In this document: positions 1 to 64,000 of the stretch, one piece after another | Position numbering within the stretch: the stretch's first letter is position 1 | How the letters are laid out: every line of letters begins with the position of its first letter | From: an uncultured Verrucomicrobiales bacterium | GTDB taxonomy: Bacteria; Verrucomicrobiota; Verrucomicrobiia; Verrucomicrobiales; DEV007 | Direction: 5' to 3' | NCBI GenBank assembly: GCA_943789025.1 | Contig: CALSSN010000019.1 | Span: 1-64,000 of the forward strand | DNA length: 64,000 bases | Translations under genes and position numbers: made by a program | The notes under the pieces: generated by a model | What the model was told of the DNA's origin: nothing | The model's database searches: none | What the model saw: the letters and a program-made list of their open reading frames with translations, nothing else

Positions 1-1850
1 CGGCTCCTCTACCACGGATGTCTCCTCGACCGGTTCTTCCTCAGCAGGAGCGCCCTCAAAGGACCAGATTTCGACGATTCTGTTTTTGCTGAGGTTTTGG
101 CTGTCGAACTTCTCGGTGGAACCGAGGTAGGTGGCCTGAAGAGAAAGCGTCCCCGGGTAGGAATCGGTCATGGCGCGCACCACACTGGAGGCGCGTTTTT
201 CTGAGATGGCTCGGTTTTGTTCAGAAGTTCCGGTGGTGTCTGCGTAGCCGACGACAAGGAAGCCGTCGACGCGTTTGCCGAGGCTTTTGGCGAGTTGTGC
301 GAGTTGGCTGGCGGTGATGTCATCGACTCCAGTGGCGCCGTGTCCGAAACCGACGCGTCTGCGCAAGGTGGCGCGGTTTTGTATGGCGACTTTCTCCTGG
401 CGTTCGCCAAAGCTGATGCCCGCGTTGGGGGGTGGCATGGATTTTGAGGAGCGATCGGAACAGCGCTGCAGCCTTTGGCTGGAGTTGCGCGGCGGAGCGC
501 AGGAACAGCTGCTCTTTCTGGGTTTCGGCTTCGGCAGGTTTTTCGGCGGGTGCCACTACCACCACCGGCTCCTCGACGACAGGTTCCTCTTCTACCACGG
601 GTTCCTCCACCACGGGTTCCTCCACCATCGGGCTCCTCCACCACGGGTTCCTCCACCACGACGGGCTCCTCTATCACGGGTTCCTCTACCACGGGTTCCT
701 CCACCACGGGTGTTTCCACCACGACGGGCTCCTCTATCACGGGTTCCTCGACGACAGGCTCCTCTACCACGGACTCTACCACCACGGGTTCCGCCACCAC
801 GGGTGTTTCCACCACGACGGGTTCCACCACCACGGGTTCCACCACCACGGGCTCCTCTACCACGGGCTCCTCTACCACGGGTTCCACCACCACGGGTTCC
901 ACCACCACGGGTGTTTCCGCCACCACGGGCTCTACCACCACGGGCTCTACCACCACGGGCTCTACCACCACGGGCTCTACCACCACGGGCTCCTCTACCA
1001 CCGGCTCCTCTACCACGGGTTCCGCCACCACGGGTTCCACCACCACGGGTGTTTCCGCCATCACGGGTTCCACCACCACGGGTGTTTCCACCACCACGGG
1101 TTCCTCTACCACGGGTTCCACCACCACGGGTTCCACCACCACGGGTGTTTCCACCACGGGTTCTTCGACGACAGGCTCCTCTACCACGGGCTCTACCACC
1201 ACGGGTTCCGCCACCACGGGTGTTTCCACCACGACGGGTTCCACCACCACGGGTTCCACCACCACGGGTTCCACCACCACGGGTGTTTCCACCACTACGG
1301 GCTCCTCTATCACGGGTTCCTCGACGACAGGCTCCTCTACCACGGATGTCTCCTCGATGGGCGCTTCCTCAGCAGGAGCGCCCTCAAAGGACCAGATTTC
1401 AACGATTCTGTTTTTGCTGAGGTTTTTGCTGTCGAACTTGTCGGTGGAACCGAGGTAGGTGGCTTGAAGGGAGAGCGGCCCTGGGTAGGAATCGGTCATG
1501 GCGTGCGCGACACTGAGGGCACGTTTTTCTGAGATCGCTCGGTTCTGTTCAGCGGTTCCGGTGGTGTCCGCATAGCCGACGACAAGGAAGCCTCCAACAC
1601 GCTTGCCGAGGCTTTTGGCCAGTCTGGCGAGTTGGCCGACTGTAGCCTCATCGACTCTGGTGGCACCGTGTCCGAAACCGACGCGCCTGCGCAAGGTAGC
1701 CCGGTTTTCCATGGCGGCGTCTTCCTGGCGCGCTCCAAAAATCGACTGATTGTCAGACGTGGCGTGGATTTCCACAAGCGATCGGAACAGGGCGGCAGCC
1801 TTCGGATGGAGTTGATCAACGGAGCGCAGGAACAGCGGTTCCTTCTGGGC
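1..1850. repeat. Long tandem duplication of the OmpA-like domain (about 1-540 and 1330-1850)
   Basis: Bases 2-57 match 1330-1386 with few differences. Similarity continues to about 530 in the first copy and 1850 in the second. Each unit is one OmpA-like domain followed by a VVEEP linker, so the gene appears to have grown by duplication of an approximately 1.3 kb module. More copies may lie left of the window. Confidence 0.8.
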
Positions 1851-2255
1851 TATGGATTCGACAGGTGCTTTCTCGACGGGGGTCTTTTTAACAGGCGTCT
1901 CCTCAATAGGAGCCATCTTAACAGGCGCCTCCACCATGGGTTGCTGTGTAACGAGAGGCTTTTCAGATGGGGGTTCCTCGATCAGAGCTCTTTCAACAGA
2001 TGGCTTCTCAACAGGCGCCTCCCGAGATGATAACTTTTCTTCAGGTGGCCCTCCAGGAGAGCTCTTTGTGTGTTCCTGGGTTGGAGTGACCGGGGTATCC
2101 GATCGGGCTATTTTTTCTTTTTTAAATCGATTTGTTATGGAGTCCCAGGTCGGAGTGAACACGAAGAGACCAACCAGCACGAGGAGACCCGTGAGGACGG
2201 AGAGGAAGGTGGAGATAATCTCGTCCCTCAATGTGGGCTCTTCTTCGGGTACCAT
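1..2255 (-). CDS. Multi-domain OmpA-like envelope protein with Val-Glu-Pro repeat linker (3' end off window; two apparent frameshifts)
   Basis: The N-terminus (start 2255) is short and acidic, followed by one membrane helix (about residues 15-35) and a Pro/Glu-rich spacer with degenerate EKAPVE-type units. An OmpA-like peptidoglycan-binding domain follows (about residues 145-290). It shows the family hallmarks: GYADTTG, N-x2-IS-x2-RA, and a C-terminal KNRIVEI matching the usual NRRVEI. Next come about 45 penta/hexapeptides ([16 protein letters not shown]). A second, closely similar OmpA-like domain then runs to the left edge (1-540) and opens into another VVEEP segment. Two single-base differences break the frame: an extra T at 628 within a repeat, and a six-G run at 427-432 where five restores the frame. 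With both corrected the frame stays open to base 1. The likely role is tethering the envelope to peptidoglycan with an extended spacer. No operon partner is visible. Confidence 0.75.
548..1360 (-). repeat. Low-complexity coding repeat ([16 protein letters not shown] units)
   Basis: About 800 bp of imperfect 15- and 18-base units, seen on the plus strand as GGTTCCACCACCACG-type words. On the minus strand they encode about 45 Val-Val-x-Glu-Pro or Val-Val-x-Glu-Thr-Pro units linking two OmpA-like domains. Long reading frames exist on the plus strand here, but they are compositional shadows. Confidence 0.9.
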
Positions 2256-2653
2256 AGAAATCTTTGTTGGTCCTTCTATCCTTGATGATTCTGCAAGAGA
2301 CCGATCAGAATGCCGTCTTGAGGATCTATTGGAGGCCTTTTAGGATAGGGGAGAATCTTGTGAGGTTCGAGATCGCAGCGCTCGGAATTTTGACTAGAGC
2401 TCTTCCAGATTAAATGGTTCTGACATGCTCGACCAGGAGCTTGCGTCAACTTCTCGGATAGCATCTTTCCATTAGATAAGTCCCTCATAAAGCTGTTTGA
2501 TCACTTCTTCAGGCGAGAAAGGACCGCATTCTTTTTTTCTGCGAATAAGTAGACGTAAAATCTTAAGAAGTGCACTTCTCAGTGCGGGAATGAGAAGCTT
2601 CTTGGGAACTGAAGTAAGTTAACTGTTCAGGGGTGCTTGTGAAGCTGGAATTG
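2256..2653. other. Intergenic region, about 400 bp, with a 14-bp perfect palindrome
   Basis: No convincing gene is present; a 70-codon minus-strand frame at 2276-2488 has no recognisable features. The perfect palindrome AGAAGTGCACTTCT at 2566-2579 lies about 310 bp upstream of the OmpA-like gene start and just past the end of the threonylcarbamoyl-AMP synthase gene. It could be an operator, but nothing else supports that. Confidence 0.4.
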
Positions 2654-3721
2654 TCAGGTGGCTTTGGCTTTTTCGGAGGGAGGCTGAGTTGCCGCTCGGC
2701 GTAAGCGGTCGTTCATGGCTTTCCCCAGCCCTCGGTCGGGTATTGGTTCGACAATGATTTCATCGACTGAGCAGGTGTCAGCCTGGCGAAGTGCAAAGTA
2801 GAAGCGAACGGCGGCCTCCGGAAGTTTGCCTGATCCTGGGCTCAGGACAATAACATTTTGCCATTCATGAAGTGGGAGAAAACCGTCAGTTTCCTGCCCG
2901 CGATAACTTATCAAAGCATAGGTTTTGTCGTCGCTGGGATGAAAGTCTTCGGGCTTATCAAGGACTCGGAGCGGGGTGGCGGGTGCGTAGTGGCTTTCGA
3001 GCGTGCCCGGGCTTTCAGCTGCTTCATTCGATTTTGTTTTTTGGAAGCCGTGATCAAAATAAACCCGGCCAAATGGGCGAAGGTCTTCCTTGGTGAGAGC
3101 TCCCGGTCGGAGCACGCGGAGCTCGGGCTTGCCGGTTTTTCTCTCGTTTGTGACGCGAACGATCGTCGACTCCATCCCGAAGTGACTCCCGCCATCGTCG
3201 AGGATAAGGGGGATGTATCCCGCGAGTTCTTCCATCACAGCGGTAGCGGAAGTGGTGCTGACACGCCCGAAGCGATTCGCGCTCGGTGCGGCCAGTGGTT
3301 TGCCGAAGGTTTTGATCACTTGCCTAAAGACTCGATTCGAGCTCATTCGGACGGCGACGTTGGGTGAGCCCGCAGTGGCGAGATCAGGAATTGCGGATCG
3401 TTTAGGGAGAATGAGAGTGAGGGGCCCAGGCCAAAGCCTACGGGTGAGGAGGTCAATAGTTTCAGAAATCTCCTCGGGCACATCGACATAGTCAGACAAG
3501 CTCTCCCGAGTGGGGAGATGGATGATGAGCGGGTCGGTGACGGGTCGTGCTTTTGCTTCAAAAATCCGCTTGAGTGCCTTCTCGGAGGTGGCGTTCGCAG
3601 CCAGGCCGTAGACGGTTTCAGTTGGCAGGGCGACAACATCATCAGCGGCAAGCGTCGCAAGCGCTCGCTCTACTGCATGGCGCAGGTTTTCTGGGGTATC
3701 TGTGGAAAGTATCTCCGTCAT
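2654..3721 (-). CDS. tsaC: L-threonylcarbamoyladenylate synthase, Sua5 type
   Basis: Makes threonylcarbamoyl-AMP from Thr, bicarbonate and ATP for the t6A37 modification of ANN-decoding tRNAs; cytoplasmic. At 355 aa it is the long Sua5 form: an N-terminal YrdC domain (about residues 10-205) joined to a C-terminal Sua5 domain (about 230-345). Visible YrdC motifs are PTETVYGLAANA, KARP near residue 58, RLWPGPLTLIL and APSANRFGRVSTT. The gene is divergent from shikimate kinase with a very short spacer, so their promoters must overlap. Family assignment is secure. Whether to call it sua5 or tsaC is a matter of naming. Confidence 0.95.
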   Translation of the reverse strand: MTEILSTDTPENLRHAVERALATLAADDVVALPTETVYGLAANATSEKALKRIFEAKARPVTDPLIIHLPTRESLSDYVDVPEEISETIDLLTRRLWPGPLTLILPKRSAIPDLATAGSPNVAVRMSSNRVFRQVIKTFGKPLAAPSANRFGRVSTTSATAVMEELAGYIPLILDDGGSHFGMESTIVRVTNERKTGKPELRVLRPGALTKEDLRPFGRVYFDHGFQKTKSNEAAESPGTLESHYAPATPLRVLDKPEDFHPSDDKTYALISYRGQETDGFLPLHEWQNVIVLSPGSGKLPEAAVRFYFALRQADTCSVDEIIVEPIPDRGLGKAMNDRLRRAATQPPSEKAKAT

Positions 3722-3780
3722 CTTAGAACCTTGAAGTCTTGCATGGCGTCACGGTGCTTCAACCTCTAGAGTTTTCTTCT

Positions 3781-4332
3781 ATGGGAGAGGTCGTGAAGGG
3801 TAACAATGTGCTGATGATCGGATTTATGGGCAGCGGCAAAACCTCCGTAGGGAGGGAACTGGCGAGAATGCTCGGGTTTCGTTTTGTCGATACCGATGAG
3901 GAAGTGATTCGAGCAGCCGGAGGGCGAGAGGTTTCTCAAATTTTTGAGGAAGAGGGAGAAGCTGCTTTTCGCGAACGGGAGGCCAGAATACTTCAAATGT
4001 TGGCAGGTGAGAAGAATCTGGTGATTTCCACAGGCGGTGGGCTGCCGGTAAGAGATGAAAACCGCAGGTTGATGGAGACGATGGGACTCGTTGTTTGGCT
4101 CGATGCTACGCGCGAGGCGATTCTCCATCGCGTTGCTGGGAATCAAAATCGGCCACTGCTTCGCGGAGACAACGTGGAAGAGGAAGTCAGCCGAATGTTG
4201 ACGGAACGCCGACCTATTTATGAAGCTCTGGCAGAGCTTCGAATCGAGACAGACGGGCTGTCCGTTGGAGATGTTGCTTATGGGGTTGCTGAGAGCGTCA
4301 GGGTCCACCGTGCTGGTAATCCTGAGGGTTAA
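3781..4332 (+). CDS. aroK: Shikimate kinase
   Basis: Phosphorylates shikimate at the 3-hydroxyl using ATP, a late step of chorismate synthesis. The Walker A motif GFMGSGKTSVG sits near the N-terminus. Shikimate-binding residues are in the DTDEEVIRAAGG and STGGGLP segments, and the lid region contains RPLL. The start is uncertain. ATG 3781 gives 183 aa, close to the usual family length, while an in-frame ATG at 3739 would add 14 residues not expected for the family; neither has a strong ribosome site. The gene is followed after 4 bases by queG, which suggests co-transcription. Confidence 0.93.
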   Translation: MGEVVKGNNVLMIGFMGSGKTSVGRELARMLGFRFVDTDEEVIRAAGGREVSQIFEEEGEAAFREREARILQMLAGEKNLVISTGGGLPVRDENRRLMETMGLVVWLDATREAILHRVAGNQNRPLLRGDNVEEEVSRMLTERRPIYEALAELRIETDGLSVGDVAYGVAESVRVHRAGNPEG

Positions 4333-4336
4333 AAGG

Positions 4337-5419
4337 ATGGAACTACCGCGGCCAGAATCGCCAGAAGGCTTGCGGGAAAACATTCGTTTTCTTGCCCGCG
4401 AAGTTGGATTTGATGCGTGTCGAATCGCGCGTGCAGAGGAGGCTCCCCACGCCGATGCATTTCGCGGGTGGTTGGCTGATGGGAAGCATGGTGAGATGGC
4501 GTGGATGGCGCGGGATCCCGACCGGCGTTGTGATCCGGAGGAGGTCGTTCCGGGTGCCCGATCGGTGATTGTAGTCGCTCTGAACTACCTGCCGAAAGAG
4601 GTGCCGGCAGTGGAGGGAATAAAGTCCGGCAGGATAGCTCGCTACGCATACAACAACGACTACCATGATGTGATTGAGCCAAGGCTCCGGGACATGGGAG
4701 ACTACATCGATGCGATTGGTGGGCGTCAACGTTGTTACGTGGATACCGGGCCGGTGCTTGAGAGGGATTTTGCGAACGAGGCGGGTTTGGGCTGGAGCGG
4801 AAAAAGTACTGTGCAGATCCACCAGAAGCTGGGCACCTGGTTTTTTCTGGGAACCATTCTGACCGACCTGGAGATTGCTCCTGATGCCAGGCAGCCCGAT
4901 CGCTGTGGAAGCTGCACTAGATGTATCGACGCCTGTCCGACCCGGGCGATCACGGCTCCACATGTCTTAGACGCGCGTCGGTGTATCTCTTACCTGACGA
5001 TCGAACACCCGGGAGCGATACCGGAGGAGTTTCGGGTGGCGATGGGAGACAGAATTTACGGATGCGATGACTGTCTGGAAGTGTGTCCGTGGAATCGATT
5101 TGCCAAGGATTCGCAGGAACTCGCATTTCAGGCGAGAGATCGCGTCTTTTCTATGGGGCTGCGTGAATATCTTGCTCTCGATGACGAGGCGTTTCGTCGT
5201 CTCTTTAAAAAGTCGCCGATCAAGAGAATTAAACGTGAGCGCATGCTTCGGAACGTTTGTGTGGCTCTTGGCAATGTCGGTGATTACGAAGATCTCCCAG
5301 CACTAAAGGCGGCCGCAGAGCGGGAGGGTGAGCTGGTGGCTGAGCACGCGCGATGGGCCATTGAAAGGATTGAACTGCGGCTGGGACCGGAGGAGAGCTC
5401 GGCGGCCCGATCAGGGTGA
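4337..5419 (+). CDS. queG: Epoxyqueuosine reductase
   Basis: Reduces epoxyqueuosine to queuosine in tRNA, the last step of Q biosynthesis, with cobalamin and two [4Fe-4S] clusters. The ferredoxin-type cluster motifs CGSCTRCIDACPTRAI and CDDCLEVCPWNRF are both intact, and the catalytic-domain segment YIDTGPVLER-like (YVDTGPVLERD) is present. A HEAT-like C-terminal part (NVCVALGNVG) is also present. ATG 4337 is chosen because AAAAGG lies just upstream and it begins 4 bases after aroK. A longer frame from 4220 would run inside aroK. The product is 360 aa, normal for the family. Confidence 0.95.
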   Translation: MELPRPESPEGLRENIRFLAREVGFDACRIARAEEAPHADAFRGWLADGKHGEMAWMARDPDRRCDPEEVVPGARSVIVVALNYLPKEVPAVEGIKSGRIARYAYNNDYHDVIEPRLRDMGDYIDAIGGRQRCYVDTGPVLERDFANEAGLGWSGKSTVQIHQKLGTWFFLGTILTDLEIAPDARQPDRCGSCTRCIDACPTRAITAPHVLDARRCISYLTIEHPGAIPEEFRVAMGDRIYGCDDCLEVCPWNRFAKDSQELAFQARDRVFSMGLREYLALDDEAFRRLFKKSPIKRIKRERMLRNVCVALGNVGDYEDLPALKAAAEREGELVAEHARWAIERIELRLGPEESSAARSG

Positions 5420-5515
5420 AGCCGACGAGGCCTCATGCAGGGTGCGCTGATGATCCGTGGGTGACGTGGTTACAAAGTTGGTGAAGGGTCTCTCGACTTT
5501 CTGAACCGTTTTGCG

Positions 5516-7057
5516 GTGCCTATGGTTTTTTCATCTAACCGAAAATCTCTTTCTGGCCCCCCGCGCGTCGCTGTGGTGGGGGGTGGGATCGGAGGCCTTT
5601 CTTCGGCTGCTCTCCTTGCCTCAGCAGGGTGTCGGGTTGTCGTTTTTGAAAAGAACGCGAGAGCGGGGGGAAAGCTCGGATGGGAAAAGCATGCCGGCTA
5701 CGCCTGGGACACAGGGCCGTCCTTGCTCACTATGCCGTATGTTCTCGAAGAAGTCTGGCAGGCATGTGGGGGCCGATTGGAGGACGACCTCGAGCTGGTA
5801 AAGTTACCGATTACCTGTCGCTATCGTTGGCGGGATGGAACCGTCGTCGACGAGGATGAAGGTTTCTGGCAAACTGCCGAATTGGCAGATTTTCTGCGCT
5901 ATGCGAAGGGGCTTTACGATCTTTCGGCTGAAGCCTTCCTGCACAATCGTCTTGAGGATTCGTGGCGGCTTCTTCTGCAGCCGAGGTCTTTGGCTCGCCT
6001 CCGGCATTTTCCGAAAATTGCTTCAATGAAGACTTTGGCGCAGAAGGTAGATTCCCTCATCGCTGACCCCCATCTCCGGCAGATTTTTTATCGCTTTGCG
6101 ACCTACAACGGTTCCTCGCCATACCAGGCGCCTTCCGCATTTAACATCATTCCCTATGTGCAGTATCGATTTGGCGGCTGGTATGTGAAAGGTGGTTTGA
6201 TAGAAATTCCCCGGGCGGTGGAGGAACTGGCAGTCCGTGCGGGCGCGGAGATTCAGACTGAGAGAGAAGTGGTAGAGATTTGTCGAGACGGGAAAAAGTA
6301 TCTTCTCGCGATAAAAGAGACTGAGAGTTCCGCGGATCTCGCAGAGGAGGCCTTTGATGTGGTGGTTTGTAACCAGGATGTGCTCACAGCCTCTCGGGGG
6401 TGGTTCGGACGGCTCCTTGCCAGCGAGGGTGAGACGGCAGGCCATCCCCGTGCGAATTCAGATATATCACTCTCTGGCTTTGTGCTGCTCCTTGGAATGA
6501 GGCGCAGTTTTCCTGAGCTGGAGCACCACAACATTCTCTTTTCTGATGATTATGCCCATGAATTCAGCCAGCTTTTCAAGGCAGGGGAACCGGCGGCCGA
6601 TCCCACCATTTATATCTCTATCACAAGTCGCGAAGACCCCTCCCACGCCCCGTCCGGCGGAGAGAACTGGTTCGTCCTGGTTAATGTCCCGTCGGTGGAT
6701 CCTGAGGGACTGAAAGAATCCTGGAGTGGTGGCAGGGCGACTGCTTACAGAGAGAAGATTATCAAGAGAATCAGCGAGCATCTTGGCTGTGATATCTCCA
6801 AGGAGATTGCAGTGAGCCGAACGATCACGCCGGATGATTTCGAGAGTCGGCATTTGAGCTTCGGGGGGTCTTTGTATGGTTATGCATCGCACGGGGTGAC
6901 CTCATCTTTTCGGCGTCCTCCCATGGAGCATCGTGCGCTGCCCGGAATTTATTTTGTCGGCGGGACAACCCATCCAGGCGGTGGCATTCCACTTGCCATG
7001 TTGGGTGCGCGCATCGCCAGTCGCCGAATTCTTGAATGCTACCATGGCCAAAGTTGA
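5516..7057 (+). CDS. Phytoene desaturase-family carotenoid oxidoreductase (CrtI/CrtN/CrtD type)
   Basis: FAD-dependent enzyme of the CrtI family, which desaturates or otherwise oxidises carotenoid backbones at the membrane. The N-terminal dinucleotide motif VAVVGGGIGGLSSAALLA (about residues 18-35), GGKLGWE and the segment AWDTGPSLLTMP are classic for the family. The C-terminal HPGGGIPLAMLGARIAS is the usual FAD-binding end. The 513 aa length is typical. The downstream CruF-like gene overlaps by 14 bases, so both act in carotenoid synthesis. The exact step (phytoene desaturation, 3,4-desaturation or further oxidation) cannot be decided from sequence alone. Confidence 0.9.
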   Translation: MPMVFSSNRKSLSGPPRVAVVGGGIGGLSSAALLASAGCRVVVFEKNARAGGKLGWEKHAGYAWDTGPSLLTMPYVLEEVWQACGGRLEDDLELVKLPITCRYRWRDGTVVDEDEGFWQTAELADFLRYAKGLYDLSAEAFLHNRLEDSWRLLLQPRSLARLRHFPKIASMKTLAQKVDSLIADPHLRQIFYRFATYNGSSPYQAPSAFNIIPYVQYRFGGWYVKGGLIEIPRAVEELAVRAGAEIQTEREVVEICRDGKKYLLAIKETESSADLAEEAFDVVVCNQDVLTASRGWFGRLLASEGETAGHPRANSDISLSGFVLLLGMRRSFPELEHHNILFSDDYAHEFSQLFKAGEPAADPTIYISITSREDPSHAPSGGENWFVLVNVPSVDPEGLKESWSGGRATAYREKIIKRISEHLGCDISKEIAVSRTITPDDFESRHLSFGGSLYGYASHGVTSSFRRPPMEHRALPGIYFVGGTTHPGGGIPLAMLGARIASRRILECYHGQS

Positions 7058-7805
7058 TCCCATAAGTGGTTCCAATCTGTCCCCGGTGGCGCGCCGACTC
7101 TGGCTGATTTTTGTCGTCTGGAGTGGGATTGGTGGGCTGGTGATGTTTCTGGGGGTGTCGGCTACCGATATCGTGGATGCTGAAGCGAAACCGCAGATCT
7201 TCTTTTTTCTTGATATTTTTGACCGCCATGCAGATGCGGTCTGGATGTTCCTGGCCGCCGCCGCCTTGTTTGCTTTCCTTGTTCCAGCCTGGGGAGAATC
7301 GGTGACCTGGTGGCAGCTGCTTTTCATCGGCGGAGTGACAGGTATGATTGAAACCGTCGGTGTGCTTACAGGTTTTCCCTTTGGCGATTACAGCTATACG
7401 GATCGATACGGGTTGCGCCTTTTCGGCACCCTTCCGCTTGCCATTCCCTTTGCCTGGTTTGTGGTGGTGGCGAGTGGCGGTGCTGCGGTTCGGAGCCTGG
7501 CTCCGCGAGCAGGGCGCGGGGTTCGTGCTTTGGCAGTTGCCACGATAGCTCTGGTCACTGATCTCAACCTTGAACCGATTGCCTGGAAGCTTCGAGGTTA
7601 CTGGGTCTGGTATCCTGACCTGGAGTTGCCGCCGCGCTACCCGCCGCTCTCGAACTTTCTTGCGTGGTTTGTCATCGCCTTCCTCCTCGCTCTTGCCCTT
7701 CCCGCCCGGCAGAGTCCCGCTGCCGGCAGGCGTCCGCTTTATCTTCTTCTGGTCCTTCATGGAGTGCTCCTCCTAGGCCATCTCGGTGTCCTCTTGCGGG
7801 AGTAA
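7044..7805 (+). CDS. CruF-like carotenoid biosynthesis membrane protein (DUF422)
   Basis: Polytopic membrane protein of the DUF422/CruF family, whose studied members are carotenoid 1',2'-hydratases. At least six hydrophobic segments are visible. Conserved polar stretches include the region around EAKPQ, GVLTGFPFGDYSYTD, LTGFPFG and TDLNLEPIAWKLRGYW, the last close to a signature of the family. ATG 7044 is used; it overlaps the end of the desaturase by 14 bases, whereas a longer frame from 6933 would lie mostly inside that gene. The product of 253 aa fits the family. Translational coupling to the desaturase is likely. Confidence 0.88.
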   Translation: MAKVDPISGSNLSPVARRLWLIFVVWSGIGGLVMFLGVSATDIVDAEAKPQIFFFLDIFDRHADAVWMFLAAAALFAFLVPAWGESVTWWQLLFIGGVTGMIETVGVLTGFPFGDYSYTDRYGLRLFGTLPLAIPFAWFVVVASGGAAVRSLAPRAGRGVRALAVATIALVTDLNLEPIAWKLRGYWVWYPDLELPPRYPPLSNFLAWFVIAFLLALALPARQSPAAGRRPLYLLLVLHGVLLLGHLGVLLRE

Positions 7806-7849
7806 AATAAAAAAGAAAGAAAACTCCTGCTAAACTCGTTTTTTCATCT

Positions 7850-9298
7850 ATGACGAGGCATCACGTTACACGCCGTTCCTTTCTTCGTAATGCTGTATTA
7901 GCCACATCTGCGCTCTCCGCTTCGAAGATTCTTGGTGCCAACGATCGGATTCGCGTCGGTATTATCGGTCTGGGCGCGCGCGGGATGGGATCTGCGCGGT
8001 GGTTTTCCAATGTGCCCGGGGTGGAGATTGCGTATCTCTGTGATTGCGATTCGGCAAAGATCAGGAAAGGCAAGGCAGCATTTCCTAACGTGAAATCGAG
8101 TCAGGATATGCGCGATGTTCTGGATGACCCCGAGATCGACGCCGTGGTTATCTCAACCGCTAACCAGTGGCATGCTTTGGCGGGGATCTGGGCCTGTCAG
8201 GCAGGAAAAGATGTCTACGTAGAGAAGCCGGTATCGCATAACATCTGGGAAGGGCGCAAGCTGGTGGAGGCTGCGCATAAGTATGATCGCATGGTTCAAG
8301 GAGGAACCCAGCAGCGCTCCAACGGGCACTGGGAAGAGTTGCGGGAAGCGATTCACGGAGGTGAGTTCGGTGCAATTCGGTATGCCCGATGCAACCGCTA
8401 CGGGAGGCGCAAGAGCATCGGAAAGCGCGATACTCCGCTCGTTGCTCCTGAGACAGTCGATTACAATCTTTGGCTCGGCCCAGCTCAGGATCTTCCGATC
8501 ATGCGGAATAAATTTCATTATGATTGGCATTGGGATTGGAACCTCGGGAATGGAGAGCTTGGAAACTGGGGGCCGCACATTCTCGATGACTTGCGCAATC
8601 TGGTCTTTCAAGATCAGACGGCTTACCCGAAAAAGGTAGTGTCTGGTGGAGGGCGGCTGGTGTGGGACGATGCGGGCAACACCCCGAACACACACTTTGT
8701 GTATATGGAGACTGATTCCGTCCCGGTTATCATGGACGTTCACAACCTCCCTCGGCAGAAAGATCTGGCAGCTGATGACATTTACTGGCGCCGCCGGACT
8801 CCGGCCTTCCTGGTGGTTGAGATGGAGGGTGGATACTATGCTGGCGGACGCAATGGGGGCGGAATCTACGATCAGGAGGGCAAAAAAGTGCGCTCCTTCT
8901 CAGCCGACGGTGGAGGTGGACATGCAGCAAACTTCATTGCCGCAGTGCGTACACGGAAGCGTGAAGATCTCACAGCAGAAATCGAGCAGATCCATTACTC
9001 CAGCGCCTGGTGTCACCTCGGGAACATCGCCTATCGTTTGGGAGAAGAATCAGGTTACGATCGCTCGGTTGCAGAAGCTAAAGTCGACTCACAACCATGG
9101 AGGGAGGTAATCAGCGACTTCCATGAACACTTGGATCGTAATGAAATTGATCCTGCCAGAGAAAAAATTTCTGTCGGTCCTGTGCTTGATTTCGACGGTG
9201 AGAAGGAAACTTTCATCGGAGATGCGGCCACTCCTGAGGCGCTTGCTCTCATTGCTCGTGAGTATCGCGAGGGCTTTGCAGTTCCTGCCGAAGTTTGA
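7850..9298 (+). CDS. Tat-exported Gfo/Idh/MocA-family oxidoreductase
   Basis: A twin-arginine signal (TRRSFLRNAVLATSALSASKILG, residues 8-30, opening RRSFLR) precedes an NAD(P)-binding Rossmann domain with GIIGLGARGMG. The family motif EKPVSH supplies the catalytic Lys region, and the C-terminal part is the usual GFO/IDH/MocA substrate domain. The likely site is the periplasm with cofactor bound before export, acting on a sugar or cyclitol. Such Tat-exported copies are abundant in Verrucomicrobiota and Planctomycetota; substrates are largely unknown. It stands alone between the carotenoid pair and alanine dehydrogenase. Confidence 0.9.
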   Translation: MTRHHVTRRSFLRNAVLATSALSASKILGANDRIRVGIIGLGARGMGSARWFSNVPGVEIAYLCDCDSAKIRKGKAAFPNVKSSQDMRDVLDDPEIDAVVISTANQWHALAGIWACQAGKDVYVEKPVSHNIWEGRKLVEAAHKYDRMVQGGTQQRSNGHWEELREAIHGGEFGAIRYARCNRYGRRKSIGKRDTPLVAPETVDYNLWLGPAQDLPIMRNKFHYDWHWDWNLGNGELGNWGPHILDDLRNLVFQDQTAYPKKVVSGGGRLVWDDAGNTPNTHFVYMETDSVPVIMDVHNLPRQKDLAADDIYWRRRTPAFLVVEMEGGYYAGGRNGGGIYDQEGKKVRSFSADGGGGHAANFIAAVRTRKREDLTAEIEQIHYSSAWCHLGNIAYRLGEESGYDRSVAEAKVDSQPWREVISDFHEHLDRNEIDPAREKISVGPVLDFDGEKETFIGDAATPEALALIAREYREGFAVPAEV

Positions 9299-9325
9299 AG
9301 CAGTGCTTCGGTTTTCTTCGGTGGT

Positions 9326-10441
9326 TTATGGGACAGCGGGGATGCCGGGGTCGGAGACCTCGATCCCGTGGGCCTCACCGACCTCCGGGCAGGTCAACCT
9401 GCCATCGATACAGTTGATACCGCCGACCAGCTCGGGATGGCGGGCGCAGGCGTTCTCAAGGCTGTGGCTGGCCAGCAGCTGCAGGTAGGGGAGGGTCACG
9501 TTGGTCAGCGCTTGAGTTGAGGTGCGTGCATAGGCGCCGGGCATGTTGGCGACGCAGTAATGGATGACCCCTTCCTCGGTAAAAATAGGATTCTCATGGG
9601 TGGTCGGCCGCGTTGTCTCGAGGCAGCCTCCCTGGTCGACAGCGATGTCCACCGCGACCGTGCCTGGCCGCATGAGCTGGAGCATGTCGCGGGTGACGAG
9701 CTTTGGTGCCCTGGCTCCGGGGACGAGGACCGCTCCGACGAGCAGGTCGGTGCTGGGTAGCAGGTCGAGCAGGGCAGCCTCGCTCGAGTAAACGGTGCGC
9801 GCCGCGGGCATAGCGGTGTCAAGCCAGGTCATCCTTTCGGAGCTGAGCTCGAGGATGGTGGTTTCGGCTCCGACCCCGGTGGCCACTTTCGCTGCGTTGA
9901 CCCCACAGGTGCCGCCGCCGATAATGGTGACACGGCCGGGGAGAACGCCGGGAACCCCCCCGAGCAGAGTGCCGCGTCCTCCCTCGTGTTTCGCGAGGTA
10001 ATAGGCGCCGACGAGAACGCTCATACGGCCAGCGACTTCGCTCATAGGCTCAAGAAGGGGGAGGCGTGGTCCGACCTCGATGGTTTCGTAGGCAATCGCT
10101 GTGACTCCGGTGGCGACGAGAGTCTCTGTCAGGTCCTTGTTGGCAGCGAGATGGAGGTAGGTGAAAAGAGTCTGCCCTTTGCCAAGCATGGCGATCTCGC
10201 TTGGCTGTGGTTCTTTGACCTTGATCACCACATCGGCGCGCTCAAAAACAGTTCTGGCATCGGGCGCGATTTCGGCTCCCGCACGTTCGTATTCCGCGTC
10301 TTCGTAATCGGCTCCGGACCCAGCTCCTTTTTCGATGAGAACCCGGACCCCATTTCGCGTGAGTTGGCGGGATCCGGATGGTGTCAGGGCGACGCGATTT
10401 TCTTGTTTTTTGATTTCACGGGGACAGCCAACAATTTGCAT
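9326..10441 (-). CDS. ald: Alanine dehydrogenase
   Basis: Catalyses reversible NAD-dependent deamination of L-alanine to pyruvate and ammonia. The 371 aa length is exactly family-typical. The substrate-binding N-terminal part has CPREIKKQENRVALTPSG with Arg and Lys in the expected places, then KVKEPQ and LFTYLHLA. The NAD domain carries IIGGGTCGVNAAKVA. The C-terminal VDIAVDQGGCLETTRPTTH and NMPGAYARTSTQALTN are hallmarks of alanine dehydrogenase rather than transhydrogenase. Convergent with the preceding oxidoreductase gene. Confidence 0.96.
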   Translation of the reverse strand: MQIVGCPREIKKQENRVALTPSGSRQLTRNGVRVLIEKGAGSGADYEDAEYERAGAEIAPDARTVFERADVVIKVKEPQPSEIAMLGKGQTLFTYLHLAANKDLTETLVATGVTAIAYETIEVGPRLPLLEPMSEVAGRMSVLVGAYYLAKHEGGRGTLLGGVPGVLPGRVTIIGGGTCGVNAAKVATGVGAETTILELSSERMTWLDTAMPAARTVYSSEAALLDLLPSTDLLVGAVLVPGARAPKLVTRDMLQLMRPGTVAVDIAVDQGGCLETTRPTTHENPIFTEEGVIHYCVANMPGAYARTSTQALTNVTLPYLQLLASHSLENACARHPELVGGINCIDGRLTCPEVGEAHGIEVSDPGIPAVP

Positions 10442-10548
10442 GGCTTAATCATGCCGTGATCCTTGTCCCCGGCCAATGGAATTCCACTCGAGTTAGTGAT
10501 GGCGCAAAAAAAGCTGGCGGTTGAGCGATAGGCGCAGGATGAAAGGGT

Positions 10549-12204
10549 GTGCTTTTTCTCTGTGATTCTACATTCCGAAAAGCGATTCCCATCTGGGTGA
10601 TCGTCGTGCTCTCTGTTTGTTTGTGGGGAGGTGAATATCTTCGACGAGACCTGTGGGCGCCCGACGAGGCGCGCTACGCCTACATTGCTCGGGAGATGCT
10701 TGAGACGGGCGAGTTTCTTGTTCCGCACCGCCACGGAGAATACTACGCGCACAAGCCTCCTCTGATGTTCTGGCTGATTGCTGCTGGATCGAAGCTGACC
10801 GGTGGGATCGGTCCGATCGCCACACGCCTGCCGAGTTTTTTCGGTGCCCTGCTCAGTCTTTGGGCGATCTCCAGGCTGGCCCTGCGATGGGGAGGGGCAG
10901 CAGCATCGTGGCGGGCTCCGCTTATTTTGATGACCTGTGCTCTCTTCTGGGCAAAAGGAGGCATGGGGCAGATTGATTCGCTCCTTGGTGGGCTGGAGAT
11001 GGTGGCCTTGCTCCTGCTTTTTACCATTCCACTGCGCGGCGAGGACGGTAGAGGTGCGGAAATTCCGCAAGCTGCAGTGGCCTGGCGGATGGGGGTTGCT
11101 TGCTTCTGCATGGGACTGGCGATTCTGGCTAAGGGCCCTGTCGGTCTTTTAGTTCCAGTCGTGGCCTTTATCGCGGGTAGTTTGGCCGCAGGAGAAGGCC
11201 GACGTCTAGCCACCTGGCACTGGCTCTGGGCCATTCCTCTGGCCCTCGCTCTCCCTGGTCTCTGGCTTTTGCTGGTGGTGAAGAATGGACCGCCTGAGGG
11301 CTATCTCGATGAACTTCTCTTTAAGCAGAATGTGGGACGTGCCGCCGGAGATTTCGGGCATAAAAACCCGTTCTATTTCTTTTTTCTCAGCTATCCCGGT
11401 GAACTCCTCCCGTGGTCACTGTTTTTACCTGCAGCTTTCCTGAGCCTGAAGAAAACGGGTGGTGAGGTGTGGCGCACCGGGCGACGCCTGATCGGTTGGG
11501 TGCTGGGCGTGATTGTATTTTTCAGCCTTTCTCCCAGCAAGCGTGATCTCTATATCCTCGTCGCGTTCCCTGCAGGGGCACTCTTTCTCGCGATGGCCTG
11601 GGAGCATCTTGTGCAAACAACGCGACGCTGGGAAATCCGAGCGACCGTCCTGCTTTTGGGTCTGGTTGGGATCGGTTGCTCCGGTGTCGCGGTCTATGGC
11701 TGGCTCCGGCCTGGTGCTATCCCGATGCAGGTGGCCTGGTTACTGCCGAGTGCTCTGATTACTTTGACCTCGGCAGGTTGGCTGTTGCGGTGCGCTGGTG
11801 GATGGAGTCGTGGCAATGTATCAGGAGCATGGTTCAGAGGACTTTGGGTGGGCCTCTTTCTCCTCTTTATTTCTGTGGGGGCAGCGGTTTTTCCTGCCTT
11901 GAACTCGGTAAAAGCGCCTGGTTTTCTTCGCGAAGTCGCCGAGGAAAATATCCCTGAGGACGGACAACTCTTCATTTTTCAGATAAAGGGGGAAATTTTT
12001 GCGCTTTATGCGGAACGTCCCGGTCGCTATTTTTCCGGCCCGAAAAAACTGACCCGTGCCATGGACGCGCAAGGTCGGGGAGTCGTGATTCTTCGTGAGT
12101 CGTATTGGGACAGATTACCTCCAAATCTCCAGCAAAGAATGCATGGACGTCATCGGTTCCGAGTCGGGAGTAAGGAAATGCTCTGGTGCCCATTCGGCCC
12201 GTAA
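10549..12204 (+). CDS. ArnT-like GT-C (family 39) membrane glycosyltransferase
   Basis: Polytopic transferase with about ten or more membrane helices. The first periplasmic loop carries the GT-C acidic motif in LWAPDEARYAYIAREM, and the KPPLMFWLIA segment follows. Members of this family move a sugar from a polyprenyl-phosphate donor to lipid A, protein or another acceptor on the periplasmic face. The C-terminal soluble part (about residues 440-551) resembles the usual extracytoplasmic domain. The frame opens with GTG at 10549; a start further in is possible. No lipid A genes are adjacent, so the acceptor is unknown. Confidence 0.85.
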   Translation: MLFLCDSTFRKAIPIWVIVVLSVCLWGGEYLRRDLWAPDEARYAYIAREMLETGEFLVPHRHGEYYAHKPPLMFWLIAAGSKLTGGIGPIATRLPSFFGALLSLWAISRLALRWGGAAASWRAPLILMTCALFWAKGGMGQIDSLLGGLEMVALLLLFTIPLRGEDGRGAEIPQAAVAWRMGVACFCMGLAILAKGPVGLLVPVVAFIAGSLAAGEGRRLATWHWLWAIPLALALPGLWLLLVVKNGPPEGYLDELLFKQNVGRAAGDFGHKNPFYFFFLSYPGELLPWSLFLPAAFLSLKKTGGEVWRTGRRLIGWVLGVIVFFSLSPSKRDLYILVAFPAGALFLAMAWEHLVQTTRRWEIRATVLLLGLVGIGCSGVAVYGWLRPGAIPMQVAWLLPSALITLTSAGWLLRCAGGWSRGNVSGAWFRGLWVGLFLLFISVGAAVFPALNSVKAPGFLREVAEENIPEDGQLFIFQIKGEIFALYAERPGRYFSGPKKLTRAMDAQGRGVVILRESYWDRLPPNLQQRMHGRHRFRVGSKEMLWCPFGP

Positions 12205-12354
12205 CGTCGACCTTTTCTGCTTGGCGCTTTGAGGAGATCAAAGCGGTCGTGAGGAGGTGAAGTGACATCGCAAAAAAAAGTCACTGACGATCTGGCTGGC
12301 AAACAAGGAAACGACAATCAAAGAAGGCTTCAGATTGCGTAAGAGGCAACCTTT

Positions 12355-14466
12355 TCAGTCTTCGCTCCATCCATAACGTTGGATGCTCAGGATGCGAATA
12401 AACGGCTGGTTATTTGAGCCACGAGCCCACTGTAATTGGACGACAGGATGTCCTCGATAGCCCCATGGGATCTCATTTTCGAGTTCTCTGGCAATGTCTG
12501 ATTCTCTGTCTACAAAGGCAAAAGTTTGACTGTTGGGAACCGGAGCTTCGATAAAAAAGCTAATGCGGGAGTCGAGATCCGGCATGTCATTAGCCAGATA
12601 GTGTTTCCGGCGCATGTAGACATGGAAACTTTCTGGTTCCTCTTTCCAGCCAGAAATAAATTTGGCGAGAAGAGCATCGTGAAACTCCGCAAAAATTCTC
12701 CAGTCGACTTTAAATTCCCCATTTTCTTCGGCGACGATCACCGGGAATCCACGAGGTATTTTGCTTGTCCTCACTGAGAAAATAGCGAACTGAAGGTTGG
12801 AGTCGAGCTTTGTTTCCACGGTGGCCAGGTGAATGCTTTGAGGGCTAATGCGTTCGGTTTCTCGATTCGCGTAGTAGTTACGGATGCGAGCCTTTTCCAT
12901 CGAGCCTTTTAATGTCAGAGGAATTCGGTCTAGCCATGACTCTGCAGCAAGATATCTCTGGAGGACGGCCAGAGCCGAAAGAGCCTTACTTCGATCGTTG
13001 GCAGACATTCCATCCATTGCCTTGAGGTCAATTCTCACGGCAATAGCTTGGGGTTTTTGCGCTTCCTCCGGGGTGGCCGGTTGCTTCGGCGAGAGCGGCG
13101 CTTTTTCCTCGTTATATCTGATAGCACGCATGACGGTTTCTGGGGCAGGTAATGGCGGAACAAAGGTTGCCTCGTCAGACTTGCCGGGTGCCATGTCTGA
13201 GATGAAATTTGGAGATTCGAAGCCGATAAGCTGGTCATCATCCGGGACAGTTTTTGCAGGGGAGGCTTCTTTAGAAGAAATCTTTGGGCGGGGAGATGGC
13301 GAAGCAGGTTTTTTGGTGGCGCTGGGTGGCTCCGATAGAAATGGCGCGGGAACCTTCTCGAGATCAGGATTTCCCTCTGTTTTTCCTGGTCGTGAGGCGG
13401 ATTTTCTGGACAAAAGAGGTTGATCAGAAGTGGCTTTTTGCGGTGGGGATCCGCTTCGTTGGGTGGGGAATGGACTTGCCTTCTTCAACACCGATCCGAT
13501 GGCAGCAGGGTCGCCTCGGCGGTCCGCTTCCTGCTTAGAAAGCGATGGTAATGGCGTCCTTTCCAGTGTCTCAAGAAGATGGCTCGGGGGCTTCTCGTCA
13601 CTCTTCCAGAAAATGAAAGTTGCCACGGTGGCCGTGATCAGGCAGGCGTTAAGAAAGAGGCTGATGATGAGAGCCTTGGATCTGGGTTGCTTGGAAAGAT
13701 TACGGGAAGAATAGCTCTCGGGATACTGCCCACTCCAGGCTGGGAAGATCGTTTGGTCGATGGCCTCTTCTTTCGAGGCAGGGTCGGAAACCCTCTGTCC
13801 AGAGCTTGGTGTTTTCGGAAGACCTCCCGGGAGGGTTACTGAGTTGCCGGCTGCCTGCGTCCCGATGAGAGAGGCAGGTGTTGCTCGGGGATGAAAAGAG
13901 GGCTGGCCAAGCAAAGTGTTGGCCTCTCCTGGTTGGGGCGATGCTGCGGCGGCGGCTTGTTCAGCGGGCGCTTGGAAGGGTTTCGGGGCAGGAGATGGGA
14001 ACCCATGGGCAGGGAAGTCATCAGGCAGTGGTGGTGCGGCGGCGGCTTTAGGAGGGTTGGGCGCGGATTGGAGTGTGTCTCCGCCTCCTTGAGATGGGGG
14101 CTGTGAACCCATCGGATGCGCAGGGGCCGGGAGAGGGGTTGCAGGTAAGCCCGCCTGCTCTGGTTTCGGAGAAGGCGCAGGCTTTAATCTGGGTGGCAGC
14201 CCGGAGCGGCTTTTCCCGTATACTTGCTTTTGGGTCGAGACAGGTGTGCCAGAGGCGTGAGGTGGCAGCGATGCGCCGGGTGGTAGTTGGGGCGCGGAAA
14301 AGAAATCTTCTTCGAGGTTTTGATCAATGGGTGTCGGGAGCGTTTGGTTGGCAGAGATGGTCCTGCCGCAATAAGGACACGGTCCGCTTACCTCAGCCAT
14401 GTGAGCAGGGACGCTGAGATTTCCTCTGCAGTGGGGGCAAGTAAAGTGAATCGGCTTCAAGGTCAT
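12355..14466 (-). CDS. Hypothetical zinc-ribbon, Pro-rich, single-helix membrane protein
   Basis: Not recognised as a named family. ATG 14466 puts a double CxxC zinc ribbon at the very N-terminus (CPHCRG about residue 10 and CPYCG about residue 30). A Pro/Ala/Ser-rich region of about 200 residues follows. Then comes one transmembrane helix (ALIISLFLNACLITATVATF, roughly residue 270), a second Lys/Ser/Pro-rich spacer, and a folded C-terminal domain of about 210 residues ending RYGWSED. The order suggests a cytoplasmic zinc ribbon and a periplasmic C-terminal domain. An upstream extension to 14640 would add 58 residues of unlikely composition. It is divergent from a sigma-54 type regulator 240 bp away. 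Confidence 0.7.
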   Translation of the reverse strand: MTLKPIHFTCPHCRGNLSVPAHMAEVSGPCPYCGRTISANQTLPTPIDQNLEEDFFSAPQLPPGASLPPHASGTPVSTQKQVYGKSRSGLPPRLKPAPSPKPEQAGLPATPLPAPAHPMGSQPPSQGGGDTLQSAPNPPKAAAAPPLPDDFPAHGFPSPAPKPFQAPAEQAAAAASPQPGEANTLLGQPSFHPRATPASLIGTQAAGNSVTLPGGLPKTPSSGQRVSDPASKEEAIDQTIFPAWSGQYPESYSSRNLSKQPRSKALIISLFLNACLITATVATFIFWKSDEKPPSHLLETLERTPLPSLSKQEADRRGDPAAIGSVLKKASPFPTQRSGSPPQKATSDQPLLSRKSASRPGKTEGNPDLEKVPAPFLSEPPSATKKPASPSPRPKISSKEASPAKTVPDDDQLIGFESPNFISDMAPGKSDEATFVPPLPAPETVMRAIRYNEEKAPLSPKQPATPEEAQKPQAIAVRIDLKAMDGMSANDRSKALSALAVLQRYLAAESWLDRIPLTLKGSMEKARIRNYYANRETERISPQSIHLATVETKLDSNLQFAIFSVRTSKIPRGFPVIVAEENGEFKVDWRIFAEFHDALLAKFISGWKEEPESFHVYMRRKHYLANDMPDLDSRISFFIEAPVPNSQTFAFVDRESDIARELENEIPWGYRGHPVVQLQWARGSNNQPFIRILSIQRYGWSED

Positions 14467-14705
14467 TCCGGTCGAAGGGTAGGAACAGGACGATGGTGAC
14501 TGGCGGGTGCCGGGGAACCAAAAAACAGTTGGAATTATTCGAGGGCGATCAAGAAGTAAAAAATGGTGGGTTCCTTTGACAGGCTGCAATCGCGTGATTC
14601 GGGTGTGAAATATCTTGCCTGAATCACGAGTGAGGGGCACGCTCTGCGCCTGGGGCGCATTCCGGGACAGTTCGGCATGCGATTAGGATTCATGTTTGAG
14701 GATTG

Positions 14706-16076
14706 ATGTCAGCGGAGAAAGAAATATTCAGGGTTGTTGCCATTGATCCAGATGAGGATTTACTCGATTGGATCGCGAAGCATCTGGCGGCGCCAGATGT
14801 GGAAGTGAGGACTTTCTCTGATGCGAAGAAAGCATTGTCTTTTTGCCTCAAGCAAGAACCGGATCTCACCGTCGCTGAGATGGGCGCGGATGCTCTGGGA
14901 GGTCTTGAGATGCTCCGTCAGCTTCGTCAGCAGCAGCCCCATGCCCTGGTCATCCTGATGGCTGCCTTCCCTCCGCCAAATGCCGTCATTGAGGCAATGA
15001 AGTGGGGAGCTCATGAGTTTCTTAAGAAAGAGAAGCTCCATTTTGAGTTGAAACGAACGGTAGAGGGGGCTCTGCGGGTGCGTGAGGAAATTCGTCGGGG
15101 ACCTGCCTCTTTGCCTTCTTCCGGGTTGGTTTTGGCGGAAGGCTCCATCATTGGCAGCTCGCCTTCCATGCAGGAGGTCTTCAAGCTGGTAGGGAGAGTC
15201 TCTCGAGGGGATGCGCCAGTTCTTATCACTGGGGAAAGTGGATCAGGTAAAGAGGTGGTGGCTCGAACTATTCACCAGTTTTCGCTGCGCGGGAAGCGTG
15301 AGTTTGTCGCCATGAACTGCGCCGCGATACCGGATAACCTGTTAGAGTCAGAACTTTTTGGCCATGAGAAAGGAGCTTTTACGGGAGCCAGTTCAAAGCG
15401 GGTGGGCCGCTTTGAACAGTGTGACGGAGGGACGCTGTTCCTCGACGAGATCGGCGATATGCCAATCCAGACGCAAAGTAAGATACTGAGGGTCTTGCAG
15501 GAGGGCGAATTTTCAAGGGTAGGAGGCAACGAAACGCTGCGCGGCGATGTGCGAGTGCTTGCGGCGACCAACAAAGATCTGGAAGATGAGGTAGCGACCG
15601 GGCGCTTTCGAGAGGATCTTTTTTATCGCTTGAATGTGGTGCGGATTCACATTCCGCCGCTCCGCGAACGGGTTGAGGATATTCCGGCGCTGGCAGACTT
15701 TTTCCTGCGCCGGGCCGCTGTAGAAAAGCGAGTGCCTCTTCTCAGATTGACCGATGCGTCCAGAGAGGTGCTTTGTTCATACGACTGGCCCGGGAATGTG
15801 CGCGAACTGGAAAACACTCTTTATCGTGCTTGTGCGCTGGCAAATACGAGCGTCCTTCTTCCTCAGGACATCCCGTTACAAACCACGGGAACAGGGAAAA
15901 GCGAGGAAGCGCTGACTGTGCTGGCACTTCAAGCGGAGAGGGAGGGAACTGGGTTGCTTGATTTCCTGGAAACAGAAGCAGTTCGGTATGTCCGAGCTGT
16001 TTCCGTCGATGACTCCGCGGCTGCTGCAACCCTTGGCATTTCGTTGGCAGCTCTGAAGAAGCGGTCGGAATCCTGA
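14706..16076 (+). CDS. Sigma-54-dependent transcriptional activator with degenerate receiver domain
   Basis: NtrC-type layout: receiver (about residues 8-125), AAA+ central domain (about 150-375) and a short Fis-like helix-turn-helix. The AAA+ part has GESGSGKE (Walker A), the sigma-54 contact loop GAFTGA, LFLDEIGD (Walker B), arginine fingers in FREDLFYRLNV and YDWPGNVRELEN. In the receiver the phospho-acceptor Asp position is Glu58 (PDLTVAE), and the switch Thr/Ser position appears to be Ala86, while the acidic pair (DPDED) and Lys107 or Lys108 remain. It may therefore act without phosphorylation. GAGGA lies just upstream of ATG 14706. No histidine kinase is adjacent. Confidence 0.92.
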   Translation: MSAEKEIFRVVAIDPDEDLLDWIAKHLAAPDVEVRTFSDAKKALSFCLKQEPDLTVAEMGADALGGLEMLRQLRQQQPHALVILMAAFPPPNAVIEAMKWGAHEFLKKEKLHFELKRTVEGALRVREEIRRGPASLPSSGLVLAEGSIIGSSPSMQEVFKLVGRVSRGDAPVLITGESGSGKEVVARTIHQFSLRGKREFVAMNCAAIPDNLLESELFGHEKGAFTGASSKRVGRFEQCDGGTLFLDEIGDMPIQTQSKILRVLQEGEFSRVGGNETLRGDVRVLAATNKDLEDEVATGRFREDLFYRLNVVRIHIPPLRERVEDIPALADFFLRRAAVEKRVPLLRLTDASREVLCSYDWPGNVRELENTLYRACALANTSVLLPQDIPLQTTGTGKSEEALTVLALQAEREGTGLLDFLETEAVRYVRAVSVDDSAAAATLGISLAALKKRSES

Positions 16077-16120
16077 TCGTGGCTTGCTACAGCCGGATGT
16101 GATTGGCGGCGCCCACCTAC

Positions 16121-17443
16121 CTATTGCGGGTCGAGGGTCTCGATCCTGAACAGGGCTGGCTTGTCGAGAATGCAGGAAAGTTGGGCGATTGCGTCGCGTG
16201 CAGCGACGGCATCCCCGTAGCGCGCTTCATGCAGCGTAAGAATGAGTTGCGCAGTCTGTGGGTCCTGACCCTGACCTTCGTCGGGCTGGAGGACTGAGAT
16301 GATGCCAATCTGGTGATCAGCCAGAAGTCCCGCGATTTGGGCGAGAACCCCGGGTCGGGCTTCAGCTTCCAGGCGCAGGTAGTAACGGGAGGTGGTATCT
16401 TCAATGGCGACCGGCTTGCCATAGATCCCGTGAGGAACAAACGAGCTTCTTGGTTTGCTTCCCGCGATTGCCATGGCGGCATCTGCCAGGTCGCTGATGA
16501 CCGAGCTTGAGGTGGGGTTCTGTCCTGCACCACTGCCGTAGAAAAGGGTCTCTCCGACGATATCTCCGTGAACTGCAATCGCGTTAAATACACCATGAAC
16601 CGAGGCGAGAATGTGATCGAGGGGAATCAAGGATGGTTGAGTGCGCACTTCGATCGACCCGTCATCGTGACCCTTGATCACCGAGAGGAGTTTGATCGAG
16701 TATCCCAGTTTGCTGGCAAATTGCATGTCGATGAGCTCGACGGCTTCAATCCCCTCGACATGCATGGAGTCGCTCGGGAGCCAGCTCCCGTAGGCGAGAG
16801 AAGCGATGATAACGGCTTTGTGCGCCGCATCCATGCCATTGATGTCGAGGGTCGGGTCGGCCTCGGCATAGCCTTTGTCCATCGCCTCTTTGAGTGCTTC
16901 TCCGTAGCTGAGGTCTGCGGTGGCCATCCTGGTAAGAATGTAGTTGCAGGTGCCATTAATGATTCCGTAGGCGCTGACGATGTGATTGCCAACCAGTGAC
17001 TCGAGTAGGGTTTTGATGATGGGGATCCCCCCTGCGACCGCAGCCTCGTAGTGAATGGCCTGACCGGTCTCCTCAACCACTTTGAAGATTTCTGCCCCAT
17101 GCTCGGCGAGCAATGCCTTGTTGCCGGTGACAACGGACTTTCCAGAACGAAGAGCAGCAAGTACGAGGTCTTTCGCTTCCGTGGTTCCTCCGATAAGTTC
17201 GATGATGATATCGATCTCCGGGTCGGCGACGAGATCTTTCCAGTCGTTGACAAAGAGTTGGCGGTCGACCGGGAAGCCGCGATCGCGATCAGGGTTGCGG
17301 ACGGCGATGGCGGTGACGTCAAGAGTGATGCCCAGTCTCCCATGGAGAAGCTCTTTGTTCTGGATGAGGTTTTGAAAAACACCGCCGCCGACGGTGCCAA
17401 GACCGGCGAGGCCGATGCGGACGGTTTTTGCTTGTTCAGACAT
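16121..17443 (-). CDS. hom: Homoserine dehydrogenase
   Basis: Reduces aspartate semialdehyde to homoserine for threonine, methionine and isoleucine synthesis. The NAD(P) domain opens with GLAGLGTVGGGVF. The catalytic domain includes VVTGNKALLAEHG, AAVAGGIPI and the stretch YAEADPTLDINGMDAAHK with the catalytic Lys and metal-site residues. The C-terminal approximately 80 residues form an ACT domain (VLAQIAGLLADHQIGIISVLQ), consistent with threonine feedback. 440 aa is normal for the monofunctional enzyme. Neighbours are unrelated. Confidence 0.96.
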   Translation of the reverse strand: MSEQAKTVRIGLAGLGTVGGGVFQNLIQNKELLHGRLGITLDVTAIAVRNPDRDRGFPVDRQLFVNDWKDLVADPEIDIIIELIGGTTEAKDLVLAALRSGKSVVTGNKALLAEHGAEIFKVVEETGQAIHYEAAVAGGIPIIKTLLESLVGNHIVSAYGIINGTCNYILTRMATADLSYGEALKEAMDKGYAEADPTLDINGMDAAHKAVIIASLAYGSWLPSDSMHVEGIEAVELIDMQFASKLGYSIKLLSVIKGHDDGSIEVRTQPSLIPLDHILASVHGVFNAIAVHGDIVGETLFYGSGAGQNPTSSSVISDLADAAMAIAGSKPRSSFVPHGIYGKPVAIEDTTSRYYLRLEAEARPGVLAQIAGLLADHQIGIISVLQPDEGQGQDPQTAQLILTLHEARYGDAVAARDAIAQLSCILDKPALFRIETLDPQ

Positions 17444-17504
17444 CCTTTTCTATTGGCGGAAATCTAGTGTTCTCCCAGCCCGCGTGCAAGCTGGCCTCCT
17501 GTTT

Positions 17505-17951
17505 TCAGGGAAGTGCTTGCAGGAGAACCCACCCGCAGATGCTGCTACGAATTGTCCAGAGCAGCGTTCTGATCCAGTTGAATCGGACGAGTTCTCTCAC
17601 AATCTGTCCGTTATAGCGTGTCTGGATGAGGATCTGGTGGCGCGGAATCTGATAGTGGAAAGTGATGAACCAGCTTCCAGCGAGAAGAAGCATGCCGACC
17701 CCAGCGACCCCCATCGGAAGGTAGTCTGGTCGGACGTCACGCAGGATCAGTAAAAACCCTGTGGTAAACTCAAGGAGCATCAGGGGCATCACGATCCGTC
17801 TCGTGCGCCGGCTATTGTGAATGAAATAGGTGTCCTCCTGATCGACGTGATGCATCAGGGGGTAGTGCACGATCTGCACGAACCAGACGATCCCGCACAT
17901 GGCGAGAGTAGCCAGGCAGTGGGTGATGAAGATGAGGTCGGAAGGGATCAC
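17505..17951 (-). CDS. Small four-helix integral membrane protein of unknown function
   Basis: 148 aa with four predicted membrane helices (about residues 5-28, 52-70, 78-98 and 125-145). Polar features are VHYPLMHHVD after helix 1 and FHYQIPRH after helix 3, giving several membrane-proximal histidines. That raises the possibility of metal or heme binding, but no named motif is met. It follows homoserine dehydrogenase in order on the same strand, upstream by about 60 bp. I do not assign a function. Confidence 0.7.
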   Translation of the reverse strand: MIPSDLIFITHCLATLAMCGIVWFVQIVHYPLMHHVDQEDTYFIHNSRRTRRIVMPLMLLEFTTGFLLILRDVRPDYLPMGVAGVGMLLLAGSWFITFHYQIPRHQILIQTRYNGQIVRELVRFNWIRTLLWTIRSSICGWVLLQALP

Positions 17952-18208
17952 GAGGGTGACGGGTTTCGGGAGGGGAGACTCCCGCTTTCTTGAGGTCTGG
18001 TCAATGTAAATGCTGACAATTCCGGGTTGGATATGTCGAAAAGATACCTAAAGGGCCCTTGCCAGCGCAGTTCAGCTGATTTTTGAGGAAAAAGCTCGTG
18101 AGTTTGTGAAAGGGAGGCTTGTCAGCAGGATGCTTAAGTTCTAGATTCACCGCCGCGCGGTGCTAATGGGCAGTCGTCTGGCCAACCGTCGCCTGAAATT
18201 TTTTAAAT

Positions 18209-19402
18209 ATGAAAGCTATTCTTGCCCTCGAAGACGGATTTCACTTTGAAGGCCAGGCCTTTGGTGCCGAAGCCTCTTCCTCCGGAGAGATTTGTTTCAA
18301 CACATCCATGACCGGATATCAGGAAGTGCTGACCGATCCCTCCTACTGTGGGCAGATTGTCAGCATGACTTATCCCTTGATTGGAAATTACGGAGTGAAC
18401 CCACTCGACAGTGAAAGCAGCCTCCCCCATGTGCGGGGTTTTGTGGTCGAGGAACTCTGCCGCACACCATCAAGCTGGAGAAGTTCCGAGTCGCTGGACG
18501 CGTATCTGAAACGCCATGGAATTCCAGGTATTGAAGGAATCGATACCCGTGCCTTGACGCGTCACCTTCGCGAGAAAGGAGCTATGCGGTCCCACCTCGC
18601 TCATGGGGATGCTCTGGAGCCCGCGGCAGTGATCCAGTCTGCCCGCGAGAGCAAGGGCATGGTAGGGATGGATTTCGTGCAGGAGGTAAGCACGGAAGAA
18701 AATTACGAATGGGATGCAACCGGCGAGGAGAGTGGAGAGTGGACGATCCCGAATCCATCGGATTCAGAAAGTAAAATTCGTGTCGATGGCTTGAACAATT
18801 ATCGGGATATCCCCGAGCCACGCTATGAGATTGTGGCATATGATTTTGGGATTAAGCGCAACATGCTGCGCCGACTTCGTCAAAACGGCTTTCGTGTCCA
18901 CGTGGTGAACAGTCGAACCCCTGCGGCCGAGGTTTTAAAGCTTGCTCCTGATGGAGTCTTTCTCTCGAATGGTCCTGGCGATCCTGCCGCGCTGGATTAC
19001 ATCCACGCGGAAGTTGCCCAACTTTTTGGGCAGGTGCCTGTCTTCGCAATTTGCCTCGGCCATCAGATACTCGGTCACGCCTTCGGCGGGAAGACATTCA
19101 AGCTGAAGTTTGGCCATCGCGGGGGAAATCAGCCGGTGAAGGACCTTCGCTCAGGGAGAGTGGCGATCACATCCCAGAACCACGGCTTTGCCATCGATCC
19201 TGATTCACTCCCGGATTCGGTCGAGGTGACGCATCTGAACTTGAATGACGGCACGGTCGAGGGAATGGCGCATAAGGAATTCCCTGTCTTCAGTGTCCAA
19301 TACCATCCCGAGGCGGCACCGGGTCCAAACGACGCATCTTACTTTTTTCAAGAATTTGCTAATCTCATTGATCGTGAGCGCGGAACCCGTAAAGTAATTT
19401 AG
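18209..19402 (+). CDS. carA: Carbamoyl-phosphate synthase small subunit
   Basis: Glutamine amidotransferase subunit that supplies ammonia to CarB for arginine and pyrimidine synthesis. The N-terminal CPSase domain has the usual EDGFHFEGQAFGA opening and STSMTGYQEVLTDPSY-type segment (FNTSMTGYQEVLTDPSYC). The class I GATase domain has NGPGDPAAL, the nucleophile Cys in VFAICLGHQILG, and the His-Glu pair in YHPEA. 397 aa is normal. Four bases after its stop the FHA-domain gene starts, so the two are probably co-transcribed. carB is not in the window. Confidence 0.96.
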   Translation: MKAILALEDGFHFEGQAFGAEASSSGEICFNTSMTGYQEVLTDPSYCGQIVSMTYPLIGNYGVNPLDSESSLPHVRGFVVEELCRTPSSWRSSESLDAYLKRHGIPGIEGIDTRALTRHLREKGAMRSHLAHGDALEPAAVIQSARESKGMVGMDFVQEVSTEENYEWDATGEESGEWTIPNPSDSESKIRVDGLNNYRDIPEPRYEIVAYDFGIKRNMLRRLRQNGFRVHVVNSRTPAAEVLKLAPDGVFLSNGPGDPAALDYIHAEVAQLFGQVPVFAICLGHQILGHAFGGKTFKLKFGHRGGNQPVKDLRSGRVAITSQNHGFAIDPDSLPDSVEVTHLNLNDGTVEGMAHKEFPVFSVQYHPEAAPGPNDASYFFQEFANLIDRERGTRKVI

Positions 19403-19406
19403 GATC

Positions 19407-21301
<1,895 letters not shown>

Positions 21302-21352
21302 GCCCTCAATGGAAAGAAGTTGTCACAGGCGATAACCTCCTCTGGAATTTTG

Positions 21353-22081
21353 ATGTTCAAGTCTGCAGAAGAAAAACCCGTTGATTTTCTGCCCCGCCAC
21401 GTCGCCATCATTATGGATGGTAATGGCCGATGGGCGAAGGAGCGTGGGTTGCCTCGCACGGAAGGGCACCGTGTTGGAGCCGAGTCCGTGCAGGAGGTGA
21501 TCGAGGGGGCCGTTGAACTCGGGATCGAATACATGACGCTCTACGCTTTTTCCTCGGAGAACTGGAAGCGCCCAGAAAGGGAGATCAACGCGCTGATGAA
21601 GCTTCTCATCCGCTTTCTCAAGGATAAGGAAAAAGAGCTTCTCGATCAGAATATCAAGCTGCAGGCGATAGGGCGGTTGCACCGGCTCTCCGAGAAGTGC
21701 CTGAAGCAGTTGCATCGGACGATCGAGGCGACTTCTCATTGCACGGGAACCACGTTGATTCTCGCCCTTTCCTACGGTGCACGGGAAGAAATCGTGGACG
21801 GAATTAAGAGCATTGTGCATCACGTACAGGAAGGGCATATCGATCCCGCAATGATCGACGAAGACATCGTCAGTAAGCACCTCTACACACGTTATTACCC
21901 TGATCCGGATATTCTGGTGCGCACATCGGGAGAGATGAGAATCTCGAATTTTCTACTTTGGCAGATCAGCTACTCGGAACTGATTGTTGTCGATAAGAAC
22001 TGGCCGGATTTTCGCAAGGAAGATTTGCTTCTTGCGGTCAAGGAGTTTGGAAGACGCAATCGGCGCTACGGTGGCATCTAG
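21353..22081 (+). CDS. uppS: Isoprenyl transferase (undecaprenyl diphosphate synthase)
   Basis: cis-Prenyltransferase making the C55 carrier lipid for peptidoglycan and other envelope glycans. The signature HVAIIMDGNGRWAKERGLPR with the catalytic Asp, the EGHRVGAE segment, FSSENWKRP and the C-terminal DPDILVRTSGEMRISNFLLWQ are all present. ATG 21353 is preferred, giving 242 aa; an in-frame TTG at 21320 would add 11 residues. The stop codon TAG lies inside a run of CTAG repeats. A carotenoid and undecaprenyl-dependent glycosylation supply is consistent with other genes in the window. Confidence 0.95.
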   Translation: MFKSAEEKPVDFLPRHVAIIMDGNGRWAKERGLPRTEGHRVGAESVQEVIEGAVELGIEYMTLYAFSSENWKRPEREINALMKLLIRFLKDKEKELLDQNIKLQAIGRLHRLSEKCLKQLHRTIEATSHCTGTTLILALSYGAREEIVDGIKSIVHHVQEGHIDPAMIDEDIVSKHLYTRYYPDPDILVRTSGEMRISNFLLWQISYSELIVVDKNWPDFRKEDLLLAVKEFGRRNRRYGGI

Positions 22082-22096
22082 CTAGCTAGCTAGCTA
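22078..22096. repeat. (CTAG)4 tetranucleotide repeat spanning the uppS stop codon
   Basis: CTAG is repeated four times and followed by CTA, starting in the last codon of uppS. The run is self-complementary and could fold or vary in length. A length change here would leave the uppS product nearly unchanged because TAG recurs. Confidence 0.9.
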
Positions 22097-22112
22097 CCCG
22101 TCTCGAAGAGAA

Positions 22113-24080
22113 TTAGTTCTGGACGAGCGGGGGCAGCGGCACTCCAATCGTGTCGGCGATGGCTCGTAAAAGCTCGGCCTCCTCGTTGGTCATGGTGCCA
22201 TCAATGATGGCAATCTTGACACATGCCATGAGGAGGCCTCGTTTAATTTTCGGGCTGGCTAGGTTGAAGTGATCGAGTGCGGTGTCGATCTGATCGAGTC
22301 CGCAGGATGATGCGGGTAAAAAGGTTGCTTCGATTCCGGGGTTGTTTCGCAGAGCTTCTGCGCCGTGGGCGAAGGCTTCAGTGGCTTGGTTTGGGCTGGG
22401 GGAACCAACTCCTGCCATGGAACTAAGCAGGATGGAGGCGTCGTCGGAATATTGGCGGGTGGTGGTGGGTTGCCGTAGCCGAGGAACTGGTGACCCCGAG
22501 AAGGTGGGGTCGAGGTGGCGGGTAAGCACTTTCTGAAGGGCAAATTCATAAAGATCTACCTGTCCGTCGCAGCGGATAAGTGTCTCGGTGAGCTTCCTGA
22601 AGCGTTCGTATTCGCTGGGGTTGATCCGGCGCAGTGTGGGAATGGCGATATCGATGAGTGCCAGCTTTCTTCCCGAGTGGAGGTTTTTGAACTCGCCAGC
22701 GAGTCGCTTTACTTCTTCGCCTGTGGTGGTGTCGACGCCAAGCTTAAGTGCGCGGAGTTCGTCCGTTTTGGTGCTTTTGTCTGAGGCAATGAGAAGAGCG
22801 AGAACCACTGCCTGCGCCCCTCCCGGGTGCTGCAGGTTCTCCAGCCACTCCTCAGGGAATGTTTGGTGCAGCAGGTGTGCTTCCTCGACCTCCTTGTGCA
22901 CCGGGCCTTCGAAGCCTCGCAGGATGGCAGCTTCTCCATGCAGTCCACTCGTCAGAGCGGCAGGTGCAATGTTCGCAGGGAGAGGCGGAGGCGAGCCCTT
23001 GGTGCTTGGTTTCCATCCTTGTGAGATCTGATGGATCGGCACCGTGGGGAAGACCCCATCCCAATTGGGATCGATTTTGCGGATTCGGACATCAAGGGGT
23101 GGGTGGCTGGCCAGAATGCTGGAGAACCCTGAAGCAAGGCCATTGGCAAAAAACATGTGACTGGCCTCTTCAGCTTTCGGGCTGGTAAGGAGGGATCCCT
23201 CGGCGACACCGCCAATTTTTTTGAGGGCACCTCCGATCCCTTTCGGATTGCGAGTAAACTGGACGGCGGAGGCGTCGGCGAGAAACTCCCGTTGTCTGGA
23301 AAGTGCTGCTTTGATGATGCGGGCAAAGATGACCCCGATATAGCCGATGACGTAGAGCGAGATGCCGATGATAGCCAGAGCGGAGCCGGCGCCAATTCCC
23401 TCGCGTCCACTGCTCCTGCCGGTAAACCAGCCGACGCGCAGGAGAATCTGCCCGAGCAGAGCGAGAAGAAGAATGCCAAAGAGCAGGCTTGTGATGCGCA
23501 GGTTGAGTCGCATATCGCCATTCAGAATATGACTGAATTCATGAGCTATCACCCCTTGGAGCTCATCGCGATTGAGCGTGCGGATACACCCGCGGGTTAC
23601 TCCGATGACGGCATCTCCCGGCGTCTTCCCAGCGGCAAAGGCATTGATCGATTCGTCTTCAAGAACGAAGACCTCCGGCACAGGACAGCCTGAAGCGATC
23701 GCCATCTCGGTGACAATATTGAGGAGTTGGCGCTCATCGAAGTCCGAGGTGGCAGGATCGACGGGACGGCCACCCAAGTCTCGGGCGATCGCCCCACCCC
23801 CGCGCATGAGTTGCAGGGTTTTGAATCCGCTGCCACAGAGGACGATGGCCAGGGTAAAAAATGAAACAACTCCGAATCGCCCCGCATTCCAGATTTCGAC
23901 GCTGCCCGATGAGGCCCCTGGTCCACGCCCGTGAGAGCGTGGATCCTCGGGAGTCGCCCCTGCGATGAAGGTTGTTGCCGCATAAAGCACCAGGATGATA
24001 CCAACGATCGCCAGCGAAAAATAGAGGAGGAGCAACCGGCTTCTGCGCCGGGCATCCTCCTGGCTCTGGAAGAAGTCCAT
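22113..24080 (-). CDS. M48-family membrane zinc metalloprotease (HtpX-like) with TerB-like C-terminal region
   Basis: Membrane-embedded peptidase, probably in envelope protein quality control. Two N-terminal membrane helices precede the catalytic HEFSH zinc motif (about residue 175 from ATG 24080), with the third ligand region in REFLADASAVQFTRN. Two more hydrophobic segments lie between. The C-terminal approximately 350 residues are soluble; the last 60 (MACVKIAIIDGTMTNEEAELLRAIADTIG) look like a TerB-type helical domain. ATG 24080 is chosen because it follows the LemA gene by 31 bases. It forms a pair with LemA, a common pairing for these proteases. Confidence 0.9.
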   Translation of the reverse strand: MDFFQSQEDARRRSRLLLLYFSLAIVGIILVLYAATTFIAGATPEDPRSHGRGPGASSGSVEIWNAGRFGVVSFFTLAIVLCGSGFKTLQLMRGGGAIARDLGGRPVDPATSDFDERQLLNIVTEMAIASGCPVPEVFVLEDESINAFAAGKTPGDAVIGVTRGCIRTLNRDELQGVIAHEFSHILNGDMRLNLRITSLLFGILLLALLGQILLRVGWFTGRSSGREGIGAGSALAIIGISLYVIGYIGVIFARIIKAALSRQREFLADASAVQFTRNPKGIGGALKKIGGVAEGSLLTSPKAEEASHMFFANGLASGFSSILASHPPLDVRIRKIDPNWDGVFPTVPIHQISQGWKPSTKGSPPPLPANIAPAALTSGLHGEAAILRGFEGPVHKEVEEAHLLHQTFPEEWLENLQHPGGAQAVVLALLIASDKSTKTDELRALKLGVDTTTGEEVKRLAGEFKNLHSGRKLALIDIAIPTLRRINPSEYERFRKLTETLIRCDGQVDLYEFALQKVLTRHLDPTFSGSPVPRLRQPTTTRQYSDDASILLSSMAGVGSPSPNQATEAFAHGAEALRNNPGIEATFLPASSCGLDQIDTALDHFNLASPKIKRGLLMACVKIAIIDGTMTNEEAELLRAIADTIGVPLPPLVQN

Positions 24081-24111
24081 TCTGGAGCTTGGGTCAGCAG
24101 TCGAGGGAAGA

Positions 24112-24723
24112 TCAGTCGAATTTGACTTCCACGTTTTCCCGAACGGCTTCATCCTCGACCTCAAAGAGTGTCGCGGGAGCGAAATTCATGATATTCGCGA
24201 TGACACTGCTCGGGAACATTTCACGCTTGTTGTTGTAAGTAGTCACAGCGTCGTTGTAGGCCTGCCGGGAGAAGCTGATTTTGTTTTCTGTTGAGCTGAG
24301 CTCCTCGCTGAGTTGCATCATGTTCGCGTTCGACTTGAGATCAGGGTATCCCTCCTGGAGAGCGAAGAGTCGTCCCAGTGTTGCGCCGAGCCCTGATTCA
24401 GCGCTGGCCAGCGCCTGGACTGAGGCGGCATCGGAGAGGTCAGCTGCCGAGCGTGCGCTGGTGGCTGCGCTCCTGGCGGTGACGACTGCCTCTAGGGTGT
24501 CGCGCTCATGCTTCATGAAGGATTTCGCAGTCTCAACCAGATTGGGAATCAGGTCGTGGCGTCGTTTCAGTTGTACGTCGATCTGAGCGAAGGCGTTTTT
24601 AAAGCGGTTTCGCAGAGTGATCAGTGAGTTGTAGATCCCGATTCCCCAGAGAACGGCAAAGACGAGAATGACGACTGGGATTGCGATAAGGCCAATGATG
24701 GTTTCCAGTAAGGCAAGGGTCAT
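24112..24723 (-). CDS. lemA: LemA family protein
   Basis: One N-terminal membrane helix (about residues 5-27) followed by the long helical LemA domain, with the conserved NSLITLRNRFKNAFAQIDVQ and KRRHDLIPNLVETAK blocks. 203 aa is normal. The function of the family is poorly defined, but LemA genes are often next to M48 peptidases, as here, and the two probably act together at the membrane. First gene of a two-gene minus-strand operon. Confidence 0.93.
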   Translation of the reverse strand: MTLALLETIIGLIAIPVVILVFAVLWGIGIYNSLITLRNRFKNAFAQIDVQLKRRHDLIPNLVETAKSFMKHERDTLEAVVTARSAATSARSAADLSDAASVQALASAESGLGATLGRLFALQEGYPDLKSNANMMQLSEELSSTENKISFSRQAYNDAVTTYNNKREMFPSSVIANIMNFAPATLFEVEDEAVRENVEVKFD

Positions 24724-24844
24724 GGTTTGTTATTGGTTGGGTGGATGTTTGGAACGGTTATGCTAGATCGAAACGAGGCCTGCTCCCACTACAAAGAGCT
24801 CTTTCTTTTGTAGTAACTCCGTCTGTTTTTTGAAATTGCCTGGC

Positions 24845-25810
24845 ATGCAAAATGACTTTGACTGCGCCCTTGAGGTAGCTGCGACTCCCCTCAGGCGAAC
24901 GCAGACAGAGATTCTTCAGTTGAATGTCGGGAAGCTCTGTAATCTTACCTGCCTTCACTGTCATGTAAATGCAGGTCCGGGGAAAAAGGAAATTGTCGGG
25001 AGTGAAACGGTTGATAAAATCCTGCGATGGATGGAGAGGACAAAAATCTCCACCCTGGATCTTACCGGAGGTACGCCTGAGATGGCGCCTGATTTCCGGC
25101 GCCTAATTACGACGGTTCGGGGTTTCGCCCATCCTCGAAAAATTATCGATCGCCTCAATGCTACGATCATCAACGAGCCCGGATACGAATGGGTGGTAGA
25201 GTTTCTCGCCGAGCATGAAGTGGAGGTCGTTGCCTCCATGCCATGTTATCGGCCGGATAACGTGAATGCGCAGCGTGGAGAGGGAGTTTTTGACTCCAGT
25301 ATCTCCGGATTCCAAAAGCTCAATGAAGTTGGATACGGCAGAAATTCCAAGCTCAGGCTGAACTTTGTTTACAATCCGAACGGCGCTTTTCTACCAGGTT
25401 CACAGGAGGAACTGCGAGAGGACTATCGGCGCGAGATGAAACTGCATTTTGGCATCGACTTTCATGACCTTTATTGCATCACGAATATGCCAATAGCGCG
25501 TTTTGCTGCCTACCTGAAGCGGAACAATCAGCTCCACAGCTACATGCAGCTTCTCAAAGATTCGTTTAACCCTGCCACGGTGAGTGGCCTGATGTGTCGG
25601 AATACGATCAATGTAAGCTGGACAGGGGAGGTCTACGACTGTGACTTCAACCAGATGATGGAATTGAGACCGGGAAGAGCAGGGGAAGGCAAGCTGCACA
25701 TCTGGGATGTTGATCCAGAGGCTTTCCTGGAGATGCCGATACGCACGGGAGAGCACTGTTTTGGCTGCACCGCAGGTCACGGAAGCTCGTGCGGAGGTGC
25801 TCTTGAGTGA
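24845..25810 (+). CDS. arsS: ArsS-like radical SAM protein (arsenosugar biosynthesis family)
   Basis: Radical SAM enzyme with the cluster motif CNLTCLHCH (CX3CX2C, about residue 33) and the DLTGGTPEM substrate/SAM segment. The C-terminal approximately 130 residues form the DUF3641 part that characterises ArsS, including the Cys-rich end HCFGCTAGHGSSCGG. ArsS joins the adenosyl group of SAM to dimethylarsenite on the route to arsenosugars. ATG 24845 begins at MQNDFDC; a TTG five codons earlier is possible. No arsenic methyltransferase or ars operon is visible in the window, so pathway assignment rests on the family. Confidence 0.88.
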   Translation: MQNDFDCALEVAATPLRRTQTEILQLNVGKLCNLTCLHCHVNAGPGKKEIVGSETVDKILRWMERTKISTLDLTGGTPEMAPDFRRLITTVRGFAHPRKIIDRLNATIINEPGYEWVVEFLAEHEVEVVASMPCYRPDNVNAQRGEGVFDSSISGFQKLNEVGYGRNSKLRLNFVYNPNGAFLPGSQEELREDYRREMKLHFGIDFHDLYCITNMPIARFAAYLKRNNQLHSYMQLLKDSFNPATVSGLMCRNTINVSWTGEVYDCDFNQMMELRPGRAGEGKLHIWDVDPEAFLEMPIRTGEHCFGCTAGHGSSCGGALE

Positions 25811-25861
25811 AGGCAGGGGCTTGAAGTGGTTGGCTGCTCCTGACGATTACTGATCTCTGCT

Positions 25862-25901
25862 CAGGAGAGACCATGACTGCAGCAGGAGAGACCATGACTG
25901 C
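25862..25901. repeat. Two 19-bp direct repeats beside tRNA-Ser
   Basis: The 19-base word CAGGAGAGACCATGACTGC occurs at 25862-25880 and 25883-25901, 15 bases from the 3' end of the tRNA gene. It could be a remnant of an insertion, but there is no integrase nearby. Confidence 0.75.
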
Positions 25902-25915
25902 CGGATCGTAAGAGA

Positions 25916-26005
<90 letters not shown>

Positions 26006-26105
26006 TGAAATCTTTATCTGATGAATCAGCAGGCTATAAAAGCAGAGGCGCGGATCATCGTCAACACCAAGCACGCCAGAAAGAGAAGAAGGGTTGTGGT
26101 TCGGG

Positions 26106-27182
26106 CTAAGGTTTCTTGATCGGTTTGCCCGGGCTGTCTGTTTCTTCAGGTGATTTGGGGTTTCGATTGGAATTGCCTTGATCCGTGTTCAAAGCACGCG
26201 TTTCGGGTGCGTGCTGTTCAGGGATTCGGAAGATCTTGCGGGTGTAGGGGCAACGGACTGCGATACCGGGAGCCAGTCCCTCCACACTGACGAGTTGGTG
26301 TTTTTGCGCGAAGGGGCTGTAAACGAAACCCGGTTTGTTGGGAATGTTTTTCCCATAGGGAGGTAGACTCTCCGGAGTTTTTGTGGCGAAAGGCTTGTCG
26401 GGGATCTTTGCAGAAGGAGTCTCGGAGGGTGCCTTGATTTCGGTTCTTTTCGCAAGAGAGCTGCTTTCCGCTTTTTTGGAAAGAGCAGGATGGGCTCGAG
26501 AGGAGGGGATGGCAGGAAGGAGCTGCAATTTTTTTGTCGCAGGCTTCTTAGGCTCGGGCTTCTTAGGCAGTCCGCTGACTCTAGCGCCCGAAGCCGTAGT
26601 TTTTTCCCGGATCGTTGGGCGCTGGGTTTTGGGCCGAACGCCGGTGGCTTCTGGTGAACTTTTTAAAGACGAAGCAAGCTTCTTGCTTACTTTCGGTAGT
26701 CTCATGCGGGTCTGGTTCTGCGAAGAATTCTGTGCGACCGCTTCTGCTGGGATGACGAAGATTTTTTTGCTGTAAGGGCAGCGTATCTGGCTATGCATAG
26801 GAAAGCCTCTGACATCAATGATTCGCGGCGGAGTGGTGAAAGGGCTGAAGGCATACCCTCGTCTATGCTTGCCCGGCACCAAGAGTCCTGTGGGATGTCT
26901 CCCGATATTTTTCGGAGGAATCGAGATCGGATCCTTTTGCGCCTCAAGCGATCGTTTGCCGTGATAAGACAGTTGTCTGCTCGGAGATTTTCCTCCGGCA
27001 GCGCTCTTTTCGCTAAGATGCTGATGATGTGTAGCGCGGATGACGGGAATGAGCCCACATTCCCGGATTGGTTGCCAGGGTTCTCGGGGTGGGGTGCTGC
27101 AACAAGTCAGCTGCAGGAGAAGCAGAAAGCTGCCAGAACGAATGCAAAAACAACGAAGAGCAGAGTAGTTGAACAGTGTCAT
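26106..27182 (-). CDS. Putative lipoprotein with a duplicated CPY-x2-K-x-F-x-IP module
   Basis: 358 aa, no named family recognised. The N-terminus has a hydrophobic segment ending LLQLTCC, compatible with a lipobox. Two similar modules are separated by a Lys/Pro/Ser-rich linker. Module 1 (about residues 102-150) is VPGKHRRGYAFSPF then IRCPYSKKIFVIP. Module 2 (about residues 285-335) is KPGFVYSPF then VRCPYTRKIFRIP. Shared positions are G-Y/F-x-SPF, a V-x-G turn, RCPY and K-x-F-x-IP. The basic, low-complexity linker suggests an extended, surface-tethered protein. It is divergent from the exosortase-linked operon and may belong with envelope biogenesis, but that is only positional. Confidence 0.65.
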   Translation of the reverse strand: MTLFNYSALRCFCIRSGSFLLLLQLTCCSTPPREPWQPIRECGLIPVIRATHHQHLSEKSAAGGKSPSRQLSYHGKRSLEAQKDPISIPPKNIGRHPTGLLVPGKHRRGYAFSPFTTPPRIIDVRGFPMHSQIRCPYSKKIFVIPAEAVAQNSSQNQTRMRLPKVSKKLASSLKSSPEATGVRPKTQRPTIREKTTASGARVSGLPKKPEPKKPATKKLQLLPAIPSSRAHPALSKKAESSSLAKRTEIKAPSETPSAKIPDKPFATKTPESLPPYGKNIPNKPGFVYSPFAQKHQLVSVEGLAPGIAVRCPYTRKIFRIPEQHAPETRALNTDQGNSNRNPKSPEETDSPGKPIKKP

Positions 27183-27429
27183 GACGGCATCAAGGTGATT
27201 GGTTCGACATCTTTTCAGAGAAGAAAATATCCCGATTCACTTTGAATGACGAGAAAAGATTTCATATGGTGACTTTTGTCGCTCAGGTTCTGCTTTGAGA
27301 AGGAAGTCAGAGATCATTACTGTCCTGGGGGTGACAGATAAGCGGGAGTTTTTTCTGGAAATTATAAAGGGAGTCACTAGATTGATTTCGGATGATTGAT
27401 TTAAAGGTTGATCACTACCCGTCGAAATA

Positions 27430-29154
27430 ATGAACGGAAATGTTATCGGACGCCTGTGCCTGGTCGTGATAGGGTTGTATTTATCGTCGTTTTTGACCTT
27501 CCAAGTTCTGACAGATTACCGAAACAATCTTTCCAGCCTTTTTAAGCACCTTGCAGTTGGTGGTTTGATCCTTGGCTTTATTACGCCGCGGATGGGAATT
27601 TATGTGCTGCTTATCGTCTGTGGCTATCAGGATCTTCTTAAACGATGCCTGCTTTTTTTCGGGCAGGCTTATTTCGTGGATGTCATCACAGTTTTGAGTA
27701 TAGCCCCCCTTCTTTTCGCCGGAATTTGTGGCGGGATTGTTTTTGCGCGAACACGATCTGGCCAGTTTTTCGATAAGAAAGAATCAAAACTTTTATGCTT
27801 GGCTATAGTCATGATCTCGGTTGGAGTGCTTATGAGTGCTGTTAGCTCTGGTTCACTGAAATCTGCTGTTGTGGCGGGGTCTAGCTTCTTTGCATACATC
27901 CCGATGATAGTGTTTTCTGGGATCCTTTTTCCCACGTTGCGAGACCAGCGCGCCTACATCCGAGCCGCTCTTCTCATCTTCATTCCCGTGGCACTCTATG
28001 TTTTCAAGCAGGCATTTTTCGGGTTCAGCAACTTTGAGATTGCGTATATGAAATCGGGTCTCACGGTGATCTCCGAGGGGCTGCTAGGAGGCCCCGTTCG
28101 ACCCTTTTCAACAATGAGTTCGCCTCATTCGTTGGGAATTGTTCTCGCTATGCTTTTCAGTTTCAGCATTTACATGGCTCTCTCAAGTAACAGATTGCGC
28201 GTATTGTATTGGGCTCTTGCCTTCCTTTATGCAGGTGCTTTGATTCCCGGATTCGGGCGTACGCATTGGGCGATGGCTTTGATGATGCCACTGTGCTTTT
28301 TTGCTTTTCGGAGCCGTGGTCTTACCCGCGGTCTCTACGCGATGGCGGTGTCTGGTCTGGTCCTCCTGATTGCCGCATCGGGCTGGTTAAGGGAGGATGA
28401 CAATCTCTTTAAATTTTCGGTCGGCCAGGAATCGAACAATGAATGGGTGAGAGCTGTAGGAACTTCTGGAACCATGGGGGATCGTGTCAATGGGTTCTAT
28501 GATTGGTCACGGAACCCGGAAAAGTGGACGCTTTTTGGAGAAAAGAAAAATGACGCGGCCGGCATTCAGACTCATGATATGCTTGGATCGTTTCTTAAAA
28601 AGTATGGGGTAACAGGCTTTTTGGGAATTTTAAGTTTTACCGCTTATGGCCTTTTCTTGACGCATCGCGGGGTCCTGCGTCTTCGCGATCCTGGCAAGCG
28701 ACTTTTATGTATCTGTTATCTGAGTATTATTTTTAGCACGTTATTCACTGGTGCAGGCTCGGGTATGCACATTCATATGTTTCCAGTCAGCTATCTTTTC
28801 TGGTTTGCCGTAGGCGGGCTGGTAGCGGTTTTGAGTAAGAGCAGGGTAACGAAAAAGGGCGAGGCGACGGTGGCGGGGCAGCAAGAAAACTCAGTTTTTG
28901 CTCGAGCAGGAGGCGCGTTGGTAAGGGGTCGAGGAGACGGGCGTTCGTCTCTGCTTGGGCATGCAGATTTTTGCAAGCCTGATCAAGAGCGAGGCGTGCC
29001 CTTTCGGGGAGTTCGGGGAATTCCGTTTCGAGCATCAGGAAAGATGTTTGCGGTCGGGGAGGAAGGGGCAGATAGGCCCTCGTCTCGATTAACCTCCTCA
29101 TTTGGTAACGGGAAAAGCACACTTTCTTCACCTTCTCCAATGGGCCACGAGTGA
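27430..29154 (+). CDS. O-antigen ligase/polymerase-like membrane protein
   Basis: 574 aa with about ten membrane helices and a large periplasmic loop (about residues 330-400) in the position typical for the Wzy/WaaL (O-antigen ligase) superfamily. Within it GRTHWAMAL and an HDMLGSFLKKYG segment (cf. the usual H-N-x-(Y/L) motif) are visible. Such proteins are regular members of exosortase loci, where they assemble exopolysaccharide. The last 105 residues after LSKSRVTKKG are hydrophilic, Gly/Arg-rich and unlike the family, possibly a frameshift artefact. Exosortase and EpsI-like genes follow on the same strand. Confidence 0.82.
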   Translation: MNGNVIGRLCLVVIGLYLSSFLTFQVLTDYRNNLSSLFKHLAVGGLILGFITPRMGIYVLLIVCGYQDLLKRCLLFFGQAYFVDVITVLSIAPLLFAGICGGIVFARTRSGQFFDKKESKLLCLAIVMISVGVLMSAVSSGSLKSAVVAGSSFFAYIPMIVFSGILFPTLRDQRAYIRAALLIFIPVALYVFKQAFFGFSNFEIAYMKSGLTVISEGLLGGPVRPFSTMSSPHSLGIVLAMLFSFSIYMALSSNRLRVLYWALAFLYAGALIPGFGRTHWAMALMMPLCFFAFRSRGLTRGLYAMAVSGLVLLIAASGWLREDDNLFKFSVGQESNNEWVRAVGTSGTMGDRVNGFYDWSRNPEKWTLFGEKKNDAAGIQTHDMLGSFLKKYGVTGFLGILSFTAYGLFLTHRGVLRLRDPGKRLLCICYLSIIFSTLFTGAGSGMHIHMFPVSYLFWFAVGGLVAVLSKSRVTKKGEATVAGQQENSVFARAGGALVRGRGDGRSSLLGHADFCKPDQERGVPFRGVRGIPFRASGKMFAVGEEGADRPSSRLTSSFGNGKSTLSSPSPMGHE

Positions 29155-29194
29155 GTGCGACAGTTTGAGAATATCTGGTGGCAGAAAAGTTTTG

Positions 29195-30212
29195 ATGAGA
29201 GGGAGAATAAGAGCAGTCGGCGGCTTGCAGGGAAGAGTTATTATCCCATTGGTTCTCGGAGTCACGGGTCTTGGGCTGTTCGCGTTTTTTCCGTATACGA
29301 CCGGTTACGGTGAGGTTCGTCGATCAGTTCTGGAAATGGTCTCCCGTTTCTGGCGCGGAGAACCTGACTGGCAGCATGGTATGCTTGTCCCCCCCGATTG
29401 TCTTTTTTCTCATCTGGCGTCTTCGTGACCGCTGGGCCTCGCTGCCTGTGAAGGGCTCGTGGGTGGGGCTGCTTTGCGTGCTACTTTCCCTCTTTTTCTA
29501 TTGGGTCGGATACAAGGCGAACGTCCTTTATTTCGCGATGATTTCCTGTCACGCTCTTTTTGCCAGTTGTATTCTCTGGATTTTCGGCTGGGAATATTTA
29601 CGGGCTCTTATTTTTCCGATTCTTTTTCTGACTTTTGCCTGGCCCCTGTTTTTCCTGACCGATACTCTGGCGTTTCAGCTTAGGCTGATCATGTGTGAGT
29701 TTTCTTCGCTCTTTTTCAACCTGATCGGTCTGGAAAACCTAAGAGTGGGAACCGCACTCGTTTCCGCGTCAGACCCGGTTGCCGGACTGGCGCAGGGTGA
29801 GCGGTTCGCGCTGGATATTGAGAGTCCTTGCAGCGGCTTGCGCTCACTTTTTGCCTTGATGATGGTTTCTGCTCTTTTTGGGTTTTTTACTCTCGGGCAG
29901 CCATGGAAACGCTGGATGCTTTTTGCATCTTCACTCCCCCTGGCGGTGCTAGGAAACTTTGTGAGACTTCTTCTGCTTGTTTTTGGAACATTGTTTCTAG
30001 GATCTGATGTTGCGGTAGGGAAGGACGGTGGAACCTCGGCCTATCATTTCCTCGCGGGAATTGCTGTGTTTATTGTGGCTCTGGGCGGTATGGTTGTGCT
30101 CGCTGCCGTCTTGCGTGGTCAGCGTGTGCAGTCAAGGACTGTGCGCATTTCGACCGGCTCGAATGTGAACTCCAAAAGTAGTGAGCAGGAGGCCTCGGAG
30201 GAAGGTTTGTGA
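29195..30212 (+). CDS. Exosortase (one apparent frameshift near the N-terminus)
   Basis: Integral membrane transpeptidase of the exosortase/EpsH family, which cleaves PEP-CTERM-type sorting signals. The three catalytic regions are intact: Cys in ESPCSGLRSL, Arg in GNFVRLLLL and His in AYHFLAG. The N-terminal part is in another frame: ATG 29195 reads through GLFAFFPYT and GEPDWQHGMLVPP and then loses frame at a seven-C run (29389-29395). With six C the frame continues as PIVFFLIWRLRDRW into the rest. Corrected, the protein is about 338 aa with eight or so helices, a normal exosortase. The EpsI-like gene follows 47 bases later. Confidence 0.88.
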
Positions 30213-30259
30213 CGTGAATCAGAGGGGCTTTTTTGCCGCCATGTTGTAGGAATCAATTT

Positions 30260-30946
30260 ATGACGAATACTCCAATTTTTCGAGCTGTTGTGGTCGGTTT
30301 GCTTTCCGCTGTTACCCTGATCATCTGCGTGGCAGGTCCAGAGACTTTGCAAGGAGCTTCAGCTGGAGTGACCATGAATCTTCCCGCGACGATTCTTGGG
30401 ATGAGAGGGAAGGTCGAGGAGGTAAGTGAGGCAGAGCATTTAGTTCTCCCTGCGGACACTCAGTTTGAGAAAATGTCTTACGCGTCCAAGAATGGAATAA
30501 GCGCCATGCATTATTCGATCGTTTTGAGTGGAGAGACGCGTAACAGTATTCACCGTCCTGAGATATGCCTGCCGGGGCAAGGATGGGCGATGCCAATGAG
30601 TGAGTTGCGCAGGATCACTTTACCGAGTGGCAAGACGCTCAATGTGAAGAATATCCACCTTGAGCGTGAAATTGAAGGTTATGGAGGCAAGCGGAGCAAG
30701 CTGCGCGCTCATTATTATTACTGGTTCGTGGGACGCGATATCACCACCCCTTCTCATCTTTCTCGGATTCTCAGGACGAGTTACGACAACATTTTCAGAA
30801 ACGTGAACCACCGGTGGGCGTACGTGTCTTTGATGGCGCTTGTGGATGAGTCACGGGAGGAGGGTGGGCGCAATTCGGAACAAACCATGGCGGCAATGGA
30901 GAGGTTTATTGCGGCCTCGGTCGAGGAGTTTCAGACTGCCTTTTAG
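30260..30946 (+). CDS. Exosortase-associated EpsI-family protein (DUF3485)
   Basis: One N-terminal membrane helix or signal (residues 8-28) and the EpsI domain, recognised by the HRPEICLPGQGW motif with its conserved Cys and by YYYWFVGRD. EpsI-type proteins accompany or are fused to exosortases, and are thought to act in polysaccharide export or processing at the periplasmic face. ATG 30260 has AGGA 9 bases upstream; an extended frame from 30233 is less likely. It ends the polymerase-exosortase-EpsI operon, about 40 bp before a convergent gene. Confidence 0.9.
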   Translation: MTNTPIFRAVVVGLLSAVTLIICVAGPETLQGASAGVTMNLPATILGMRGKVEEVSEAEHLVLPADTQFEKMSYASKNGISAMHYSIVLSGETRNSIHRPEICLPGQGWAMPMSELRRITLPSGKTLNVKNIHLEREIEGYGGKRSKLRAHYYYWFVGRDITTPSHLSRILRTSYDNIFRNVNHRWAYVSLMALVDESREEGGRNSEQTMAAMERFIAASVEEFQTAF

Positions 30947-30984
30947 GGCGAGGGCAAACTTCGTCATGGGATGCGAAGACATTG

Positions 30985-31840
30985 TCACTCATTGAGCCAG
31001 ATATCGATGCGACCATCGCTGATTTTGAAGTCTCGAATGCCATCGGCGAAGCGTGACATTCCGTCATCCCCGGTGGTTGGAGAAACCGGATTGTCGACGA
31101 GATTTTTGTTTTTGATCTCTCCGATCCATGCGTTGGGAATCGGGATGCCGGCTACGGTTACGTCGGAAATGTAGATGGCGAGTCGCCCGGTATCTTCTTC
31201 AAGCAGGGCACGGATTGCGAGCTTACAGCGGAGGGTTTTTCCTCCCACCAAGGGGGCGTCCGCTTCAAAGGGAATCAAGGCACCCGCACGGATCGTGTCC
31301 TCTTTCAGTTCTATTCTGACACGGTCTGCGAGGTCGGTATTGGTGTGCAGAATGCCGTTGAGTTCGCGCTCGGTGAGAACCAGATGCCGGCGGTCCTCGT
31401 CGCTGCCGAGCTCGTCCCCGAGCGGATCGATTTTTGGCTTCGCCAAAGCGGCACCTTGGGAAGCTTCTCGGTCGAGCCTCGCTCTTTCGGCATCAAGTTC
31501 TGCTCTGCTCCGGCCGGGAACCTCTACGGAGCTTATTATGGTAGGGGAGGTCGTATGCAGACCATTCGAAGGATGCGCATCCAGAGCTTCAAGTTTCCCC
31601 TCGAGGATTGTTTCCTCGGGTTGGCTCAGCTCGGTGGGTTGGTAGGGGTTTGCGTAGAAAGTATGCCGGATCCACCAGGTGGTGAGAATGGCGGTAAGCA
31701 GCATGCAGCCGAGCAGCACTGCGGCGGCGATTGCTGTGTAGAAGCGCCAGGTGCGGGGTTTGCGAGATTGAGAGGGTAGATCTTGATCTTGGGGATCAGA
31801 GGGGAGGAAGACCGCTCTCAGGGGCAGGTGACTCAGTCAT
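30985..31840 (-). CDS. Single-helix membrane protein with a LolA/YpmS-like periplasmic domain (start region frameshifted)
   Basis: Not assigned to a named family. As written the frame opens with GTG 31719 in the middle of a membrane helix. An ATG at 31840 begins a plausible cytoplasmic N-terminus (MTESPAPESGLPP) that would join the helix if the four-G run at 31801-31804 had three. The corrected order is a short acidic head, basic RKPRTWRF, membrane helix (AAAVLLGCMLLTAIL), linker, then a domain of about 140 residues. That domain has LTERELNGILHTN, IELKEDTIRAGALIPF and a C-terminal DFKISDGRIDIWLNE. The pattern of paired strands resembles membrane-anchored YpmS-type proteins. It converges on the exosortase operon. 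Confidence 0.6.
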
Positions 31841-31916
31841 AGGTCATCTTCCGGCAGATCCCAAGCCAGGCAAAGTATAAAGATAGCTGGGTTTTGTAAG
31901 CATCCTCTCTTTTTTC

Positions 31917-33153
31917 TCAGACTGGCGTGACCTGAACAGTGGCACCCTCTCTGAGATCTGTTCCGGGGCACGTTCGGAGCAGAGCGTTGCAGGCTGCCAA
32001 TCCTGAAATGGCGTGGCTTTCCTGGATTCCGATGGGCCGAAAAATCCCCTGCCTGTCGAGAGTGCCTCGCAGGTGGTGCGGACGATCAGTCGTCGGAGCT
32101 TTGATTGCTCCGTGGAGAACTGCCGAAACGTGGGGAGGAGGCAGGAGATCCGGGGCTGCTCCCATACGTTTGCGGAGGGCAGGTCCGACCAGGCGATGAA
32201 AACAGACGAAGGCCGATGCGGGATTTCCGGCAGGCCGAAAAACCATTTTCCCTCGGGATGCCTGGCGAAGAGAAACGGCTTTCCCGGGCGCATGCGAAGA
32301 CCCCAGAAGAGCGATTCAAAGCCGAGTTCCTCGACCATCCACCGGACGTGGTCGTGTTCTCCAAACCGAAACTCCAGCCGCAGGAGATGAGAATTGCGCA
32401 GCCGCTATCGAGGAGTTGCTGGCCTTTTTGCAGCAGGGGTTTTGCGCTTGTCTCCAGCATGCGTGGATTGCAGGACGTTGCCACCGGATTGGCCAACGAG
32501 CGAGGTAAGAAGTGGAAGGTTGCTGTTATAGATGCTTCCTGAAGGCAGTGCGGAGCCTGGGGGAATGAGTTCATCGCCGGTGCTAAGGATGCCAACCTGA
32601 GAGCGGGGGAGGACAGGGAACAACGGTCAAACCCTGCGAGGCTGCCGCCGAAATTCTTTGCGGAGTGAGCAGACTTCCGTCAGGAATCAAAAGCTGACCC
32701 GCGCAGAGGTCGGCTCCGGCATGGCGGATGAATTCACCCTCCACAGAGGTTTCTTTGAGCTCGAGGGTGGTCGGTGGGTCATCGCTTGAGATGGCAACAT
32801 CCTCCTGCATGACGACGGCGCCCGTTCCTTCGGGGATGGCAGCCCCGGTAAAAATTCGCAGTGCCTGTCCAGGTTCAACCCTGGGAGCACAGGCGCCGGC
32901 GGAAGCGCTTCCGGTGGCAATTTTAAATCTGGCTCCGGCGGGATATCCTTGCGGGCTGGCGGCCAGAGCGTAGCCGTCCATCGCCGAGCAGTCGAATGGC
33001 GGGGAGGGAATCTGCGCGATGAGGTTTCCAGCGAGGGTAGCGGCCGAGTGCGTCCGCGAGTGGAGTTTCCTCGGGAGAAGCAGCGCCAACCTCAGAGAGG
33101 ATGCATTCGAGAGCAGATTCTTCTTCAAGAAGTTCGGTAAGTGGAGTAGCCAT
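31917..33153 (-). pseudogene. moeA: Molybdopterin molybdotransferase MoeA (about five frameshifts)
   Basis: MoeA inserts molybdate into adenylylated molybdopterin. Pieces of the family lie in order in alternating frames. The N-terminus is ETPLADALGR (from ATG 33153), then PPFDCSAMDGYAL, FTGAAIPEGTGAVVMQED, and VGILSTGDELIPPG. These are followed by LLDSGCAILISCGWSFG (normally SGGVSVG), EHDHVRWMVEELGFE, MRPGKPFLFA, GLPGNPASAFVCF, RPHHLRGTL and a C-terminus VQVTPV. Frame changes fall near 33040, 32615, 32437, 32360 and 32245; two are one-base excesses (A at 32615, a four-G run at 32436-32439). No other molybdenum-cofactor gene is in the window. Either a decaying gene or error-rich sequence; neighbours with similar breaks favour the latter. 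Confidence 0.85.
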
Positions 33154-33356
33154 CGGTTGGGGGGCGAGAGTGCTGGGGAATTTCTTGAGAAAAACTCCTA
33201 CTGACTGAACTCTTTCCTTTGGCAGCAAACAACAGGAAGTGCCAACAAACAGCCAGGGTGGCTTGGTTGAGAGTCAAGCTTTGGGAGTGGTTCTCTTTCA
33301 CTTCTAGCTCCCCGCAGCGAACCTGTGTCGCCTGCGCCACCTACAAGCTACTTGCC

Positions 33357-34834
<1,478 letters not shown>

Positions 34835-34897
34835 TGCTTGCCTCTGGTTTCGTTGACGGTGGGGGGGGAATGCGTGCCGGGTCTTCGGCGGGATGCC

Positions 34898-37800
34898 TCA
34901 ACCGCGGGTCAGGGTCTCGTCGAGGTTGAGAATCAGGTTGGCCAGCACGGTGAGGGCGGCGTGTTCCAGCTCGGGCAGCTGCGACTTCCGCGGCGAGTCG
35001 CCCTGTGCCAGGTAGGCGGTGGCGCGGGCGGGCTCCTCGTGGAATGAGGCGAGCTGGGCCTGGTAGACATCTGCGCAGATGCTGAGCTCCTGCGCGGTCG
35101 GCTCGCGCGACAAGCACAGCAGATAGGCGCGCTTGATACGTGCTTCCAGTGTTTCTCCGCCCTCTTCCGCCATGCGGCGGGCCAGATGGCGCGAGGCCTC
35201 GACGAACTGGATGTCGTTGAGGGTCACCAGCGCCTGCAATGGCGTGTTGGTGCGTGGGCGCTGAACCACGCACTTTTCCCGCGTCGGCGCATCGAAGATT
35301 ACCATCCCGGGGTGCGGGGCGGAGCGCTTCCAGTAGATGTACATGCTCTTGCGGAAGAGGTTCTCGCCCTTGTCCTGTACGAAGTGGATGGACGGGTTCA
35401 GGGACACCTCGTTCCACAGCCCGGCAGGCTGGTAGGGTTTGGCCCCCGGGCCACCGACTTCGTGCACGAGCAGGCCGGCGGTGGACAGGGCGAAGTCACG
35501 GATGAAGTCACCCTGCAGGCGGAAGCGCGGGGAACGCGCCAGCAGCAGGTTTTCCGGGTCCGCGTAGTCGGGCCCGCGGGCGTGTTCGCCGGCCACCGAG
35601 GAGCGGCGGTAGGTCTGGGAGCTCACGATCTGCCTGAGCATCCGCTTGATGTCCCAGCCCGAGTCGATGAAGTCGCGGGCCAGCCAGTCGAGCAGCTCAG
35701 GGTGGGTCGGCGAGGTTCCCTGGTTGCCGAAGTCGGTCGGGGTGGGCGACAGGCCACGCCCGAAGAGCATCGTCCAGTAGCGGTTCACCGCTACCCGGGC
35801 AGTCAGCGGATGGTCCTCGCGCAGCATCCAGTCGGCGAGTCCGAGCCGGTTGGCGGGGGCACTCTCGGGCAGTGGTGGCAGGAAGGCGGGAACCCCGGGC
35901 TCGATGACCTCGTCTTCCTTCGGGCTGTCGTAGGCGCCGCGGTCGAGGATGTAGGTCTTGCGCATCTGGGCCGGCGGCTTGTCTGCCATGATCATGGAGC
36001 TGTAGTCCTTGGCGCCCTTCATGGCCTCGGCACGCTCTGCGAGCAGGCGGCCCTTCTCCTGTGCCTGCTCCTGGTGGGGCGGGTGGTAGTGGACGAGGAA
36101 GTGGTCGAGCAGGAGCTTCTGCTGCTCGGGTGTGCGCGTGGCCGCGTCGGCAGCAAGGGCATTTCGCAGCGGCAGGGTGTGCAGGCTGGTGATCTCGTTG
36201 GACACCAGAACACGGCGGAAGATGCGCAGATCGTCGAGGTCGCCGATTAACGGCACCGACCGGTTCGGGCGCGCGGCGAGATGGAAGGGATGGCTCGCTT
36301 TGGGCAGGTTGTTGGTGGCTTTGGGCTTCAGCGTATCGGTGGCGATGATAGTCGGCACCGGCTTGCCTTCGACGTAGATCTTTACCCCCTTCGCTTTTCT
36401 TGATCCGTCATAGGTGATCACAACATGCTGCCACTGATCCTGCTTGATCGGTTTCTTGGTGATGACCTTGAGCGCGTTGTCGGGCCAGTGGTCGACAAGG
36501 TGGATGCCGGGTTGCTTGCCTTTCTCGAGCCACAGGTCCCAGCCACGGTGATCCTTGCCCATCCGCGAAGCCACCGCTGAGTGCGCGGTATCGGGCCTGG
36601 TGCGGATGCTGTAGGCGGCGGTGAAGGGCGCCGAGAGATCGAGGTCCGGGGTATCCTCGCCCGGCACTGCGACGGTCTTGGTGTTGGAGGTGTCGATGTG
36701 CAGGTAGTGGAAGCCATCCTCTTCGGAGGCGATGCGCAGGAACGGGTAGTCTTGTGGCAGGGGCAGGGTGGTGTCCGGATCGAAGGGGAGGTGCAGGATG
36801 GCGTCGCGTGGCTGCGGAGGGACTACGCTCTGGGCTGTCGCGGTGGCGAGCCATTGTGGGTAGGGGCTGTCATGGGCGGCCTTCCAGATCGCGCTGAGTC
36901 TGGCGTCGACCTGGGCGACCTGCTTGTCGATCCCGGCAGCCTTTTCCTGGTCGCCGCCGACGGTGAATTTGACCAGCGGTGCCTGGTTGCCCCTGCGCGA
37001 CTGCATGCCGGGATCGGCGTGGTTGTTGAAGTAGGCGTAGAACTGGAAATACTCGCGCTGCGAGATCGGGTCGTATTTGTGGTCGTGGCACTGCGCGCAC
37101 TCCATGCTCAAGCCGAGGAAGACATTGGCGGTGGTCTGGACGCGGTCGACAGTGTAGTCGACACGCAGCTCCTCGGCAAAAGCACCGCCCTCGTCGGAAG
37201 TGGCGTTGTTGCGGTTGAAGCCAGTGGCGACTTTCTGGTCGAAGCTGGCACCCGGCAACAGGTCGCCGGCGAGCTGCTCGCGGAGGAACTCAGAGAACGG
37301 CTTGTTGGCGTTGTAGGCCTTGATGATCCAGTCACGCCACGGCCACATGTCGCGCGGGCCGTCGGCGTGCATGACACTGCTGTCGCCGTAGCGGGCGGCA
37401 TCCATCCAGGCCAGCGCCATGCGTTCACCGAAGTGCTCGGAAGCCAGCAGGTGATCGATCAGGGCCATCCAGGCCGCCTCGGTGTCGGCCGCGTGGGCAA
37501 CGACGAAGGCGGTGACCTCCTCCGGTGTCGGCGGCAGCCCGGTCAGGTCGAGGGTGACGCGGCGGATCAGTTCGTGCGGCTCGGCCGCGGGAGCGGCTGG
37601 AATTCCGGCGTCCTCGAGGCGGGTATCGATAAAAAGGTCGACTGGGTTGGTGGCGCCTTGCGGAAGGGCCGATTTTTGTTCCGGAATCGCGGCGAAGGAC
37701 CAGTGCTCCTCGTAGTGGGCCCCGGACTTGGATCCAGCGGGTCAGCAGGTCGATCTCCTCTGAGCTCAGCTTCTTGTGCGACTTCGGCGTCGGCATAATC

Positions 37801-38072
37801 TCGTCCGGGTCGGTCGAGGTGATACGGTGGATGAACTCCGAGTCGGCAAGGTTTTCCGGATCGATGGCGCGCATGCCGTCGCGGTCTTCGGTGGCACCCT
37901 CGTAGCTGTCGAGGCGCAGGTCGGCCTTGCGTTCGTGAGCGTCCGGACCATGGCAGAAATAGCAGTTCTTCGAAAGGATCGGCCGGATCTGGTTGGTGAA
38001 GTCGATCTCGTCTGCCAGAGCAGAAGTCCCGAGCAGGCTGAACAAGAGAACTACTGAAATTCCGCGCTCCAT
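34898..38072 (-). CDS. PSCyt1/DUF1549/LamG/DUF1553 (PSD1) large exported protein (one apparent frameshift)
   Basis: From ATG 38072 a signal peptide ([14 protein letters not shown]) leads into a PSCyt1 cytochrome-like domain with the heme motif CYFCHG. The frame breaks near 37730; dropping one G restores [11 protein letters not shown] and joins the rest. DUF1549 follows (residues carrying [19 protein letters not shown] and a second CxxCH in [13 protein letters not shown]). Next is a concanavalin/LamG-like insert ([26 protein letters not shown]), and finally DUF1553 ([46 protein letters not shown]). Corrected length is about 1,057 aa, normal for the family. It is upstream of DUF1501 in the same operon. 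Two c-type heme sites suggest an electron-transfer role in the periplasm. Confidence 0.88.
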
Positions 38073-38180
38073 CCGGGTGGCACCTGTGAGGGTGGCGAAA
38101 GGTCTGTTCCTGTTAATGGATTGGATTGCTGACATGGCGTCGCGCATCTGCTTGCTGGTGTTTCATCTCGGCTTCGCAGC

Positions 38181-38229
38181 TGGCTGGCTGGCTGGCTGGC
38201 TGGAAGGCTGGAAGGCTGGAAGGCTGGAA
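38181..38229. repeat. Simple sequence repeats (TGGC)5 and (GGCTGGAA)4
   Basis: Five TGGC units at 38181-38200 pass directly into four GGCTGGAA octamers at 38198-38229. They lie about 110-160 bp upstream of the PSCyt1/DUF1549 start, in the probable promoter region of that operon. Confidence 0.92.
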
Positions 38230-38377
38230 AAGATTGGGTAGGAGTGCTTAATTTAACAACGAAGGAGAGGTGCGGTTCTTTCATAAAAAGAGGAGAGGTG
38301 GATTCCGATCGCAGACCCTTCTTAAAATGTTTACGAGTGCTCTGACCGCTCGGGTTGTCTTGTCTTGCGAATTTTCA

Positions 38378-39814
38378 TCAGTTCTGGAGATAGACGATGT
38401 GGGTCTGAAGGTTTTCGTAAAGGCCGTGTTTGCCGTCGGCACCGCCGATTCCTGACTTTCGACAGCCGGCATGGTATCCCTGGATGGCCTCGAAGTTTTC
38501 CCGGTTGATGTAGGTTTCGCCGAAGCGGATTTCGTGGCATGCCCGCATCGCGGTCCTCAGGTCCCGGGTGTAGATCGACGATGTCAGGCCGTAATCTGAG
38601 TCATTGGCGCAGGCAATCGCTTCGTCGAGGTCAGCCACAGTGACCACTGGAGCCACTGGTCCAAAGATCTCCTTCCGGATGATCTCCATCTCGTGCTTGC
38701 ACTGCGAGAGCACGGTTGGCTGGAAGAAATACCCGTCACCTTCGACGTTTTCGCGACTGCCTCCGGTGCAGGCCTGCGCGCCTTCGGAGAGAGCGGTTTT
38801 CACCATGGCATCGACTTTCTCGAAGCCCTGGCGGTTGATCATCGGGCCGTAGTCGACCGTGGTATCCTTGAGGGGATCTCCGCAGCGCGCTTCGGCCATC
38901 GCCTTGCTCAGTTTCTCGGTGAACTCGTCGGCAACTTTTTCATGCACGTAGATGCGTTCTACGCAGTTGCAGACCTGGCCGCTGTTGATGATGCGCGAGC
39001 TCTTGATGGCGGTGACAGCGAGATCGATGTCCGCATCGTGCAGTACGATGGCGGGAGCCTTGCCCCCCAGTTCAAGGTTCACCTTGGTGATATTCTTTGC
39101 CGCGGAGGCCATAATTTTCGACCCTGTTTCGACGCTCCCAGTGAAGCTGATCATGCCGATCCGATCACTTTCTGCCAGTGCCTTGCCGACCCCTGCACCG
39201 CTTCCGGAAAGAACGTTAACAAGGCCAGCAGGCAAGCCCGCCTCCTGGATCAGCTTGCAGAATTCGAAGGCGTTGTTCGGGGTCTCCTCGCTCGGCTTGA
39301 GAACGATGGCATTCCCGCAGACGAGCGCCGGAGCCATCTTCCGGGCCACAAGGAAGAACGGGAAGTTCCACGGCAGGATGCCACCGACCACTCCGATCGG
39401 CTGGCGAAACAGAAAGATCGACTCTCCCTGCCGATCGCTCGGGATGATTTCGCCCTCAATGCGTCGGGCCCATTCGGCCATGTAGTCGATGTAGTCGGCG
39501 GTGAAGGTCACTTCGACCTCAGCCAGGCCGAGAACCTTGCCCTGCTCCTCGACAATGACTCGTGCCAGGTGATCGACGTTTTCCCGCAGCAGTTTCGAGA
39601 CTTCACGCAGGGCGTTGGCGCGTTCGATCGGTGGCCTCTTTGCCCATTCTACCTGTGCGGTCTCAGCGGCCTCAAGGGCGCGAGCGAGGTCCTCTTCGGT
39701 TGATTCGGGAACTCTCGAGACGATTTCTCCGGTCGAGGGGTTGGTGACCTCGAGGCCGCCGTCTCCCTCCGAGCGAGCGAAGTCGCCATTGATAAAGTTC
39801 TGGTAGGTTTTCAT
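38378..39814 (-). CDS. aldA: Aldehyde dehydrogenase, AldA (lactaldehyde/glycolaldehyde) type
   Basis: NAD-dependent oxidation of lactaldehyde or glycolaldehyde to the acid, used in fucose and rhamnose catabolism. The sequence tracks the E. coli AldA pattern over its whole 478 aa: FTADYIDYMAEWARR, GILPWNFPFFL, FTGSVETGSKIMASAAKNI, catalytic Glu in LELGGKAPAIV, catalytic Cys in NSGQVCNC, EIFGPVAPVV and the C-terminal KSGIGGADGKHGL. The match to AldA is much closer than to other aldehyde dehydrogenases. No sugar operon is adjacent in the window. Confidence 0.95.
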   Translation of the reverse strand: MKTYQNFINGDFARSEGDGGLEVTNPSTGEIVSRVPESTEEDLARALEAAETAQVEWAKRPPIERANALREVSKLLRENVDHLARVIVEEQGKVLGLAEVEVTFTADYIDYMAEWARRIEGEIIPSDRQGESIFLFRQPIGVVGGILPWNFPFFLVARKMAPALVCGNAIVLKPSEETPNNAFEFCKLIQEAGLPAGLVNVLSGSGAGVGKALAESDRIGMISFTGSVETGSKIMASAAKNITKVNLELGGKAPAIVLHDADIDLAVTAIKSSRIINSGQVCNCVERIYVHEKVADEFTEKLSKAMAEARCGDPLKDTTVDYGPMINRQGFEKVDAMVKTALSEGAQACTGGSRENVEGDGYFFQPTVLSQCKHEMEIIRKEIFGPVAPVVTVADLDEAIACANDSDYGLTSSIYTRDLRTAMRACHEIRFGETYINRENFEAIQGYHAGCRKSGIGGADGKHGLYENLQTHIVYLQN

Positions 39815-39840
39815 GGCTTGGAGCGGCTGGCATGAACGGA

Positions 39841-40218
39841 TTAGTAGACAAATTCCTCGAAGGATAGGCTTCCGCTTTTATCTCTATCGCGGAAGCCGAA
39901 GTGCGGGATCCGAACTGCGTGGTCTTCTTCTGGTGAGATTTTTCCATCTTGATTCGTATCGAAGCTGGCAAAGAGAGAAGCATTGTTCTGTTCGCTCCGA
40001 TCGTGCCCCCCGTCTTTGTTCCTGTCCATGGCACGGAATCCTTTTTTCCAGAGGGCAAAAAATTCCTCCCGGCTGCGAGATTTGTCGGAGTTGGTATCGA
40101 TGATATGAAAGCACTCTTCTCGCTGGGAAATTCTTTCTTCCGAGCTTACGGCGAAGGCAGAACTACATGCGGCAATCAGGATCAGGATCAGGATAGGGAG
40201 CATGGTCGATTTTTTCAT
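39841..40218 (-). CDS. Exported EF-hand calcium-binding protein
   Basis: 125 aa with an N-terminal signal peptide (LPILILILIAACSSAFA) that may also be read as a lipobox around AACSS. Four EF-hand loops follow: DTNSDKSRSREEF, DRNKDGGHDRSE, DTNQDGKISPEE and DRDKSGSLSFEEF. The third and fourth are the best matches to the calcium-loop consensus; the first two lack the usual Gly at position 6 or have a changed position 9. A periplasmic or surface calcium-binding role is likely. It is 26 bases upstream of aldA on the same strand. Confidence 0.85.
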   Translation of the reverse strand: MKKSTMLPILILILIAACSSAFAVSSEERISQREECFHIIDTNSDKSRSREEFFALWKKGFRAMDRNKDGGHDRSEQNNASLFASFDTNQDGKISPEEDHAVRIPHFGFRDRDKSGSLSFEEFVY

Positions 40219-40329
40219 GATTAGCTTTTGTTTGAATGCTCGTTATGGATTCTTTTTTGAAAAGGAAGCAACTCCTGAAATGGTTCAAAAGAGATTTTAC
40301 CTCTGAAATCGGGACTCCTCAAGTCGCAG

Positions 40330-42231
40330 TCATTCAGGTTCCCGCGCATCGATGCGAAGCCGGTAGAGGTGGTAGCTGAAGAGCTCCTCGACTCCTTTCA
40401 AGAGAGCGACGTGCTCGAAGCGGGCACCGTTGTGTAAGGCTTCCATGATGCCCGGGCGGCGGGCAGCACTGATTTTTTCGCCACAGTAGTAAATGTAAAG
40501 AGGTTGGCTCTTGCTGTGTGCCGTCGCGATGCAGGAAGCGAGGTCATCCGGTGTTTCGAGGACCCGTGCTCGCGGGTCGTAGCTACGAACCTGCCGGTCA
40601 CTGACGCCGAAGACGGCTGTCATCGCGTCGGGTGCTGCTTTTCGAATCATTGCTACAGTCTGGCGGATCGGCTGGCGGTCGTGGAAGGCGATGGCATTGC
40701 GGGAGGACCAGGTGAGGGCTCCGTAAGTGAAGACGAGAACCGTGGCGACAACCGTGGCAAGGGCCGAGCGGGTGAGGAATATGCCGTCAGGGAGGGCAGC
40801 CATGCTGAGCGCGAGGAGCGGTGCAGTGTAGAGGAGATACCATGACATCAGGGCACCCTCAGTGACCACAGCCTGGAGGCAGGTCAATGCCGCCCCGCCG
40901 AGCAGGGCGACGATAAAAAAACGCGCCCGCTTCTCCTGCCGGAACCACATGAGGATCAGACCAGCTCCCCCGAGAGCCGGTACGCCCAGAAGAATCAGGG
41001 CGCGGAAAAATGGAATGCGATCGGCGAGCAGTGCCACGCTCGGGCCGTGCTGGAGATCCGGGTCCACCCGGAAGGTAGGCATACCGGCAACCAGGTGGCT
41101 GGTGAAGTCGCGAAACCAGCTGGCATCAAGCGGGTGCCAGTCGCCGCTCTCGCGTGCGAGAAAGGCGAGGATCTGCGGCACCGAGGGCGCCATCAACTGC
41201 AGGGTGATCATGGCACCGAGGCAGCTTGCGACCAGGTAGCGCCCGGTTCCCGTGCCGTCACGAGCGAGGGCCAGGGCAACGATCACAGCGAGGTTGAGCA
41301 TCACCGCGACGTGGAGCGAGCCGGGAAAGGCCAACAGGAAGCCCCCCTGGCTGAGCCCGAAGATTGTCCACCACCGCCACTTGCTGGTGCGCAGCGCGGC
41401 ACTGGCAGCAAGGATGGCTGCGAGCATGAGCAGCAGCATGACCGAGTAGCCTCGGGCCTCCACCGAGTAGCGGATATGCCAGGGGGAGAGCGCGAGCAGG
41501 AAAGCTGCCGTGATTCCCGTGCGCGTTCCGCTGCAGAGCAATCCGGCGAGCCCCACCGCGGCGATGGTAAGCAGGCCGGCGACAAAGGGAACGGCGCGGG
41601 GAATCGCCTCGCGGAAGGCGTCGTGCGGGAGCCCTCCGACAGAGCGACAGGCGCGGATCGACATGCGGGCGAGCAGGGTGTGCAGGACGTGGTTGTTGCC
41701 GTCCCGGTTGGTGAACAGGGCCTCTGTCCAGGTCGGTTCGTCGTAGCGCAGGCCGTCGCCATCCTTTGCCGGTTTCATCTCGCCCCAGGTAAAGCGGCGG
41801 AAGGCGTATTCCTCGTCGTTCCAGAAACTGTGTGCGAGGCGCGGCACACGAAAGACCGCGGCGACAACGAGAGCCATGCAGAGTCCGACGACAAAGGTTT
41901 GGATGCCGCTGCGGGTCGGACTGGCCGGGGAAACGTAACCGGGAGCCGGCTTCAGCGCCTTGCCCCAGAAACCGACGCTGGCGAGAAGGCCGGCGCAGAG
42001 GATCAAATTCGCGGCTGCGGCGACCCACCCCCATTTTGTCGCGTAGTCGGAAGCTCGCAGCTTGTTTCCCGACATGAAGCGTTCCTGCACAGCGGGATCC
42101 CAGGGCGGTGCGGCGCTGGCGAGATGCCATGCTAGTCCTGCGGCAGTGAGCAGCAGGAACAGCACGAGAATGCGAGCGCCAAGGTCAAGCGTGAGAAAGC
42201 GTTGGTGTAATCTGTCGAATCGAGGCGACAC
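40330..42231 (-). CDS. GT-C (family 39-like) membrane glycosyltransferase
   Basis: 633 aa with about twelve membrane helices. The first large periplasmic loop carries the acidic motif in LAHSFWNDEEYAFRRFTWGE, and the conserved LSPWHIRYSVEARGYSVMLL is typical of the DUF/GT39 transferases of exopolysaccharide or protein O-glycosylation. The C-terminal soluble portion of about 110 residues ends in YHLYRLRI. Probable donor is a polyprenyl-phosphate sugar; the acceptor is unknown. Two more glycan genes (GT61 and the earlier GT39) are in the window but not linked to it. Confidence 0.82.
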   Translation of the reverse strand: MSPRFDRLHQRFLTLDLGARILVLFLLLTAAGLAWHLASAAPPWDPAVQERFMSGNKLRASDYATKWGWVAAAANLILCAGLLASVGFWGKALKPAPGYVSPASPTRSGIQTFVVGLCMALVVAAVFRVPRLAHSFWNDEEYAFRRFTWGEMKPAKDGDGLRYDEPTWTEALFTNRDGNNHVLHTLLARMSIRACRSVGGLPHDAFREAIPRAVPFVAGLLTIAAVGLAGLLCSGTRTGITAAFLLALSPWHIRYSVEARGYSVMLLLMLAAILAASAALRTSKWRWWTIFGLSQGGFLLAFPGSLHVAVMLNLAVIVALALARDGTGTGRYLVASCLGAMITLQLMAPSVPQILAFLARESGDWHPLDASWFRDFTSHLVAGMPTFRVDPDLQHGPSVALLADRIPFFRALILLGVPALGGAGLILMWFRQEKRARFFIVALLGGAALTCLQAVVTEGALMSWYLLYTAPLLALSMAALPDGIFLTRSALATVVATVLVFTYGALTWSSRNAIAFHDRQPIRQTVAMIRKAAPDAMTAVFGVSDRQVRSYDPRARVLETPDDLASCIATAHSKSQPLYIYYCGEKISAARRPGIMEALHNGARFEHVALLKGVEELFSYHLYRLRIDAREPE

Positions 42232-42301
42232 GGGAAAGGAGCCAGCTTAGACGGAGCGCAGGCGCTTTGCAAAATCCGCAGACCGTCGTGATTTCTGAGA
42301 A

Positions 42302-42919
42302 CTACTTCTTTTTGGAGCCGATTGGAAAGTCGGGAGGCACGGTTCCGCTTACGAAAGCTCCTTGGTCGAAGTGTGCATCGACAAGCACGCTGCCGTCTTC
42401 CGCAAAATCACGCACATGCCCGTGCCACCGCATGTTCTCGATAAAACCCCCATCGAACCGCAGTTGTCCATTCGGGTACCATCGGAGATGTCTTCCGTGA
42501 GCGATGCCATCGCGCATCATGGCATCAATTTTAGGACTGCCAGATTCGAACCATTCGCGGTGGCGTGATTTTGCTCCGTGATCGTAATCATGAATGCGTT
42601 TGATGTTGCCGTTAGCATGCCAGCGGATCTCCGGTCCGTGGAGTTTTCCACCCTGGTAATGGGCCAGGAAGGAGGTGCCCCCGGATTTGTTCGTTTTCTT
42701 GATGACCAGACCAGAGATTGGTGCAGGTGATTTAAGCAGGTAGGCGAGGCCGTCTTGCCGAATTTCGACCTGGTCGGGAGTTGGGAACGCCCGCAAATCC
42801 GAACCCTGTGCCTTCTGAGGCTTGTTTTTCTCGCTGCAGGAAGCAACTACCACCAAAAGACTGATCAAGGCGGATCCAAGACCGATGGTTCGAAGATGTT
42901 TTTGGTGTTGTTTGAGCAT
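42302..42919 (-). CDS. YwqK/MORN-like repeat lipoprotein
   Basis: Lipoprotein signal with lipobox VVASC (about residue 24-28) and about four YwqK/MORN-variant repeats: YQGGKLHGPEIRWHANGNIKR, YDHGAKSRHREWFESGSPK, MRDGIAHGRHLRWYPNGQLR and FIENMRWHGHVRDFAEDGS, shown here in parts. These repeats form open beta structures; the function of family members varies. Membrane-anchored in the envelope by inference. It follows directly downstream of the GT61 gene with no gap (start 42919, previous end 42920), so the two are probably translationally coupled. Confidence 0.83.
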   Translation of the reverse strand: MLKQHQKHLRTIGLGSALISLLVVVASCSEKNKPQKAQGSDLRAFPTPDQVEIRQDGLAYLLKSPAPISGLVIKKTNKSGGTSFLAHYQGGKLHGPEIRWHANGNIKRIHDYDHGAKSRHREWFESGSPKIDAMMRDGIAHGRHLRWYPNGQLRFDGGFIENMRWHGHVRDFAEDGSVLVDAHFDQGAFVSGTVPPDFPIGSKKK

Positions 42920-44203
42920 TTATTTGCGTGGCAGTGAGGTGCAGAGTTCCATCGTTTCGAGCAGCGTCGCGAAGTCTACCTCGATGTCTTCCAGCATAGC
43001 AAAGTAGTGGCCGTCTGAGAGTGAGAGGTCGCTGTTGCGGCAATCGACCGCGTAGGCGTAGCGTAACTTTTGCTGTGCTGCAATCGCCCAGTAGCAAGCT
43101 TGAACATAGCGTGGCGAGAAGAGTTCGATGAAAGCTGTGCCTGGCCTGCAAAAGACGATATTGGTGCAGCCAGCACCGTGCGGTGAAACAACAACATCGG
43201 CAGAGGCAAAAAGGCGCGCTTGTTCTCGGATGGTTAAGGTCTCCAGTTGGACGATTTTGAATCCCTCTGCAACCAGACCACGGGTGATCTCCTCTTCATT
43301 CAGAACCCGGCGAAACCGAGCGCCTGCACGGCTGATATAGATTTTTTGGCCCCGGTCAGTTGCTGAAGCATCAGCTGCGGAATCGAGAAATTTTTCGCGA
43401 AGGAAATCGCAAGCCCAGGCCGGAGGGTGTCCTGCCAGACCTGTGAACGAGGGAACAAGGAGGTCATGGCACCGGAAATGTGAAGAAGGCGAGCACGGCA
43501 CGCAGCGATCCGCGGGAATTCCAAGGGCATTCATGCTTTCCTCCTGAAACGGCAGACCGAATTCGCCGGTGAGAAAATAGCCAATGTCAGGTAATGAAAT
43601 TTTCGCTTTTTCGAGCAGGTGCAACCGGGGCAGCACGTCGAACATCCAGTGATAATAATTCGCCCGCCCCGGGCAAGCGATCACTGCACTCAAGTGGTCA
43701 AGAGATTGGGGGCGAGGCAGGCGGAAACGGCTGAATACTGAATGGTGGAAGCCGCTTCTGGCAATTTCGTGCGAGACATCTTCGATCAAGCGATCGTCTG
43801 GCGTGATCACTGCCCCGCAGTCGCCATAGACGCGTGCTCCAGGAATGCGGGCCACAGAGGTGGCTGACCACGCAATGCTTTGGGCATCTAAGAACTTCGG
43901 ATGCACCTTCCCGCCGAGAACTGCTGGGAGGCTGGAGTGGAAGCTTTCGTGCGGCGGGTGGAGAGAAAAGTAGCTGTCAGAGTCGTGGCAGCATTCTTTC
44001 GTGGTTGGAGAAAGCCCCTTGGGAGGGCCGATCAGCGCCGATGAAACGGGAAGCTTGCGCAGAAGAAAGAAGGGGATCAACCGTGCGGCAGGTCGCCAGA
44101 CCTTGAAGATGAAAAACGCGGCGGCATCGTGGAGGCTCCGTTGGGCGCGGGAGGGGAAGTAGCCGCATAATTGAGCCAGAAACAATTGGATGCGTCGAAG
44201 CAT
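42920..44203 (-). CDS. Glycosyltransferase family 61 protein
   Basis: DUF563/GT61 enzyme. Diagnostic blocks are YYHWMFDVLPRLHLLEKA (about residues 200-217), IYISRAGARFRRVLNEEE and VVSPHGAGCTNIVFCRPGTAFIEL near the C-terminus. Family members transfer xylose or N-acetylglucosamine in eukaryotes and act in capsule or exopolysaccharide synthesis in bacteria. ATG 44203 (MLRRIQLFLAQL) is preferred; the longer frame to 44278 reads low-quality sequence that overlaps another frame. Coupled to the YwqK-like gene downstream. Confidence 0.85.
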   Translation of the reverse strand: MLRRIQLFLAQLCGYFPSRAQRSLHDAAAFFIFKVWRPAARLIPFFLLRKLPVSSALIGPPKGLSPTTKECCHDSDSYFSLHPPHESFHSSLPAVLGGKVHPKFLDAQSIAWSATSVARIPGARVYGDCGAVITPDDRLIEDVSHEIARSGFHHSVFSRFRLPRPQSLDHLSAVIACPGRANYYHWMFDVLPRLHLLEKAKISLPDIGYFLTGEFGLPFQEESMNALGIPADRCVPCSPSSHFRCHDLLVPSFTGLAGHPPAWACDFLREKFLDSAADASATDRGQKIYISRAGARFRRVLNEEEITRGLVAEGFKIVQLETLTIREQARLFASADVVVSPHGAGCTNIVFCRPGTAFIELFSPRYVQACYWAIAAQQKLRYAYAVDCRNSDLSLSDGHYFAMLEDIEVDFATLLETMELCTSLPRK

Positions 44204-44571
44204 AGCATGTGAGAAGAGACGCAGCCTGCGGCGGCAGGATGGTGCGCTGAAAGACGAAGGGAACAGTGTCCCGTGCAAGTGCGAACAGAATACCGCCTGC
44301 CTTCAGCGTCAAGCTCTCTGACGGCTCGGGGATGATAGGCGTGGTGACAGTGAAGTTCTTTTTCCCTCCCTCCAGACACGCCATTTTCGTTTTCAGGGTT
44401 ATTGCGAAGACCTCATTCGCTCGAAAAGCGAAGGGCAATGGGTCTTTGGTGCAAGGCGGGACTTCGGCGGCAGGAGCCGAAGCTGCCAGAGTGATGAGAA
44501 GGGCGGCGAATGCCGAGGCAGCGCGGAATTTGTTCCCTGACGCAGTGAAGGAAACCGCCCGGATGTCTGCT
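44204..44571 (-). pseudogene. Possible exported protein frame lacking a start codon
   Basis: A minus-strand frame opens after a TAA at about 44572 and reads a convincing signal peptide (SAFAALLITLAASAPAAEVPP) followed by FRANEVFAITLKTKMACLEGG and TVTTPIIPEPSESLTLKAGG. It has no ATG, GTG or usable TTG before the signal, so it is either truncated, frameshifted or not a gene. It runs into the start of the GT61 gene in another frame. Confidence 0.3.
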
Positions 44572-44592
44572 CTCTTTTAAACTTTTATGCGG

Positions 44593-44730
44593 TCAAACCA
44601 CCGAGTGAGGGGCCAGTGAGTGGATGGCAGGCATGTTCTGCGCAGCCATAGCCATGAGTTCTGTGCAGTCATCACGCACCGTGCACATCGTGCAGCTGAC
44701 GCGGGCGACGATGTCAGGCGCCGGGACCAA
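44593..44730 (-). CDS. Possible small Cys-rich protein downstream of selA
   Basis: Following the selA stop (UGA, 44755-44757), the same frame continues past a second UGA (44746-44748) as VPAPDIVARVSCTMCTVRDDC and ends HSLAPHSVV with a stop at 44593. TTG 44728-44730 would be the only start. The CxxCx5C spacing looks like a metal or redox site. It may be a short coupled gene, a relic, or a chance frame. Another frame ends LTRWFDRIKV, which might be the real C-terminus if one base is wrong. Confidence 0.3.
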   Translation of the reverse strand: MVPAPDIVARVSCTMCTVRDDCTELMAMAAQNMPAIHSLAPHSVV

Positions 44731-44754
44731 GACGCTGAGGTGTCGTCAACCTGC

Positions 44755-46152
44755 TCACTCAGCCAGATGTTGCAGAAGTCTTCCCAGTTCTTCGTCCTGG
44801 TCGGGAAAGACCGTGCGCAGGTCAAGCCGGAGCGCATCCTCATCGACGTAACCAACGACTGGGGGCACTCCTGACCTGAGCCGCTCTGCGAGCTCCTCAG
44901 CCTTGAGGCTCGGGTGCCTGAGAACAAGCCCGGCCGAGGGAATCTCCGAGCGCGGCATGGTTCCGCCTCCGGTCCGCGCAACCGTAGCGATGAGCTCAGC
45001 CTGCAATGCTGAGGAGGAAAGCGCGGCGAGGATGTTCTGGGCGCGCTCTTTGAGTTCTTCGACCGGTGTGGCCAGCGCCCTGACCACCGGGATGTGAGGC
45101 AGGGACGGGTCGTCGCTGTGACGTGTCGCCAGGTATTCGGCCACCGTTTCTTGGAGCACGGTGAGGATCAATTTGTCGCACCGGACCGCACGGAAAAACG
45201 GCTCGTTTTTGATGGCGGCGACCAGTTCCGCTCGCCCGGCGATGATCCCGCTCTGCGGCCCTCCTAAAAGTTTGTCTCCGCTGAAACAGACCAGCCCCAC
45301 ACCTTTGCGGAGAATTTCCATTGGAGTCGGTTCATGCTCGATCGGAGCGAGTTGATCAGTCTGCATCATCGCTCCACTCCCGAGATCCTCGACCAGCGGG
45401 ATCCCGCTGCGATCTGCCAGTTCTGCGAGTTCCTCGGTCATCGGCTCACCGGTGAACCCGCCGAGCCAGAAGTTGCTGCGATGCACTTTCAGGATAGCGG
45501 CGGATCTCTCGGTGATCGCATTCTGGTAATCTTCAAGATTCGTTTTGTTGGTGGCGCCCACCTCGATGAGTACCGCCCCGGAAGCCTCCATGATCTCCGG
45601 GATCCGAAACCCACCGCCGATCTCAACCAGCTCACCGCGGGACACGATCACCTCGCGCTTTTCCGGAGCAATGAGCGACTTCAGAATCAGGACTAGGGCG
45701 GAGGCACAGTTGTTGACGGCGACGGCAGCTGGCGCTTCGGTCAGGGTGGCGAGAAGCTGCTCGAGGTAGCCGGCTCTTTTTCCGCGTTGGCCACTGGGGA
45801 GGTCGAACTCAAGGTTGCTGTAGTTCGTGGCGATGGCGCGCAGGGCATCGGCTGCGCGCTGGCCTACCGGCGAGCGTCCGAGATTGGTGTGAATGAGGAC
45901 ACCGGTCGCATTGATCACCGGTTGCAGGCGCGCAGCGCGCAGACCTAACACGGCGGCGGTGACAGCGGCCAGCGCCTCGCCGTCGCCGAGCGGGGTGCCC
46001 GAAGCCACCACGCGCTCACGAAGCGTGGCCACCTCGCGACGCACCACGTCAGCCACTACCGGACGCGGGACCGGATCAAAGGCGCCGGTGTCGAGCTCCT
46101 GGAGGAGTTTTTCGACCGACGGGAGGCTGCGCATCGCGTCTTGATTAGGCAT
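44755..46152 (-). CDS. selA: L-seryl-tRNA(Sec) selenium transferase
   Basis: PLP enzyme that turns Ser-tRNA(Sec) into Sec-tRNA(Sec) using selenophosphate. It shows INATGVLIHTNLGRSP, YSNLEFDLPSGQRGKR, VNNCASAL, the PLP lysine in FSGDKLLGGPQ and a C-terminal GYVDEDALRLDLRTVFPDQ. 465 aa is the usual length. The gene predicts selenoprotein synthesis in this organism, but selB, selD and tRNA-Sec are not in the window. It is divergent from an FAD oxidoreductase, with only about 40 bp between the two starts. Confidence 0.95.
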   Translation of the reverse strand: MPNQDAMRSLPSVEKLLQELDTGAFDPVPRPVVADVVRREVATLRERVVASGTPLGDGEALAAVTAAVLGLRAARLQPVINATGVLIHTNLGRSPVGQRAADALRAIATNYSNLEFDLPSGQRGKRAGYLEQLLATLTEAPAAVAVNNCASALVLILKSLIAPEKREVIVSRGELVEIGGGFRIPEIMEASGAVLIEVGATNKTNLEDYQNAITERSAAILKVHRSNFWLGGFTGEPMTEELAELADRSGIPLVEDLGSGAMMQTDQLAPIEHEPTPMEILRKGVGLVCFSGDKLLGGPQSGIIAGRAELVAAIKNEPFFRAVRCDKLILTVLQETVAEYLATRHSDDPSLPHIPVVRALATPVEELKERAQNILAALSSSALQAELIATVARTGGGTMPRSEIPSAGLVLRHPSLKAEELAERLRSGVPPVVGYVDEDALRLDLRTVFPDQDEELGRLLQHLAE

Positions 46153-46194
46153 GATGGGACTTTAAAGCTGGACGAGGAGCGTTTACAAGGAAGC

Positions 46195-47664
46195 ATGCCC
46201 ACAAGAAATCGTGTGTCTGATTCGACCGCAAGCCAGCGTGATTACGATGCGGTGGTGATCGGCTCAGGTCCGAATGGTCTGGCTGCCGCGATCCGGATCG
46301 CTCAGGCGGGGAAGTCGGTGCTTGTTCTCGAGCGTCACCACGAGCCGGGCGGTGGCACGCGTACGGCTGAGCTGACACTCCCCGGATTCCGTCACGACGT
46401 CTGCTCGACGGCGCACCCGATGGGACTGGCGGCGCCTTTTCTCAAATCGCTGCCCCTCGACCGGTTCGGACTGGAATGGAGCCACCCGGAACTCCCCCAC
46501 GCGCAGACTCTCGACCCAAAGTATTTTCCCGCGGCCGGGGTCGGCCTCTTCCGCTCGGTGGAGGAGACGGCGGACCAATTCTGTGCCGCGGACGCCCGCG
46601 CCTACCGAGATATTTTTACCCCCTTGGTCAGAGACGCGCCCAAGCTCTTTGGTGACCTTCTCGGGCCACCCGGGATTCCCAGTCACCCGATCGCAGCGGC
46701 TCGTTTCGGGCTTCGGGCCATGACCTCAGCGGCGGGGTTCTGGAAGCGTAACTTTCGCGAGGACCCAGCTCGGGCACTTTTTGCCGGCAATGCAGCCCAT
46801 GCCATCGTCGATCTTGCCAAACCTTTCACCTCCGCGATCGGGATGATGCTTCAGGTTGCTGGGCACAGCGTCGGGTGGCCGAATGCCAAGGGCGGGTCGG
46901 AAGCGATCTGGAAAGCGATGGTCGCCTTCCTCGAGTCGCTGGGAGGTGAAATTCGCTGTGGCGTGGAGGTCGGTTCGCTCGAGGACCTGCCGCCGGCGGG
47001 AGCCTACCTTTTCGACACCCGCCCGGCTGCCATGGTGGACATCACCAGTGACCGACTCCCGCCTGGCTATAAGCGCCGCCTGCTCTCCTACCGCCACGGT
47101 CCAGGAGTTTTCAAGCTCGACCTTGCTCTCTGTGAGCCGATTCCGTGGACGTCGGAAGTCTGTCGTCGTGCCGGCACCGTGCAGGTAGCGGGAGGAGCGG
47201 ACGAGATTTTCCAATCCGAGCGCGCAGTGGCCCGAGGCAGGGTTCCCGAACACCCCTTCCTCCTCGTCTCGCAACCAACCCTCTCCGATCCTTCCCGGGC
47301 ACCCGAAGGCAAGCACACCGCCTGGATCTACGGCCATGTTCCCAATGGTTGGGAAGGTGATGCCAGCGAGGGGATCCTCACCCAGGTCGAACGCTTCGCT
47401 CCGGGCTTCCGCGATACTATCCTCGGGAGCCACGCGATGGGCTGTGCCGACTTCGAGCGCTACAATCCGAACTACCCGGGCGGAGACATCGCCTGTGGCG
47501 CCTCCGACTTCACTCAGCTTCTCACCCGCCCGGTTGCCAGGTGGAATCCATATGCCACTCCGAACCCGGGAATCTTCCTCTGCAGCGCCGCCACTCCGCC
47601 GGGCGCAGGCGTGCACGGAATGTGTGGCTACCACGCTGCCGGCCATGCCTTGAAAAAGCTTTAG
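46195..47664 (+). CDS. FAD-dependent phytoene dehydrogenase-like oxidoreductase
   Basis: FAD/NAD(P)-binding fold with VVIGSGPNGLAAAIRIAQAG and VLERHHEPGGGTRTAEL at the N-terminus. The C-terminal signature FLCSAATPPGAGVHGMCGYHAAGHAL places it in the CrtI-like amine-oxidase superfamily, near the PYROXD2-type group rather than true phytoene desaturases. ATG 46195 is chosen because it starts at the usual distance before the FAD motif; the frame from 46141 would overlap selA. The substrate cannot be inferred. A copy of the dispersed repeat follows. Confidence 0.85.
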   Translation: MPTRNRVSDSTASQRDYDAVVIGSGPNGLAAAIRIAQAGKSVLVLERHHEPGGGTRTAELTLPGFRHDVCSTAHPMGLAAPFLKSLPLDRFGLEWSHPELPHAQTLDPKYFPAAGVGLFRSVEETADQFCAADARAYRDIFTPLVRDAPKLFGDLLGPPGIPSHPIAAARFGLRAMTSAAGFWKRNFREDPARALFAGNAAHAIVDLAKPFTSAIGMMLQVAGHSVGWPNAKGGSEAIWKAMVAFLESLGGEIRCGVEVGSLEDLPPAGAYLFDTRPAAMVDITSDRLPPGYKRRLLSYRHGPGVFKLDLALCEPIPWTSEVCRRAGTVQVAGGADEIFQSERAVARGRVPEHPFLLVSQPTLSDPSRAPEGKHTAWIYGHVPNGWEGDASEGILTQVERFAPGFRDTILGSHAMGCADFERYNPNYPGGDIACGASDFTQLLTRPVARWNPYATPNPGIFLCSAATPPGAGVHGMCGYHAAGHALKKL

Positions 47665-47969
47665 TGGGGAAAGTCTGATCCATTGCTCCACCCGCCACTT
47701 GGAATGGAACAGGATGAAAAAAGTCAGCACCGCTGCGCTCTGGGCTTGCTAAAGAAGCCCTTGAGGGTTGCTGCCCGCATCGAGGGTAGCTATGTTGCTC
47801 GTTGGTCGTGGATGTTTATCCACTTCCGCCTCGCGCCGTGCCACACAGAATCCGAACAACAATGACGGGCACCGCCATGAATCAGACCCTCCCTAGCAAT
47901 CTCCTGTGCCCCGCCCCATCTTTTTTGTTTGCCTCCAGTTTATGACACCCATTTCCATACTTTTGCTCG
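47665..47969. other. Intergenic region holding dispersed repeat copy A
   Basis: No gene is apparent. Bases 47670-47880 are copy A of a repeat whose second copy is at 61194-61427. The remaining approximately 90 bases lead to the next gene. Confidence 0.7.
47670..47880 (+). repeat. Dispersed intergenic repeat, copy A (about 211 bp)
   Basis: Matches 61194-61427 in the same orientation. Shared blocks include AAAGTCTG at the left, CTCCACCCGCC, GGGTTGCTGCCCGCATCG, GTTGGTCG and the long right block CGCCTCGCGCCGTGCCACAC continued by AGAATCCG and ACAACAATGACGGGCACCG. It lies between convergently ordered gene ends. No transposase or terminal inverted repeat was seen. Confidence 0.88.
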
Positions 47970-49373
47970 ATGTCTGATTCACCAACCATCCACCACCACG
48001 CATGCATCGTCATCGGCGGCGGCAGCGGTGGCTACGCCGCTGCCCGCACCGCCCGGGATCACACCGATGATGTCGCGATTATCGACGGGGCAGATGAGCT
48101 CGGCGGTCTTTGTATTCTCCGCGGGTGCATGCCTTCGAAGACGCTCATTTACTCGGCTGAGGTCCTTCACCTCGCGCGGATGGCAGACCGTTTTGGGTTA
48201 GACATTCCTCACGCCCAGGTCGACATGGCAAAACTCCACCAGAGAAAGCGCGACACCATCGGCGAATTCGCTGACTACCGGAACACGCAACTCCACGCAG
48301 ATCGTTTCACTCTTTACCGCTCGACTGCCCGCTTCGTCGGTCCACGTCGGATCCAGCTTGCAGACGGTCGCTTGCTCGAGGGATCGAAGATCATTCTGGC
48401 CACCGGATCGCGGGTGAACCATCCGCCGGTTCCAGGTCTCGATCAGGTTCCTGTGTGGACGAGTCGTGACATTCTTGACCTCGACGAGGTCCCCGCCTCG
48501 GTCATTGTACTCGGTGGCGGTGTGGTCGCCTGCGAGCTCACGCAGTTTCTCGCCCGCATCGGAACCGAGGTTACCCAGATCCAAAGGAGCCCGCATATTC
48601 TTAAAGAAGCCTCACCCGAGGCAGCTACGGTGGTGGAAGCGGCTTTTCGTAAGGAAGGGGTGCGGCTCTTCACTGACACCCGGCTGGAATCAATCAGTCA
48701 GGTCGATCAGGAAATTCATGCCACCTTCGAGCACGCGGGAGAATCCATCACGGTGACCGCTGCGCACCTCTTCAATGCACTCGGTCGCAGTCCGAACACG
48801 GAGGGACTTAATCTCGAGGCGGCCGGGGTAGCATTGCGCCCCACCGGTCACATCGAAACCGACCCGGAGCAGCGCAGTTCCAATCCGGACATTTACGCTG
48901 CCGGGGACGTCGCCGGACCGCACGAGATCGTCCACATCGCGATCCTCCAGGGAGAGATCGCAGGGCACCACGCCTGCGGGAAGCATGGCGATCCGATCAA
49001 CTACGATCACCTGACCAGCATCATCTTTACCGACCCGCAGGTCGCCTGCACCGGGATCCCTGAGGCCGAGCTTCGCGCCCGCGGCATCAAGTATTTGAGC
49101 GAGGACTACCCATTCGACGACCATGGAAAATCCATTCTCATGGAGGCAAAATCCGGATATGTCAAAGTCCATGCTGCGCGCTCGACCGGCCTGATCCTCG
49201 GCGCGGAATGTGTCGGCAAGGACGCTTCTGAATTGATTCACGCCCTCTCAGTGGCGGTCACTCTCGGCGCTACCGTGCAGGACCTCCTCAAGGTCCACTG
49301 GTATCACCCAACCCTCTCGGAGATCTGGACCTATCCGCTCGAGGACATCGCGGCAAGGCTCGCCGAATCCTGA
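47970..49373 (+). CDS. Pyridine nucleotide-disulfide oxidoreductase, dihydrolipoyl dehydrogenase-like
   Basis: Flavoprotein of the lipoamide dehydrogenase/mercuric reductase group: GGGSGGYAAARTA (FAD), redox disulfide in GGLCILRGCMPSK, NAD site VIVLGGGVVACEL and the second FAD motif DIYAAGDVAG. The C-terminal HPTLSEIWTYPLEDIA holds the His-Glu acid/base pair of disulfide reductases. 467 aa is normal. It stands alone, without 2-oxoacid dehydrogenase genes, so the physiological substrate (lipoamide, metal or other disulfide) is uncertain. Confidence 0.88.
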   Translation: MSDSPTIHHHACIVIGGGSGGYAAARTARDHTDDVAIIDGADELGGLCILRGCMPSKTLIYSAEVLHLARMADRFGLDIPHAQVDMAKLHQRKRDTIGEFADYRNTQLHADRFTLYRSTARFVGPRRIQLADGRLLEGSKIILATGSRVNHPPVPGLDQVPVWTSRDILDLDEVPASVIVLGGGVVACELTQFLARIGTEVTQIQRSPHILKEASPEAATVVEAAFRKEGVRLFTDTRLESISQVDQEIHATFEHAGESITVTAAHLFNALGRSPNTEGLNLEAAGVALRPTGHIETDPEQRSSNPDIYAAGDVAGPHEIVHIAILQGEIAGHHACGKHGDPINYDHLTSIIFTDPQVACTGIPEAELRARGIKYLSEDYPFDDHGKSILMEAKSGYVKVHAARSTGLILGAECVGKDASELIHALSVAVTLGATVQDLLKVHWYHPTLSEIWTYPLEDIAARLAES

Positions 49374-49480
49374 TTTTAGAAACCAGCACCCCCTGACCCA
49401 GTCATTTTCCTACCCGGGTGCGATGTCTTGAGCGGCGCCTCTCGATTGTCCATCCTCACTCACTGCAACATCTCCACACC

Positions 49481-50764
49481 GTGCCAGCTTCCCAAGAACG
49501 AGAAAAAATCCCTGCAAAGCCACCCGGCTCGTTTCGGCTCCTCCATACCGCGGATTGGCATCTGGGAAAGCTGCTCAATGACCGCTCGCGCGACGAAGAG
49601 CACGCGCAGTTTCTCGAGTGGCTGCTGGTGGTGGTGCAGGACCACGAGGTGGATGCCATTGTTCTGGCTGGCGATGTCTTTGACACGGCCAACCCGCCGC
49701 AGTCGGCCCTGGCGCGTTACTTCAACTTCGTTTCCGAACTCTTCCGGCAAGGTGACTGCGCTCTTTTAGCGATCGCCGGAAACCACGACTCCGCCGCGCA
49801 ACTCGAAGCGCCCAAGCAGGCACTGCATGCTCTCAACACCTACGTGGTGGGCGCGTTGGCAGAGGATCCGCAGGACCGGATCCTCTGCCTCCCCGATGCG
49901 GCAAGCCCGAGGGTGGCCATCGCGATGGTTCCATTTCTCCGTGATCGGGACCTGCGGGTGGGAAAGCCGGGAGAAACCGCCGAGGAGATCCGGGCTTCGA
50001 TCATCGAGGGGATCGAGAAGCGCTACCGGGAGACAGCAGCGGCGGCGGCAAGCCTCGACTGCCCCGTGCTGGCCACCGGTCACTTGACCGTCTCGGGGGC
50101 GACGATTTCTGACAGCGAGCGCGAGATCCATATCGGCGGGCTCGGAGCAGTCACCCCTGGGAGCTTTCCGGCCGCCTTTCCCTATCTGGCACTCGGTCAC
50201 CTGCACCGTCCGCAGGCGGTTGGCGACAACCCGGGGATACGTTACGCCGGATCACCGATCCCATTGAGCTTCAGTGAAGCCAGCGACAGGAAGCAAGTGC
50301 GCGTCCTCGACGTCGTCGGCGATACGATCACCCAGCACGGCCTGGCGATCCCGGTTTCCCGCCGCCTCGTGCAGCTTCGAACCCGCTACGCAGAGCTGGA
50401 AAAAAGTCTCAAGGAACTCCAGCCGGAAACCGGCTCGCTGACCACCTGGATGGAGGTTGTTGTCGAGGACGCCACCTTGCAGGACGATCTCGTCGAGCGG
50501 GTCCGCCAACTCACCCAGGGCCGGGACTTCGAGGTCTTGAAAGTCCTGCGCGGGAGCCCCTCGGCTTTCACCGGAATGAACGTCGACGAGGCGACCGACG
50601 ACGAGGCAATCGAGTCCCTGCTCGGGGATCCCCGAGCAGTCTTCAAACGCCTTCTGGAAGAGCACGAAGAGCCCCTCGAGGCGCAAGAGATCGTAGAACT
50701 CGAGATGACCTTTGCCAGGCTGGTGGAGCTGGAAGAGCAATCCGAACCGCACCCAGTCGTATGA
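49481..50764 (+). CDS. sbcD: Exonuclease SbcCD subunit D
   Basis: Mre11-type nuclease that with SbcC cuts DNA hairpins and blocked ends. The phosphoesterase motifs are LLHTADWHLGK, VLAGDVFDTANPP, AGNHDSAAQL and YLALGHLHRPQ, all with their metal-ligand residues. GTG 49481 gives 427 aa; a GTG at 49418 is also in frame. Overlaps the sbcC start by four bases (ATGA), the usual coupling. Confidence 0.94.
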   Translation: MPASQEREKIPAKPPGSFRLLHTADWHLGKLLNDRSRDEEHAQFLEWLLVVVQDHEVDAIVLAGDVFDTANPPQSALARYFNFVSELFRQGDCALLAIAGNHDSAAQLEAPKQALHALNTYVVGALAEDPQDRILCLPDAASPRVAIAMVPFLRDRDLRVGKPGETAEEIRASIIEGIEKRYRETAAAAASLDCPVLATGHLTVSGATISDSEREIHIGGLGAVTPGSFPAAFPYLALGHLHRPQAVGDNPGIRYAGSPIPLSFSEASDRKQVRVLDVVGDTITQHGLAIPVSRRLVQLRTRYAELEKSLKELQPETGSLTTWMEVVVEDATLQDDLVERVRQLTQGRDFEVLKVLRGSPSAFTGMNVDEATDDEAIESLLGDPRAVFKRLLEEHEEPLEAQEIVELEMTFARLVELEEQSEPHPVV

Positions 50765-53730
50765 GAATCCTGCGCATCCGGCTCACCAATCTAAATTCGC
50801 TCAAGGGATCGCATCTGCTCGACCTCACCGCCGAGCCGCTTGCCAGCGCCGGTCTGTTTGCCATCACCGGGCCAACCGGAGCGGGAAAAACCACCCTGCT
50901 CGATGCCGTCACGCTTGCCTTGTATGGCAAAGCAGCACGCTACGGAAACGAGTCGAATCCCGAGCACGTGATGACCCGTCACTGCGGCGAATGCAGTGCC
51001 GAGGTGGAATTTGAGGTTGCCTCGGGCATCTTCCGTGCGGTTTGGGAAAGGCACCGTGCAGGGAAAAAGCCGGAGGGCAAACTCCAACCGCCGAAGCGAT
51101 ATATTTATGATCGGGACGGGCAACCCCTCGCCGAGCAGATCCGTGAAGCAGAAGAGAAAATCGAGGCGCTCATCGGACTCAATTACGAGCGCTTCCTGCG
51201 CAGCGTGCTGCTCGCCCAGGGGGACTTTGCAAAGTTCCTTAAGGCAAAACCCGATCAGCGTGCGGAGCTGCTCGAGAGCCTCACCGGGACAGCTGTCTAC
51301 TCGCGGCTCGGGAAGCTCGCCCATACGGAATATGGAAAACGCGAAGCCGACCTGCAGGCGAAACTCGCGGGATTAGAGCAGATTCACACCCTCGAGGAAA
51401 CCGAGCGCAAAGAACTGAATGCGCTCGTCAAGCGAGAGGAAAAGCAGCGCGCAAAACTGACCGCCACGCTCGCGGCAGGATCCGCAATGTCAGAGAAAAT
51501 CACGACTCTGGAACTGGCAAGAAACAAAGAGCAGGAGGCGTCCGAGGCACACAAAGAAATAGCGATCGAGCGCAAGGCCGGCCGGGACGCACTCGAACGC
51601 CTGCGCCTCCACCGCCTGACTTCCCCGTTCGCTGAAGACCTGGTGCAGCTTGAAACCTTCCGTTCCGCTCTCCAGTCCAGCGTGAAGAATCGGGCTGCCG
51701 CAGAGACAGCAGATGCCGAAGCGAAGCAGGCACTCACGGCGGCCAATTTCCTCGTGCGCTCGGCGACAGAGAAGGCGCTCGCGCACCACCAGGCCCTGGC
51801 AGAAGAGGCAACCGTGGCAGCCAGGCGCGAGGGGCAAGCCGAGGCGGAAGCTCGAGCCTGGCTCAAGGCACACCACAACGATGCCGGGTTGGCGGATCAG
51901 ATCGGTGACCTCGCCATCGCGATCGGGGCACTCAAAAATGCCCGGTTAGGACTCGCACGAGGATGGGCCGAGTGGAAATGCCTGGCCGGAGAAATCCTTG
52001 CTGATGAGGCCAAGCGCCTTCCAGCGACCCTCGCAGTGTCTGACGAGAAAGATCTCGAAGCAGCATCCCTTGCGGACTTTCTCGATGCCGCCGGCAAAGA
52101 GCTCAAGGCGCTCAGGAAGGCGGAGAAGGAGGCGGTGAACCAGTGCAATCTGCGCTCCGACCACCTGGAAAAAGCCAAGCAGTTAGCCAAATACGAAAAC
52201 GATCGCCACACCTTGAAACCCGGCGAGGCATGCTCGCTCTGCGGAGCACTCGAGCACCCATTCGCGGAGGGAGCGGCTCCAGAATTCGAGCTCGCCGAGC
52301 TGGAGAAAGCATACCGCCTGGCAGATGCGCAGCTTAAAGATTGCAGCGAGGCCTCCCGCAGCTTCGACCACTTCCTGCAGCGGCTGAGTGCAGACCGGGA
52401 GGGGCTGCTTGCAGGGATGCACGCCTCCGAAACCAGCCGTGCTCAACTCGCGCTCCTGCTCGAGCCGCTCGAGGTCGAGACTCCTGATCACGGCAGCGAA
52501 GATGCCCTGCTCGTGCCACTCCAGAAACGCGTCCAAGCTTACCGGAAGCATCAGGAAAATGAACGGGCAGCGAAGGCTGGCAGAGACGCGGCAGCCAGAA
52601 CCGAGGCAGCGGAGCAAAAAGAAGTGACCGTGCTGGAAAAGAAAGTCACTGGCTTACCGCCATTGCCGAAAACCCTTCCGCCCGGTTTGTCCGAGCCTCA
52701 GAACCGCCCATCCGTGGCATCTGCAGAGCAGGGCTACACTGAGGCAGTGAGCCAAGAAAGAACCACCTCCACCCAGCTGCAGGACCGCAGGGAGGACGCA
52801 ATCAAGGCGCAGAAAAAACTCAATGCCATCGCCGAGCCACTGGAGAAGGCAGTCGCTCGAAGTGAATTCAAGACCCTCGACACGCTTCGCAAAGCGCGCC
52901 TCGACTCCGCGGCAGCGGAACAAGTCGAAGCGCTCGATAGCCAGCTCCAGGACCGCACGGTAGCGGCCACGGCACTCCTCAAACAGGCCGAAAAAGACAT
53001 TGCGGGCCTGCTCGGCGAGAAGGTTCTCGAGGGTGCGGCTGCCGCAGCCTTCAAGGCCTCGCAGCGCGCACTTAAAACCGAGAGCGACAGCCTCCTCGAG
53101 GAACTGGCAACCCACCGGCAGGAGATCGCGACCGACGATACCAACCGCAAGCGCAGGAATGAGAAAGAAAGAGAACTCGCTGATGATCGCAAAGCGCTGG
53201 AGGTGTGGCGCCTGCTTCGGAGCCTCATCGGATCCCACGACGGCAGCCGGTTCCGTAAATATGCGCAGTCGCTCTCGCTCCTCACCCTCACCCGGCACGC
53301 GAACCGCCACCTCGTCAGGCTCAGCGATCGCTACCTGATCTGTTGGGACGAGGCGGAAGCCTTGAACCTTCAGATCGAAGACCTCCACCAAGCTGGAGTT
53401 ATGCGCCCGATGGCCAGTCTCTCAGGTGGCGAGAGTTTCCTCGTCAGCCTCGCGCTTGCCCTCGGTCTCTCCGACTTGGCCGGAAGGACTGTGCGTATCA
53501 ATTCTCTCTTTATCGACGAGGGCTTCGGCAGTCTTGATTCCGAAACCCTGGAAGTCGCTATCGCCGCTCTCGAAAGCCTCCGGCAGGATCACAAGACAGT
53601 CGGCGTCATCTCACACGTCGCCCTGCTCAAGGAGCGTATCGGAACACAGATCGTGGTAGAAAAACAGAGTGCCGGGGTGAGTCGAATCCGCGTTATTCCG
53701 GAACCCATCCTTCCTGCTTCCCCGTCGTGA
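50761..53730 (+). CDS. sbcC: Exonuclease SbcCD subunit C (SMC-like ATPase)
   Basis: Rad50-type ATPase of 989 aa. Walker A is TGPTGAGKTTLLDAVTLALYG (GPTGAGKTT at about residue 37), with the Q-loop region LLAQGDFAKFLKA. Long coiled coils flank a zinc hook CSLCG (about residue 493). The C-terminal half has the signature LSGGESFLVSLALALGLSDL and Walker B LFIDEGFGSLD. It partners SbcD in DNA repair. Translationally coupled to sbcD. Followed by a convergent gene. Confidence 0.95.
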   Translation: MRILRIRLTNLNSLKGSHLLDLTAEPLASAGLFAITGPTGAGKTTLLDAVTLALYGKAARYGNESNPEHVMTRHCGECSAEVEFEVASGIFRAVWERHRAGKKPEGKLQPPKRYIYDRDGQPLAEQIREAEEKIEALIGLNYERFLRSVLLAQGDFAKFLKAKPDQRAELLESLTGTAVYSRLGKLAHTEYGKREADLQAKLAGLEQIHTLEETERKELNALVKREEKQRAKLTATLAAGSAMSEKITTLELARNKEQEASEAHKEIAIERKAGRDALERLRLHRLTSPFAEDLVQLETFRSALQSSVKNRAAAETADAEAKQALTAANFLVRSATEKALAHHQALAEEATVAARREGQAEAEARAWLKAHHNDAGLADQIGDLAIAIGALKNARLGLARGWAEWKCLAGEILADEAKRLPATLAVSDEKDLEAASLADFLDAAGKELKALRKAEKEAVNQCNLRSDHLEKAKQLAKYENDRHTLKPGEACSLCGALEHPFAEGAAPEFELAELEKAYRLADAQLKDCSEASRSFDHFLQRLSADREGLLAGMHASETSRAQLALLLEPLEVETPDHGSEDALLVPLQKRVQAYRKHQENERAAKAGRDAAARTEAAEQKEVTVLEKKVTGLPPLPKTLPPGLSEPQNRPSVASAEQGYTEAVSQERTTSTQLQDRREDAIKAQKKLNAIAEPLEKAVARSEFKTLDTLRKARLDSAAAEQVEALDSQLQDRTVAATALLKQAEKDIAGLLGEKVLEGAAAAAFKASQRALKTESDSLLEELATHRQEIATDDTNRKRRNEKERELADDRKALEVWRLLRSLIGSHDGSRFRKYAQSLSLLTLTRHANRHLVRLSDRYLICWDEAEALNLQIEDLHQAGVMRPMASLSGGESFLVSLALALGLSDLAGRTVRINSLFIDEGFGSLDSETLEVAIAALESLRQDHKTVGVISHVALLKERIGTQIVVEKQSAGVSRIRVIPEPILPASPS

Positions 53731-53745
53731 CGCTGCGTGTTCCTG

Positions 53746-54627
53746 CTACCGACTGGGCGCCGGCTGGGCGAGGTCAATGCGCTCCTGGATTTGCCATGAG
53801 GTTCCCTCCTGAACCAATTTGTAGCGGATCTTTTTCTCTCCTTCGATGGAAAACCCACCCTTCCCCGTCGTGTATCGAATCTCAAAAGCAGAGGTCTCAT
53901 TCTCGGAGGCTACGCGTGCCATCAACCAAGCAGATGGTTTCATGTTTCGGAACACTGAAACGCTCTCGAGCATCGATTGGTTTTGCAAAGAGTTGCGTTC
54001 GCTGACCCAGTAGCTTTCCAGAGTGTAATTGTCGGATTTATTCTCGGGCGTCAAGCGATTGGGCTTTTTGGCAAGCTCACTCAGAAATAGCAGATAGTTC
54101 TCGAGCTGTGCCTTTGCCGCTACCTTGGGTGCGGCTTTGCTTACAGGGGGAGGGTCGGATCCTGCCGGGTCACTAGTGTCTGCAATTTTCCGAAACGAGA
54201 CCAACTTCCACTTATTTCTGAAGTTATAGAGACCGTATTCCACGGCATCGGGGATGGATACGTGCTCTAAAAGTGTCAAGTTCCCCTGGGACTCGAAGCG
54301 GACCCGGAGCAGCGCGGTGTCGCCATCCACAGAGGTTGACAGGATCGTGTAGGAATCTGGCCTGTGCCGTTGATAAAAATTGGCCGACTCCACCGCTGCG
54401 TTCTTCGCGTGCTGATCTCTTGGATACCAGAGGCGGTTTCCGGCTGACCAGAGCGTCATGGCACTGCCTCTTGATGTTTCCTTTGGGTTTTTGTAGAGGC
54501 GGGAGACGGCGACGAAGTAGCTCTCGAAACACGCGTGCGCAGCACCCTCCTCAGGCGAGGCGCCGGCGAACGAGAAAGAACCACTGGCTCCGAAGACACC
54601 GAGGCAAATGATGAGAAAACGTGGCAT
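53746..54627 (-). CDS. Exported protein of unknown function with two similar halves
   Basis: 293 aa with signal peptide (FLIICLGVFGASGSFSFAGASP). The two halves resemble each other loosely. Half 1 has HACFESYFVAVSRLYKNP then SAMTLWSAGNRL and VDGDTALLRVRFES. Half 2 has LENYLLFLSELAKKP then TLESYWVSERNSL and SENETSAFEIRYTT. Both end in a strand-rich segment (WKLVSFRKI, SWQIQERIDL). This suggests a tandem NTF2- or lumazine-like fold, not proven. Convergent with sbcC. Confidence 0.6.
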   Translation of the reverse strand: MPRFLIICLGVFGASGSFSFAGASPEEGAAHACFESYFVAVSRLYKNPKETSRGSAMTLWSAGNRLWYPRDQHAKNAAVESANFYQRHRPDSYTILSTSVDGDTALLRVRFESQGNLTLLEHVSIPDAVEYGLYNFRNKWKLVSFRKIADTSDPAGSDPPPVSKAAPKVAAKAQLENYLLFLSELAKKPNRLTPENKSDNYTLESYWVSERNSLQNQSMLESVSVFRNMKPSAWLMARVASENETSAFEIRYTTGKGGFSIEGEKKIRYKLVQEGTSWQIQERIDLAQPAPSR

Positions 54628-55069
54628 GGTCAGGAAGGGGGAGGGTATCGGCTATGACGGATGCACGAGGTGGGTCGAGACCGGGTTTGTGTTTTGAATC
54701 GAAAAATCGGGGTCCTCAAACGAGGAAGGAACAAGACTCCGCATTCTAAGAGACGCTCGGGTGCAAGAACGGTCAACCGTTTCTCTCTCCCTTGATGTTG
54801 GACGAAGAAGACACCGCGAAACAAGGATTTTTTTCAAGCAATCCCATTTTCAGGGCACTTTTCTGCACGGAATGAGCGCACCCGTCACACCCGCAAAAGT
54901 GACTTCTTGGTGTCCTCTTGGCAGACGGCATTTTGTGACAGATAGTGATTGCCACTGCGGCCCGATATGTTCAAGATGCTCGCAAGCCCGGTTCTTGAAA
55001 AAAGTCGCTGCTGATCGTGCCTCGCATAGTTAAGCGACAACCCAGAGCCCTCAGCCAATCAAATCAGTC
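54628..55069. other. Intergenic region with a possible small zinc-binding ORF
   Basis: Mostly without recognisable genes. It holds the small Cys-rich frame at 54872-55033 listed separately; nothing else stands out. Confidence 0.4.
54872..55033 (+). CDS. Possible small Cys-rich (zinc-ribbon-like) protein
   Basis: 53 aa from ATG 54872, with WCPLGRRHFVTDSDCHCGPICSRC: Cys/His spacing (C, H, C-H-C, C-x2-C) compatible with a zinc site. CACGGA precedes the start. It lies between a divergent exported protein and a forward exported PAS protein. No family recognised; composition and size leave room for chance. Confidence 0.4.
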   Translation: MSAPVTPAKVTSWCPLGRRHFVTDSDCHCGPICSRCSQARFLKKVAADRASHS

Positions 55070-56101
55070 ATGAAAAAATCCAGCTTTCTTCCCGTGTGTT
55101 TTACAGTCGCCGTCGTGGCGTTCCAGGCCACCCCCTCTGTCGCCGCAGCTTCTCCGGAAGCTGGAGAGGCTCGTTCTTCTCACCTCAGTTCGGTGCTCAA
55201 CACCATTCCCGACATCATCTTTTACAAGGATCTCGATGGCGTCTACCAGGGAGGCAACGAGGCATGGGCCGACTTGGTGGGAGAACCTCGCGATGCGATG
55301 ATCGGGAAGACCGATTTCGACCTGTTTCCGAAACAGTTGGCCGAATTTTTCCGCAGCAAAGACCAGGAGATGCTGGCAAGTGGGAAAACCGGTCGCAACG
55401 AAGAGTGGGTCGACTACCCTGATGGCCGGCGCGTCCTGCTCGATACCGTCAAAACCCCATGGCTTGACAGCGAGGGAGAGGTCCTCGGTGTCCTCGGTAT
55501 CTGCCGCGATATCACCGACCTTCGTGCCGCGCATGCCGACTCCCTGCAGGCATTGGAAGACGCCAATGCCAGTTTTTACAGCGCCTTGGCTGCACTCTTT
55601 ACTGGCGACACGGCGCCTATGGATGCGGTCTGGTCGCACAGTGAGGAGGTCAGCCTCCAGGGACCGTTTGGCGCGCGCATGGACGGCTGGGAAGCGGTGC
55701 AGGCCCACTTCAAAGAGGAATCAACCATGAAGATGGCTGGCACAGTTCTTTGTGAGAACAAAGTCATGCGTGCCGTTGCAGGGATGGGGTACATCGTCTG
55801 TGTGGAGGAAGGTCAGGATATGACGGTAGACGGCAACCCAATCACCGTGCATCACCGGGCCACCAACATCTTCCAACTCGAAGAAGACGGGAAGTGGAAG
55901 ATGGTACATCACCACACGGACCTCGCTCCGGTGCTCGACGCAGCCGTCGACGCAGGCTGGGGACGACGGCTGATCAGGCTTGCTGTTGAAGAAGCGCGAG
56001 CAGTGCCTCTGCCACCCCCTTCGGAGGAGGCAGGGTTCTGTCCGGTGATCAGTGTGCCATCCACGACCACATGCGAGTGCCAGTCCTCGGCACGGGAGTA
56101 G
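55070..56101 (+). CDS. Exported PAS-domain protein with C-terminal SnoaL-like domain
   Basis: A signal peptide (FLPVCFTVAVVAFQATPSVA) directs it out of the cytoplasm. A PAS domain follows (about residues 40-150) with IPDIIFYKDLDGVYQGGNEA, GKTDFDLFP and GVLGICRDITDLR, the PAC ending, shown in parts. Then a SnoaL/ketosteroid-isomerase-like domain (about 170-300): MDAVWSHSEEVSLQGPFG, GWEAVQAHF, and HHRATNIFQLEEDGKWKMVHHH. There is no kinase or cyclase, so it is a stand-alone periplasmic sensor or binding protein. The last 55 residues overlap the convergent DJ-1-like gene and change if the five-C run at 56015-56019 has four. Confidence 0.78.
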   Translation: MKKSSFLPVCFTVAVVAFQATPSVAAASPEAGEARSSHLSSVLNTIPDIIFYKDLDGVYQGGNEAWADLVGEPRDAMIGKTDFDLFPKQLAEFFRSKDQEMLASGKTGRNEEWVDYPDGRRVLLDTVKTPWLDSEGEVLGVLGICRDITDLRAAHADSLQALEDANASFYSALAALFTGDTAPMDAVWSHSEEVSLQGPFGARMDGWEAVQAHFKEESTMKMAGTVLCENKVMRAVAGMGYIVCVEEGQDMTVDGNPITVHHRATNIFQLEEDGKWKMVHHHTDLAPVLDAAVDAGWGRRLIRLAVEEARAVPLPPPSEEAGFCPVISVPSTTTCECQSSARE

Positions 56102-56661
56102 TCACCGCCAAGTCCTTGCAGTGCATCCTCGACGAGCAGTGGCACCACCTCTGTCAGTTGCACGGCTTCTTCTTCGCTGTTGCTGAAGCCGGTGACCCTC
56201 TTTCCTTGCACGAGGGGACTGCCATCCGGGGCTTTGGCTTGCAGGAGCACCGCCGGCGCGTGGCAGACCGCAGCCACAGGTTTTCCAGCGGCCACCATTT
56301 GCTCGATGATGGCCAGCGAGGCGGCATCGTTCGCGAGATCCCAGAGCGGGCCATGCCCGCCGGGATACAGCACCGCGTCGAAGTCACTGGCATCGAGCTC
56401 TGAGAGCTTCCGGGTGGTGGCGAGGGCGTGCTGGGCTTGCGGATCGTTGCGGAAGCGCGCGGTCGCCGCGGTCTGGAAATCCGGCGTGTCACTCTTCGGG
56501 TCGAGCGGCGCTTGGCCGCCCAGTGGGGAGGCGAGGGTCACCTGAATGCCGGCATCGATCATGGTGTAGTAGGGAGAAGCAAATTCTTCCAGCCAGAATC
56601 CCGTCTTCTGGCCGGTGTCGCCGAGCGTGTCGTGAGAGGTGAGAACGATGAGTACAGTCAT
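55909..56661 (-). CDS. DJ-1/PfpI (Hsp31-like) family protein, frameshifted C-terminus
   Basis: Class I glutamine-amidotransferase-like fold with the nucleophile elbow AVCHAPA, the EEFASPYYTMIDAG and PGGHGPLWDLAND segments, typical of the Hsp31/type 1 glutamine amidotransferase group (glyoxalase III or chaperone/deglycase claims for the family). As written the tail after NPASSEG reads GGGRGTARASS. If the five-C run at 56015-56019 had four, it would continue VAEALLALLQQQA and stop at 55974, the normal family end. I take that as the true C-terminus. Convergent with the PAS-SnoaL gene. Confidence 0.88.
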   Translation of the reverse strand: MTVLIVLTSHDTLGDTGQKTGFWLEEFASPYYTMIDAGIQVTLASPLGGQAPLDPKSDTPDFQTAATARFRNDPQAQHALATTRKLSELDASDFDAVLYPGGHGPLWDLANDAASLAIIEQMVAAGKPVAAVCHAPAVLLQAKAPDGSPLVQGKRVTGFSNSEEEAVQLTEVVPLLVEDALQGLGGDYSRAEDWHSHVVVDGTLITGQNPASSEGGGRGTARASSTASLISRRPQPASTAASSTGARSVW

Positions 56662-56915
56662 GAGTTAGTTTTTGGAGCTGGGATGGAAATAGATGGGGGT
56701 AGGGGAAACAGCCGAGGAGCCGGCAGCGGATCCGGCAGGGCGGATCACCGGGTTTCAATCCACCAGTTCTGAATCCAGATCAAAGCATGATTCCGCAAAA
56801 AGAAAACTCGCCGCCGCCGCCGTCGCCGTCGTCGGCCGTCGCCGTCGCCGTCGGTGCCTCGAACTCCGGGCCTGCTGGCCATGTTGCCCCGCGCCGGAAA
56901 AATGCGGGCGGGCAT
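56662..56915. other. Intergenic region with a GCC/GTC trinucleotide repeat
   Basis: No gene seen. Bases 56809-56853 are an imperfect run of CGCCGC and CGTCGC units between the DJ-1-like gene start and the end of the methyltransferase. Confidence 0.6.
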
Positions 56916-57641
56916 TCAAGCCAGCCGGATTACCCGGTGGAAATCGCCCGGCACCGTGCCGACCTTCTCGGCTTGGGAAAACCCGGCCTCCCGACCGATC
57001 TCCTGCACGGTCTCCATGCTCTCGGGAAAGTCGTATTCCCGGATGTGTGCGGCGATGTGCTCATACTCGTCAGCAGTCAGTGCGGTCCACGCGCGGCGTA
57101 CTTCTTCCAGGTAGCATTCGAAGTAGGTCGCTCGGTCGCAGCCCGCCGGAAGGAAAATGTCGTAGACGAGGACTTCTCCGCCCGGTGCCAGAGATTCCCG
57201 GATAGCGGCCAGCAAGGCGGCTTTTTCGGCGTGGCGATTGTGATGCAAGGCAAAGCCCAGAACGACCACGTGGAAGTTCAACCCTCCCGTCGCACGCTGG
57301 AATGCGTTCTGGTCGGCGTGGTGGAAATGTTGGTCCAGCGGGAGCATCGCGAGCTTTTCCCGGGCAAAGTCGAGTGGTCTGCGCGCGCGATCCACCCCGT
57401 GATACGCATCGAGGCGCAGGCCGGGAAGGTAGCGTGACGGGAGCTCAGCATCTCCACAGCCGAGGTCGAGCAGCCGCCCGGTGGTCTCGCCGGATCCGAG
57501 CAGCTGACGGATGATAGCAAGAATGGCGTCATGCTCCATGTAGTTGTGATCGATGATTTTACGATAAATCGTCCACTGCTCGTCGAAGATCGAGGCGGAA
57601 TCACCGTCGCGGAGCGTGTTTGCATCAGGGTCGCCAGACAT
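56916..57641 (-). CDS. Class I SAM-dependent methyltransferase
   Basis: Rossmann-type methyltransferase of 241 aa from ATG 57641. Motif I is LLDLGCGDAELPSRYL, motif II carries the YHGVDRARRPLDFAREKL acidic region and motif IV is VVVLGFALHHNRHAEKAALL, with motif post I after LAPGGEVLVYDIF. A longer frame to 57773 adds unlikely sequence. No substrate can be assigned; it resembles small-molecule or lipid/quinone methyltransferases in layout. Divergent from the Methyltransf_32 gene. Confidence 0.87.
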   Translation of the reverse strand: MSGDPDANTLRDGDSASIFDEQWTIYRKIIDHNYMEHDAILAIIRQLLGSGETTGRLLDLGCGDAELPSRYLPGLRLDAYHGVDRARRPLDFAREKLAMLPLDQHFHHADQNAFQRATGGLNFHVVVLGFALHHNRHAEKAALLAAIRESLAPGGEVLVYDIFLPAGCDRATYFECYLEEVRRAWTALTADEYEHIAAHIREYDFPESMETVQEIGREAGFSQAEKVGTVPGDFHRVIRLA

Positions 57642-57781
57642 GCTCCTACTTAACGGGGATTTTCCCGGGCATTCAAGGCCACGTCGAGCTCGGGGAGCGT
57701 GGCATTTTTTTATTTGCAGGCAGCCGTAGGCTTCTCCACGGCCGATGATTTTTTCGGCTGGATGCCGACACATCAGCTAGA

Positions 57782-58996
57782 GTGGGGGAGGAGATGCGCG
57801 CGTTGGCTACATGGCTGGAGGAGTATGCTGGGTTCTGGAGGTTTCCTCCGTTCGCGCAGCAGGACTACCCGTGGCGGGAGCAGAACCCCGAGCTGGTGGC
57901 TTTTCTCGACAACCTGGGAGATGATGAGGTGGCTCAGTTAGGGCAGAGAGACCGCCAGGAGCGCATGCAGATTCTCGCCCCGCTGGTCGGTATTGCGGGC
58001 GACGCGGGGGGGCTGTTGCGCGGGCCGATGGGGCGAGCGGATTCCGCCGCGCCGAACAAATCCGGGACCGGGCAGGCTCTCAAGCAGAGTCACTTTGTCG
58101 GCGTTCCGGGGAGGAAAGCCGCACAGATCGAGGCATTCTGTAGCCAGGTGCCTTTTCTGGGGCTGCCATACGTCGACTGGTGCGCCGGAAAAGGGCATCT
58201 GGCCCGCGCGCTGGTGGCCAGTCACGGTGGCGCTGCAGAGTGCCTGGAAAAAGACAAAAATCTCTGTCGGGCCGGCGTGCGCCTCGCTGGCGAGGCCAAG
58301 GGAAAAATCACTTTCCGGGAGGTGGATGTGCTCCGGGATCTCCCCGAGGGGGTGCTCTCCGGCGCGCAACACGGGGTGGCCTTGCACGCGTGTGGGGACC
58401 TGCACAGAAGCCTGATTGAAAACGGGATCGCTGGGAACTTGCGCGCCCTGACGCTGGCACCCTGCTGTTACCACCGGACGGCTCAGCTGTATGCTTACAC
58501 ACCGTTTTCCGAGGCGGGGCGGCGCTGCCGACTGCCACTGGATCGGAGCGACCTCCGGATGGTGGCGCAGGAGACCGTGGTCGCTGGGCGCGGAGTGCGT
58601 AACAAACGCCGCCAGGAAGTCAGTTTCCGCCTGGGCTTCGATGCACTGCAACGATCTCTGAGCGGGCGCGACGCCTACCTCAATGTGCCGAACCTCCCCA
58701 AGACGATCCTGCGACGGGGCTTCGAAGGTTTTTGCCGCTGGGCGGCAGAGAAAAAAGCCTTCAGAGTCCCAGAGGGTGTCGACTTTGAGCACTGGGAGGC
58801 AGTGGGAGCACTGCGCTTCCGCACCATCGATCGCCTGGAACTCGTGCGTGGCCTGTTTCGGCGCCCGCTGGAGGTCTGGCTGATCCTGGATCAGGCGGCA
58901 GCGCTCGCGGAGGCAGGGTATCACGTCAAGGTGCACGAGTTCTGTGACAGGCTGGTGACCCCAAGAAACCTTATCATCCATGCCGAGAAAAACTGA
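57782..58996 (+). CDS. METTL25/RRNAD1-like methyltransferase (Methyltransf_32 type)
   Basis: 404 aa. The SAM-binding motif is VDWCAGKGHLARALV, followed by GVALHACGDLHRSLI and LAPCCYHR, a triplet also found in the METTL25/RRNAD1 and bacterial Methyltransf_32 proteins. The substrate in bacteria is not established; rRNA or protein is possible. GTG 57782 opens the frame; ATG 57794 with overlapping GGGGGAGGAG is an alternative. It is divergent from another methyltransferase, with about 140 bp between starts. Confidence 0.82.
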   Translation: MGEEMRALATWLEEYAGFWRFPPFAQQDYPWREQNPELVAFLDNLGDDEVAQLGQRDRQERMQILAPLVGIAGDAGGLLRGPMGRADSAAPNKSGTGQALKQSHFVGVPGRKAAQIEAFCSQVPFLGLPYVDWCAGKGHLARALVASHGGAAECLEKDKNLCRAGVRLAGEAKGKITFREVDVLRDLPEGVLSGAQHGVALHACGDLHRSLIENGIAGNLRALTLAPCCYHRTAQLYAYTPFSEAGRRCRLPLDRSDLRMVAQETVVAGRGVRNKRRQEVSFRLGFDALQRSLSGRDAYLNVPNLPKTILRRGFEGFCRWAAEKKAFRVPEGVDFEHWEAVGALRFRTIDRLELVRGLFRRPLEVWLILDQAAALAEAGYHVKVHEFCDRLVTPRNLIIHAEKN

Positions 58997-59192
58997 AGGA
59001 AACCGCGAGCACTCGCCGTGGCAGCAGAGCGACGTCCGTGGCGGGCAGGAGGGGGAGGAATGGCGGGGTCTCGCGATCGCTCATGGCAAGCGGATTCGTG
59101 GGAGACTTACAAGTCAAGCGAGAGGCGGATGCGGGCAGAAATTTCTCGGTTGTTCATCCCGCTCGGAGCCACCATCGTTTGCATCGCCCACC

Positions 59193-59975
59193 ATGAACCG
59201 CCGCCGCTTTGTCACTTCCTCTGCCGGACTTCTGGCCACCTCTTCGGTTGCTGGCCCGACCGTTGCGGATACGGCGGATTTCCCCCCTGCTGCCAGTCTT
59301 CCTCAGCCAGCGAGTCAGTCCTCCCCGCTCACTTTGCATCACAGCGATGTGGTTCTCTTCCAGGGGGATTCGATTACAGATGCCAAGCGCAATCGGAGGG
59401 CCCAGGCGATCGCAAATGATCCACGGGCCCTGGGGCAAGGCTACGCCCGCATCATCGCCGGGGACTTGCTCGCGGAGCATGCGAAACTTGACCTGCAGGT
59501 TTTTAACCGCGGGATCTCAGGCAATAAAATTCCGGATCTGGATCTGCGCTGGCAGGCGGATACCCTGGCCTTAGAGCCGAAAGTTCTGAGTATCCTGATC
59601 GGGGTCAACGATCTCTGGCATAAGCTCAGCGGGCGCTACCACGGGACCGCCACGGACTACCGAACCGGATTCGCCGCACTGCTCGCAAAAACCCGGCAAG
59701 CCCTTCCCGACGTCCAGCTCGTCATCTGCGAGCCATTCGTGCTCCGCTGTGGAGCGGTCGATGCCAGGTGGTTTCCGGAGTTCGACGAGCGGAAGGCTTT
59801 TGCCAGAGAGGTAGCCGAGGTAGCCGCCGCCACCTGGGTGCCATTTCAAGAGGCATTCGATCACGCGGTCGAGGCAGGCAGTGCGCTCGAATCTCTGGCA
59901 GAGGACGGGGTCCACCCCACCCCTGCCGGGCACGCATTGATGGCGCGGACCTGGCGGGAAGCGACCGGGCTCTGA
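59193..59975 (+). CDS. Tat-exported SGNH/GDSL hydrolase
   Basis: Twin-arginine signal (NRRRFVTSSAGLLATSSVAG) then the SGNH hydrolase blocks: block I VLFQGDSITDAKRN (nucleophile Ser), block II NRGISGNK (Gly), block III IGVNDLWHKL (Asn), and block V EDGVHPTPAGHALMA (catalytic Asp and His). 260 aa. Probably a periplasmic carbohydrate esterase, as many of this lineage's exported SGNH enzymes are; the substrate is unknown. ATG 59193 is placed directly before the RRR motif. A longer frame from 58980 is unlikely. Confidence 0.9.
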   Translation: MNRRRFVTSSAGLLATSSVAGPTVADTADFPPAASLPQPASQSSPLTLHHSDVVLFQGDSITDAKRNRRAQAIANDPRALGQGYARIIAGDLLAEHAKLDLQVFNRGISGNKIPDLDLRWQADTLALEPKVLSILIGVNDLWHKLSGRYHGTATDYRTGFAALLAKTRQALPDVQLVICEPFVLRCGAVDARWFPEFDERKAFAREVAEVAAATWVPFQEAFDHAVEAGSALESLAEDGVHPTPAGHALMARTWREATGL

Positions 59976-60161
59976 TCACCGGATTTTGAGGGGCGGAGCC
60001 TGGTTTTGAGAGGCCGCCATGGGCGTGGCAGCGAGCGGGTTTCTCGCAACTCACGGGCAGTGGCAGTATGCCTATTTCCCTCCCGACGGGCAGATTCAGA
60101 TCACAAGCGCCGGGTAAATAAAACATTTGCACGGCCCGATGTTTACGTGATTTGTGATTTT

Positions 60162-60185
60162 CCCTCCTTCCCTCCTTCCCTCCTT
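60162..60185. repeat. (CCCTCCTT)3 octamer repeat upstream of the coiled-coil gene
   Basis: Three perfect CCCTCCTT units end 25 bases before the GTG start at 60211. Position in the 5' region makes a length-variable expression effect conceivable. Confidence 0.88.
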
Positions 60186-60210
60186 AAAATCCGATAACAA
60201 CAAAACTACC

Positions 60211-61101
60211 GTGGCTTCAGAAAACAAAAATAGTTCCTCCGCTGGTCTGATCATCGCCATCCTCGTCGCTCTCCCGCTGGCGGGAGGGCTCGCCTTGTTC
60301 TGGAAGGCAAACCAGGACCTCAAGGTCACCATCGAAGAGCGTGCCACCGAGTTGAGCAGTCTTAAAACTGCCCACGCCGATACCGTCGCAAAGCTCAAGA
60401 CCGAGGCGGTCACCCAGGCGGAGAACTTCCGGCAGGAAATCGAGCAGATTAACGAGGAATGGAACCGCCAGGCCGAGGCCGAGCGCGAAAAACAGCAGGC
60501 CAAACTGACCCGCATCTACGAAGAAGTCAGCAAGATCGTCTATAACAGTGAGGAGACACTCACTTACATCGACACAGTCGAGGCCAAGCTCAAGGAAGGG
60601 CAAGCCCTCAGTGACAGCGATGTCGAGCAACTTGAAATGCTCAGCGCCGGCCTGACCTACGTGAAAAAACAGTATTCCAAGCCGATTCACGAGTTCAAAG
60701 AACTCGACGCATTCCTCGCCTCCCAACTCGGGGCAACCGCAGTGCCACCTAAGGAGCGCTACGGACTGTTCCGGCGCATTTTCGGCCGGAAGTATAAGGA
60801 GGCAGTCCGCGATTACTACAAGGACGAGGGCCGACGTGAAGCCTACACGGTAGCCCGGGAAAAAGTCAGCGAGGCCTACGCCAGTGCCCAGGGCGCGATG
60901 GCTGGGCTGGCGGCGGAGACCGACAAATATATCAAGGGAATCGATGCCTTGGTGGCCGGCAACAAAGCGCAGAGCGAGGACCTTGCGAATTTCTTTAAGA
61001 GCTCGCGCAAGATCATCGACATCCACCAGAGCATCATGCGCCTGCAGGAGGAGCAGAAAAGCGATCCCGGCGCCGCTCTCGAAGAGCCGCCAAAGTCCTG
61101 A
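60211..61101 (+). CDS. Membrane-anchored coiled-coil protein of unknown function
   Basis: 296 aa from GTG 60211 (VASENKNSSS). One membrane helix (LIIAILVALPLAGGLALFW, residues 12-30) is followed by a long coiled coil (about residues 33-135), then an acidic helical region, a basic patch (RYGLFRRIFGRKYKEAVRDYY, about 190-210) and more helix to the end. No family recognised. Topology suggests a cytoplasmic or periplasmic rod anchored at its N-terminus. A (CCCTCCTT)3 repeat lies upstream. No obvious operon partner. Confidence 0.7.
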   Translation: MASENKNSSSAGLIIAILVALPLAGGLALFWKANQDLKVTIEERATELSSLKTAHADTVAKLKTEAVTQAENFRQEIEQINEEWNRQAEAEREKQQAKLTRIYEEVSKIVYNSEETLTYIDTVEAKLKEGQALSDSDVEQLEMLSAGLTYVKKQYSKPIHEFKELDAFLASQLGATAVPPKERYGLFRRIFGRKYKEAVRDYYKDEGRREAYTVAREKVSEAYASAQGAMAGLAAETDKYIKGIDALVAGNKAQSEDLANFFKSSRKIIDIHQSIMRLQEEQKSDPGAALEEPPKS

Positions 61102-61130
61102 CAGGCCTGCCCCGCCTCGCTCCCGGACTA

Positions 61131-61176
61131 TTTTTTTTAGGACTGAGCTTACGAGGGATTCCCTGCCTTCCTCCTC
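61131..61176 (+). repeat. Short intergenic repeat, copy 1
   Basis: T-run, TAGGACTGAGC, CGAGGGATTCCC and a CTTCCTCCTC tail. Matches 62992-63042 over about 45 bases in the same orientation. Both copies lie between genes. Confidence 0.8.
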
Positions 61177-61193
61177 ACCCATTGATACTAAAG

Positions 61194-61427
61194 AAAGTCT
61201 GCTTCATTACTCCACCCGCCCCGCCATTTGGAATGGGTTTGGATTGCAGTGAGCATCGCTACGCTCTGAGCTCGCTGAAAAAGCCCTTCGGGTTGCTGCC
61301 CGCATCGCTGCGTGGCTAGGTTGCTCGGTGCTCGTTGGTCGTTGCTCGTTGGTCGCGGATGCTCATCCAGTTGCGCCTCGCGCCGTGCCACACAGAATCC
61401 GCACAACAATGACGGGCACCGCTATGA
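61194..61427 (+). repeat. Dispersed intergenic repeat, copy B (about 234 bp)
   Basis: Second copy of the element at 47670-47880, same orientation. It is longer because of an extra GTTGGTCGTTGCTC-type duplication near its middle. The right-hand end is the best-conserved part. Confidence 0.88.
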
Positions 61428-61500
61428 CTCCCCCCTCTCGCCCCTCTCCCCCCCCCTCCCCCCTCTCCCAACGAAGAGGGCATCAAAGATCAGGCGCTTT

Positions 61501-62400
61501 TTATTTCCACCTCGGTCCGTTAACAGGGGCCGACCGGGCGCGCTTTCTTATACCGGCACGCTGGATGCGTCGCTCCGCCTTGTACGCTGCGGGGTAGAGT
61601 TGCAGGCGTCGCGGAAGCAGCGGGTAGACGCATGGGATGACTCTTCGGAACACCCTCATCCTGAGCCGCGTCCACCACGTGCTGCGGAGGCCGAGCCGAT
61701 CGCGGACACGCGGCGGGAGGGTTTCGATCGGGAGGAAGTCGCTGAGGAGTCCGAGCGGGCGGATCCACCACGGTGCCCGCGGGTAGACGACAGCCTGCGC
61801 TACCTCGGCACAAACGGCGTGCTCGCCGAGCATCGGGTCGGCCAGCATCTGCTCATAGTAGGCTGCGAAGGATGGGAAATCCTGCGGCCCGAAGTTGCGG
61901 TCGAGTCCAAAAAAAACCCCGAAGTCTCTGAAGTCGCGGTAGAAGTGCTCCCGGCGCGCGTCATCGAGACGGTCCATGACCAGTTCGTAGCCGTCGAGCG
62001 CAGCGACTACCAGGGTGGCCAGAACCCACATCTGCAATTCCGGCTCGAAGGCAGAATACTGGCGTTCTCCGGGCATGCCCTCGGCGATTTCACCTCGCAC
62101 CCGGGCATGAATCTTCTCCAGCATCTCCGCCATCGCGGCTGCCTCCTGGCGGGTTCCGAAGGCGATGTGAGTCACCGAGAAAAGCGTGCGCCGGAGGCGG
62201 GCAAGGCTGTCTTTCTGAAAGTCACTGTGCTGCGCGACTCCTTGCGCCACCCGTGGATGCGCGGTCTGAAGAATCGCCGCCGCAGGACCGAAAAGGATGC
62301 CCAGCCAGACCCGGTTCAGCTTCCACATCTCCGAGTCCTCAAAGAAGACGAAATCCAGGTCTGCCTCCGAGTCGCTCGTGGAGGATTGGTGGGAGGACAT
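61501..62400 (-). CDS. MpaB/DUF2236-family oxygenase
   Basis: 299 aa member of the DUF2236 group that includes MpaB and rubber oxygenase Lcp. It shows the family opening MWKLNRVWLGILFGPAAAIL, QTAHPRVAQGV with the putative heme-ligand His, FGTRQEA, WVLATLVVAALDGYEL, and LPPRVRDRLGL with the C-terminal Arg-rich region. Heme-binding oxidoreductase by family knowledge; substrate unknown. It precedes (on the minus strand) an SRPBCC gene, but their relation is only positional. Confidence 0.85.
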   Translation of the reverse strand: MSSHQSSTSDSEADLDFVFFEDSEMWKLNRVWLGILFGPAAAILQTAHPRVAQGVAQHSDFQKDSLARLRRTLFSVTHIAFGTRQEAAAMAEMLEKIHARVRGEIAEGMPGERQYSAFEPELQMWVLATLVVAALDGYELVMDRLDDARREHFYRDFRDFGVFFGLDRNFGPQDFPSFAAYYEQMLADPMLGEHAVCAEVAQAVVYPRAPWWIRPLGLLSDFLPIETLPPRVRDRLGLRSTWWTRLRMRVFRRVIPCVYPLLPRRLQLYPAAYKAERRIQRAGIRKRARSAPVNGPRWK

Positions 62401-62446
62401 ACCCTGGCGGGGAAAGGCGCTTGTTTCAGCGCACGGGAGTCAGGCT

Positions 62447-62908
62447 TCAGGCCCCGCGCCGCCGCCGGATCCCTTCCTGCTCAAAGTGGGCTCGAAGGCT
62501 CGTCAACAAGGCGGTGTAAATGGGCGTGCAGAATGCGAAGACGGCATCCGGATCCGGAGACTCGTAGACCGAGAGCCATTCAATAAAAGCTCCCGTTTCG
62601 GCTCCCAGGGTGACCGGTGCAACCCGGATCGTACCCATGTAATTCGCGACCGCGTCGGCAGCCACCACATCCGGCCCGTCGTCGATGCTGTAGGTCAGCG
62701 TTCGAGTGCTGGCATCACGACTCAGGAGCGTCTCGTGGAACACTCCGTTGAGGACACGTCGGGCGCCGACTTCGTGCCCGTCGGTCTCTCCGACTGCTTC
62801 CAGCGAGGTCACCACGTCGGGGGCCCAGCTCATATCATGGAAATCAGACACCGCGTTCCAGACCACCTCAGCGCTGGCAGGGACAAGAATTGAATTGTAA
62901 CAGCTCAT
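62447..62908 (-). CDS. SRPBCC-fold protein
   Basis: 153 aa START/SRPBCC (polyketide-cyclase-like) fold: N-terminal SILVPASAEVVWNAVSDFHDMSWAPDVV-type opening (shown in part: ASAEVVWNAVSDF), then GARRVLNGVFHETLL, RTLTYSIDDGPDVV and a C-terminal helix with IYTALLTSLRAHFEQEG. Binds a hydrophobic ligand in related proteins. It is about 50 bases upstream of the MpaB-like gene on the same strand, so the two may be co-transcribed. Confidence 0.85.
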   Translation of the reverse strand: MSCYNSILVPASAEVVWNAVSDFHDMSWAPDVVTSLEAVGETDGHEVGARRVLNGVFHETLLSRDASTRTLTYSIDDGPDVVAADAVANYMGTIRVAPVTLGAETGAFIEWLSVYESPDPDAVFAFCTPIYTALLTSLRAHFEQEGIRRRRGA

Positions 62909-62991
62909 GGGAAGAACCTATAGCCCATGCTCGCCGCAGCCTCAATCGCCCTTTCCGATCGCTCGCGCCACCCAGCCTGGCTCCCTCTGCC

Positions 62992-63042
62992 TTTTTGTAG
63001 GACTGAGCCCGCGAGGGATTCCCCGCGCCTGCCTTCTCCTCG
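62992..63042 (+). repeat. Short intergenic repeat, copy 2
   Basis: Matches 61131-61176: TTTTTGTAGGACTGAGC, GCGAGGGATTCCC and a CTGCCTTCTCCTCGC-type tail. It contains the inverted pair GGGATTCCC. Confidence 0.78.
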
Positions 63043-63074
63043 CAGCGCTTCCTGCACTTCACTCTTCCCCCACT

Positions 63075-63384
63075 TTAGCCCTCGAAAGACTCATCGTCTT
63101 CGAGTTCCTCCTGCTCCTCGAGTTCGACCAGCTCGATCACCCCCTCGCCGCTGCAGATCGGGCAGGTGCGCTGGCGCAGGAAGATCACGTAGACCAGCCC
63201 GAAGGCCACAAATCCGCTGAACCACCCCCAGTAAGGGAGACTGCCCACGCCGAAAAAATTTGGTGACCGCCACGCCGATCGCCAGGAAAAACAGCGACCC
63301 GCTCCAGAGTGAGAAGCGCAGCAGACAACCGTCCTGGGGACAGCGCCCCTCGCCGTCGCAGGTGGGACAAAGGTAGGAAGACAT
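63075..63384 (-). CDS. Small membrane protein with two DnaJ-like zinc-ribbon halves (frameshifted)
   Basis: From ATG 63384 the protein begins with CPTCDGEGRCPQDGC, then a membrane helix (FSLWSGSLFFLAIGVAVTKFF). As written the frame then turns into an Arg-rich tail. If the six-A run at 63253-63258 had five, it continues through GVGSLPYWGWFSGFVAFGLVYVIF (second helix, in parts) to RTCPICSGEGVIELVELE and an acidic end, stopping at 63075-63077. The corrected product is about 102 aa: two CxxC zinc half-sites flanking two helices. This strongly suggests the frame break is spurious. No named family. Confidence 0.72.
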
Positions 63385-63678
63385 GGTGTGAAATGATTGC
63401 GAGAGCTGGCGGCCGATGCCTTTTTGTCAAAGCCGAAGCCCCGAACGGTGACTCGGAGAACTGGTGCTCAAGGCACCTTGCGGAGTGCGACGGGGTCTGA
63501 CAAGCACAAAGTTCCGGCCCCTACCGCGGACGATGAAAGCCGGGCACCCCGCCCGGCAGCCGGGCGGCATAAAAGCGCAGCGCACCCACCGGATTGATGG
63601 TATCATTTTGTTTGCAGCGAGACATCCGGTCCCTGCGCATCCGCAACAACAACATCACGATCAAAAAAAAGCGTCACC
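63385..63678. other. Intergenic region with a GC-rich hairpin
   Basis: No gene. Perfect 8-bp inverted repeat CCGCCCGG-CAG-CCGGGCGG at 63549-63567, about 110 bp upstream of the last gene. No T-tract follows it, so it is not a standard terminator. Confidence 0.55.
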
Positions 63679-64000
63679 ATGAAAGATTCCTCCAGAACCC
63701 TCGCCCCTTTAGCTGTGCTCCTAGTTCTCATCGCATTGCCCGCACACGCCGAGATCGTCGGCGGCGCTGTCACCGGCGGGTATCTCGAAGGAACGGGACG
63801 GCGTCTTCAAGAAGCTCGCGCCGCCCATCGGGAAGGTCGGGTAGCGACAACCACCAGAGCCCGAACCTGTTCGGGTTCGACGAACAGCAGGACGTCACGC
63901 TCGAGCAGGCCTCTGCAGGTAGATATCCTGGTCGCGAAGGGCACCGTCGTGCGGAAGAAGGGCCCGAAAAGCCTCAAAGCCGGCCGGCCGGTGGCCAGCC
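63679..64000 (+). CDS. Exported protein, possible PEP-CTERM-type exosortase substrate (partial; frameshifted)
   Basis: ATG 63679 begins a clear signal peptide (LAPLAVLLVLIALPAHAEIVGG). In the written frame the rest is Arg/Ser-rich, but in other frames it reads DGVFKKLAPPIGKVG, SDNHQSPNLFGFDEQQDVTLEQ-like (in parts) and LQVDILVAKGTVV, which look like one folded exported protein. Three one-base changes between 63795 and 63920 would join them (an extra G at 63795-63797, an extra T near 63837). The pattern S-P-N-L-x-G-F-D-E-x-Q and VDIL resembles secreted proteins of planctomycete/verrucomicrobial type that carry a C-terminal sorting domain; the C-terminus is past the window. Confidence 0.55.
   Translation, partial: MKDSSRTLAPLAVLLVLIALPAHAEIVGGAVTGGYLEGTGRRLQEARAAHREGRVATTTRARTCSGSTNSRTSRSSRPLQVDILVAKGTVVRKKGPKSLKAGRPVAS

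Follow-up and report, generated by a model that had tools for sequence, protein, structure and literature searches.

A repeated Verrucomicrobiota lipoprotein module as a probable metal-free relative of zinc ribbons

The window, by which we mean the whole stretch of DNA that was analysed (64,000 nucleotides), contains on its minus strand an ORF call of 358 aa (26106..27182) for a basic, lipoprotein-like protein that carries two copies of a small module. As read from the sequence, the protein begins with a signal peptide (27102..27182, minus) ending in the atypical lipobox LTC-C, in which Cys28 is predicted to be lipidated. According to profile matches on the same strand, module copy 1 (HRRGYAFSPFTTPPRIIDVRGFPMHSQIRCPYSKKIFVIP) occupies 26748..26867 and copy 2 (NKPGFVYSPFAQKHQLVSVEGLAPGIAVRCPYTRKIFRIP) occupies 26220..26339; one sits mid-chain and the other near the C-terminal end. 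The copies were originally delimited as aa 109-145 (26748-26858) and aa 284-321 (26220-26333), and both were lengthened to these 40 residues by the family profile. They are separated by a linker of 138 aa (26334..26747, minus), rich in Lys, Pro, Ser and Ala and presumably disordered, which as drawn overlaps the first two residues of copy 2. A polar C-terminal tail of 37 aa (26109..26219, minus) follows the second module. On one side the gene has tRNA-Ser(GCT) (25916..26005, minus), a downstream neighbour outside the feature, and a gene for a DUF3641-containing radical SAM protein; on the opposite flank lies an exosortase (PF09721) gene (29271-30212) with a DUF3485 gene. Adjoining the exosortase gene, a 574-aa membrane-protein-like ORF (27430-29154) has no Pfam match at E 0.001.

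Aligned without a gap, the two copies are identical at 15 of 40 residues, and a Smith-Waterman comparison of the two halves of the protein scored 127, whereas none of 2000 shuffles exceeded 80. An earlier note on this DNA had described a duplicated module in a basic lipoprotein, joined by a Lys/Pro linker, and the protein agrees with this description on each point. The repeat is real, the linker has the expected composition, and the protein is basic (61 K+R, 22 D+E, pI 10.4) and has a lipoprotein-like N-terminus, although its own lipobox (LTCC) is atypical; relatives carry canonical lipoboxes, such as LASC. The note had also known no name for the domain, and this still holds: no named domain was found in the whole window protein by Pfam and NCBIfam scans, and scans of the module sets with Pfam, NCBIfam and PHROGs gave only scattered matches below threshold. 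No module among the 40 or 61 members scanned matched the zinc-ribbon families PF13717 and PF13719 above the Pfam cut-off. In NCBIfam, RNA polymerase subunit P, which is a zinc ribbon, was weakly matched by three of 40 modules (best E 0.017). The module profile had no matches among PDB sequences, and searches of open-licence papers turned up no account of the domain.

The module is widespread among the relatives of its host. With the whole window protein as query, matches were found in 29 of 57 related genomes, and iterating a profile over the retrieved loci raised the harvest to 47 module matches. The module profile matched 36 of 288 genomes of the phylum and, among the matches listed, all belong to the same class or order. 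Single genomes have up to 10 matches, several of them paralogues with different low-complexity upstream regions, and the genera concerned include Prosthecobacter, Verrucomicrobium, Brevifollis, Methylacidiphilum and relatives. When the species genomes of Bacteria and Archaea (84,980 in all) were scanned with the pattern V[RK]CPYTxK[LIV]F, 144 stretches matched, 143 of which encode a relative; among 80 of these that were listed, 79 titles name Verrucomicrobiota. The exception, L139, is titled Betaproteobacteria, but it resembles Methylacidiphilales loci both in its module gene and in one family of neighbours, and the contig probably belongs to a mislabelled bin. The profile search proposed in the earlier note therefore leads to Verrucomicrobiota and to envelope-type proteins, the restriction to the phylum applying to the common type of module, since a single pattern is blind to Asp-type and divergent ones. 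Among viral contigs, 65 pattern matches included no relative, and one module used as query had no match in plasmids and phages. In total, 125 distinct modules were collected in Verrucomicrobiota from 141 loci.

These modules are found in 129 distinct ORFs, of which 68 have one module, 57 have two and four have three. A relaxed lipobox pattern matched at least 105 of the 129. Some of the 24 hosts without a match are cut by contig ends, some are lipoprotein-like, and in a few, for example L016, the signal peptide seems to be of the ordinary kind. The last module lies at most four residues from the end in 103 of the 129 hosts, and in 55 the last Pro of the module is the end of the protein. In two-module proteins, the N- and C-terminal copies separate in a tree of 40 columns in which most forks are unresolved (4 and 7 label changes, compared with shuffled means of 33.5 and 18.9); because the copies cluster separately, we take the duplication to be old.

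At first sight, such an architecture resembles a C-terminal sorting or anchoring signal, by which the module would mark lipoproteins for Verrucomicrobial envelope transport or retention, as C-terminal domains do in other export substrates. The position at or within four residues of the C-terminus, the several paralogues per genome with differing upstream regions, and the lipoprotein-type N-termini of nearly all hosts are what such a signal would lead us to expect. However, 57 of the 129 hosts have a second, internal copy and four have three copies, the separation of N- and C-copies in the tree suggests separate roles, and no dedicated transport gene recurs beside the loci, where most neighbour families are unannotated. 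We therefore regard a sorting signal as unlikely, although it is the main rival to the docking function considered below.

A related question is whether the protein is an exosortase substrate. In substrates of exosortase (PEP-CTERM type), a membrane helix and a basic tail come after the C-terminal sorting motif. The 37 C-terminal residues of the window protein are polar and include no hydrophobic stretch, and the exosortase neighbourhood is not conserved. The earlier note had placed the gene beside an exosortase locus, and the neighbour is real in the window, but in 80 homologue loci, with flanks of up to 4 kb and 510 ORFs in all, nothing matched the window exosortase at E <0.1 (best 0.13). 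The exosortase neighbour is therefore local to the window, and an exosortase link for the family was rejected. Instead, an rlmH-family gene adjoins 43 of 49 two-module loci. Among the 27 loci L115-L141, a dnaN-family gene lies upstream in nine (L115 was tested as DnaN) and a tyrA-family gene lies directly downstream in six.

The window's own genome has two other module proteins, both with Asp at the Cys position. A single-module lipoprotein (L170:6208-6804, C3 of this genome) is encoded between recR and tyrA, and the genes downstream of tyrA, as read from their translations, would be aroA, cmk and plsC. This tyrA-side arrangement recurs in relatives, often with dnaN upstream. At L169:3857-4864 (C9 of this genome), a secreted-looking, Pro/Gln-rich protein of 335 aa has a C-terminal Asp-type module (VSPYLPRQILDITGMKKGEFGVDPRNGKVFLVP), and at L169:6191-6937 an ORF has tandem repeats of about 70 residues that contain WADAHNERTGKWPN.

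Column counts were made on 124 modules, after one weaker-scoring copy had been dropped; they are unweighted, and many modules come from close relatives. Pro is present at three positions in all 124, Gly at alignment column 26 in 123, and Phe, four residues after what would be the fourth ligand position of a zinc ribbon, in 121. According to PMC5906684, both hairpin turns of a zinc ribbon bear a CPxCG knuckle. In the module, the first of the corresponding turns reads [ST]P[YFH]x and the second reads [CD]Px[TS]. The first ligand position is S or T in 123 modules, and the four positions most often read SACT (45), STCT (21), TTCT (13), SDCT (8) and SNDY (7). More than one Cys or His at the four positions was found in none of the 124 modules, and 17 have none at all. 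The Cys and Tyr of the RCPY motif, which had been taken as invariant, are less strictly kept in this wider family: 107 modules have the Cys and 17 have Asp in its place, and the Tyr after CP is present in 100.

The single Cys nevertheless deserves consideration as a functional residue, namely a free thiol, an intermolecular disulfide or a shared metal site, in which case the module would be a redox or metal element. Besides being kept in 107 of the 124 copies, it is nearly the sole Cys of these proteins, given that the number of mature Cys equals the number of modules in 85 of the 105 hosts with a detected lipobox. However, Asp replaces it in 17 copies, including both other module proteins of the window genome, and the single-module proteins have just one Cys in 33 of 48 cases and none in 11, so that an internal disulfide is impossible there. 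We consider a functional Cys improbable. The exchange of C for D, together with S or T at the first position, appears from the sequences to fit hydrogen-bonded turn caps better than metal ligands.

A search for four-Cys intermediates with the pattern CPxCxKxFx[VIM]P matched five of 236 genomes of the class. Three of the candidates (L164, L165 and L166) proved to be ordinary two-knuckle zinc ribbons matched by their second knuckle, L167 was matched by its first knuckle, and L168 has one knuckle only; none of the five is a lipoprotein-borne module. Neither this pattern in the 236 genomes nor the set of 124 modules yielded a module that keeps three or four cysteines.

Two AF2 models, made from different sequences with overlapping alignments, are of moderate confidence: copy 2 of the window protein, with a 40-row alignment, gave pLDDT 76 and pTM 0.40, and a second member, with a 61-row alignment, gave pLDDT 81 and pTM 0.44. 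In both, strands at 5-7, 16-18, 27-29 and 36-38 form two beta-hairpins. VIA-align superposed residues 4-40 of the first model on residues 1-35 of LysW (5eio_C), with Z 3.5 and an rmsd of 1.4 over 35 residues. For the second model, it superposed residues 4-40 on residues 1-38 of the ZitP zinc finger (2nb9), with Z 2.8 and an rmsd of 1.6, again over 35 residues. Each overlay belongs to one model, LysW being missing from the list of the second and ZitP from that of the first. The comparisons covered 18 and 13 chains, respectively, and the Z values of 2.8-3.5 are low, as they would be for any domain of 40 residues. Module residues S8/A11/C30/T33 fall on LysW C5/C8/C25/C28 and ZitP C5/C8/C28/C31, a pairing drawn from the ends of the aligned ranges rather than from coordinates. 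With Foldseek against the PDB, neither model had a match below E 1, the best E-values being 3.8 and 2.7. Of the features of a zinc ribbon, the four-stranded core of about 40 residues in two hairpins is thus present in both models, with low overlay Z, and four Cys/His ligands in two CPxC-like knuckles are lacking in all 124 modules.

Profile comparison points the same way. The control tests used only 12 ribbons outside the CPxCxKxFx[VIM]P search; they were picked out in relatives with a Cys pattern for two knuckles (15 found, three left out), chiefly in loci brought in with Pfam Zn_ribbon models. Against these 12 ribbons, the 124 modules scored 20.9 local and 19.6 global. Two hundred column permutations reached at most 14.0 and 8.7, permutations with both turn motifs fixed at most 15.6 and 13.7, and 280 forty-column windows from real conserved neighbour families at most 14.1 and 9.7; the true scores were reached by none of 3 x 200 column permutations. 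A set of 17 ribbons scored 24.8, compared with 5.0 for reversed ribbons, and hhalign of A3 against the 12-row ribbon alignment A4 gave a probability of 92.5 (E 5e-7, one pair), figures to be read with the origin of five of the 17 ribbons and four to five of the 12 A4 rows in the CPxCxKxFx[VIM]P search, whose pattern resembles the second half of the module. The global alignment spans 36 columns, is interrupted by a gap of two residues behind the first knuckle, and pairs SPxx with the first CPxC and CPxT with the second, in the same register as the structural overlay. The A4 profile itself matched ZitP (E 0.00029) and LysW (E 0.00041), among other zinc fingers, in the PDB. The similarity between module and zinc-ribbon profiles is therefore beyond chance. 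That the module is a two-hairpin mini-domain of unrelated origin whose turns came to resemble those of zinc ribbons by convergence, as the lack of a significant Foldseek match and of a four-Cys intermediate and the bias of the local profile alignments towards the second half might suggest, is improbable when the 36-column global alignment exceeds every control and two separate models both overlay zinc ribbons over 35 residues.

We consider the module to be a degenerate, metal-free zinc ribbon, exposed in the envelope as a putative docking piece, with a probability of about 0.7. Its profile matches no named domain, so that the outcome by which the earlier note would have been refuted did not occur, yet the module appears to be a distant, ligand-less relative of the zinc-ribbon fold, and its descent from a zinc ribbon is very probable. 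The metal site of a zinc ribbon would have been lost and the domain transferred to the outer side of the cytoplasmic membrane, and the zinc-holding CPxC knuckles would have been replaced by S/T-P-[YF]-x and C/D-P-x-T/S, leaving at most one cysteine. As no three- or four-Cys intermediate was found, this direction of change is a putative one. S, T, D and C before proline can cap turns by hydrogen bonds, and because of such capping the fold probably stands without metal.

Most copies lie at the C-terminus of a lipid-anchored protein, or close to it, and follow a flexible linker. Displayed on such a stalk, the module would hold an envelope partner, by analogy with the cytoplasmic ZitP zinc ribbon and PopZ. 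According to PMC5182065, this ribbon of 43 residues binds PopZ, requires Trp35 and acts as a localisation element. Counted from the fourth ligand, the near-invariant Phe of the module would correspond to Trp35. Because Trp35 is needed for PopZ and matches this Phe, we favour docking, tentatively, as the function.

For a repeated, unnamed domain of Verrucomicrobiota lipoproteins, this reading offers a fold and a testable origin, and a profile derived from the module would allow many hypothetical lipoproteins to be annotated. A broader scenario, rather doubtful as a whole, is that Verrucomicrobiota took a cytoplasmic zinc ribbon, dropped the zinc site to fold in an oxidising, metal-poor envelope, and spread it as a standard C-terminal lipoprotein docking module, including one in the dnaN-tyrA-aroA neighbourhood, which would organise a phylum-specific envelope network.

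Among the closest known counterparts, LysW serves lysine biosynthesis as a soluble carrier of amino groups. Its zinc ribbon (5eio/3wwl) has the same topology as the module, at 1.4 A over 35 residues, and the same ligand register by range, but holds zinc with four cysteines. The ZitP zinc finger (2nb9; PF13719 Zn_ribbon_5 type) shares with the module its length (about 40 residues), a pair of beta-hairpins whose turns form knuckles, an aromatic residue four after the last ligand, and a place in a membrane-tethered protein. However, the ZitP ribbon is cytoplasmic and N-terminal, whereas the module is exported and mostly C-terminal, and where ZitP has the zinc ligands C5/C8/C28/C31, as given in PMC5182065, the module has S/T, x, C/D and T/S. 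According to PMC5906684, Cren7/Sul7 are likewise zinc ribbons minus metal chelation, stabilised otherwise, but they are archaeal chromatin proteins with an SH3-like end state, whereas the module is part of a bacterial envelope lipoprotein. Zinc-free (C-) ribosomal forms, such as that of S4, have lost four cysteines with the protein retained, and both forms occur in many lineages, as described in PMC3087516, whereas no four-Cys form of the module was found. If our reading is true, the module is a bacterial extracytoplasmic zinc ribbon that has outlived its zinc, beside the archaeal Cren7/Sul7 and ribosomal cases. De-metallated zinc ribbons are already known (PMC5906684, PMC3087516), and the lipoprotein module is a further variant.
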